From a virus, in the IMG/VR virus record IMGVR_UViG_3300025322_000112, positions 1 to 31,525 of that record: a stretch of DNA of 31,525 bases. One strand, 5' to 3'. Below, one piece after another: positions 1 through 31,525 of this stretch; within the stretch, counting starts at the first letter, position 1; every line of letters begins with the position of its first letter. A model generated the notes under the pieces. That model ran no database searches, was not told the origin of the DNA, and was given only the letters and a program-made list of their open reading frames with translations. The position numbers were made by a program, and so were the translations under genes.

Positions 1-544
1 GTGGAGCCGCCCCGGTAGCCTTTATCGCACCGGCGGCAGGGGCACCGACAGTAGACACGTCCAAGAGGAACCCGATAGGATCACGGTAGGCCGTTTCTTT
101 GACGGCTTCCATGCTACCGTACCGCTCTTTCAGCATGTTAGTAAAAGCATCGAATATAGCCTCAGCCCCGGACGGTTTTTGAGGGAACCCCAGAGCCTCG
201 AAGCCTTTTTCTGCGGCTCCTATAGGAATAGACAAAAGAGTCTTACCAGTCTCGACCGGGCGTGTGACCGCTCCTGCGACACCTTTAGCAAGACCTACAG
301 CCGACTCAGGTATAGACTTCAGCAAGAACTCTCTGACAGACTTAGGTCGTGCAGGCTCAAGAGTCGGAGCCGCTGGAGCCCGGCCCGGAGGCGGGGTCTT
401 GCTAAGATAATCGATGATATCAGGCGATGAGTACCCAGATTTGAGAGCACTCTGGTAGTCAAACTCTCTTGTCTTGGACAGATGTTGGACTATTTCGTCG
501 TCTGAGTATCCAGATTTCCTGGCTGATTCTACGTCAAAAGGCAT
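1..544 (-). CDS. Putative ejection/internal virion protein, 5' part (gene runs off the window)
   Basis: An open frame starts at an ATG at 544 (preceded by GAGGAA) and runs leftwards for 181 codons to the window edge without a stop. The N terminus holds two copies of a short motif: residues 3-24 (FDVESARKSGYSDDEI..) and 27-48 (FDYQSALKSGYSSPDI..). This 'FD-x-x-A-x-x-x-GYS-x-x-EI-x-x-x-L' repeat is familiar from long phage virion proteins, often linked to internal or ejected proteins. It is followed by a Pro/Ala linker and a helical, Ala/Gly-rich stretch. The gene is the last visible one of the late block, where ejection proteins often lie in short-tailed phages. That it is a phage virion protein is likely; the ejection role is inferred from the motif and position. 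Confidence 0.6.
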   Translation of the reverse strand, partial: MPFDVESARKSGYSDDEIVQHLSKTREFDYQSALKSGYSSPDIIDYLSKTPPPGRAPAAPTLEPARPKSVREFLLKSIPESAVGLAKGVAGAVTRPVETGKTLLSIPIGAAEKGFEALGFPQKPSGAEAIFDAFTNMLKERYGSMEAVKETAYRDPIGFLLDVSTVGAPAAGAIKATGAAP

Positions 545-553
545 AGTATTCCT

Positions 554-1969
554 CTAGTACGGTTTCTCAAAAGAACTCAGTGGAGGACGTTCCCCACCAG
601 GGGCTAGTCTAGGGCCGGGCTTTTTGGCCAATCCTGTAGTCAATTCTTCTTGGATACGATCAGATTCTTCCAACAGCCCGGCTCTCCTGTTTTCCATCTC
701 TTGTCTCATCAAGTCCATCGAAACTTTCAACTGTTCTGGGGTAAAAGCTGCATCCAACAGTCTTTTGGCTTCAGCACGGGCGGCGTCAGTGCTGGCACTG
801 GCCCCGATGTTCCCGGTCATAACTTTGGCGTACTCTGCGGTCGTAGTGGCGACCAGGTTGAACAGCCCTTGAATCTCTGGATCACCGGCGATCCTTGTGC
901 TTAACCACTGTTGATACTCGTTGTAAAGAGGTATTCCAGTCCTGGGAACCTTAGCGGCCTGTTTCTCGATCAAGTCAAACTGTTTCTTCACCGTGTTTTC
1001 AAAGCCGAGTATACCGGCAGTCTGTCGCTTGTTCCAAGCCAGGGCAGTTCTATTGGCCTGGAGTCCGGCTTGTTTGGCTGTCAATGCAGCCCCGGTCTGG
1101 CCTTCTTGTTTCAAAATTCCAGCGATCATATTATAGACCTGGGCTCTCTGACGACTCCCTGCGGTTCCCCATCCCGGTACGGCTTGAGCTATCGGAGTCC
1201 CGGCCAGGACTTGCTCTGCGGCGACTTGCATTGCTTCAGGTGTCAAGTCAAGTCCACGACTCAAGACTTCTTGACGTGCTTCCGTCTCGGCTCCTACTTT
1301 ACCGGCAAGACGGCTGATGACATAGCTGTTGGCTTCGGCTCCTGTCAAACCTTTTTCTGCGGCTTCAGCTTGAAGACTCTCGTACATGCTCCCCGCCGGT
1401 TTTTGAATCGCCTGTAATGATGTCGTGGTAAACTCAGCTAGACCGGGAGATGTTTCAGGAGAGACAGCGACTTCTCTGAGCCTTTTAATTTTTTGCTCAA
1501 TCGGCAGTCCTGACAATTCAGATTGAAGCCTAGAGATTTCTAACGCTGCCGCAGCTTTTTGTCTGGAAGGAACAGCAGTAAGACCAGATTTAAGACCTTC
1601 CAATATTGCCTGACGTTCAAACTCTCTTTCTTTTCCTGCTTCCGTAGCTCTGCCTACAGCCCTGCCGTAAGTCGGGAGACCAGTCAACTCCAAAGCCCCG
1701 GACAAAAGAGGGACGACTACATTTTTTGCGACTCCGCCCGGAACTGATGTAATCATGTTCAGTATGGACTTGAGACGTTCTGGTATCGAGCCTGAAGGTG
1801 TCTCTGGAGTTTCAGCACGGATAGCACCTAGTATCCTGTTGTCTGAAGGCGGTGTAAGTCCTAGCTCTCCAGAGACAGACTGAAATCTGTCAGGTCGAGG
1901 CAATCCAGCACTGGCCGTAAGGTCTTCCAATCGGCGTCGTGTTTCTTCATCCAATAATCGTAATGCCAT
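554..1969 (-). CDS. Putative virion (ejection-like) protein, 471 aa
   Basis: I do not recognise a family. The 471-residue protein is predicted to be mostly helical and rich in Ala, Glu, Gln and Leu. It has long amphipathic stretches around residues 120-300 and 400-450, and a short Gly/Ala/Pro-rich hydrophobic segment near residues 75-100. That composition is typical of internal or ejected proteins of short-tailed phages. It starts 3 bases after the stop of the upstream 171-aa gene and is followed after 9 bases by the repeat-bearing gene at 1-544, so the three form one translational unit at the distal end of the late operon. Start choice: ATG at 1969 with no competing in-frame start nearby. 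Function is inferred from context only. Confidence 0.6.
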   Translation of the reverse strand: MALRLLDEETRRRLEDLTASAGLPRPDRFQSVSGELGLTPPSDNRILGAIRAETPETPSGSIPERLKSILNMITSVPGGVAKNVVVPLLSGALELTGLPTYGRAVGRATEAGKEREFERQAILEGLKSGLTAVPSRQKAAAALEISRLQSELSGLPIEQKIKRLREVAVSPETSPGLAEFTTTSLQAIQKPAGSMYESLQAEAAEKGLTGAEANSYVISRLAGKVGAETEARQEVLSRGLDLTPEAMQVAAEQVLAGTPIAQAVPGWGTAGSRQRAQVYNMIAGILKQEGQTGAALTAKQAGLQANRTALAWNKRQTAGILGFENTVKKQFDLIEKQAAKVPRTGIPLYNEYQQWLSTRIAGDPEIQGLFNLVATTTAEYAKVMTGNIGASASTDAARAEAKRLLDAAFTPEQLKVSMDLMRQEMENRRAGLLEESDRIQEELTTGLAKKPGPRLAPGGERPPLSSFEKPY

Positions 1970-1972
1970 AAT

Positions 1973-2488
1973 TTACCCCATCAATGTTGCTCCCCCAGTA
2001 TATGGGGCGGCACCAAGTTTGGCGATATCCATTGCTCTGATATCAAAACCCAGTTCTTTGCCTTTGGTTGTCCCACTGGTAGCTGTTGGCTGGCCGAGGA
2101 TAAGTGCCAGCAATCTTAGCAAGTCCTCTGTTCCTGCCTGTCGAGTCGTAGCTTCCGCTCCACGTCGAGTTATACCACGCTCAAACGCACGTTCTCCAAA
2201 TGTCGTGGCGAGTTCTCCAAGTTTTCGAGTCTCGGCTTCCTGGGCCTCACCGGATGTCAAAAGTCCTCTCCTGGCGTATCCTGGCCGCATACCCTGAAGA
2301 AGCCTGTTAGAAGCCTGTTGGTACAGACCTTCCTCGGTCGGGACTGCTTCGGCTCTCATACCACCGAGTATCCCGGCCTGTTCTTGGATTCGCTCTGTCA
2401 ACGGTTTGTAATATTCTGCGGCTCCCGCCCACAGTGGGGTCGGCCTTGCCTCAGTAGTTTGTGTCGCTCTTTTCGCTGCGAAACCCAT
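1973..2488 (-). CDS. Putative virion protein, 171 aa
   Basis: A 171-residue protein of unknown family, Ala/Gly/Arg-rich and helical, with 'PGYARRGLLTSGEAQE' near its middle. Arg/Ala-rich proteins of this size with 'ARRG(L)xSSG'-like segments are common just before ejection proteins in short-tailed phages; that comparison is from memory and unverified. The start ATG at 2488 has a strong AAGGAG seven bases upstream and lies 10 bases past the stop of the GNAT gene. Likely a structural or ejected minor virion protein; role inferred. Confidence 0.55.
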   Translation of the reverse strand: MGFAAKRATQTTEARPTPLWAGAAEYYKPLTERIQEQAGILGGMRAEAVPTEEGLYQQASNRLLQGMRPGYARRGLLTSGEAQEAETRKLGELATTFGERAFERGITRRGAEATTRQAGTEDLLRLLALILGQPTATSGTTKGKELGFDIRAMDIAKLGAAPYTGGATLMG

Positions 2489-2498
2489 GTCAATCTCC

Positions 2499-2948
2499 TT
2501 AATAGATAAATTTCTCTTGGTACATGCTTGCTACTTTTTTTATTCCAGGGAATGTCTCGCTGACCAAGTCCCAAAACTTGTCGTTGGCCAGTTTGTGTAT
2601 CCCGTATACAATCGGGACTCTGTTTTGCTGCAACCAATCCCTACCCTTAGATATCAGTTCGTGAGCAACACCAGAATCCCTGAACTTTTTCTTGACGTAG
2701 ATCACATCCACGAATCCAAACTCTGAGGGATATTCGTAAGGATGGAGCCCGATGCTTACGACTACCATCCCGGCCTCCTCGGTATCGACCTCTGCGACAA
2801 GAACAAGTTTTTTGGTCGAGTCAGAGGTCGCAAGCCAGCGTACAAATCCTTTGGCCGACTCTTCTTTGTTCTCAGCAGGAGTTACCGCCTTATAGGCTTC
2901 ATAAGCCAAAGGGAGATCAGATTTAAGGCCGTACCGAATTTTAATCAT
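2499..2948 (-). CDS. GNAT-family N-acetyltransferase
   Basis: A 149-residue protein of the usual single-domain GNAT length. It begins with the typical first strand (MIKIRYGLKSDLPLAYEAYK). Residues ~76-85 (FGFVDVIYVKKKFRD) match the beta4/motif A region, and 'RDSGVAHELISKG' after it is a degenerate form of the acetyl-CoA-binding (R/Q)xxGxG/A loop. These enzymes move an acetyl group from acetyl-CoA to an amine; the substrate cannot be told. The gene sits between two virion genes, with its ATG overlapping the previous stop by one base (TAATG), so it should be expressed late. The pyrophosphate loop has Ser and Ala where many members have Gly, so activity should not be taken for granted. Confidence 0.72.
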   Translation of the reverse strand: MIKIRYGLKSDLPLAYEAYKAVTPAENKEESAKGFVRWLATSDSTKKLVLVAEVDTEEAGMVVVSIGLHPYEYPSEFGFVDVIYVKKKFRDSGVAHELISKGRDWLQQNRVPIVYGIHKLANDKFWDLVSETFPGIKKVASMYQEKFIY

Positions 2949-4483
2949 TATGGCTCTTTCATCTTTCTGTCTTCCGGGATGAGATACTGGACTTCAAACT
3001 TGATTATGTCCAATCTTACCCCGGTCAACTGTTGGACTTTGACCCTGGCAAATCTACCAGACAATGACGCACCGTTTTCTCCGGTGATCGGAATTTTGAC
3101 GTTGTGACCTTTATCGATTGCTGAAACAAACAACCCGAAACTTACTGGCGTACCGATCTGGACTCCTTCAGAGTATCGTGTGACTGTGACTGCATTGCCG
3201 CTGACGTTCGATTCTCTTGCTATCCTGAGATTTAAGAGGTCATAGGATTTGTTGTCAAACTCAGGTTCGACATTCAGTGGTATGTCCAACTCTGCGGTAA
3301 ACGTGTCGCCTGCGGCATCTACAAATCCAGTCGCCCTCTGAGTCTTTTCTCTGAAGTGAGTTCCAAATCCACCAATGACCTCGAACACACGGAGTTCACC
3401 ATTCTCAAGGACTAACGGAGATTGCTTGACACCCCTTTGATGCACGCCGTACCAGATGATGACTTGTTCCTCAAGAAATCTCCTGATGTCTCCCCAGACT
3501 TCGACGATGTCTCCATCACGTTTTAAGAACAACTTGTAGAAGCCATCATGGAACACCGCTGTACTCAGTTGAACGTCCTGAAGGTTACCGTCATTCAGAA
3601 TCCCGTACAGGGCTTGCCCTATGTCTACGGGTTCCCCGGCAGTTCCCAGTCTCAAAGCGTAGACACTGAAACGCCCGCCTTTGATACCGAGAAATATCGT
3701 CCCGGCGTCAGTATTCTTTGGAGTCATCGGTGAGATACATCCCACACTCTGGGACACGGCGTCTTTTGAACTACTCGGATCAGCCGGGTCTCCAGACAGT
3801 TTGACTAGCCCACCACGTTTGGCAAAGACCAGTTCTGCTACAATCGTCTGAGCCGATGAAGTCGGAGAGTTTATAAACATTGCCGTCACAGACCCAGGAA
3901 CCTCATCGATGTTCAGCTTGTTATTCGTAGGAAATTCGACATCCAACGAGTCAGAATAACTGACAATGTTTGAGTCCAAACCGACGACGAACAACCGACC
4001 GAGATATGTCTGGATCAGCCGAGCCGTAGGCGGTGGAGTCGTAGCGGGCATGTTTACTCTTGTGGTCGCCCCAGTTATGACTTGGATCGGGTCATCACCA
4101 TTGGCGACATACCGCTGACCAAGATAAAACGTCGAAGACCAAATTCCGCTCAATAAAGTGCTGTCTTCGCCGGAGCCTAGTGCGGGGCCTGTGACATCAG
4201 CACTGTCAGTCAGGTTCCTAATCTTTCCAACACCTGAATTGTCGTACATCCCGATCATAAGTTTCTCGACCGAGGAAAACGTGTCGGCCCAGGACACCGT
4301 AATCGCCCCTTCAGCCCCAGACACAGTACCGAGATCGTCTAGTCCAGGTATCCTTGAGACTCTGTTGTCCGGGTAGACAGCCATTCCAGCACAAGATATA
4401 GTTCCCCCCAGAGGCACGTTGACTTCGTCTCGCCCGGTCACCAGACCCAAAAACTTATCAATTGTCAGGTTTTGAGTTTGCAT
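2948..4483 (-). CDS. Putative tail/stabilisation protein, beta-propeller-like
   Basis: A 511-residue, beta-rich protein. The N terminus has the pattern seen in many phage tail-hub or stabilisation proteins: a short lead ('IDKFLGLVTGRDEVNVPLGG'), then 'CAGMAVYPDNRVSRIPGLDDLG', equivalent to the 'N-x-x-L-x-(D/N)-x-x-G-x-(I/L)-x-x-R-x-G' motif of P22 gp10-like and T7 gp12-like proteins. Repeated aromatic/Gly strands such as 'STFYLGQRYVANGDD' and 'TYLGRLFVVGLD' fit blades of a propeller. It lies directly downstream of the fibre gene (TAATG overlap) and two genes after the adaptor, as expected for a protein closing the head-tail junction. Family assignment is by pattern only. Confidence 0.55.
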   Translation of the reverse strand: MQTQNLTIDKFLGLVTGRDEVNVPLGGTISCAGMAVYPDNRVSRIPGLDDLGTVSGAEGAITVSWADTFSSVEKLMIGMYDNSGVGKIRNLTDSADVTGPALGSGEDSTLLSGIWSSTFYLGQRYVANGDDPIQVITGATTRVNMPATTPPPTARLIQTYLGRLFVVGLDSNIVSYSDSLDVEFPTNNKLNIDEVPGSVTAMFINSPTSSAQTIVAELVFAKRGGLVKLSGDPADPSSSKDAVSQSVGCISPMTPKNTDAGTIFLGIKGGRFSVYALRLGTAGEPVDIGQALYGILNDGNLQDVQLSTAVFHDGFYKLFLKRDGDIVEVWGDIRRFLEEQVIIWYGVHQRGVKQSPLVLENGELRVFEVIGGFGTHFREKTQRATGFVDAAGDTFTAELDIPLNVEPEFDNKSYDLLNLRIARESNVSGNAVTVTRYSEGVQIGTPVSFGLFVSAIDKGHNVKIPITGENGASLSGRFARVKVQQLTGVRLDIIKFEVQYLIPEDRKMKEP

Positions 4484-6546
4484 TATGCACTTGCTATAGT
4501 GGTTACTGTTCCGCTACTTCCTCGGTATTTTAACGCCCCACTTTCGACGTACAATATACCGCCGCCAGTAGGATTGCTGGCTGGAGCAGTTGAATCCGAG
4601 AGAAACAGGACTCTTGCGCCGCCGCCAAAACTTGATCCATTGAAACCAAAATTGCCGTCCTCATCAACTATGAGGTAGTCCGTTACTCCAAGCGTAGAGG
4701 CGAATGCCAGCTTGAATTTGTCGGAGTCGCTGTTGTCTAGTCCAAGAGACCAGAAATTTACACCGTTGTACAACTGGAGAATAGGATCACCACCGCTTGC
4801 TCCGCCAGTTTGGGCTAAAAGAATGGCGTTAGATGCACCATTCGTGTTGTCCATATTTCGGACGGCGATCCGAGTAGTCAATCCGACATTTGTTGGAAGT
4901 ATATCAAGAGCATAGCTTGGAGCCCCGCCAATCCCGATCAATCCGGCGGGTGTGATCGTGACATAGTCATTTGTGCCGAGAGTAGCTGCTCCTGAAATTT
5001 TGAAATTATCTGAATCACTGTTGTCTATCCCCAAACTCCAGAATGTTACACCACCTACTTGAAATGTTATGAGTGGATCACCACCACCTGAACCGCCAGA
5101 CCTAATATTCAATAAGGCATGACTGGTCACGTCTGTACTTCGTGCGTTGTAAATCCGTGCGCCCCATGTGCCGCCGGTATCTCTAGCGACATCGAGTTTT
5201 ACGGTCGGGGTGAATGTGTCACCAAAATTGAAGAAACCAGTCGTTGTGTCAAATATGAACCCGGATGTTGCACTGGGGCCATAACCAAAGGCCCAAAGAC
5301 CAGTCGTAGGGACATATTGCAGCTTTAATTTGACGGTAGCACTGGAATCTAAGTACGTCAAAAAGTCTTGAGTGCTGGTCGCTCCGGTATTCTTTGATAA
5401 AAATGCAACTCCACCACCTTGTTCCACATGAATCCTAGCACCTGGCGATGTCACTCCAAAGCCAAAATTACCGGCGGAATCTACGGTAAGAACATCAGAC
5501 GATCCAAGAGTGACAAACCGTGACAGCTTAAACTTGTCACCATCACTGTTGTCTAAACCAAATGACCAATATACGACTCCGTTGTAAAGCCTGATGTAAG
5601 GATCACCACCATTCGCACCCCCGGTGTCTAGGGCAAGTCGAGCATGAGAATCGTTGTCTGTGTTGTCAGAATGGCGACCATAGATCGTCATAAGAGCCCC
5701 AGGAGTAGAATGCTCGGCATGTATCCTGGTAGCGACTGATGGGTTTGAGGTACCTACCCCAAGAGGCCCATCCACAAAATAACTTCCGCCGTCGGCCCTG
5801 AGTTTGATCTTCAAAACTCCGGCGGAGTACAACTGCATAACCGACCCGTCACCGCCGGTCGAGGAGGCACCCATTGTAAGAAGCAGAGAATTTAATATCC
5901 CAGACCGCAGGGCAAAAGAGTCGTTTTCCGTAGCCTTCATGCGGATGGTAAACAAATGTGTCGGAGAGGACTCGTTGATCCCAGTAAGCCCGGCGGTGTC
6001 AATGGTCAATCGGTTGACACTGGCGAAGTGATCGTAGATATGAAATTTATTGCTGTCATTGCCCTGGACACGAAGCGTCACTCCCTGCGTATTATTCGTG
6101 ATCCTTACCTGGGGAGTGCTAGTATCATTGTTCGATTTGACTACGATACCATCGACCGCCAAGGCACCGATGTTGACTGTCAAACGGTGGTCTATGGAGG
6201 CAGTCCCAATAGCCAATCCTTTAACGATATCGTTCCAGAAAAAGTTGCTATTATCCTCGGCAATCGCAGAGGCCCCTCGAAACAGGACAGAACCAACAGT
6301 AAAGTCAGTTTCTTTCTGGTACTGAGGATGGTCGTCTGCGGACAAACTGAGAAGATCAGCGTGAGTCACCTTTAGCGTGCCATCACTGAGTTTGTGGGCA
6401 TGAGCCGAATAGACGCCAGTAAGATTGTCAATTTCAAGTTCTAGTGCGTCTACTTCTACCTGAAGTGCATCAATATCGATTTGCAGCGGACTCGGATTGA
6501 CGCCTACCAGAGTACCATCGTCTAGGTCTATCCACACTGTACTCAT
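4483..6546 (-). CDS. Tail fibre protein with three tandem modules
   Basis: 687 residues. The N-terminal part (about 15-45) is a heptad-like helix suited to trimeric coiled coil, followed by 'SADDHPQY', a motif very common in phage fibre and neck proteins. The middle and C-terminal parts hold three copies of a ~62-residue module with 'GGDPxIxxxxGVxxWSLGLDNSDSDKFKL...TLG..D.L.VD..GNFGFG'. The protein ends in 'GGGILYVESGALKYRGSSGTVTTIA', a C terminus shared by many phage fibres. The ATG at 6546 overlaps the adaptor stop (ATGA); a TTG one codon earlier is less likely. Probably a receptor-binding or side fibre; the ligand is unknown. Confidence 0.85.
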   Translation of the reverse strand: MSTVWIDLDDGTLVGVNPSPLQIDIDALQVEVDALELEIDNLTGVYSAHAHKLSDGTLKVTHADLLSLSADDHPQYQKETDFTVGSVLFRGASAIAEDNSNFFWNDIVKGLAIGTASIDHRLTVNIGALAVDGIVVKSNNDTSTPQVRITNNTQGVTLRVQGNDSNKFHIYDHFASVNRLTIDTAGLTGINESSPTHLFTIRMKATENDSFALRSGILNSLLLTMGASSTGGDGSVMQLYSAGVLKIKLRADGGSYFVDGPLGVGTSNPSVATRIHAEHSTPGALMTIYGRHSDNTDNDSHARLALDTGGANGGDPYIRLYNGVVYWSFGLDNSDGDKFKLSRFVTLGSSDVLTVDSAGNFGFGVTSPGARIHVEQGGGVAFLSKNTGATSTQDFLTYLDSSATVKLKLQYVPTTGLWAFGYGPSATSGFIFDTTTGFFNFGDTFTPTVKLDVARDTGGTWGARIYNARSTDVTSHALLNIRSGGSGGGDPLITFQVGGVTFWSLGIDNSDSDNFKISGAATLGTNDYVTITPAGLIGIGGAPSYALDILPTNVGLTTRIAVRNMDNTNGASNAILLAQTGGASGGDPILQLYNGVNFWSLGLDNSDSDKFKLAFASTLGVTDYLIVDEDGNFGFNGSSFGGGARVLFLSDSTAPASNPTGGGILYVESGALKYRGSSGTVTTIASA
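4642..5640 (-). repeat. Three protein-level repeat modules in the fibre gene
   Basis: Copies lie at 5455-5640, 4927-5118 and 4642-4824 (minus-strand order). Each encodes ~62 residues with the core GGDP, WS(F/L)G(L/I)DNSD(G/S)D and a closing 'G(N/L)(F/I)G(F/I)G'. The copies are diverged at DNA level, so the duplication is old. The 174- and ~100-residue spacings differ, which means other modules were inserted between copies 1 and 2. Confidence 0.8.
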
Positions 6547-7274
6547 CAATACACCCTGTCTGAGAATTCAGTCCCCGTTCGTGGCGGGAACGGTGTTCGA
6601 TTTCTGTTCTCTTTTCTGTCGGTCAGGTACTTAACTTCCGCTACGACTTTATCAAACTTCCGTTGCCAATAAAGGATTTTGTTGATGTCTTCTTTTTCTA
6701 GGAACATTTGCCCCCAGTAATACGTCAGTGGTATTAGATAATGTCTGAATCGCTCCTCGATTGATGGAAGGTCTGTCCCAAACAAAATATCAGTAGGACG
6801 GCGATAGTAACTCATTTGCAACTTAGTGTCGGCCTTGTTAATCGCCGGGTAAGTAAGTATCCTGAACTTCCTGATGAGATAATACAAAGGCTCGCCAGGA
6901 GTCGGAACAGAGACATTGAGACGTGGTTCTATTCCAGCTTCCTCGTAATAGCTCCGGGGCAACGGGTCAAGATTTCGGCCCACAGATGGTGTTACCGTGT
7001 CATCAAGCCAGTACATCTTTTCTTCCCGTGTAAAGTCTATTGGGAGATCGTAGAACCAAACCCCGTTGAGCATCGTGGTCTGTACTGTCCGACGAAGTTC
7101 CGGGAATCCGACTTTGTCGGTCAATTCTCTCTGGGCAAAGTTTACCCATTGAGTGATTTCGTCATTGAGATCATCCCTACGCAAGAGTTTTGCTACCCTG
7201 GTTACCAAGGCGTTCAAGTCCAGCGTCAGACTTTGACTTTCGATTGTCGTTGTTACTCCAATGACTATACTCAT
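6546..7274 (-). CDS. Head-tail adaptor (connector) protein
   Basis: 242 residues. The N-terminal helices match the phage adaptor pattern: 'LNALVTRVAKLLRRDDLNDEITQWVNFAQRELTDKVGFPELRRT', i.e. a small helical unit with the W-x-N-x-A-Q-R-E-(L/I) core typical of P22 gp4-like or T7 gp11-like connector proteins. A later segment 'KLQMSYYRRPTDI' and 'IPLTYYWGQMFLEKEDINKILYWQRKFDKVVAEVKYL' also fit that family. In these phages the protein forms a ring under the portal and receives the tail. It is placed between the two fibre genes rather than next to the portal. The SD (AGAGGG) lies four bases before ATG. Confidence 0.72.
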   Translation of the reverse strand: MSIVIGVTTTIESQSLTLDLNALVTRVAKLLRRDDLNDEITQWVNFAQRELTDKVGFPELRRTVQTTMLNGVWFYDLPIDFTREEKMYWLDDTVTPSVGRNLDPLPRSYYEEAGIEPRLNVSVPTPGEPLYYLIRKFRILTYPAINKADTKLQMSYYRRPTDILFGTDLPSIEERFRHYLIPLTYYWGQMFLEKEDINKILYWQRKFDKVVAEVKYLTDRKENRNRTPFPPRTGTEFSDRVY

Positions 7275-7281
7275 ATACCCT

Positions 7282-7303
7282 CTAAGTTCCTACTAAGTTC
7301 CTA
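7282..7303 (-). repeat. Perfect 11-bp tandem duplication at a gene boundary
   Basis: TAGGAACTTAG (minus strand) occurs twice head to tail, at 7293-7303 and 7282-7292. It covers the stop codon of the C1q-fibre gene, giving two consecutive in-frame TAG codons, and runs up to the SD of the adaptor gene. Likely a replication slippage product with no coding effect. Confidence 0.9.
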
Positions 7304-8567
7304 CCAGACGTATGCTTGCCAAGCAATAAGCCACAGGTGACGAACTGAACAGGTCGGAGGAGGCTTGGTCTCCATAAGCCATGACCTGGACTTCGACGTA
7401 TTCACCGGCACTGAGAAAGAGTTCTTCGGAATGAACAATTCCAGATATTTCCCCATCGTTCCCGATCATAACACCGCCGGATCGAGTCAAATTACTTGAG
7501 CCATTCTTGCGGAACCGTATGTGGGCCGACTCACTACTTAGACCCCCTCCTGGCCCCGCAGACTGTGACTTCCGGCCAAAGACTGCCGTAAAATGATACT
7601 GGCCGGTTATAGGAGCCGTCAAACGACTGGTGTTGACAGACGTGTCGTGACAAGGCCCAGAATCGTATGATTCACCGTCGAACAGTACAGTTACAAAAGT
7701 GCCTAGACTGAGTCCGGTTATAGGGGTGCTGCGATAGACTTTGGCCCCGATGTCGCTGAAACCGACAAAATTCGGTATTGCGACTTGGCCAGCCGAATCA
7801 ATTGTCATTGCGGCTATACCGCTTGACGAGTAAAGTATGAAGTCCCCGGTATCACGCCCAAATCCTGGACGAATAAAGCTATAGACTCCGCTGTCACCAA
7901 GTTTCAATCCTACAGGTGATGCTCCACCAGTCACCCTGACGACAACGTCACCCCGGAACTCAAAGACTGTGTTGCTTATTATTGTGGCCCTGGCCAGAGC
8001 CCTCTCTACGCCGCCAGCTTGGATTCTGAAGTCATGGTTTGATGTCGTTCCGACTCTACCAAGAAGATTATCAGACATCAAAACAAGAGTAACCGAACTC
8101 GTTGTGTCAGTGATAGTCAGCTTTGGGTCTGTAGCATGAGTGATCGTCTGATTGTCTGTAAAGACGTTGGCTTCGTCTTCATAGGCCAGGGCGACTGGAA
8201 GTTTTGACCGTGTAGTGATCCCGCTGGCTGCGATCTTGATATCAGTGATCGACAGGTCTACGATCTTGGCACCTGTGACAGAGTTGTCAGGAAGGGCTCC
8301 CGTGACATCAATATCCGTAAAGTCGGTGTTGTCGAACGTGACTCCCGACTTAGAAAAGACGATGTCGTATGCGGCTGTCGTACTTGCCCAGAACTCATAC
8401 GAGCCGTCAGACTCGTTTGTAAATGGGTTCACTAGGACAGTCTCAGCCCGGTCGGATGCTAGAGTCGCAGGAGTCAGAGTCCCCTCAAGATAAACTGTGA
8501 CTGTGACTCCTGAGATAGCATTTCCGTACTGGTCTACGATAGCCCCACGATATGATCCGAATGCCAT
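7293..8567 (-). CDS. Tail fibre/spike with N-terminal transthyretin-like and C-terminal C1q-like domains
   Basis: 424 residues in three parts. Residues 5-75 look like the transthyretin/carboxypeptidase-regulatory-like fold often found at the N terminus of phage fibres ('GAIVDQYGNAISGVTVTVYL', then 'NPFTNESDGSYEFWA'). Residues ~90-270 are beta-rich shaft. Residues ~274-423 resemble a C1q/TNF-like head: 'GAKVYRSTP', 'TGQYHFTAVFGRKS', 'HIRFRKNG', 'LFLSAGEYVEVQV', and final 'YCLASIRLVG'. Such heads form trimers and bind ligands at the fibre tip. The gene starts 8 bases after the stop of the 59-aa gene. Receptor-binding role is inferred; the C1q-like call is by strand order and key aromatic/Gly positions. 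Confidence 0.75.
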   Translation of the reverse strand: MAFGSYRGAIVDQYGNAISGVTVTVYLEGTLTPATLASDRAETVLVNPFTNESDGSYEFWASTTAAYDIVFSKSGVTFDNTDFTDIDVTGALPDNSVTGAKIVDLSITDIKIAASGITTRSKLPVALAYEDEANVFTDNQTITHATDPKLTITDTTSSVTLVLMSDNLLGRVGTTSNHDFRIQAGGVERALARATIISNTVFEFRGDVVVRVTGGASPVGLKLGDSGVYSFIRPGFGRDTGDFILYSSSGIAAMTIDSAGQVAIPNFVGFSDIGAKVYRSTPITGLSLGTFVTVLFDGESYDSGPCHDTSVNTSRLTAPITGQYHFTAVFGRKSQSAGPGGGLSSESAHIRFRKNGSSNLTRSGGVMIGNDGEISGIVHSEELFLSAGEYVEVQVMAYGDQASSDLFSSSPVAYCLASIRLVGT

Positions 8568-8575
8568 GACCTACC

Positions 8576-8755
8576 TCAGCGTTTACTTCGTAGCTTCCCT
8601 AATACAGACATACGTTGAAACTTCTTCTTGCCGTATTTCTTACGACCAATCCATGAAGTTAAAGCCCCCGGAGTTTCTACATCGGGCCGACGGGCCAGTT
8701 TTCCTCTGAGTGCAGCAAAACGACCGCCCCCTCCGGGCCTCATTGACTTTGCCAT
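8576..8755 (-). CDS. Small basic protein, 59 aa
   Basis: An ATG at 8755 preceded by a very strong GAGGAGGT opens 59 codons ending with TGA at 8576. The product is strongly basic (RPGGGGRF.., RKKYGKKKFQ, KLRSKR at the end) with no hydrophobic segment. I do not recognise it. It sits between the 68-aa gene (10 bases upstream) and the C1q-fibre gene, so it is co-expressed with virion proteins. A DNA-binding or head-associated role is possible but is a guess from charge alone. Confidence 0.65.
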   Translation of the reverse strand: MAKSMRPGGGGRFAALRGKLARRPDVETPGALTSWIGRKKYGKKKFQRMSVLGKLRSKR

Positions 8756-8765
8756 CTTGACCTCC

Positions 8766-8972
8766 TCACATACCTCTCATTCTTTTCAAAAGACCTTTGT
8801 TTTTGACTTTGGCGGCCAGACTTCCGGGGCCTCCTTTGGATTTCCTCAAGTTCTTGAAAAACTCGACCTGCTTCAATCGATGTTCCGCTCCGGTTTTGGA
8901 CATAGGCTGTTTACTCATTCTCCTGCCGGTATGACTGAAGACTCCGTAGCCGCCTTTTACTGGTCTAATCAT
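8766..8972 (-). CDS. Small conserved phage protein, 68 aa
   Basis: 68 residues. 'GGYGVFSHTGRRM...KTGAEHRLKQVEFFKNL' follows a pattern I know from small proteins in many phages: 'GGYxVxSHxTGKxx(G)...xxxAExRLxQVExFK'. No function is known for that family. The C-terminal third is rich in Lys and Gly. The start ATG at 8972 has GGAG six bases upstream and overlaps the region just after the previous stop. The conserved pattern makes this a real gene. Confidence 0.75.
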   Translation of the reverse strand: MIRPVKGGYGVFSHTGRRMSKQPMSKTGAEHRLKQVEFFKNLRKSKGGPGSLAAKVKNKGLLKRMRGM

Positions 8973-8973
8973 G

Positions 8974-9645
8974 TTAAACTCCTACACCCGTAAGTCCCAT
9001 CGTTCTTAATCCTGCTATTGGGCCAGTAATAAATTCAGTATAAGAAAAGCCGTCAAGACGCCACAGCGTTCGAGTGTTGTTCCCGACTTCAGCAATTTCT
9101 CCAATACACAATCCGGCACGACCTACTTGAGTAATGGCGTTGTCTGCACTTGATACCCTCTCAACCCCGTTCTCATAACCTTTTTTGGTAGCTGTTCTTA
9201 TTTCCAACTTAAAAACGTCGTTGACATTCAACGTCCCTGCGAATGAAGCCAGTTGAGTCGATACCCCGGCAACTCGCTTCCATAACTCAAAAGACCCTGT
9301 GCCGCCGATATTGAACTCATAAAGATTGTCACGACTTCCGGCGTCACCCCGCCCGATCAAACCAACTGTATGATTGGCCGAGCTACTGTCTATGGCGGTT
9401 ATCGTAAACTGAACATCATATTGATCGACAGTGGGATTCGGCTGGAGAGATAAATACATTCCCGAATCGGCACGGTCTCCACTGGCCTTTGCAGCATCAT
9501 CGGCCCCGTCTACTTGAGCAACAAGGGCTCCGATATTAACAGTCGCTTCAAGTGTCCATCCCGTCCCGGCATTCGCTCCTGTCGGAGTGTGTGCTGTGAG
9601 ACTGACTGTACTGGCCTCTGTAAAATCATCGGCTCGTATCGCCAT
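8974..9645 (-). CDS. Putative virion protein with concanavalin/LamG-like fold
   Basis: 223 residues, beta-rich, low in Lys and Cys. The arrangement 'DDFT...(G)WTLEATVNIGALVAQVDG', 'YDVQFTITAID', 'VGLIGRGDAGSRDNLYEFNIGG.GSFELWKRV', 'FKLEIR' and a final 'RLDGFSY' is what one sees in jelly-roll (LamG/concanavalin-like) domains fused to phage surface proteins. These domains often bind glycans or decorate the capsid. Its ATG follows directly on the upstream stop (TAA-ATG). A head-decoration or tail-accessory role is inferred from fold type and location. Confidence 0.5.
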   Translation of the reverse strand: MAIRADDFTEASTVSLTAHTPTGANAGTGWTLEATVNIGALVAQVDGADDAAKASGDRADSGMYLSLQPNPTVDQYDVQFTITAIDSSSANHTVGLIGRGDAGSRDNLYEFNIGGTGSFELWKRVAGVSTQLASFAGTLNVNDVFKLEIRTATKKGYENGVERVSSADNAITQVGRAGLCIGEIAEVGNNTRTLWRLDGFSYTEFITGPIAGLRTMGLTGVGV

Positions 9646-10095
9646 TTATAATCCTACCCATGTTCCTTTTGGTTGAAATTCCGGCATCACTTTCTTTCCA
9701 ACACGTTCCAGCCATCTCCAAATAGGTGCGTTTTCAGGCAAATCAGAGAAATCAATTCCACGATTTGTCATCTCGGTTTTCAATTGCAGTCTACGTTCTA
9801 TTGGTAACATATCCTGATTTAGACTCAGATTTTGGTCATCACCTGTTAAAGTTATGCACTCTGGGTCGGTATCTATTGCAGAGAAATCCACGCCCCGTAC
9901 AAATGACAAAGCCCACTCCGACTCACCAATTGCAGACGAGTGGTCGTAGACATTCCGTTTTTGAAACGGAACACCAAAGTCATCGACGTAGTCTCGCAAT
10001 GGAGTTCCTGGGTCTTCGATGGTAACGACTTTGGGCATTCGCATACCATCGACCGTCACAACCGGATTTATGATCCACCGTGCATTTCTAGGCAT
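9646..10095 (-). CDS. Hypothetical virion-associated protein, 149 aa
   Basis: 149 residues, family not recognised. There is no membrane segment and no obvious motif. The N-terminal half is beta-rich ('WIINPVVTVDGMRMPKVVTIEDPG'), and the middle contains 'ECITLTGDDQNLS'. The C-terminal half is helical with 'IERRLQLKTEMTNRGIDFSDLPENAPIWRWLERVGKK'. The small gap to its neighbours (3 bases upstream, 0 downstream) places it inside the same late transcription unit. Probably a minor structural or assembly protein. Confidence 0.55.
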   Translation of the reverse strand: MPRNARWIINPVVTVDGMRMPKVVTIEDPGTPLRDYVDDFGVPFQKRNVYDHSSAIGESEWALSFVRGVDFSAIDTDPECITLTGDDQNLSLNQDMLPIERRLQLKTEMTNRGIDFSDLPENAPIWRWLERVGKKVMPEFQPKGTWVGL

Positions 10096-10098
10096 TTT

Positions 10099-10869
10099 TT
10101 ACGATGTCGCTACATAGTAAACTACTGTGTAGTCAACATCCCCCGTACCACTCAGATTGGCAACCAAAGCCGTATTCGCAGGCAGCTTCCAGGCTGGATC
10201 GAATGGCAATACATGACCCCCACCATCCGCTGCCAAGGCTCCTCCGCCACGAATCGTCCCGGCTGCACCTTCCCTTACCAATGCTCTGATTTTTGCCGTT
10301 CCGAAATTGTTTACCATGAGTCCTGTGACATAGATACTGTTCCCCGCTCCCGGTGCAGCGACCAGTGTAGTATCACCGGATGCAGTCACATTGACTCGAT
10401 TCGGCCCGTGTGTAGTACCGGCAAGTTCTGGAAGGCGTCCTTGGAAGTAAAGACCTTTGGAAGTTCCTTTGACACGATCCCAAGTGCTGCCATTCCAATT
10501 CATCAAAAATGAACCAACACCGGGAACAGTGGGATTCGCAGCGGCATCAGCCAACGCAACAGCAGCGGGTAATTCAGTATCGACAGACCCCCCGCTTATG
10601 GCTACAGTTCCATCAATCGTTAAACTTCCGCCCCCATCGTCTACAGTTAGCGATCCGCCATTGTCATCAACAGATACGGGCTCACTCAAAACTACAGCGG
10701 GTGAAGTAAGAACGTCTACCTGAAGTCTTCCACCGTTCGCTACTTTTACTCTGTCCCAATCTGAACCATCCCATCCTAACACAAATGCTCCGACGTTGGA
10801 TGTCATGGGATTGGTGGTATTGTCGCCTAGTACGACGGCGTTACTCGACGGCACTATGGTTATCGACAT
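10099..10869 (-). CDS. Putative capsid-associated protein with internal duplication, 256 aa
   Basis: 256 residues, beta-rich. A ~32-residue unit occurs twice, at about 11-42 and 103-134: 'A-V-x-L-(G/A)-D...NP...(N/G)VG(A/S)F(V/L)..W(D/N)GS.WDRVK'. Between them lies 'VSVDDNGGSLTVDDGGGSL', a short beta-repeat often found in phage decoration proteins. The C-terminal ~100 residues ('SIYVTGLMVNNFGTAKIRALVREGAAGT..') look like a beta-sandwich. The ATG at 10869 is chosen because AAGGAG lies seven bases upstream and the upstream gene stops at 10880; an in-frame ATG 60 bases earlier would overlap that gene. A surface or fibre-tip role on the head is plausible. Confidence 0.65.
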   Translation of the reverse strand: MSITIVPSSNAVVLGDNTTNPMTSNVGAFVLGWDGSDWDRVKVANGGRLQVDVLTSPAVVLSEPVSVDDNGGSLTVDDGGGSLTIDGTVAISGGSVDTELPAAVALADAAANPTVPGVGSFLMNWNGSTWDRVKGTSKGLYFQGRLPELAGTTHGPNRVNVTASGDTTLVAAPGAGNSIYVTGLMVNNFGTAKIRALVREGAAGTIRGGGALAADGGGHVLPFDPAWKLPANTALVANLSGTGDVDYTVVYYVATS

Positions 10870-10879
10870 TTTTTTCTCC

Positions 10880-11191
10880 TTACTCTGTTGCTTCCATGTA
10901 GGCGGAAATAGTCCCGCCGCCAGTAGCATCGGTTACAGCCACTCTTAGCCATTTAAGCGGAGTATCACTGTCAATCAGCGAATCGGCTGTTATGCTTGCC
11001 AAGACAATTCCGCCGGTCGCTGCGGGCTGAGTCGGTTCATTGGAGCCGAAGGCTTTGACAATGTCTCCAGCCAACATACCCAGGACGTGTACACTGAATC
11101 GCCGGAATCGTTCAAACGATATCCAGTGACCGTTAGTCACCCCGCTTTGACTCAAAAGGAACGGATGGTTTAAATGATATCTTTCAGCCAT
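10880..11191 (-). CDS. Hypothetical late protein, 103 aa
   Basis: 103 residues, not recognised. The first 50 residues are aromatic and His-rich ('ERYHLNHPFLLSQSGVTNGHWISFERFRRFSVHVLG'), followed by a beta-rich tail. Good SD (CAGGAGAAAGTC-ATG). Located after a UUCG hairpin that separates it from the 101-aa gene upstream. Its position among capsid genes suggests a head protein such as a decoration or stabilising protein. Confidence 0.55.
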   Translation of the reverse strand: MAERYHLNHPFLLSQSGVTNGHWISFERFRRFSVHVLGMLAGDIVKAFGSNEPTQPAATGGIVLASITADSLIDSDTPLKWLRVAVTDATGGGTISAYMEATE

Positions 11192-11216
11192 GACTTTCTC
11201 CTGTTATTAGTTCTTA

Positions 11217-11234
11217 GGAGGGCCGAAGCCCCCC
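11217..11234 (-). other. 7-bp hairpin with UUCG loop between late genes
   Basis: In the minus-strand RNA, GGGGGGC-UUCG-GCCCUCC folds into a seven-pair stem (one G-U pair) closed by the extra-stable UUCG tetraloop. It lies 5 bases past the stop of the 101-aa gene. No U-tract follows (UAAGAACU), so it is more likely an RNA stability or processing element, or a weak terminator, than a classical Rho-independent terminator. Confidence 0.65.
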
Positions 11235-11238
11235 GTGT

Positions 11239-11544
11239 TTATAACGTGTCTCCGTCAGTTGGTGTCGTGCTCTTTGAACGTGCGGTGACGATTGTGTAAT
11301 TCTCCGCACCGGCATTGATTGGTGCCGCCGTGGCATTCACAAAAGTCACTGAAATTGTGTCAGTCGCTTTGACACGAACATTGACAATTCCAAGCCCGGC
11401 ACTCGCCGTCGGCTTAGAAAACGCCAATATGATGTCCTGAACAGTCACACCCGATACAGTGAAATCCTGTTCAACAGTCGTGTTCGCCGCAACTTCGGCT
11501 GGATTCAGCGATTTGACGTAGACCTTGAGGTCTGCGTAAAGCAT
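11239..11544 (-). CDS. Putative head decoration/stabilising protein, 101 aa
   Basis: 101 residues, beta-rich. It lies directly after the major capsid gene, the usual place for a decoration protein. The pattern 'VEQDFTVSGVTVQDIILAFSKPTASAGLGIVNVRVKATDTISVTFVNATAAPI' resembles a small domain found in many phages ('..GLGI.NARV...D.L.V.F.N.T..').  ATG at 11544 is preferred (AAGGAG seven bases upstream); an ATG 36 bases earlier would lie inside the strong hairpin. Family function is not known to me. Confidence 0.6.
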   Translation of the reverse strand: MLYADLKVYVKSLNPAEVAANTTVEQDFTVSGVTVQDIILAFSKPTASAGLGIVNVRVKATDTISVTFVNATAAPINAGAENYTIVTARSKSTTPTDGDTL

Positions 11545-11559
11545 GTTGTTCTCCTTATC

Positions 11560-11588
11560 CCCGCCCCGTGGGATCACCACGGGACGGG
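11560..11588 (-). terminator. Strong 12-bp hairpin after the major capsid gene
   Basis: On the minus strand CCCGTCCCGTGG - TGATC - CCACGGGGCGGG gives 12 consecutive pairs (one G-U) around a 5-nt loop. It lies 40 bases after the capsid stop and only 6 bases before the SD of the next gene. There is no T-run behind it. It may act as partial terminator, as a barrier protecting the capsid mRNA 3' end from exonucleases, or as a processing site that lets capsid be made in excess. Confidence 0.6.
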
Positions 11589-11628
11589 TTTGTTAGGTGC
11601 CTATAGGTTATTGCCTCGTTCTACCCGA

Positions 11629-12501
11629 TTAGTTGTCGGTGTAGATTATCACGAAGCAAGTGTTTCCACGGAATGAGTTTGAACCGTAGAGCAAATCCCC
11701 GGAGAGCAACCACGACTTCCTGCGAGGAACATAGTTGAACTCAAGGTCTTGTTCTGCGGGTTTGGCAAGCCACACGCATTCCTTGTGAAGCAGGAACCCG
11801 TTCCGGTAGAAGTTGGGGGAAGAACCTAGTTGTGTCAGGATCGAACTGAACTTTGTGGGCATCCCGTAGATGTTGATGACTCGGCCAGTCTGGATCGGGG
11901 TATTCTGCATACCCATTGCGTCATACCGGCTGAATCTGTCGATCAATAGGGCAGCGGCCCTCTGATCGGGGTAGAAGTGGAGGCTCCGGTCTTCCTCTGG
12001 GATATCGAAACCGTCCAGGACGGCCATTGCCGAAGTGATGTATGCGTCAGTCACATCGGTTGCGGCAGCATCGATGGTTCCTACCGTGTTGGGGGAGGCA
12101 ATACCTTCGATGGTTGCGATCACGTCCAGGTTCATTCTCTTGGCAAGCGCAAACCCGATCTTCTTGGTGTACGGAGCCCGGAGATCATACTTGGACAGGT
12201 TGTTGACCAGGTGCTTTTGGATATACACGCTGGCGTGTTTCTTTTTGTTGAGAGTGACAGTCGCCTCTCCTTCAGTGTTCGCCTCGCCTACGATATCGGC
12301 ATTATCCGTGATATCCTGGGCTTGAACATCAGACACTTTAGGACGATGAAGAACATCACCCTTTGAGTTCCCTTTGCCTACCTCATTGGTGACCAGAACT
12401 GCGTCGGCCACGGTGAGTTTGGCCTCGAAACTCACTTGGACTTCGTCGCTCCAGATTTCCTGGACGTAGACTGCGTGAGTTGTTGATGTAAAATCAGCCA
12501 T
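11629..12501 (-). CDS. Major capsid protein
   Basis: 290 residues, the size usual for small HK97-fold capsid proteins of short-tailed phages. Landmarks: N-arm 'VYVQEIWSDEVQVSFEAKLTVADAV', the E-loop-like region 'LHRPKVSDVQAQDITDNADI..TVTLNKKKHASVYIQKHL', helix 'LDVIATIEG', 'EEDRSLHFYPDQRAALL' and the P-domain end 'VINIYGMPTKFSS'. Directly downstream of the scaffold gene and followed by a decoration candidate, as expected. The protein assembles with scaffold into a prohead and then expands when DNA is packaged by the terminase encoded upstream. Confidence 0.88.
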   Translation of the reverse strand: MADFTSTTHAVYVQEIWSDEVQVSFEAKLTVADAVLVTNEVGKGNSKGDVLHRPKVSDVQAQDITDNADIVGEANTEGEATVTLNKKKHASVYIQKHLVNNLSKYDLRAPYTKKIGFALAKRMNLDVIATIEGIASPNTVGTIDAAATDVTDAYITSAMAVLDGFDIPEEDRSLHFYPDQRAAALLIDRFSRYDAMGMQNTPIQTGRVINIYGMPTKFSSILTQLGSSPNFYRNGFLLHKECVWLAKPAEQDLEFNYVPRRKSWLLSGDLLYGSNSFRGNTCFVIIYTDN

Positions 12502-12526
12502 TGGAGTTCCCTACCTTTACACTGTC

Positions 12527-13273
12527 TTACGCATCGACCCGGCCTTCTCTCCAGGCTTTCTCGTATTCAGGATACAAAGTCCCATACTGTTGAGGATTGG
12601 TCAAACTCAGAGACTTCATTGCACTCCGGCTGAATCTGACACCCGCATAATTCGGTTTCGCTCCAGTTGGAGTTTCGACATGCGGTGAAACAGGTGGAGT
12701 CGTTGAAGCCTGAGCCTTGATCCCGACACGCTCTTTGTAGAGTTTGATTAGATAATCAGACCCATCAAAGGTTTTGTCAAGTTCTCGGACTGTTTCTGGT
12801 TGAGCATCATACCACTCAAAGAAACCCACCTTGAACTTGTCATCCTTGAATTCAGGATGAGCCGATACTATGGCGACAGTGTTGAGTTGTTGTTGAACAG
12901 GCTCCGATACACGGCCCAGTACATCAGATATGAAGCCTTCAGGATCAGTCACGAACTGTTTCAATTGCTGTTCTGTGACTTGCTCCGGGCTGCCTGCCGG
13001 TGCAATGGGTTTAGTGGATGAAAGAGCCTCAATTGTTTTTCCTTGTTTCTGAAGTTCTGACTCCATGCTTCGGAGGCGTCTCTCTGAATCGAGGTACGCT
13101 TGTCCTACTTTACCGGAATCCAGTTTACCATCAGAAGCAAACTTTTCCAATCCTTGCGGAATTGAGGCGGGAGCCGTAAACGGTTGTGCGCCTGTTCCTA
13201 TAGGTTGAGGAGCCGGGGTTACCGGCTGTGCTCCAGGTGTCCCTTGCGGGGCCTGATTTTGTGGATCAGCCAT
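12527..13273 (-). CDS. Capsid scaffolding protein
   Basis: 248 residues. The N terminus (1-40) is Pro/Gln/Ala/Gly-rich and disordered. Residues ~60-130 are helical and charged ('YLDSERRLRSMESELQKQGKTIEAL', a coiled-coil segment). The C terminus is short, basic and aromatic ('VRFSRSAMKSL...YPEYEKAWREGR'), like the capsid-binding tail of other scaffolds. Placement between portal and capsid genes is the standard one. Its ATG at 13273 overlaps the stop of the small post-portal gene by 8 bases. No protease motif is seen, so the scaffold is probably released whole or cut by a protease elsewhere. Confidence 0.8.
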   Translation of the reverse strand: MADPQNQAPQGTPGAQPVTPAPQPIGTGAQPFTAPASIPQGLEKFASDGKLDSGKVGQAYLDSERRLRSMESELQKQGKTIEALSSTKPIAPAGSPEQVTEQQLKQFVTDPEGFISDVLGRVSEPVQQQLNTVAIVSAHPEFKDDKFKVGFFEWYDAQPETVRELDKTFDGSDYLIKLYKERVGIKAQASTTPPVSPHVETPTGAKPNYAGVRFSRSAMKSLSLTNPQQYGTLYPEYEKAWREGRVDA

Positions 13274-13469
13274 CGATTGTCTCCTTGGTTGTCACCCGTT
13301 GAAGGTGAGCCTTTAAGTTTATGAGTTGCCTAAGAACTTGAGCCTTGCCTCGTAATTCAAAGAGGTTAAAGGCCGCCGGTTCTGCACTACACGACTCTAG
13401 TTCGATCTGAACCAGAGTCAGTTTATCCTTGAGGTAGTCTTCGAGATCGTCCCATTCTTTGACGGACAT
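13266..13469 (-). CDS. Small post-portal protein, 67 aa (start uncertain)
   Basis: Between portal and scaffold one frame is open and gives 'MSVKEWDDLEDYLKDKLTLVQIELESCS...GKAQVLRQLINL', a small helical protein. Small proteins with a W-x-x-L-x-x-Y-L core often occupy this position in podoviruses; I know of no function. The only ATG after the portal stop is at 13469 (GAGGG 13 bases upstream). The frame stays open upstream into the portal gene, and the segment 'RPGRRDKKITLEGVKYL' before the ATG looks like real protein sequence. The true start may therefore be a rare codon (ATT at ~13499 has GGAGAG at ideal distance) or lie inside the portal gene. Confidence 0.6.
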   Translation of the reverse strand: MSVKEWDDLEDYLKDKLTLVQIELESCSAEPAAFNLFELRGKAQVLRQLINLKAHLQRVTTKETIDG

Positions 13470-13518
13470 CAAATACTTGACACCCTCAAGAGTAATCTTT
13501 TTGTCTCTCCGACCAGGT

Positions 13519-15465
13519 CTAGCGTGGAAGTCCTTGTAGGACTCCTTCGATAGTTGCTGGCGGGGCTCCTGCTCCTGGCTGTCCGCCTTCAGGGAGAGTA
13601 AGTCCTTGCCCTGGGACTTGCGGCATAGCCGGAGTAGTAGGTTGCTTAGGAATAATTTTATCGGCATTTCGCCATCCTAAGTTCGTTATGATAGTGTGAA
13701 GAAGTTCACGTCTGCCATCCATCCCGGTGATCTGGAGATCGATTGGATTATTTGTCGCCGTAGCGAACTGTACCATTTGTGACGTTTCGATCTCTTTCAT
13801 TCCGAGGCCCTGGACACCCATTGGGATAAAGTCTACATCCATTGCCATTTTGTCCAAGGCGACTTGCCGGTACACCGGGGCCATAGGTTCGTCTGTCAAC
13901 AAAATCAGGAACTCGTTGGGCATATATGACAACGCCATTTTGTAGATCAGCCTGGCGGAATCTCCGATCAAGTTCAACTCGATCTGTGAAGAAATGTCTC
14001 GGATGAATTTGCTTGCCGCCTGATAAACAGTGGCGATCCCTCCTGCCGTTCTGTTAGACCCGTAGCTCTCTGTTCCCTGGACGTACTTGACGATCCCTGA
14101 TTGTTCTTCGATCATCCTCTCGAACTCTTTGGCTTCGAGATAAGCGTTCTGGGTAATGTCCGGGACATTCAAGGCCATCAGCTTTTGTCTGATGTCCCCC
14201 ATTCCCTCCTTGAATCGAATGACCCAGTTCTGCTTGAACTTCAGGTCGTCCGGGTCTTCGATTGCATCCATGACGACACCGATAATCTGTTGAATCGCTG
14301 TCGCTTTGTTATCAAGCCTGGTATTGATCGTGACATTAAGTGCTGTCTGAGGGCCTTGGACGTTTTCAGGAATTCCTCGTCCGCTTGGGCCTTCTCCGGT
14401 GTCTTCCCAAATATCTCTGACAAACGGAATGAAATGGCCGGGATTACTGTTTCTCCTGGCCAAGAGGTAGTCTTCAGGCTTTCCCCCTGTACCAATCATA
14501 AGACAGTACGCAGGGACTTCCCATTCTTCCGGTGCAGCTTCGATGCCGACACTCTTGGCCTCGTCAGGAGGAAGTTTACCCCAGAACTCGAACAACTGGA
14601 GGTCTCCCCGCTTAATCGGGTTCAGCCCGATGATACTCCGGCGAAGGTCTCTACCATCCGCTGGCGACTGCTTCGTGTACTTAGAAATGTCTATGTTTCG
14701 GAACAATCCCCGGTCGATCTTGAACTTGACATAATGCTCACTTCTAAAAACACGATGAAACAGTCCCCGGCCCCAGTCCGTATGATCGTTGACAGCTTGA
14801 TCGTCCCAGATGTCATAGATATCAACCGTGTCCCATTTCACAAACGGAAGTTCAGACACAACGACTTTCCGCTCAAATCCCAGTGGAGTCTTATCTAGTT
14901 CAGACAGCGTTGGCTCGATACCGATGTTCGTGTGTTGGACTCTGTCCATAAAGACTTTGGCGAAAGTCGTCCCGTAGATAGCACACTGGGTCACATATTT
15001 CCGGGCCTTGATCTGGAACCGAGACATCGTCATAAAAAACCAGACGACCTGTTGGATCAGCTTCGAGACTTCTTCGTTAAGGTTTGTTCCAAATCCGATG
15101 ACCGTAAAAGGCGGAGTACGTTGGAACAGTATCGACATCACGTTGCTGACTGCCGTGACGATGACGTTCTTTGTCTGGTTGACGAACAACCGGGACTTGA
15201 AGTCTTCTTCTACTTTTTTACCGTGGGTTCCATCTTCAGCCGCACGGCCTTTGTGTCCGAAGAACACTCCCCTGAACGCAGCCGACCAACGGTTCCATGC
15301 GGGCTCCCGCTGACGCCGCTCTTTGTCGTACTCCTCGAACAATTCCATCAGGTACTTCATAGCCAACGGCTTTTCGCCGGGCTTAGGAGGAGCCTGCTCC
15401 TGTACCGGAGTCGGAGGCGATGGTGCTGTATCTCCTGGAGTCACTGGTTTTGGTTCGTATGCCAC
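13519..15465 (-). CDS. Portal protein
   Basis: 648 residues. Pro-rich disordered N terminus (1-30), then 'MKYLMELFEEYDKERRQREPAWNRWSAAFRG', and the portal core: 'LFVNQTKNVIVTAVSNVMSILFQRTPPF', 'VKWDTVDIYDIWDD', and 'PFVRDIWEDTGEGPSGRGIPENVQGPQTALN', where 'G(R)GIPE.....Q..LN' is a well-known portal signature. Next comes 'SGIVKYVQGTESYGSNRTAGGIATVYQAASKFI'. The dodecameric portal forms the DNA entry ring of the head and docks the terminase. GTG start at 15465 with GAGGT eight bases upstream; no other start fits. The large terminase gene ends 11 bases upstream. Confidence 0.9.
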   Translation of the reverse strand: MAYEPKPVTPGDTAPSPPTPVQEQAPPKPGEKPLAMKYLMELFEEYDKERRQREPAWNRWSAAFRGVFFGHKGRAAEDGTHGKKVEEDFKSRLFVNQTKNVIVTAVSNVMSILFQRTPPFTVIGFGTNLNEEVSKLIQQVVWFFMTMSRFQIKARKYVTQCAIYGTTFAKVFMDRVQHTNIGIEPTLSELDKTPLGFERKVVVSELPFVKWDTVDIYDIWDDQAVNDHTDWGRGLFHRVFRSEHYVKFKIDRGLFRNIDISKYTKQSPADGRDLRRSIIGLNPIKRGDLQLFEFWGKLPPDEAKSVGIEAAPEEWEVPAYCLMIGTGGKPEDYLLARRNSNPGHFIPFVRDIWEDTGEGPSGRGIPENVQGPQTALNVTINTRLDNKATAIQQIIGVVMDAIEDPDDLKFKQNWVIRFKEGMGDIRQKLMALNVPDITQNAYLEAKEFERMIEEQSGIVKYVQGTESYGSNRTAGGIATVYQAASKFIRDISSQIELNLIGDSARLIYKMALSYMPNEFLILLTDEPMAPVYRQVALDKMAMDVDFIPMGVQGLGMKEIETSQMVQFATATNNPIDLQITGMDGRRELLHTIITNLGWRNADKIIPKQPTTPAMPQVPGQGLTLPEGGQPGAGAPPATIEGVLQGLPR

Positions 15466-15476
15466 AACAGATTACC

Positions 15477-16802
15477 TCACCAACTACAACCTTCAAACGC
15501 AGGCTTGTATGGAGAAAGCCCACGTTTCATCGTTTCGTACTTCCTCATGTCGTAGTAAAACTTGTTGACCAAGATAGACCGGGCTGCGTCCTGGACGTGC
15601 TCGAAGTATCCGTCTTCCCTCGGTTCGTCCTGGAGATAACTCCCGTCTTTGTTCTGCTTACAAGAATACCCACCTGACAAACCTTCTACGAAGATCGGAC
15701 ACCGGGTATCGTCGATCTGGATTGCCGGTTGACCCTCGATGTTTTGACCGAACTTGCGTCTCACAAGTCCTAGACCATGAGACAGAGGGGTGTCTCTGTG
15801 ATGGACAGTGATGTTGAACTTGTTTCTCAAGACTTGAATCGCAGTTTCTTCCACGACGCCTCTAGGGTCTTTATGATTTCCGGCAGGGTCTCCGTAGTCT
15901 TCATATTTGACATCTTTGCCCCACAGACGCTCCCCAAGCCTGAGTACGTCATCTCCGAAATTGTCGATGAGGATGTTCTTTCCCATAATCTCAGCGAGAA
16001 ACTTGATCCGTTCTTTGTTGTCGATCTGGGCGAACATGACCGCCGGGAATTTGTACCCAAAGTCCCATCCTCTCAAGATCGGATAGTCCGGGTTGTACTG
16101 GACTTTTCCGAGATGCAGGCTCGGCCCGAATTCGACGTAAACCCGCTCCCCAAAGACAACGACCCCCCATTCTCCGAGGACATAGACTTTAAATAAGTCT
16201 GGAGGAAGTATTCGCTCCAGGTCTTCGACGTAATCTTTGGGCAAATAAGGATTGTCATAAGTGCTCAGTTTTCTGTGAAATCTTCCTGGGAACTGCCGTT
16301 CGCCAAACCATTTGTACATCCAATGATTCTTGAACGTCGGGTTGCTTGCGACCAAACAACACCGACGGGATACTGGCCGCCGGAGTCTAGCCCGGAGCAT
16401 CAGAAACGTCGATTCATCGACTTCTGATGCTTCATCTATCAGGATCACACCGGCGTTTAGAGACTTGATCTTCTCTCGCTCATCGAGGGGAAAGAACTGA
16501 ATCCGTGTCCCGTTGATGAGATGAATCTGGTGATCCCCGGACGAATAAGGCCGCTTTATGATTTCTTTCGGGAGAAGTTCTTCAAACGTCGGCCTGGTAC
16601 TTCTGTCGAGTTCCCCGAACGTCTTTCGGCAGACATCGATTTCATTTCCGGGGTATTCGATGCCGAGCATAATCGCCTCGGCAACAGCGGCGTGAGTCTT
16701 CCCGGAGCCGAACCCGCCTGTGAGGCAGCGGTCTCTTTCCGCAGAGGCATGGAACTCTCGTATGGCGTCACAGGTCGGAGTATAGTCGAGAGTGACATTC
16801 AT
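15477..16802 (-). CDS. Terminase large subunit (packaging ATPase/nuclease)
   Basis: 441 residues, normal length. ATPase domain: Walker A GGFGSGKT (29-36), Walker B VILIDE (119-124, D123 and catalytic E124), and 'VASNPT' (151-156) as coupling motif. RNase H-like nuclease domain: D247 in 'RGWDFGY', D305 in 'EDYGDPAGN', and D405 in 'EHVQDAARS', the three acidic residues that bind metal. It pumps DNA into the prohead through the portal and cuts the concatemer. Its ATG overlaps the stop of the upstream membrane-protein gene (ATGA). Confidence 0.93.
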   Translation of the reverse strand: MNVTLDYTPTCDAIREFHASAERDRCLTGGFGSGKTHAAVAEAIMLGIEYPGNEIDVCRKTFGELDRSTRPTFEELLPKEIIKRPYSSGDHQIHLINGTRIQFFPLDEREKIKSLNAGVILIDEASEVDESTFLMLRARLRRPVSRRCCLVASNPTFKNHWMYKWFGERQFPGRFHRKLSTYDNPYLPKDYVEDLERILPPDLFKVYVLGEWGVVVFGERVYVEFGPSLHLGKVQYNPDYPILRGWDFGYKFPAVMFAQIDNKERIKFLAEIMGKNILIDNFGDDVLRLGERLWGKDVKYEDYGDPAGNHKDPRGVVEETAIQVLRNKFNITVHHRDTPLSHGLGLVRRKFGQNIEGQPAIQIDDTRCPIFVEGLSGGYSCKQNKDGSYLQDEPREDGYFEHVQDAARSILVNKFYYDMRKYETMKRGLSPYKPAFEGCSW

Positions 16803-17083
16803 GCCCTCTCCGTTCTGTCTCCGAACATCTTGTCAAACATCTTCTGCTTCATCATGTGGTTGAAATACTGTGGCCCGATATAATCAAAGACGACATTGAC
16901 TCTAAAATTGAACGTAGTAGAGAATAGCATCGTGGCCAGAATAACAATGCCTGCACCCCAAATCAAGAGTCTAAGCGGCCTGCTCCCTGTCCTTGGCTGG
17001 AGTAAGACGACCGGCTCTTGTGCTGGCTTACAGCACCGAACGTCATCCTTCCGAAATAACTTAAAAAGTCCTCGTCCAAACAT
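16799..17083 (-). CDS. Small single-pass membrane protein between the terminase genes
   Basis: 94 residues. A basic N-terminal part with two adjacent cysteines ('KLFRKDDVRCCKP'), a linker, then one hydrophobic segment at about 38-60 ('LRLLIWGAGIVILATMLFS'). The C-terminal part is amphipathic with 'NHMMKQKMFDKMFGDR'. Start ATG at 17083 with GAGGT upstream; the stop overlaps the terL start. I do not recognise the family. Holin- or spanin-like function is possible because of size and single segment, but no lysis genes are seen next to it. A role at the membrane during packaging is equally speculative. Confidence 0.65.
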   Translation of the reverse strand: MFGRGLFKLFRKDDVRCCKPAQEPVVLLQPRTGSRPLRLLIWGAGIVILATMLFSTTFNFRVNVVFDYIGPQYFNHMMKQKMFDKMFGDRTERA

Positions 17084-17119
17084 GGGACGTACCTCGCTGT
17101 GAATTCAAAGTCTTCCGGT

Positions 17120-17677
17120 CTACTGAACATCAGTGCCATTGACTGACTCCAGGACAAAGTCCGGGGATCGGGGCTCGGCATCCTGCGTGAATTCAGCGTC
17201 TAACTCCTTTACCGAAGGTTCCGTAGGTTCTGTAGTCACTGTCGCCCTGATGCCCTGGGAGTTCTCGTTGAATACCGGGCGTTCGATACCGAGGTTGACC
17301 TGGAGATTGATATGAGTCGGGCTCTGATGGGCTTTCCCACCGGGGGTGTAGACGTCGCCCATCTCCATAACCATCTTGGCCCAGTGATGACTCTTACTTT
17401 CAGTCTTTGCCATATCGACGACGTGCTGGCCGACGCTGAGTAGACTCCCGTTCATCACAGCCCTGAACTCTTGTCGAATCGCCTTGGCGAAGTCCTCGTT
17501 CTTCATGTGCCGGTAGTAAGTCGGTGGGGACACCCCGGCCCGTTTGCAGATTTCTTCGATAGTCATGGACACAGACTCAGGTTTTCTGAGTTGCGCCAAG
17601 AGTGCGGCCTGCGGTTTACTTAGCGTGACCCATCGGTCTTCTCCTTTTAGCTCGACTGCCATTCGATGTCTGCCCAA
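17120..17677 (-). CDS. Terminase small subunit
   Basis: 185 residues. Residues ~38-65 form a helix-turn-helix ('TIEEICKRAGVSPPTYYRHMKNEDF'), as in small terminases that bind packaging-site DNA. It is followed by a helical oligomerisation region (~66-115, 'AIRQEFRAVMNGSLLSVGQHVVDMAK') and an acidic disordered tail likely to contact the large subunit. It is the first gene of the late block. The TTG at 17677 is preferred as start because GAGGGGAG lies only six bases upstream; the ATG at 17662 would be too far from it. Confidence 0.82.
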   Translation of the reverse strand: MGRHRMAVELKGEDRWVTLSKPQAALLAQLRKPESVSMTIEEICKRAGVSPPTYYRHMKNEDFAKAIRQEFRAVMNGSLLSVGQHVVDMAKTESKSHHWAKMVMEMGDVYTPGGKAHQSPTHINLQVNLGIERPVFNENSQGIRATVTTEPTEPSVKELDAEFTQDAEPRSPDFVLESVNGTDVQ

Positions 17678-17692
17678 AGTGTACTCCCCTCA

Positions 17693-17720
17693 ATTCTAAG
17701 TATATCACAGAATTTGTCAA
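17693..17720 (-). promoter_or_regulatory. Putative terS promoter overlapped by an operator-like repeat
   Basis: On the minus strand TTGACA (17720-17715) is followed by TGATATACT, an extended -10 box (TATACT at 17704-17699), and then TAGAAT (17698-17693). TTGACA-N16-TAGAAT would start transcription inside the SD, so the extended -10 TATACT fits the gene better, with a leader of about 15 nt. TGACAAATTCTGTGA (17719-17705) is an imperfect copy of the perfect palindrome at 18330-18344 and overlaps this promoter, which suggests repression there. Confidence 0.5.
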
Positions 17721-17886
17721 TCCAGGAAAGTTTTTTCAAGGAGAAGCCCTAAGTGTACGATTTTGAACACAAAGAAAGTTTTGCCGGATTTCCAGAACGG
17801 GGCGTTTATGGCCGAAACAGGCAGTAAAGTACCTTTCTTGTCAAGTCCGGGCTGGCCAAATAGCCGGTGTAAGCCGATGTGTCATC

Positions 17887-17903
17887 GTTATCAATTTGAT
17901 AAC
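17887..17903. promoter_or_regulatory. Perfect 17-bp palindrome, operator type A copy 1
   Basis: GTTATCAA-T-TTGATAAC is a perfect inverted repeat with 8-bp arms. It shares the 13-bp core TATCAATTTGATA with the palindrome at 18377-18395. Such an odd-length perfect dyad found twice in one control region is best explained as a binding site for a dimeric regulator. Confidence 0.7.
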
Positions 17904-18023
17904 AAGATTTACCCAGGAGTTGTCTAGCCCCCTGAGCACCCTATATCGAGATTTGAGACTCAGTTTGTGAGGGTAATATTACACTTTTACACAACTCCAA
18001 TGGCCCCTATGCCCCTATGTGCC

Positions 18024-18054
18024 CGTTTTTGTACAGTGTGTTCGGATTTGTACA
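18024..18054. promoter_or_regulatory. Left pair of GTAC elements
   Basis: TTGTACAG (18029-18036) and TTTGTACA (18047-18054) lie 19 bp apart centre to centre. CGTTTTTGTACA (18024-18035) is the exact reverse complement of 18199-18210 in the right-hand array, giving a 12-bp inverted repeat 175 bp apart that could support DNA looping. The pair lies 63-82 bp before the expected start point of the first sigma-54-type promoter. Confidence 0.5.
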
Positions 18055-18065
18055 CCACAAGCTGT

Positions 18066-18081
18066 TGCATAATCCGTGCCG
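18066..18081 (-). promoter_or_regulatory. Weak sigma-54-like site, minus strand (M1)
   Basis: Minus strand CGGCACGGATTATGCA compared with TGGCAYRNNNNTTGCW: two specified positions differ, but the GG (-24) and GC (-12) pairs and their spacing are kept. It would fire towards the late genes. By itself this is not convincing; it is listed because it interleaves with the better sites and shares GGCACGG with M2. Confidence 0.3.
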
Positions 18082-18086
18082 TCCGG

Positions 18087-18102
18087 TGGCATAAGTATTG
18101 CA
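18087..18102 (+). promoter_or_regulatory. Sigma-54 (RpoN) type promoter P1
   Basis: TGGCATAAGTATTGCA fits TGGCAYRNNNNTTGCW at all specified positions, with GG at 18088-18089 and GC at 18100-18101. Expected start point is near 18113, leaving a ~370-nt leader to the first early gene. Sigma-54 promoters need an AAA+ activator bound upstream; the GTAC pair at 18031-18053 lies at about -63 and -82. Confidence 0.65.
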
Positions 18103-18120
18103 TGGCCAGTGGTGAACCCT

Positions 18121-18136
18121 TGCAACTACCGTGCCC
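18121..18136 (-). promoter_or_regulatory. Sigma-54-like site, minus strand (M2)
   Basis: Minus strand GGGCACGGTAGTTGCA differs from TGGCAYRNNNNTTGCW only at the first T. Expected start near 18110, firing leftwards with a ~430-nt leader before terS. Could give the late block a sigma-54 promoter, or be a by-product of the dense repeats here. Confidence 0.45.
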
Positions 18137-18152
18137 GGCCCCTGGGAATACA

Positions 18153-18168
18153 TGGCACGGAGCTTGCA
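18153..18168 (+). promoter_or_regulatory. Sigma-54 (RpoN) type promoter P2
   Basis: TGGCACGGAGCTTGCA is a full match to the classical TGGCACGNNNNTTGCA form. The expected start point (about 18179) falls inside the first element of the GTAC array, so a protein bound there would probably block it. Confidence 0.68.
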
Positions 18169-18175
18169 TATACTC

Positions 18176-18214
18176 TTGTACAGTTTCGTACACTGTCGTG
18201 TACAAAAACGTACA
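18176..18214. promoter_or_regulatory. Phased array of four GTAC elements
   Basis: GTAC occurs at 18178-18181, 18188-18191, 18200-18203 and 18210-18213, within TTGTACAG, CGTACAC, TGTACA and CGTACA. The spacings of 10, 12 and 10 bp place all four on roughly the same face of the helix, as expected for cooperative binding of a regulator. Confidence 0.6.
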
Positions 18215-18329
18215 TTTCATTCATGTGTGTGAGGAGACAATATTACTCCCTCCTTTTAGTCGGTCGGTATCATGCTAAGATACAGTATAGTATTATATAG
18301 GAACCTGAACTCCCCGGATTTACTCACAT

Positions 18330-18344
18330 TGACAAATTCTGTCA
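18330..18344. promoter_or_regulatory. Perfect 15-bp palindrome TGACA-N5-TGTCA, operator type B
   Basis: TGACA-AATTC-TGTCA. A near copy (TGACAAATTCTGTGA) overlaps the terS promoter at 17705-17719 in the opposite orientation, with the same preceding T (TTGACA). Identical 14-base cores in both outward promoter regions suggest one regulator controls both sides. Confidence 0.6.
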
Positions 18345-18376
18345 CCTTATTATGTACTTTGCTTCCTATTTACACA

Positions 18377-18395
18377 GTGTATCAATTTGATACAC
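18377..18395. promoter_or_regulatory. Perfect 19-bp palindrome, operator type A copy 2
   Basis: GTGTATCAA-T-TTGATACAC is a perfect inverted repeat with 9-bp arms and shares TATCAATTTGATA with 17887-17903. Its centre (18386) is about 70 bp upstream of the expected start of P3, the usual distance of an upstream activator site for sigma-54 promoters; a repressor site is the alternative. Confidence 0.7.
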
Positions 18396-18429
18396 CTAAT
18401 GATTTCAATTATTTGGCCCCAAAAATAGT

Positions 18430-18445
18430 TGGCATAGGCATTGCA
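18430..18445 (+). promoter_or_regulatory. Sigma-54 (RpoN) type promoter P3 of the early operon
   Basis: TGGCATAGGCATTGCA fits the consensus at every specified position and is also preceded by the favoured pyrimidine. GC at 18443-18444 puts +1 at about A18456, 31 bases before the ATG of the first early gene with its AAGGAGGGAG SD in between. Position and spacing make this the most likely promoter of the early operon. Confidence 0.72.
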
Positions 18446-18486
18446 TCTCTTGTTGATCGGTCAAGTAATCTAACAAGGAGGGAGAC

Positions 18487-18765
18487 ATGGGCACGTTGAC
18501 GCTAATAGTTAAAGGTAACAGGTTCGAGGCGGCAAAGGCAGCAAGTGATAGGGGTATTCCCTTTGTCTTCAAAGAGGAGTTTTCAAGTGGACATGGAGAC
18601 ATAAAGAATACAAGAGGGGTCACATCCGAGGAGCACCGTCTCCCAGTTATGAACTGGTTCGGGGAGACCCCGGACAAAATAGAGGGTTACGGATTCCCGG
18701 ACGGTACGCTGCTACTTTTTACAGAACATTCCCCGGCTGTGTTACCTTTAATCAAGGAGGAGTAA
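18487..18765 (+). CDS. Early protein, 92 aa, unknown function
   Basis: First gene of the rightward operon, with a strong AAGGAGGGAGAC-ATG. The product begins 'MGTLTLIVKGNRFEAAKAASDRGIPFVFKEEFS', a beta-alpha start with 'AAKAASDRGI', which resembles small phage proteins that carry an N-terminal strand-helix unit. No catalytic motif is seen. As first gene after promoter P3, it is likely one of the earliest products, possibly acting on the host. Function is unknown. Confidence 0.65.
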   Translation: MGTLTLIVKGNRFEAAKAASDRGIPFVFKEEFSSGHGDIKNTRGVTSEEHRLPVMNWFGETPDKIEGYGFPDGTLLLFTEHSPAVLPLIKEE

Positions 18766-18957
18766 ATGGAGACTGTATTCACAGGATGGAAAAACGTCAC
18801 ACCCGGCCCGTGCTACTTTTGCGGGTCTGATGACTCCTGGACGTGTGACGGTAGGGGTAATGTAATGTGTGAATGTCAGGCATGCGTAGACTGTGGTATA
18901 GTGGACTGCTACGGATTCCATGAGCCCGGATGTCCACAGATAACGGAGGAGACATGA
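18766..18957 (+). CDS. Cys-rich zinc-binding-like protein, 63 aa
   Basis: 63 residues with 9 Cys: CYFC (16-19), 'WTCDG', 'MCECQACVDC' and 'VDC', 'GC'. The CxxC pairs fit one or two zinc knuckles. Its ATG follows immediately on the previous TAA, so translation is coupled. Function unknown; small zinc proteins of this kind often bind host proteins or nucleic acid. Confidence 0.65.
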   Translation: METVFTGWKNVTPGPCYFCGSDDSWTCDGRGNVMCECQACVDCGIVDCYGFHEPGCPQITEET

Positions 18958-19109
18958 GAATATCTGAGATCAAAGAAAGACTGCTAGTGTTACTTGAGAC
19001 GAAAGGCACGGGGTATGACCCGGACTATGACAGCGAAGCATTGATCGAGGCTATCGAAGTGATCGACGCATACGACTACAATTTAAATGGAGGGGTAAAA
19101 TGCGACTAA
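18954..19109 (+). CDS. Small acidic protein, 51 aa
   Basis: ATG at 18954 overlaps the previous stop (ATGA) and has GGAGGAGAC just upstream. The 51-residue product, MRISEIKERLLVLLE.. then 'DPDYDSEALIEAIEVIDAYDYN', is acidic and helical. Its last ten bases overlap the next gene, and its 3' end carries that gene's SD. Not recognised. Confidence 0.55.
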   Translation: MRISEIKERLLVLLETKGTGYDPDYDSEALIEAIEVIDAYDYNLNGGVKCD

Positions 19110-19543
19110 AGGGATTGACACTAAACCAGTTACAAGACGTCTTGAAGACCGTCAACAAAAGGGATAAGACGACCTTAAAACTATATTCCGGTGCATGGTC
19201 AAGCCGGGCACGGGGTCAGGGATTTGAAAGACGTCACGAATGGTTGTCTTTCACATTGAGACTTGCATCCGGGAAAGACAAATTCCACCGAGTATCACGG
19301 TGCTATACTTTCGAGGGATTACACAGCGAAAGACGTCTCAATTGTGTTTGTTGGCACGGTCACCGAAATGTCATGGTAGAGATATTCAAAAGGTTCCCGG
19401 AGGCTATTCTCCACAGTTCCTTTGCATCCTACCGAGGGAAAGACGGATTTGAGTCGAACTATCCTGAGACGTTTTATCGTAACATAGGGAGTCAGATATT
19501 CCCTCAATACATGGGGGAGGCGTGCGATTGTCAAGACTGCTAA
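19100..19543 (+). CDS. Hypothetical early protein, 147 aa
   Basis: 147 residues, basic, with scattered Cys and His ('RLNCVCWHGHRNVMVEIFKRFPEAI' near the middle and 'EACDCQDC' at the very end). The central part 'HEWLSFTLRLASGKDKFHRVSRCYTFEG' is beta-rich. SD GGAGGGG lies four to five bases upstream of ATG. I do not recognise a family; metal binding by the C-terminal CxC-x2-C is possible. Confidence 0.6.
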   Translation: MRLKGLTLNQLQDVLKTVNKRDKTTLKLYSGAWSSRARGQGFERRHEWLSFTLRLASGKDKFHRVSRCYTFEGLHSERRLNCVCWHGHRNVMVEIFKRFPEAILHSSFASYRGKDGFESNYPETFYRNIGSQIFPQYMGEACDCQDC

Positions 19544-19560
19544 TTTATCAGGTTAGCAGT
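19536..19560 (+). other. 8-bp hairpin across a stop codon
   Basis: ACTGCTAA - 9 nt - TTAGCAGT is a perfect stem that includes the TAA of the 147-aa gene. The SD of the next gene begins about 8 bases later. No T-run follows, so it is not a classical terminator; it may limit read-through translation or protect the mRNA. Confidence 0.5.
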
Positions 19561-19578
19561 AAACTCTAAGGAGGGACT

Positions 19579-19866
19579 ATGAAAGATCAATACGGTGACA
19601 CAATACCTAAGCATTTTGTGGAACTAACGAGGGTCGATCCGGGAGAATGCACCGATGACGAACTGAGAATCTTACAGCGGCTTGACTGGTACATCGGCCC
19701 GGAGGATGTAGAAATCTGGGTTGACGCAAGTGGATTTGAGGATGACTTAGCCTTTCTAAATGACTTCGACACATACGACCGTGACGGATTATTCCCGGAC
19801 GGTCAAGTCTTCAGAGTAGCAGACTGTTTGAAACGCTATACCGAGGATAACTTTTATCACGCATAG
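19579..19866 (+). CDS. Acidic early protein, 95 aa
   Basis: 95 residues with a high share of Asp and Glu ('DPGECTDDELRILQRLDWYIGPEDVEIWVDASGFEDDLAFLNDFDTYDRDG'). No Lys-rich or hydrophobic segment. SD AAGGAGG seven bases upstream. Strongly acidic small phage proteins sometimes mimic DNA and block host enzymes, but nothing here proves that. Not recognised. Confidence 0.62.
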   Translation: MKDQYGDTIPKHFVELTRVDPGECTDDELRILQRLDWYIGPEDVEIWVDASGFEDDLAFLNDFDTYDRDGLFPDGQVFRVADCLKRYTEDNFYHA

Positions 19867-19875
19867 GAGGCGCAC

Positions 19876-20076
19876 ATGGTCAAAGAGACGATGGACTTGA
19901 TAGGACAAGAAGGTCTTTACACTGTTGGCGAAGACTTTTCAGTCCGGGTTGTGATCCTGAATATTCGGTCGGTGTACGGTCGCTTGCAGTTAAAAGTACA
20001 ACCAAAACTAGGCACCGGGTCAAAATGGGTCGATCAAGCAAAAGTTTTTCTACATCCACCACCACAAGGAGGATAA
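19876..20076 (+). CDS. Early protein, 66 aa, unknown
   Basis: 66 residues, mostly beta strands: 'GLYTVGEDFSVRVVILNIRSVYGRLQLKVQPKLGTGSKWVD.AKVFL'. This resembles a small SH3/OB-like barrel ('V.V..I...YGR....V.P..G.G..WV'). SD GGAGG seven bases upstream of ATG. The barrel suggestion is an inference from strand pattern; function unknown. Confidence 0.6.
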   Translation: MVKETMDLIGQEGLYTVGEDFSVRVVILNIRSVYGRLQLKVQPKLGTGSKWVDQAKVFLHPPPQGG

Positions 20077-20081
20077 ATACC

Positions 20082-20384
20082 ATGATTCAACTGATTATCA
20101 CCAAAACGGGTAAGAGCATGAGGGAAAAGCAATACTCATGCTATGACATCGAGACTAAGTCTTTCGGATCGGTGACAGAGGCTAAGGCATACTTGAAAGA
20201 CACCTATGGGGATCACAAAAAATCTAAGATGTATTGTGACATGGAGGGAAAGGAGGCAGTTCACATCGGTTACATTTACGGGTTTAGGAACTATCAATTT
20301 GAAGACGGTAGACGTGTTTGGTTTTTTGAATCCCATTGGGTCGAGTTCAGGAAGACTGAATCCCTAGACTTACAGACCGTCTAG
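20082..20384 (+). CDS. Early protein, 100 aa, unknown
   Basis: 100 residues, mixed alpha/beta ('IQLIITKTGKSMREKQYSCYDIETKSFGSVTEAKAYLKDTYG...GYIYGFRN'). ATG at 20082 is chosen because AAGGAGG lies eight bases upstream; an in-frame ATG 57 bases earlier would lie inside the previous gene. The pattern 'F.SVTEAKAYLKDTYGDHKKSKMY' is typical of small phage proteins of unknown role. No motif seen. Confidence 0.6.
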   Translation: MIQLIITKTGKSMREKQYSCYDIETKSFGSVTEAKAYLKDTYGDHKKSKMYCDMEGKEAVHIGYIYGFRNYQFEDGRRVWFFESHWVEFRKTESLDLQTV

Positions 20385-20391
20385 GTGACCT

Positions 20392-20661
20392 GTGGTATAC
20401 TTAATCCACTTCGACCGGGCTTTGCATCATGCCCGGCATTATGTAGGGTTTACAGAGGGAGAAGACCCGGACAAGCGGCTTGAAAGACACCGAGCCGGGC
20501 ACGGGTCAAAACTCCTCAGAGCTCTGAACATGGAGGGGATAAGATACCGTATAGTGAGGACATGGAAAGGAGGCAGAGACCTTGAAAGAAAGATCAAAAG
20601 GCAGCATAACACCGCCCGTAAATGTCCAGTGTGTTTACTGTACACAGAGAATCAGAAGTAA
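20392..20661 (+). CDS. Standalone GIY-YIG nuclease-like protein
   Basis: 89 residues, one minimal GIY-YIG domain: 'VYLIHF' (2-7) for the GIY strand and 'HYVG' (16-19) for YIG. The conserved Arg is R29 with H33 ('DKRLERHRAGHGSKLLRAL'), and the metal-binding Glu is E65 in 'RDLERKIKRQ'. It ends in 'CPVC' (78-81). Family members cut DNA by a single metal mechanism; many phage and bacterial singletons of this type are uncharacterised. GTG start with AGGTGA close upstream. The 3' end overlaps the next gene by 80 bases. Confidence 0.75.
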   Translation: MVYLIHFDRALHHARHYVGFTEGEDPDKRLERHRAGHGSKLLRALNMEGIRYRIVRTWKGGRDLERKIKRQHNTARKCPVCLLYTENQK

Positions 20662-20824
20662 CCCGGTCTATATCGGTCAAGAGATGTACAGGCACCGGCG
20701 GTGTGTTCCGGGGTCTAAGCGATGGAAAGAATCGACCGGGCCCAAGACGGTAGCAGGAGAGATTTTAAAACTCTATGCAAAAGACAACCCAAAAGAGGAG
20801 GATACCGATGGAGGCAACAATTGA
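20582..20824 (+). CDS. Small zinc-binding-like protein, 80 aa, nested start
   Basis: Starts at TTG 20582, inside the GIY-YIG gene, in another frame. AAAGGAGG lies eight bases upstream, which decides the start. 'VQCVYCTQRIRSNPVYIGQEMYRHRRC' gives Cys at two CxxC-like positions plus His-rich spacing, a treble-clef-like pattern. The C terminus is charged and disordered and overlaps the following gene by 17 bases. Function unknown; DNA or RNA binding is possible. Confidence 0.65.
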   Translation: MKERSKGSITPPVNVQCVYCTQRIRSNPVYIGQEMYRHRRCVPGSKRWKESTGPKTVAGEILKLYAKDNPKEEDTDGGNN

Positions 20825-21212
20825 AGGTGAAGTATACGATATCGACGAAGTAATGAGTTACGGGCACCTGAAGTTGATCCGGGCCGGACGTCTTGAATGG
20901 TATGTAGCAGAAGACACCGAGGCGGCAGGAGTGGCGGCCCGTGACTATTGGAGTGAAATGGCCACAAACGACTCGAAAGAGTTTACTTGCATGGTAGGAG
21001 AAGATACTCTGGTCAAGTGGGGTCTTGGTCAATATGCCGGGCCGGGTAACTCACAAGTCAAGAGCCTTGAGGATTGGCTAGACTTGCACCTGGATATACC
21101 AGAAGAGACTTGGGGTCACTATGATGGGAGTGAGCTTGACGTGACCAACAGTTCACAGGAACTACAGGACGAGCTCGGTTTTATTCCGACGGTAGCATAC
21201 CGTCACAACTAA
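20808..21212 (+). CDS. Early acidic protein, 134 aa
   Basis: 134 residues. ATG at 20808 has GAGGAGG seven bases upstream; an in-frame ATG 33 bases earlier lacks an SD. The first part 'ATIEGEVYDIDEVMSYGHLKLIRAGRLEWYVAEDTEAAGVAARDYW' is a strand-helix unit with many acidic residues, ending in a helix and 'WGHYDGSELDVTNSSQELQDELG'. Similar proteins that begin 'YDIDE...' occur in other phages as hypothetical genes. Not recognised beyond that. Confidence 0.6.
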   Translation: MEATIEGEVYDIDEVMSYGHLKLIRAGRLEWYVAEDTEAAGVAARDYWSEMATNDSKEFTCMVGEDTLVKWGLGQYAGPGNSQVKSLEDWLDLHLDIPEETWGHYDGSELDVTNSSQELQDELGFIPTVAYRHN

Positions 21213-21222
21213 GGAGGAAAAA

Positions 21223-21417
21223 ATGGCGGGGACAAAACTTTTCTTTAGGAAGTGGTTAAGTGAGGAGGGGTTGACCTACACCGGCTATACAAAACTGCCG
21301 GGACTCGAAAAGAAGACCTACAGGCAGCGGTACTATGGTCTTAGCCCGGTTGAATACCTTAGTCTTATAAATCGGGCTATAGCTGCCCAGAAAGAGGCAG
21401 AAAGGAGGGGAAGATAA
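21223..21417 (+). CDS. Small basic protein, 64 aa
   Basis: 64 residues: 'KLFFRKWLSEEGLTYTGYTKLPGLEKKTYRQRYYGLSPVEYLSLINRAIAAQKEAERRG'. Basic, helical, with a likely helix-turn-helix-sized unit, though no clear motif. SD AAGGAGG is near ideal. Its TAA overlaps the next ATG by one base (TAATG). Confidence 0.6.
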   Translation: MAGTKLFFRKWLSEEGLTYTGYTKLPGLEKKTYRQRYYGLSPVEYLSLINRAIAAQKEAERRGR

Positions 21418-21554
21418 TGAAAGACGCCACTCTTGGATTCACGGGCTGGATTCTAGTCCTGTGGGCTCTGGGGGGCTTCGATCCTATGGTGATCGTGTAT
21501 TCCCCCGTTGCCTTAGCGGTTTACTTGCTTTTCTCACAACCCGAAAGGAGGTAA
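21417..21554 (+). CDS. Membrane microprotein, 45 aa, two hydrophobic segments
   Basis: 45 codons. Two hydrophobic stretches, about residues 7-20 (GFTGWILVLWALGG) and 24-41 (MVIVYSPVALAVYLLFS), joined by a short turn. The start overlaps the previous stop; SD GGAGGGG lies upstream. It resembles a small holin or a pinholin in size, but no endolysin is near, so function is open. Confidence 0.55.
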   Translation: MKDATLGFTGWILVLWALGGFDPMVIVYSPVALAVYLLFSQPERR

Positions 21555-21557
21555 GAC

Positions 21558-21635
21558 GTGCCAATAGAATATGCCGGGTATCTCTGGATTCTGGCCGTGG
21601 TGATTCTCACAGGCTACGGTCTGTTGAAACTATAG
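21558..21635 (+). CDS. Membrane microprotein, 25 aa
   Basis: GTG start with AGGAGG six bases upstream. The 25-residue product MPIEYAGYLWILAVVILTGY.. is a single hydrophobic helix. It lies between two genes with ideal spacing, so translation is likely. Function unknown; such peptides may regulate a membrane partner. Confidence 0.5.
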   Translation: MPIEYAGYLWILAVVILTGYGLLKL

Positions 21636-21643
21636 GAGGGTCT

Positions 21644-21832
21644 ATGCCACAAAAACCTATGACGACTCAAGAGGTATTAGAGAATGTCAAGGCGATGTAC
21701 CTTGAACTGAAAAGACTGGCCGTCATCAACACGGCCCTGAGACTAGAAGTGTCACTGAGGGGCCTGGAACTGTTCGAGCCCTATGTCAAATGTCTCAAGG
21801 AGAATCCATGCAAAGTTATAGAGAAATATTGA
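21644..21832 (+). CDS. Small helical protein, 62 aa
   Basis: ATG at 21644 with AGGAGGG five bases upstream, in a frame that stays open further left but without a better start. The product 'MTTQEVLENVKAMYLELKRLAVINTALRLEVSLRGLELFEPYVKCL' is helical and likely coiled coil. Its end overlaps the next gene by 25 bases. Not recognised. Confidence 0.58.
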   Translation: MPQKPMTTQEVLENVKAMYLELKRLAVINTALRLEVSLRGLELFEPYVKCLKENPCKVIEKY

Positions 21833-21963
21833 GGCGGATCACAAAAGAGGCTAATCGAGAACCTATGCAGAGACTTAGGAGACTACGGAGAGAGTTTATG
21901 CCCGTGGTCAAAGACTGGCCCCGCTTCAAAAAACGGAAAGGAGGAAGACGTGGAAAACCGTAA
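21808..21963 (+). CDS. Small very basic protein, 51 aa
   Basis: ATG at 21808 with AGGAG six bases upstream, inside the 3' end of the previous gene. The product is rich in Arg and Lys ('YREILRRITKEANREP', 'RLRRLRREF', 'KKRKGGRRGKP') and should bind nucleic acid by charge. Its end overlaps the next gene's start by 14 bases, and its 3' end supplies that gene's SD. Confidence 0.55.
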   Translation: MQSYREILRRITKEANREPMQRLRRLRREFMPVVKDWPRFKKRKGGRRGKP

Positions 21964-22261
21964 CACTATTAAGCTGCTTCAAGAAGTCCGGGACTTTGTT
22001 GACGGGGTACTACAGTCAAAAGTCCTTAACGAGCATTTTGAATACGACCTGGTCAGTCTCAGAAAGGCAACAGGGGACATTCTCGGATGGTATTTCAAGA
22101 TGACCCCGGCGGCATATCGATTGTTCCTTTGCCGCCATTGTCAGAGATTTGCTCCAGGTGCGGAAATCTATAAAGACGATGACGGTCAATTCACCTGTGA
22201 CGAATGCGCCTATTCCTTGACCGACTTTGATCGAGGGATCAGGCTAGAAGACGTAATCTAA
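21950..22261 (+). CDS. Zinc-ribbon-containing protein, 103 aa
   Basis: 103 residues. N-terminal helical part (1-60), then a zinc ribbon: 'CRHCQRFAPGAEIYKDDDGQFTCDEC', i.e. CxxC-x(19)-CxxC. GTG start at 21950 with GGAGGAAGAC just upstream. The ribbon is clear; the N-terminal part is not recognised. Nucleic acid or protein binding is likely. Confidence 0.65.
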   Translation: MENRNTIKLLQEVRDFVDGVLQSKVLNEHFEYDLVSLRKATGDILGWYFKMTPAAYRLFLCRHCQRFAPGAEIYKDDDGQFTCDECAYSLTDFDRGIRLEDVI

Positions 22262-22270
22262 GGAGGGACT

Positions 22271-22465
22271 ATGGAGACGATTATTGAATGCCCAAAGTGC
22301 GGGGGCCTGGCCTGGTTCCAGTGGGTCTTTACCGAGAGCAACAAGGTTCCATCCTACCGCTGTGTACAGTGCTCCTATACGGTCTGGATCAATCACACGC
22401 CGGTCAGGATCGTGGAGAAGATTGACCAACGGGGAAAGTATGACAGAAAAAGGGGTAAAGAATGA
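22271..22465 (+). CDS. Zinc-ribbon protein, 64 aa
   Basis: 64 residues: 'ECPKCGGLAWFQWVFTESNKVPSYRCVQCSYTVW' gives CPKC (7-10) and CVQC (31-34), a typical two-strand zinc ribbon. SD AAGGAGG five bases upstream of ATG. Ends in a basic tail; TGA overlaps the next ATG. Confidence 0.65.
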   Translation: METIIECPKCGGLAWFQWVFTESNKVPSYRCVQCSYTVWINHTPVRIVEKIDQRGKYDRKRGKE

Positions 22466-22590
22466 GGAGCCTGTACGCAACAAATTGGAAAGCGGATTTC
22501 CCTTGGCTATGGGCCGGTCTGGCCGTCCTGGTTGTCCTGGCCGCCGGACTCATGGCCCTGGGGTACTTGCTCGGAAGACTTTTCTGCTAA
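22462..22590 (+). CDS. Single-pass membrane microprotein, 42 aa
   Basis: ATG overlaps the previous stop (ATGA). The 42-residue product has a clear transmembrane segment at about residues 14-36 (PWLWAGLAVLVVLAAGLMALG). It is the last gene of the rightward operon here and overlaps, tail to tail, the minus-strand gene ending at 22507 by 84 bases. Either both are translated or the other gene's tail is shorter. Confidence 0.5.
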   Translation: MRSLYATNWKADFPWLWAGLAVLVVLAAGLMALGYLLGRLFC

Positions 22591-22836
22591 GATCGAGTAA
22601 GTTCCTATGGTCAGCAACATCGAATAAAGTACAGGGTCTTCAGCTAGGAGTGAATAGAACCCGTCAGAGATCGCATGGTTGATGTCGGGGCTCGTTTCAA
22701 GCCCTTTCCACATGATCTTAGGCAGAGTCACAGTGACAGACCGAGACACGGGCGTCATGCACTCAGTCAATAAGTCCATGCGCCCATGTTTGGTCAATAC
22801 CTTGGTCACAAGTTTTCCAAGAGAATCGTATTCCAT
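22507..22836 (-). CDS. Hypothetical protein of the minus-strand island, 109 aa
   Basis: 109 residues; the body 'MEYDSLGKLVTKVLTKHGRMDLLTECMTPV...TVTLPKIMWKGLETSPDINHAISDGF' looks like a real globular protein, and the last ~25 residues are polar and disordered (these lie opposite the membrane gene). It lies six bases after the stop of the previous island gene. No good SD is visible, so translation is probably coupled. Not recognised. Confidence 0.5.
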   Translation of the reverse strand: MEYDSLGKLVTKVLTKHGRMDLLTECMTPVSRSVTVTLPKIMWKGLETSPDINHAISDGFYSLLAEDPVLYSMLLTIGTYSILAEKSSEQVPQGHESGGQDNQDGQTGP

Positions 22837-22842
22837 AGGGGC

Positions 22843-23181
22843 CTATCGAGGTCGGATTTGGTACAAAGCCTGCTTTTCTGGCCTGCCGACTTTGTATCCT
22901 GGATTCTTGGCCAGCCTGCGGATTTGGTTGTATATCGCTAAGGCCGAACTGTAAGCCTTTTGGCTAACGAGTTTAGTAAAACGGCTGTCCAGGTAGATCA
23001 ACTTTTGGGCCTTGGGTATGCTACCATAAAATCTGTACCCTTTCCGCTTCAAGGCCGCTCGGTTCTCACCGAGGGCAGACTGTGACCACCAGTCAGACCT
23101 TTCCATCAATGTTGTGTGCTCTGTCGCTGACAAGTCAGATTCCACCGCCTTTTTTAACAATGACAATACCACACGCTTCAT
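22843..23181 (-). CDS. Basic protein of the minus-strand island, 112 aa
   Basis: 112 residues, strongly basic and helical ('LSLLKKAVESDLSATEHTTLMERSDWWSQSALGENRAALKRKGYRFYG...AIYNQIRRLAKNPGYKVGRPEKQ'). GAGGG six bases before ATG, overlapping the previous stop. Size and charge would suit a nucleic acid binder. Family not recognised. Confidence 0.6.
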   Translation of the reverse strand: MKRVVLSLLKKAVESDLSATEHTTLMERSDWWSQSALGENRAALKRKGYRFYGSIPKAQKLIYLDSRFTKLVSQKAYSSALAIYNQIRRLAKNPGYKVGRPEKQALYQIRPR

Positions 23182-23189
23182 GTTCCCTC

Positions 23190-23387
23190 CTATTTTTTTG
23201 TTGTGAGGCTGCTTAGATCAAGTTTTATGCCCCCCTTGGAAGGAGACACTATCAGTTTGCCCGGCTCATTATCTTTCTTGTGTAGGTATGCCAGAGTCAG
23301 ACGAAGTGCATTCTCTAGGGCTGCAACCCTGAGCTCAAGGTGATCGATCCTTGACCGCTTGATGGTACGAGCTATGATGTTTGACAT
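23190..23387 (-). CDS. First protein of the minus-strand island, 65 aa
   Basis: 65 residues: basic start 'SNIIARTIKRSRIDH', then a likely coiled coil ('LELRVAALENALRLTLAYLHKK'), and a charged tail. ATG at 23387 chosen because GGAGAAC lies just upstream; a longer in-frame ATG at 23468 would lie inside the structured leader. The short basic region plus coiled coil would fit a small DNA-binding or adaptor protein (inference). Confidence 0.6.
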   Translation of the reverse strand: MSNIIARTIKRSRIDHLELRVAALENALRLTLAYLHKKDNEPGKLIVSPSKGGIKLDLSSLTTKK

Positions 23388-23405
23388 AAGTTCTCCATGA
23401 GTCCA

Positions 23406-23492
23406 TGAGGCATAGAGCCCGAAGGACGTTGCACCGGCTTCGGGACTTTCCGCTATACGGGCCGACATGCAATCGGTCTTTCCTATGCCTCA
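23406..23492 (-). ncRNA. Structured leader RNA (multi-helix junction) of the minus-strand island
   Basis: Minus-strand UGAGGCAUAG (23492-23483) and CUAUGCCUCA (23415-23406) pair perfectly over 10 bases and close an ~87-nt domain. Inside are CCGA-UUGCAUG-UCGG (23476-23462) and a hairpin with the 7-bp stem CCCGAAG/CUUCGGG (23444-23438 with 23424-23418). The two loops contain UUGCA and UGCAA, so loop-loop pairing is possible. The predicted start point of the island promoter (about 23491) falls on the first bases of the closing stem. The ATG of the first gene lies ~20 nt after the domain. I do not recognise a known riboswitch. Confidence 0.55.
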
Positions 23493-23497
23493 ATCTT

Positions 23498-23526
23498 AGT
23501 TTAGCACAAGACTTGCATCCTGTCAA
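23498..23526 (-). promoter_or_regulatory. Sigma-70 extended -10 promoter of the minus-strand island
   Basis: TTGACA (23526-23521), 17-bp spacer, TAAACT (23503-23498) preceded by TGC (extended -10, TGTGCTAAACT). Expected start at about G23491. It overlaps the helicase promoter on the other strand. Confidence 0.75.
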
Positions 23527-23541
23527 GGTTTGTGCTAGACT
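23513..23541 (+). promoter_or_regulatory. Sigma-70 extended -10 promoter of the helicase gene
   Basis: TTGCAT (23513-23518), 17-bp spacer, TAGACT (23536-23541) preceded by TGC (TGTGCTAGACT). Expected start near 23548, giving a leader of only ~13 nt that still holds the SD (GGAGG at 23550-23554). The two promoters share the same DNA, so they cannot be occupied at once. Confidence 0.72.
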
Positions 23542-23560
23542 TAGAGAATGGAGGTACACC

Positions 23561-24721
23561 ATGCTCAATGAAAGGCTATTGCTGTCGTGTCTGTGTCGCA
23601 AGTCTATGTATTATAAATACAAATCCTCTATAGCTCCGGGATACTTTTCGGACATGGAGTCCCGGAAGGTCTATGAAACTATGTCCGGTCTACACGAAAA
23701 GAGCACGGGGGATATCCCGTTGGAACTTTTACATCTACCGGAGGTCATGGACTTACCATTGGCTGAAGCATCTCTTGAAGATTTCGCTGTCCGATGTAAG
23801 CTGAACGAAGTTCAACTCTCACTGGCCAAGCGGTTGAACTCTCCAAAACTGCTTACGATCAGTGAAATCGAATCCACTATGCCCGGAGTAGGTCGTGATC
23901 TTCCGGTATCTTCAGATTTAAAATTGTACCAAGGGAACGGGTACATCCGGCCACGTTACCCGATTGACTGTGGGCCTATGTCTGCCGCCCTTGAAGGCGG
24001 AATGTCTTGTGGGGAGTTATGTATCATCGGGAGCCCGCCGTGGGGCGGGAAGACACACACTCTGACGACATTCGGGGCATGGGCTGTGTCTCAGGGTCAT
24101 CCGGTTCTCCATGTCATCCTCGAAGACCTTGCCCACGATGTCCACGGGTATTATCAAAAGGCTCTGGGGGTCAAAGAGACTCCGGGTCACTTGTTCTTGC
24201 TCGACTCCAATTCAGGGCCTACCACTGTCCCGACTGTGTCGAAGTACATCAACAAAATCTTTCTGAAATACTATCAAAGTATACAAGAAGAAGCAAGACT
24301 TACTGGGAACACGTTGATACCACGTCCACCACTGGTCATCGTGGACTACATGGACATCGTACACTCAGAGCATGAAGACAAAGTCATCAGGCTTGAGAAC
24401 ATCACCAGAGACCTTAGACGCATGGCGAACAAACATAATCTCCTGGTTATGACTGCATCACAGACCGATGTAGACTCCTGGGGAAAGTCATTCATCACAA
24501 ACCGAAACCTTGCGGGAAGTAAAGTCGGAAAGGCCGCCAACGCTGATATAATCATCATGCTTGCTCAGGAAGATTGGCAAAGGCCGTCAGGTCAGGCTAA
24601 GTTTATCATCACCAAAGGACGAGGAAGACGTATAAGACAGCAAGAATTCCCTGTCGTCCTTGACTGGGACAACTGTTCTATCAGGTTCATGGTTCAACAA
24701 GAACCACTCTACCAAGGTTGA
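23561..24721 (+). CDS. DnaB-like replicative helicase
   Basis: 386 residues. N-terminal helical part (1-110), then a RecA-type ATPase: Walker A GSPPWGGKT (157-165), catalytic Glu in 'VILEDL' (E188), Walker B 'LVIVDYMDI' (D262), 'MTASQT' with Q301 as sensor, and 'KGRGRR' (352-357) with likely arginine finger. This motif order is that of DnaB/gp41-type helicases, which unwind the fork as hexamers. ATG at 23561 is chosen for the GGAGG seven bases upstream; the frame is open for 156 bases further left but that part is promoter and antisense leader. Primase and polymerase follow downstream. Confidence 0.85.
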   Translation: MLNERLLLSCLCRKSMYYKYKSSIAPGYFSDMESRKVYETMSGLHEKSTGDIPLELLHLPEVMDLPLAEASLEDFAVRCKLNEVQLSLAKRLNSPKLLTISEIESTMPGVGRDLPVSSDLKLYQGNGYIRPRYPIDCGPMSAALEGGMSCGELCIIGSPPWGGKTHTLTTFGAWAVSQGHPVLHVILEDLAHDVHGYYQKALGVKETPGHLFLLDSNSGPTTVPTVSKYINKIFLKYYQSIQEEARLTGNTLIPRPPLVIVDYMDIVHSEHEDKVIRLENITRDLRRMANKHNLLVMTASQTDVDSWGKSFITNRNLAGSKVGKAANADIIIMLAQEDWQRPSGQAKFIITKGRGRRIRQQEFPVVLDWDNCSIRFMVQQEPLYQG

Positions 24722-24727
24722 ATGCTG

Positions 24728-24770
24728 TATATAATATATAATATAATAATACTTAGTCACCTTTGGTGAC
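24728..24770 (+). promoter_or_regulatory. AT-rich tract and hairpin before the primase gene
   Basis: 24728-24751 is a pure run of TATA/ATA units containing TATAAT several times. It is followed by the perfect hairpin GTCACC-TTT-GGTGAC (24756-24770) ending just before the SD AGAAAGGAAG. The tract could supply a -10 box or an easily melted site; the hairpin could modulate primase translation. No clear -35 box is seen. Confidence 0.45.
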
Positions 24771-24784
24771 AGAAAGGAAGACCT

Positions 24785-25534
24785 ATGATCTGTAACAACT
24801 GTGGAAAAGATTACAAAGAGGTCTTTGAAAACGGTAGTTACTGTTTTGGATGTGGTAACAGAGAAAACTTCGGTAGTGGCTTACTTGACAGTAAGCTGAA
24901 AGCTAAAGAACTTGAAGTGTTCTATGCTCATCTATCGGCTCAAGATGTGAAAGACATTGGTCTAAAATGGAACATTGTCCCGATACAACTAGGGGTTTAC
25001 GGAGTACATTTGGCAATAAGCAAGTTTACTCCGAGTGTGAACTGGATCGTCTTTCCTGTACTTGATGAGAATGGGCGTGAGATCATGTCTCAGTTACGGG
25101 CATGGAAAGGAACTCACAAGACTAAGTATCTGAGTTCCAGGACTGAAGACGTTGATCCTACCGGCGTGGTATGGAAGTCTTGGCACCAAAAGTCTTGGAA
25201 TACTCCTGGCCTTCAACACCCTGTCGTAGCTCCAATGCGTTATCCGTTGATCGGCATAGTCGAAGGCATTCCAGACGGTATCAGGCTGTCCCAGTTCTTG
25301 CCTACAATAGCATTGATCGGCTCTACCCCAGACCAGGCAAAGATCGATACAGTGCTCAAGTCCGGTGAAAGATTTGTTGTCATGCTCGATGCAGACGCCT
25401 TGGATCATGCCTTTGATATCCAGCGGCGTCTAGGAGTGCAGCGGACACTTGTTATTCCCCTGGTATCCGGTGATCCCGCAGATTTGACACCGGCTCAGTT
25501 AGGTGGTATCCTAAGATCATGGGACATTGTATGA
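24785..25534 (+). CDS. DNA primase (zinc finger plus TOPRIM)
   Basis: 249 residues. Zinc finger with C3, C6, C20 and C23 ('CNNCGK', 'CFGC'), then an RNA-polymerase-like region, and a TOPRIM fold: E160 in 'IVEGIPD' and the DxD pair D202/D204 in 'VMLDADALDHA', with 'GDPADLTP' after it. It is about as long as the primase half of T7 gp4, but here no helicase is fused. It would make RNA primers at the fork for the polymerase, working with the separate helicase upstream. The 3' end overlaps the next gene by four bases. Confidence 0.82.
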   Translation: MICNNCGKDYKEVFENGSYCFGCGNRENFGSGLLDSKLKAKELEVFYAHLSAQDVKDIGLKWNIVPIQLGVYGVHLAISKFTPSVNWIVFPVLDENGREIMSQLRAWKGTHKTKYLSSRTEDVDPTGVVWKSWHQKSWNTPGLQHPVVAPMRYPLIGIVEGIPDGIRLSQFLPTIALIGSTPDQAKIDTVLKSGERFVVMLDADALDHAFDIQRRLGVQRTLVIPLVSGDPADLTPAQLGGILRSWDIV

Positions 25535-25767
25535 CCGAACAAGAAATGCTTGACGAGACAATCAGCGGAATGGCCGGAGTCATAGCCAACGACTTTATCC
25601 AGAAAGCCGTACATCTCTGCTCCAAATGTGGTGGGATGCTTTATCTGCACAATCATGGGACTCATGTCATCAAAGCCGGAGTGTGTATGGCGTGTGAAAC
25701 ATGGTACACAAGCGGTTTGATAGAACTTCAGTGGATGGGCGGAAATGGAGAGGACGTGCAGCCATGA
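25531..25767 (+). CDS. Zinc-ribbon protein, 78 aa
   Basis: ATG at 25531 overlaps the primase stop (ATGA); an ATG 12 bases earlier is also possible. N-terminal helix (1-28), then a ribbon: 'HLCSKCGGMLYLHNHGTHVIKAGVCMACETW', CxxC-x(18)-CxxC. Co-translated with the primase and so perhaps a replication partner. Family unknown. Confidence 0.62.
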   Translation: MTEQEMLDETISGMAGVIANDFIQKAVHLCSKCGGMLYLHNHGTHVIKAGVCMACETWYTSGLIELQWMGGNGEDVQP

Positions 25768-25958
25768 ATTGGGACTGGTTTGACATCAAGGCTTTACTTT
25801 GGTTTGGGATAGGCGTTTGTCTCTGGCTGATACTGGTCGGCTGTGTCCATAAGCCTGATATCCTTCGTGAGAAAGACTGTGTCAAAATCAAAGCTAAAGG
25901 GATGGTGTCAGTTTATTTCTGTGACGACATCCCAAAACCAAAAGGGAAAACACCATGA
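25764..25958 (+). CDS. Putative small lipoprotein, 64 aa
   Basis: ATG overlaps the previous stop (ATGA), with GGAGAGG upstream. Residues ~10-25 are hydrophobic ('ALLWFGIGVCLWLILVGC') and end in LVGC, a good lipobox, so Cys would be lipidated and the ~38-residue mature part would lie outside the inner membrane. The mature part has two more Cys ('DCVKIKAK', 'YFCDD') that could form a disulfide. The N terminus has few positive charges, so it may instead be a plain membrane anchor. Early phage lipoproteins of this size often block re-infection. Confidence 0.6.
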   Translation: MNWDWFDIKALLWFGIGVCLWLILVGCVHKPDILREKDCVKIKAKGMVSVYFCDDIPKPKGKTP

Positions 25959-26035
25959 TAGAAAACATACTTTTTAATGTGTTGGCTATAATATGTGCGA
26001 TTCTCTTGATTGCTTGGGCTGTATCAAATGGCTGA
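25955..26035 (+). CDS. Membrane microprotein, 26 aa
   Basis: ATG overlaps the lipoprotein stop (ATGA). The 26-residue product is one hydrophobic helix ('ILFNVLAIICAILLIAWAV'). Its last eight bases overlap the UDG start. AAAGGGAAAA just upstream may be a weak SD. Function unknown. Confidence 0.45.
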   Translation: MIENILFNVLAIICAILLIAWAVSNG

Positions 26036-26612
26036 CCCAATACTGCCCGATACCTGGAGAAAGCCGTGTGACTCCTGCCCACTCCGGGGAAGTCACTTGG
26101 CGGGGTTCTTCGTTCCCTCGATCCAAGAGACTATCAATCCGAAGTGGATGCTGATAGGAGAAGCCCCTGGATACGATGAGGCCCATGCAAATCCTAAGCA
26201 GCCTTTTCTTGGGCGGGCCGGTCAGGTCTTGCGTAAGTCAATGTCAGGCGTGATCGCAAGCCTGGGGTTGAGACTGCCTGGATCGGCCCTGCCTTACATT
26301 ACCAATGCCGTGAAGTGTTGGCCCGGCCAAGGCAATGAGACTCCGACAGTCGAGGCGATCAATGCGTGTCGAGAAGCATACCTCGATGACGAGATCAAGA
26401 ACTTCAAAGGCCGGAAAGCTGTGTTGCTCGGTGCGACAGCGGCTCACGCCGTCAATCACAAAAAGCTGAAGATGCAGACCATGATCGGGGAGCCTGTCAA
26501 GTACCTCGATCACTTGTGTATGACGACCTGGCACCCGGCATATTTCCTGTACAATCACTCGAAGCAGATTCTTGTGGATATCGAAAGGGCGATTCGATGG
26601 GCGATAAGGTAA
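26028..26612 (+). CDS. Uracil-DNA glycosylase, family 4-like (iron-sulfur type)
   Basis: 194 residues. Motif A 'GEAPGYDE' (44-51), 'PFLGRAGQVLR' (59-69), 'ITNAVKCWP' with N93, and 'TTWHPA' (166-171) as motif B. Four Cys at 14, 17, 97 and 113 (CxxC ... C ... C) fit the 4Fe-4S ligands of family 4. It removes uracil from DNA made by deamination or misincorporation. ATG at 26028 fits; an in-frame TTG 18 bases earlier is less likely. The gene is packed between primase and polymerase, so it likely works with replication. Confidence 0.85.
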   Translation: MADPILPDTWRKPCDSCPLRGSHLAGFFVPSIQETINPKWMLIGEAPGYDEAHANPKQPFLGRAGQVLRKSMSGVIASLGLRLPGSALPYITNAVKCWPGQGNETPTVEAINACREAYLDDEIKNFKGRKAVLLGATAAHAVNHKKLKMQTMIGEPVKYLDHLCMTTWHPAYFLYNHSKQILVDIERAIRWAIR

Positions 26613-26869
26613 CAACGGTCGTCAACATCAGAACCAATGCCTATGACGTTTACATAGGACGTGGCAGTAAATGGGGCAACCCATTCAAAATAGGACAAGA
26701 CGGAACGAGAGGCCAAGTCATTTGTAAATATATGGCGTGGATTCTTGCTGACCTTGATCTTATCCAAGCGTTGTCAGAACTCAAGGGTAAACGTCTCGGA
26801 TGTTTTTGTGCTCCAAAACCATGCCACGGTGATGTCCTGGTCGAACTCATAAATAAAGGGGTAAAGTGA
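26597..26869 (+). CDS. DUF4326-type protein, 90 aa
   Basis: 90 residues. 'VYIGRGSKWGNPFKIG' (18-33) and 'LKGKRLGCFCAPKPCHGDVL' (62-81) are the two signature blocks of the DUF4326 family, found in many phages and bacteria. The conserved Cys/His cluster (C69, C71, C76, H77) may bind metal. No function is established to my knowledge. Starts 16 bases inside the UDG gene. Confidence 0.8.
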   Translation: MGDKVTTVVNIRTNAYDVYIGRGSKWGNPFKIGQDGTRGQVICKYMAWILADLDLIQALSELKGKRLGCFCAPKPCHGDVLVELINKGVK

Positions 26870-27066
26870 TGCCGAGTTTCGTCTTAGAGTTTGAAGTGCT
26901 TTGTGAAAAGTGCGGTGCGGGGCTGTGCAACAAAAGCAGCACACGGGACAGTTTGAGACGACACACGCCACAGGTGACCGTAGAACCCTGTTCAAAATGT
27001 CTTGACGATGCTGATGACGCTGGCTATACCAGAGGCTATAAGGAGGGAGAGGCCAGCCATGAATGA
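26869..27066 (+). CDS. Small zinc-binding-like protein, 65 aa
   Basis: 65 residues. 'CEKCGAGLC' then 'VTVEPCSKCLDDADDAGY' gives CxxC...CxxC. Short phage proteins with this layout and a trailing 'D...(G)Y..G' helix are common and uncharacterised. ATG overlaps the DUF4326 stop; a GTG one codon earlier is possible. Its end overlaps the polymerase start by eight bases and supplies its SD. Confidence 0.6.
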   Translation: MPSFVLEFEVLCEKCGAGLCNKSSTRDSLRRHTPQVTVEPCSKCLDDADDAGYTRGYKEGEASHE

Positions 27067-28822
27067 ACTCGTACTCGACATCGAGACTCAAAAGAACGAG
27101 AACAACAGCCTGCATCTCCGGGTAGTCTGCATCGGCATCCGGGTTTTGAATGACGAAGACGGCTTCAGTAAAGACATCGAAGAAGGCCGACAGTGCTACG
27201 TCATCGATCATAACATCATAACTGACTTTTCACGGCGAGACAAACTGATTGAGATGTTCGAGAATTATCACGGTAGGATCATTGGCCACAACCTTGTGCA
27301 TGACATCGGTGTACTCCAGAACAGCGGATTTACGTTCCCACACACCGAGTTCTTTGACACCTATATTGCTCTGCGGAATATCAATCCGTGGGAGACCCGA
27401 TTCGGTCTCAAGCCCTGGGGGATATATCTTGGCATGGAGCCCTGGTGGTTCGACATGCGGGCATGGTGGGACATAGGTGACACCCAGGACGCCGATGTAA
27501 AAGAACTCATGGAATATAACCTCGGAGACCTTGATGCAAATACTTTGTTGTACCGATACTGTCTCGACAAATTCAGTGGGCTCCCTGGGCTCTGGCCTAC
27601 ATTTCAACTAGAGAACTTTCTCATTCCCCATGTCGCCAGGATGAGGTCTCATGGTCTAGGAATAGACTATGAAGAAATCAAACGACGCCAGGGGGACATC
27701 GAGAAAGAACTGGCTGACCTCGAACAGTCTGTGGCGAAAGACTACGGCCCGACAAACTTACGATCCCATATGCAAGTCGCCAGGCTCTTGTTCGACGTTT
27801 TGAAACTCCCTCAAGTCGAAAACCGGAGCACGAAAGAAGACGTTCTGAAGACACTCCAAGCCAGGTCTCCTCATCCGTTTATTGATCTGATGCTGAAGTA
27901 TCGAGAGATCGAGAAACAGAAATCGACGTTCCTTGATCCTATCATCGGCACGAAAAAGAAACCGGCTCTAGCGGTCAATGGGATGTTATATACCGACTTG
28001 AGGATTCACGGAACTGACACGACTCGGTTCTCATCCCACAATCCAAATGTCCAAAACTACCCCCAGAAACTTCGTGTGATCTTCAATCCTCGAAATGGGA
28101 TGTTCATGTGGTATGACATGGATCAGCTTGAGTTCAAAATCTGTATGGATGTCTCAGGGCAGCAGGACGTAGTCGAAGAAATTAAGAAAGGCGGAGATGC
28201 CCACGATGCTACAGCAAGGATTCTGTTTGGATCGACCGACAAAGAAAAGCGTGACCTGGCGAAGACTACGAACTACGCAAAGACCTACGGGGCGGGAATA
28301 GGAAAGATCATGCGGACTGCCGGGGTGTCTATGGAAAAGGCTCAGGAATTAGACTGGACTTATAACCAAAAGATGACCCGGCTCATGGCTTACATCAAAG
28401 CCGTCCATGACCGGATCGAGAAAGACTTGACTGTAGTGAGCCCGTTTGGCAATGTCTGGGTCTTCCCGTACACGTTTGAGAATGCTGACGGCCAGTCATA
28501 CTACCGCCTGATATCCAGTGCCAAACGTGAAGGATTCAACCGGATCATCCAGAGCATGGGTCACCTTTTACTCTTGCTGACCTGGGTTTACTTAATCAAT
28601 CGGCTTGAGGAGGAAGGGCTCCTGTACAACGGCGTGGACTTTGCCAATGAGATACACGACGAACTACTCATGGACATCAAGCCTGAGCTAGTCAGCCAAG
28701 TCGGTATGTTGTGCCATGAGGCCCTGAGCAAAACCAACGAACTGTGTGAGAAATACTTCGGGTATAAATTCAGTCTTCCGATCACCGGGACTATTAAGTA
28801 CGGGGAGAAATGGCAAAAATGA
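27059..28822 (+). CDS. DNA polymerase, family A, with 3'-5' exonuclease
   Basis: 587 residues. Exonuclease domain: Exo I 'LDIET' (D7, E9), Exo II 'GHNLVHDIGVL' (D82), Exo III Y153-x3-D157. Polymerase domain: 'DTTRFSSHNPNVQNYP' (320-335), motif A with D353 ('WYDMDQLEFK'), motif B R398-x3-K402-x3-Y406-x3-Y410-G411, and motif C 'HDE' (533-535). Y406 takes the place of Phe762 in E. coli Pol I and of Tyr526 in T7 DNA polymerase. No 5'-3' exonuclease domain is fused. ATG at 27059 is preferred since AAGGAGGGAGAGG lies upstream. Confidence 0.93.
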   Translation: MNELVLDIETQKNENNSLHLRVVCIGIRVLNDEDGFSKDIEEGRQCYVIDHNIITDFSRRDKLIEMFENYHGRIIGHNLVHDIGVLQNSGFTFPHTEFFDTYIALRNINPWETRFGLKPWGIYLGMEPWWFDMRAWWDIGDTQDADVKELMEYNLGDLDANTLLYRYCLDKFSGLPGLWPTFQLENFLIPHVARMRSHGLGIDYEEIKRRQGDIEKELADLEQSVAKDYGPTNLRSHMQVARLLFDVLKLPQVENRSTKEDVLKTLQARSPHPFIDLMLKYREIEKQKSTFLDPIIGTKKKPALAVNGMLYTDLRIHGTDTTRFSSHNPNVQNYPQKLRVIFNPRNGMFMWYDMDQLEFKICMDVSGQQDVVEEIKKGGDAHDATARILFGSTDKEKRDLAKTTNYAKTYGAGIGKIMRTAGVSMEKAQELDWTYNQKMTRLMAYIKAVHDRIEKDLTVVSPFGNVWVFPYTFENADGQSYYRLISSAKREGFNRIIQSMGHLLLLLTWVYLINRLEEEGLLYNGVDFANEIHDELLMDIKPELVSQVGMLCHEALSKTNELCEKYFGYKFSLPITGTIKYGEKWQK

Positions 28823-28831
28823 CCTGGTGTC

Positions 28832-28860
28832 TTGACACTCTCGGATATCTGTGCTATCCT
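28832..28860 (+). promoter_or_regulatory. Sigma-70 extended -10 promoter downstream of the polymerase gene
   Basis: TTGACA (28832-28837), 17-bp spacer, TATCCT (28855-28860) preceded by TGC (TGTGCTATCCT). The -10 environment TGTGCTA is the same as in the divergent pair at 23498-23541. Expected start near 28867, ~48 nt before the next ATG. Confidence 0.78.
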
Positions 28861-28914
28861 AAAAATGAAGGTATCAACACTATTGAGAAACTAAAATCGT
28901 TTAAGGAGGATGTC

Positions 28915-29265
28915 ATGTCTGATTGTTACAAATCTCCCCCACAATTCGGGAATCCGTTTGGGGCCGAAAAGCATGATTTGAGTGGACTACACGATCCGGC
29001 TAACATTGGAAGGGCCGTGGCAGTAATAACCAAAACGGTCGAAAAAATAGAGACCCATGTAAAAGAAGCCTTTTTCGATATCGGGTTTATCGAAAGGCAC
29101 GGAGAATACTTTCAGGCCGGAGTTTTTGCGACACCCTTTACTTGTCATGCTGTCGAGGTCACTGGAAAGGACGGGAGGTACATGGGAGTCCTTGTCTTCA
29201 TCCCCTTTTCCATAACTCACCTGGACAGCGGTAAGATCATCAAAGAAACGGCAAAATCAAGTTAA
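28915..29265 (+). CDS. Hypothetical protein, 116 aa
   Basis: 116 residues. ATG at 28915 has a near perfect AAGGAGGATGTC upstream, so it is preferred over an in-frame ATG 105 bases earlier that lies across the promoter. 'NIGRAVAVITKTVEKIETHVKEAFFDIGFIERHGEYFQAGVF' is helix then strands; the rest is beta-rich. Not recognised. First gene of the transcription unit started at 28867. Confidence 0.62.
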   Translation: MSDCYKSPPQFGNPFGAEKHDLSGLHDPANIGRAVAVITKTVEKIETHVKEAFFDIGFIERHGEYFQAGVFATPFTCHAVEVTGKDGRYMGVLVFIPFSITHLDSGKIIKETAKSS

Positions 29266-29275
29266 GGAGGTATCG

Positions 29276-30028
29276 ATGAGTTTCACATTTCAACCAACAC
29301 AACCACCGCAACAGCCTACGGCACCGCCGGGGCCAGTTGCTCCTCCGGGAAGTGTCCCGGTGGAAATGCAATCTGACCCAGGATACAATCCTGGGCCTCC
29401 AATGGGGCCTCCAGCCCCGCCGGTTTACAATCCCGGAATTCCCCCTTATAATCCAGGGGTTCCTCCGGGGCCTCCAGTTTACAATCCTGGGCCTCCGGCG
29501 GCTCCGGCTCCGCCTACACCCGTGTTTAACCAGGCAACAGGGCAATGGGAACTTCCTGGCAATCCTACTCCCCCAGGTTTTTATCCGACAGCAAATCCCT
29601 CGGCTCCTCCTCCAGTACCCCCAGGTTATTCCACAATGCCTCCTGGAGCCCCGACTGCACCCCCAGGGTATTCTCAGACACCGACTTGGGCTCCTCCGGG
29701 GCCGCCTGCGGCTCCTGGGCCTGCCTGGGGGCCTCCTGGTGGCGCACCACCGCCTCCACCGCCGGTTCAGTGGGCACAAGGGCCGAATGGGCAATGGTAC
29801 CAAGTCCAGCCCCAGGCTCGGCAAGGAGGGAACCTGACGTTTTTGTGTGGGATGTATCCGTCCAAAGACCCAACTAAGACAAGCCTGAATGGGGGATCAC
29901 GAAATCCCGTTGCATTGCCAAACGGACTGGTCATTCCTGGCGGTGTCCGGTTCATTGTGACGACAGCCAAGCCAGGGAGCAATGCCAGGTCACCTTATAC
30001 ACTCTGGGTCGTCCCGGCGGACAGATAG
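29276..30028 (+). CDS. Proline-rich disordered protein with a C-terminal beta domain
   Basis: 250 residues. The first ~180 are dominated by Pro, Gly, Ala and Tyr, with repeated 'YNPG(P/I/V)PP' and 'PPGY' units and polyproline stretches; this part must be disordered. The last ~65 residues ('NLTFLCGMYPSKDPTKTSLNG..VIPGGVRFIVTTAKPG..YTLWVV') look like a compact beta domain. SD AAGGAGG six bases upstream of ATG. The polyproline part could bind partner proteins or phase-separate; the C-terminal domain is not recognised. An abundant role is suggested by the strong promoter and SD nearby. Confidence 0.7.
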   Translation: MSFTFQPTQPPQQPTAPPGPVAPPGSVPVEMQSDPGYNPGPPMGPPAPPVYNPGIPPYNPGVPPGPPVYNPGPPAAPAPPTPVFNQATGQWELPGNPTPPGFYPTANPSAPPPVPPGYSTMPPGAPTAPPGYSQTPTWAPPGPPAAPGPAWGPPGGAPPPPPPVQWAQGPNGQWYQVQPQARQGGNLTFLCGMYPSKDPTKTSLNGGSRNPVALPNGLVIPGGVRFIVTTAKPGSNARSPYTLWVVPADR

Positions 30029-30037
30029 AGAGGTATC

Positions 30038-30166
30038 ATGGAACACGAACATGAGTTTGTAAGTCAGTGCTGTGGAAGACCCCAGGGTATCACTCCGGGT
30101 CTGTGTCCAGCATGTAAGGATTGGACGGGCTTTGAATGCGAATGCGGGCAGATAAAGGAGGAATGA
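30038..30166 (+). CDS. Cys-rich microprotein, 42 aa
   Basis: 42 residues with His and six Cys: 'HEHEFVSQCCGRPQ', 'GLCPACKDW', 'ECECG'. CxxC plus CxC fits a small zinc knuckle. SD is weak (GAGAGGTATC). Its TGA is followed directly by the next ATG. The gene's 3' end supplies the next SD (AAAGGAGG). Confidence 0.55.
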   Translation: MEHEHEFVSQCCGRPQGITPGLCPACKDWTGFECECGQIKEE

Positions 30167-30496
30167 ATGAGTCTCGACCCCGGCATTGACTCCGGGGCTG
30201 CGTTCGGGATCATGTACGACCGGCTCCTGGGTCTTCTAAAAAATGGATCAGTCAGAACAGAGGCCCGTAAATGGGTAGCAAGTACCAATGTGTCCTACGG
30301 CACCTTTAATTGGTGCTGTAGGGTTCTTGGTATCAATCAAGACAAGGCAAGATCAAGACTGAATAAGCTGAACAAATCCGATCTTGCGAACACGATCATC
30401 TTATTTCACCTAGAGAAAGAGGCTCCGAATGAAGAAAGCACGATCAAAGATTTGTCAGGCAATCGTGAGACCGAGAATAACCCCTGTGAACTGTGA
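30167..30496 (+). CDS. Hypothetical protein, 109 aa
   Basis: 109 residues, basic and helical ('MYDRLLGLLKNGSVRTEARKWVASTNVSYGTFNWCCRVLGINQDKARSRLNKLNKSDLA'). The central 'SYGTFNWCCRVLGINQDKARSRL' resembles a helix-turn-helix of small phage DNA-binding proteins, but the match is not strong. SD AAAGGAGG four to five bases upstream. Overlaps the exonuclease gene start by 68 bases. Confidence 0.6.
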   Translation: MSLDPGIDSGAAFGIMYDRLLGLLKNGSVRTEARKWVASTNVSYGTFNWCCRVLGINQDKARSRLNKLNKSDLANTIILFHLEKEAPNEESTIKDLSGNRETENNPCEL

Positions 30497-31217
30497 GGAA
30501 AACCCGGCAGCGAAGATACTGTTCTGGGACTTAGAGACCGGCGGGGTCAATGCACTTCGGTCTGACCTTGGAGTAACACTGTGTTTCGGGTACAAATGGT
30601 TAGGAGATGACGATGTTCATGTCTTGACCGTGGACAAATTTCCTGGATGGTTTACCAAGGCACACGGAGTCCAGGACAAAGGACTCCTGATTGCGGCAGT
30701 CAGTATCATGGACGAGGCGGAGTTACTTGTGGCACATTACGGTGACAAATTCGACCGTAGGTTCCTACAAGGGCGTCTAGCGATTCACGGGCTCCCGTCT
30801 CCTTCTCCGGTCAAACAGAGAGATACTTGGCGGATAGCCCGGAGAGCATTTAACTACTCATCGAACAGACTCGGTAATCTGGCTATGACTCTCGGACTGA
30901 CGGAACAGAAACACCAGAAAACCCGTGACGAGTGGCCGGGATGGTGGTTTCGGGCAATGGCCGGAGATCAGACAGCGATCCACGAAATGGCCGAATACTG
31001 CGCCCAAGATGTTCGGACTCTTGAAGAAATATATTTCAGGATCAGGCAGTACGACTATCCACATCCCAGGCTTGTCATTGACCGGAGCCTTTGTGGGATT
31101 TGTGGGAGCAAAGACATCACCTATCATGGCTTTGCTTATGTCGGCCAGAATAGGTATCGACAGTTCCAGTGTAAGTCCTGTGGAAAGTGGGACAGAGAAC
31201 GCAAAGCAAAAATATAG
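30429..31217 (+). CDS. DEDDy 3'-5' exonuclease-like protein with C-terminal zinc ribbon
   Basis: 262 residues. RNase H-like exonuclease motifs: 'FWDLET' (D34, E36), 'AHYGDKFD' (102-109, D106), and Y190-x3-D194 ('YCAQDVRTLEEIY'), so the DEDDy set is complete. A zinc ribbon follows: C222-x2-C225 and C248-x2-C251. The exonuclease part is like YprB/RNase_H_2-type domains; the ribbon would help bind substrate. ATG at 30429 has AGAGG before it; GTG at 30486 would be a shorter option that removes the 19 basic N-terminal residues. Confidence 0.78.
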   Translation: MKKARSKICQAIVRPRITPVNCEENPAAKILFWDLETGGVNALRSDLGVTLCFGYKWLGDDDVHVLTVDKFPGWFTKAHGVQDKGLLIAAVSIMDEAELLVAHYGDKFDRRFLQGRLAIHGLPSPSPVKQRDTWRIARRAFNYSSNRLGNLAMTLGLTEQKHQKTRDEWPGWWFRAMAGDQTAIHEMAEYCAQDVRTLEEIYFRIRQYDYPHPRLVIDRSLCGICGSKDITYHGFAYVGQNRYRQFQCKSCGKWDRERKAKI

Positions 31218-31226
31218 GAGATCAAA

Positions 31227-31460
31227 ATGCACAAACCGAAGTTTTTCTTGGGCAGACGGACTGAAGGTAGGGGCTATGAAATCGGGGACAATGCAGCTAA
31301 TTTTGATCCAAACGGCGGCTGGCCATACGACGAGGAGGGTTTTTTGGTGACTTTGTGCCCTGAAAAGTTTGAAAAAGCATTTCCACATCTCAAACTCCGG
31401 GACGGTCAGGTCAAGCAAATCAGGATCACGGCCAGTTTCGTAACCAAAAGGCGGTCGTGA
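31227..31460 (+). CDS. Hypothetical protein, 77 aa
   Basis: 77 residues: 'RGYEIGDNAANFDPNGGWPYDEEGFLVTLCPEKFEKAFPHLKLRDGQVKQIRITASF'. Beta-rich and soluble; no motif recognised. SD TAGGAGATC before ATG. TGA overlaps the next ATG (TGATG). Confidence 0.6.
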   Translation: MHKPKFFLGRRTEGRGYEIGDNAANFDPNGGWPYDEEGFLVTLCPEKFEKAFPHLKLRDGQVKQIRITASFVTKRRS

Positions 31461-31525
31461 TGGGGGAGTATGTTCGATGGGTAGTGGCGATACTGGTGAG
31501 CTACGGAATTTTGGTGGGCATGTTG
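31460..31525 (+). CDS. Start of a membrane protein (cut by window end)
   Basis: ATG at 31460 opens 22 codons up to the window edge: short charged start, then a hydrophobic segment ('WVVAILVSYGILVGML'). The start overlaps the previous stop (TGATG); AAGGCGG upstream is a plausible SD. Only the first membrane segment or signal-like region is visible, so nothing can be said about function. Confidence 0.5.
   Translation, partial: MGEYVRWVVAILVSYGILVGML

Follow-up and report, generated by a model that had tools for sequence, protein, structure and literature searches.

The 87 nt at positions 23406 to 23492 (minus strand) of the phage DNA analysed here are tentatively read as an ordinary structured 5' leader for a short operon of leftward orphan genes, with a terminal stem that would slow mRNA decay. 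This reading was rated the highest of those considered, with a rough probability of 0.38. As far as the sequence goes, the features of the element are real, and the position of some of them is unusual. The first-pass annotation proposed a new class of structured RNA, which is possible but unsupported.

The window, i.e., the whole stretch of DNA that was analysed, is a 31,525-base IMG/VR virus record of an uncultured phage, the lineage of which is nearly unsampled. The structural genes (terminase, portal and major head protein) are leftward, and the rightward arm contains the replication genes (DnaB-like helicase, primase-like protein, DNA polymerase and exonuclease). Three orphan frames form a leftward island (22507-23387) directly before the DnaB-like helicase gene, and a gap of 173 bases, in which the element is located, separates the two. 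The genes concerned are:

23561 to 24721, plus strand: DnaB-like replicative helicase, divergent neighbour (phrog_19, E 1.7e-31; PF03796)
23190 to 23387, minus strand: 65-aa orphan protein, first island gene, with a long N-terminal helix predicted
22843 to 23181, minus strand: 112-aa basic orphan protein, second island gene
22507 to 22836, minus strand: 109-aa orphan frame, third island gene

The long helix of the first island protein comes from a structure prediction of modest confidence; the prediction for the second one (112 aa) is too poor for use (pLDDT 46). On the plus strand, a short frame (22464-22591) encodes a hydrophobic segment and looks holin-like; it overlaps the third island frame (22507-22836) at the 3' end of the latter, in the opposite direction.

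The main control region of the phage is likely the ~800-base gap between the structural and the early divergent arms (17690-18486). Many palindromes are present there. TATCAATTTGATA occurs twice, at 17889 and 18380; a 15-bp element, ACAGAATTTGTCAAT, is located at 17707 with an inverted copy at 18328, and each contains a TTGACA hexamer; TGTACA sites are clustered at 18030-18204.

The element itself is made of the following parts, the closing stem being read from the sequence and the hairpins from the predicted fold:

23406 to 23492, minus strand: the element (87 nt), predicted to form a closed, multi-branched domain with which the leftward transcript would begin
23483 to 23492, minus strand: 5' arm of P1, the perfect 10-bp closing stem
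23406 to 23415, minus strand: 3' arm of P1
23462 to 23476, minus strand: hairpin P2, with UUGCA at 23472-23468
23450 to 23460, minus strand: small hairpin P3
23416 to 23447, minus strand: hairpin P4 (CCCGAAG/CUUCGGG), with UGCAA at 23433-23429

P1 pairs UGAGGCAUAG with CUAUGCCUCA (23492-23483 with 23415-23406) over 10 bp without mismatch. The stem described by the first-pass annotation is thus present in the sequence, and its «at least two hairpins» agree with the three that are predicted. For the 87 nt of the minus strand, the fold energy is -38.3 kcal/mol (z -4.0), which none of 200 shuffles equals. The plus strand folds at -38.5 kcal/mol (z -3.9), i.e., as well as the minus strand, so the strand is not named by the fold. 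Without the closing stem, the inner 67 nt have a z of only -1.45 and 18 of 200 shuffles are as good; the fold signal thus comes mainly from the closing stem. Among the phage's own 10,480 windows of 87 nt, after G+C correction, the element ranks 102nd on the minus strand and 42nd on the plus strand, i.e., within the top 1% and the top 0.4%, respectively, but below the top.

A 10-bp inverted repeat as such is not rare: the window contains five perfect inverted repeats of at least 10 bp (spacer up to 150) vs. ~4.5 expected by our own arithmetic (31525 x 148 / 4^10 = 4.5), which is the chance frequency. The placement of the stem at the predicted transcript start is unusual. A 5'-terminal stem of at least 10 bp is found in 1.3e-4 of random 104-nt leaders (~1 in 7,500), in a test that was picked after the pattern was seen and that presupposes the predicted promoter.

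The two motifs UUGCA and UGCAA had been taken as the partners of a kissing interaction. They are mutually complementary, but may just as well pair as a nested helix; this helix is 5.3 kcal/mol above the best minus-strand fold, and its equivalent is part of the best plus-strand fold. An extended imperfect palindrome, instead of a kissing pair, may thus be the origin of the complementarity. Similarly, the GGAAAG(A/U)CC block that was said to precede each hairpin does occur in two copies in the element, but the GGAAAGNCC repeat, with 8/9 positions matching in a stretch of 87 nt, is close to the chance expectation (roughly 0.4 by our estimate).

Three features are located upstream of the element:

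23498 to 23526, minus strand: sigma70-like promoter TTGACA-17-TAAACT with TG before the -10 (10/12 matches), predicted start ~23491
23513 to 23541, plus strand: weak divergent promoter-like sequence TTGCAT-17-TAGACT facing the DnaB-like gene (7/12 consensus, read from the sequence)
23494 to 23545, not assigned to a strand: imperfect inverted repeat (16-nt arms, 14 positions paired) that extends across both divergent promoters

The start that is predicted from the promoter match (~23491) coincides with the foot of the P1 stem, in accordance with the initial description. Promoter-like sites are as numerous in the region as expected by chance; it is thus its position that supports the minus-strand promoter. 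The plus-strand site does not appear in the computed list of promoter-like sites. The inverted repeat that adjoins the element (23494-23545) is a possible operator. With the predicted start, the leader of the leftward transcript would be ~104 nt long, vs. ~10-15 nt as it seems for the dnaB and small-terminase promoters (read from the sequence and the promoter list). No terminator-like site was found at the element.

The leader would act as follows. The leftward operon and the DnaB-like helicase gene would have their promoters back to back, and the 10-bp stem would start at about the first transcribed base. We infer that an RNA begins there and that the stem hides its 5' end from enzymes needing a single-stranded 5' terminus, so that the mRNA would live longer. 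RppH and RNase E are such 5'-end-dependent enzymes in bacteria that have them. The leader would be folded away as an independent domain and the Shine-Dalgarno left outside. Two further features concern the translation start:

23393 to 23396, minus strand: Shine-Dalgarno GGAG, 5 nt before ATG 23387
23190 to 23468, minus strand: alternative 92-aa frame, with its start inside the element

The gene with this Shine-Dalgarno (ATG 23387) begins 18 nt downstream of the element, close to the ~20 nt given at first. The fold model gives an independent domain: its fold is unchanged when the downstream sequence is lengthened, and removal of the element leaves the accessibility predicted for the Shine-Dalgarno and the AUG as it was, with several downstream lengths. 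The AUG is predicted to be largely paired with the sequence just inside the gene, separately from the element.

The main rival, which is unlikely though less so than those weighed further below, is that the element is the start of the downstream coding sequence, i.e., a 92-aa protein starting at ATG 23468, and that the fold is incidental. The minus-strand frame 23468-23388 (27 codons) is open and in phase with the gene of the 65-aa protein, and its codon usage is like that of its neighbours (0.06 bits/codon vs. 0.01-0.04 in the three island genes), while the other five frames are negative (-0.16 to -0.38 bits/codon); moreover, ATG 23468 comes 23 nt after the predicted transcript start. The assertion of the first-pass annotation that neither strand codes here is thus doubtful. 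However, the codon score discriminates weakly (15% of open out-of-frame stretches reach as high), and the 10-bp stem would be left unexplained. The Shine-Dalgarno for ATG 23468 is weak and badly spaced (-4.2 kcal/mol, ~11 nt off) vs. a well-spaced one of -6.4 for ATG 23387, a comparison which favours 23387 as the probable start. On the plus strand, an N-terminal extension of DnaB across the element was ruled out (codon score -0.21).

No relative of the element was found in the searched collections, for which alone this absence holds. In Rfam 15, no family is at or above the gathering threshold and the best sub-threshold match is a snoRNA at chance level (E 0.61), in line with the earlier remark that no known class is matched. 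Searches of phage DNA and plasmid DNA gave no relative, nor did those of IMG/VR via the helicase, the polymerase, the first island protein and a DNA pattern. Exact and gapped DNA patterns gave nothing related in viral contigs (two chance matches have no similar layout). When the gapped pattern was applied to genome contigs, no match that was examined among those listed has the layout of the element. The listed matches are mostly those of a dispersed repeat, GCGGAAAGCCC(G/A)CAGGATTTGCATNNGCAAATCCGAGGACTTGNAGCGGAAAGCCCG followed by a hairpin-forming sequence, which is present in dozens of JAISAF01 contigs of one Spirochaetales MAG (Gx481_bin132); it merely fits the search pattern and is unrelated to the element.

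The search with the large terminase led to IMGVR_UViG_3300025159_000060, the contig of which ends just upstream of the small terminase gene. Its terminase, portal and head proteins are 99.8-100% identical; it is thus the same virus population assembled in another record. The terminase profile gave two relatives at 43%, with no homologue of the element region in their fetched parts, and the helicase profile gave relatives of 30% or less only. A single-sequence covariance model applied to ~1.5 Mb of fetched loci found the element itself only.

A fold due to chance, i.e., an inverted repeat that happens to adjoin a promoter-like sequence, is somewhat less probable than the coding alternative. It would account for the number of inverted repeats in the window, the rank of 102 among 10,480, the z of the interior and the chance number of promoter-like sites, but not easily for a stem foot and a predicted start that fall together, which is rare (1.3e-4 per leader). 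Less probable again is a cis-regulatory RNA with a kissing-loop core that senses a ligand or a protein (riboswitch or autoregulatory leader). The 5' leader position, the closed multi-branched domain and the complementary loops agree with it, and of the riboswitch-like layout that had been put forward, a structured 5' leader is plausible. However, the riboswitch-like part is not supported: there is no terminator and the predicted accessibility of the start site does not depend on the element, thus no expression platform is visible in the fold model; the downstream orphan genes point to no ligand, and neither an Rfam match nor relatives were found in the searched collections. It is improbable that the element represents a cis-acting phage RNA of a new class (protein-binding, antiterminating or ligand-sensing) that would have a kissing-loop core and a closing stem at the first base of the transcript, and would be confined to an unsampled lineage: several divergent relatives in which base changes are compensated would be needed for such a class, and the searched collections gave none, so this reading is unsupported. 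A conserved class, if true, would be an added cis-acting RNA in phage early control.

A structured DNA site or a plus-strand RNA, i.e., an operator or a replication-related palindrome beside the helicase gene, is very improbable. The fold of the plus strand is equally good, single-stranded DNA of either strand also folds well, and a second, longer inverted repeat directly adjoins over the promoters; on the other hand, a cruciform is unlikely because of the 67-nt loop, and there are no iterons in the gap and no G+C skew turn specific to the site. The lowest probability is given to an RNA antiterminator acting in cis on RNA polymerase, like put of phage HK022. The ends of the element are joined by the closing stem, and its operon is short, without a known terminator to pass. 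Its similarity to two HK022 put-like sequences, a pair found by its own left-right similarity and not by annotation, is no better than that of shuffles (local scores of 7, which 93% of shuffles reach, and 10, which 19% reach). Its position directly downstream of a promoter and its size, near that of put (~70 nt; PMC9378689), are in favour of this reading.

The stabilising leader is thus supported by (i) the stem and the fold; (ii) the 10/12 promoter with TG in the divergent gap; (iii) the rare placement of the stem; (iv) the length of the leader as compared with those elsewhere in the phage; (v) the independence of the domain, which leaves the pairing of the start site unaltered. Against it stand the near-chance inner structure, the equal fold of the plus strand, the gene-like frame across the element, the chance number of 10-bp inverted repeats and the absence of relatives in the searched collections.

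Among known systems, the manA and wcaG motifs are phage-borne riboswitch candidates, which indicates that phages can carry leader RNAs (PMC2864571). The element is comparable to them as a structured 5' leader in a phage, and differs in having no Rfam match, no metabolic gene downstream and no expression platform. The c4 antisense RNA of phages (RF01695; PMC2864571) is also a small structured phage RNA; here too the element differs in that it has no Rfam match.

The element is comparable to putL and putR of HK022 in that it would be a structured RNA of similar length directly after a phage promoter. One closed domain with a long stem is predicted here, whereas put RNA consists of two tandem stem-loops which contact the beta' zinc-binding domain of RNA polymerase. 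The ~70 nt of putL are located just after the promoter (PMC9378689).

In the E. coli ompA and papA leaders, 5'-terminal stem-loops stabilise the mRNA (cited in PMC3997798). The element would be like these leaders in having its stem at or next to the predicted 5' end of the transcript and its Shine-Dalgarno outside; it differs by a larger, multi-branched domain and in that its transcription and stabilising effect are putative. If true, the stabilising leader would be one more case of this well-known arrangement.
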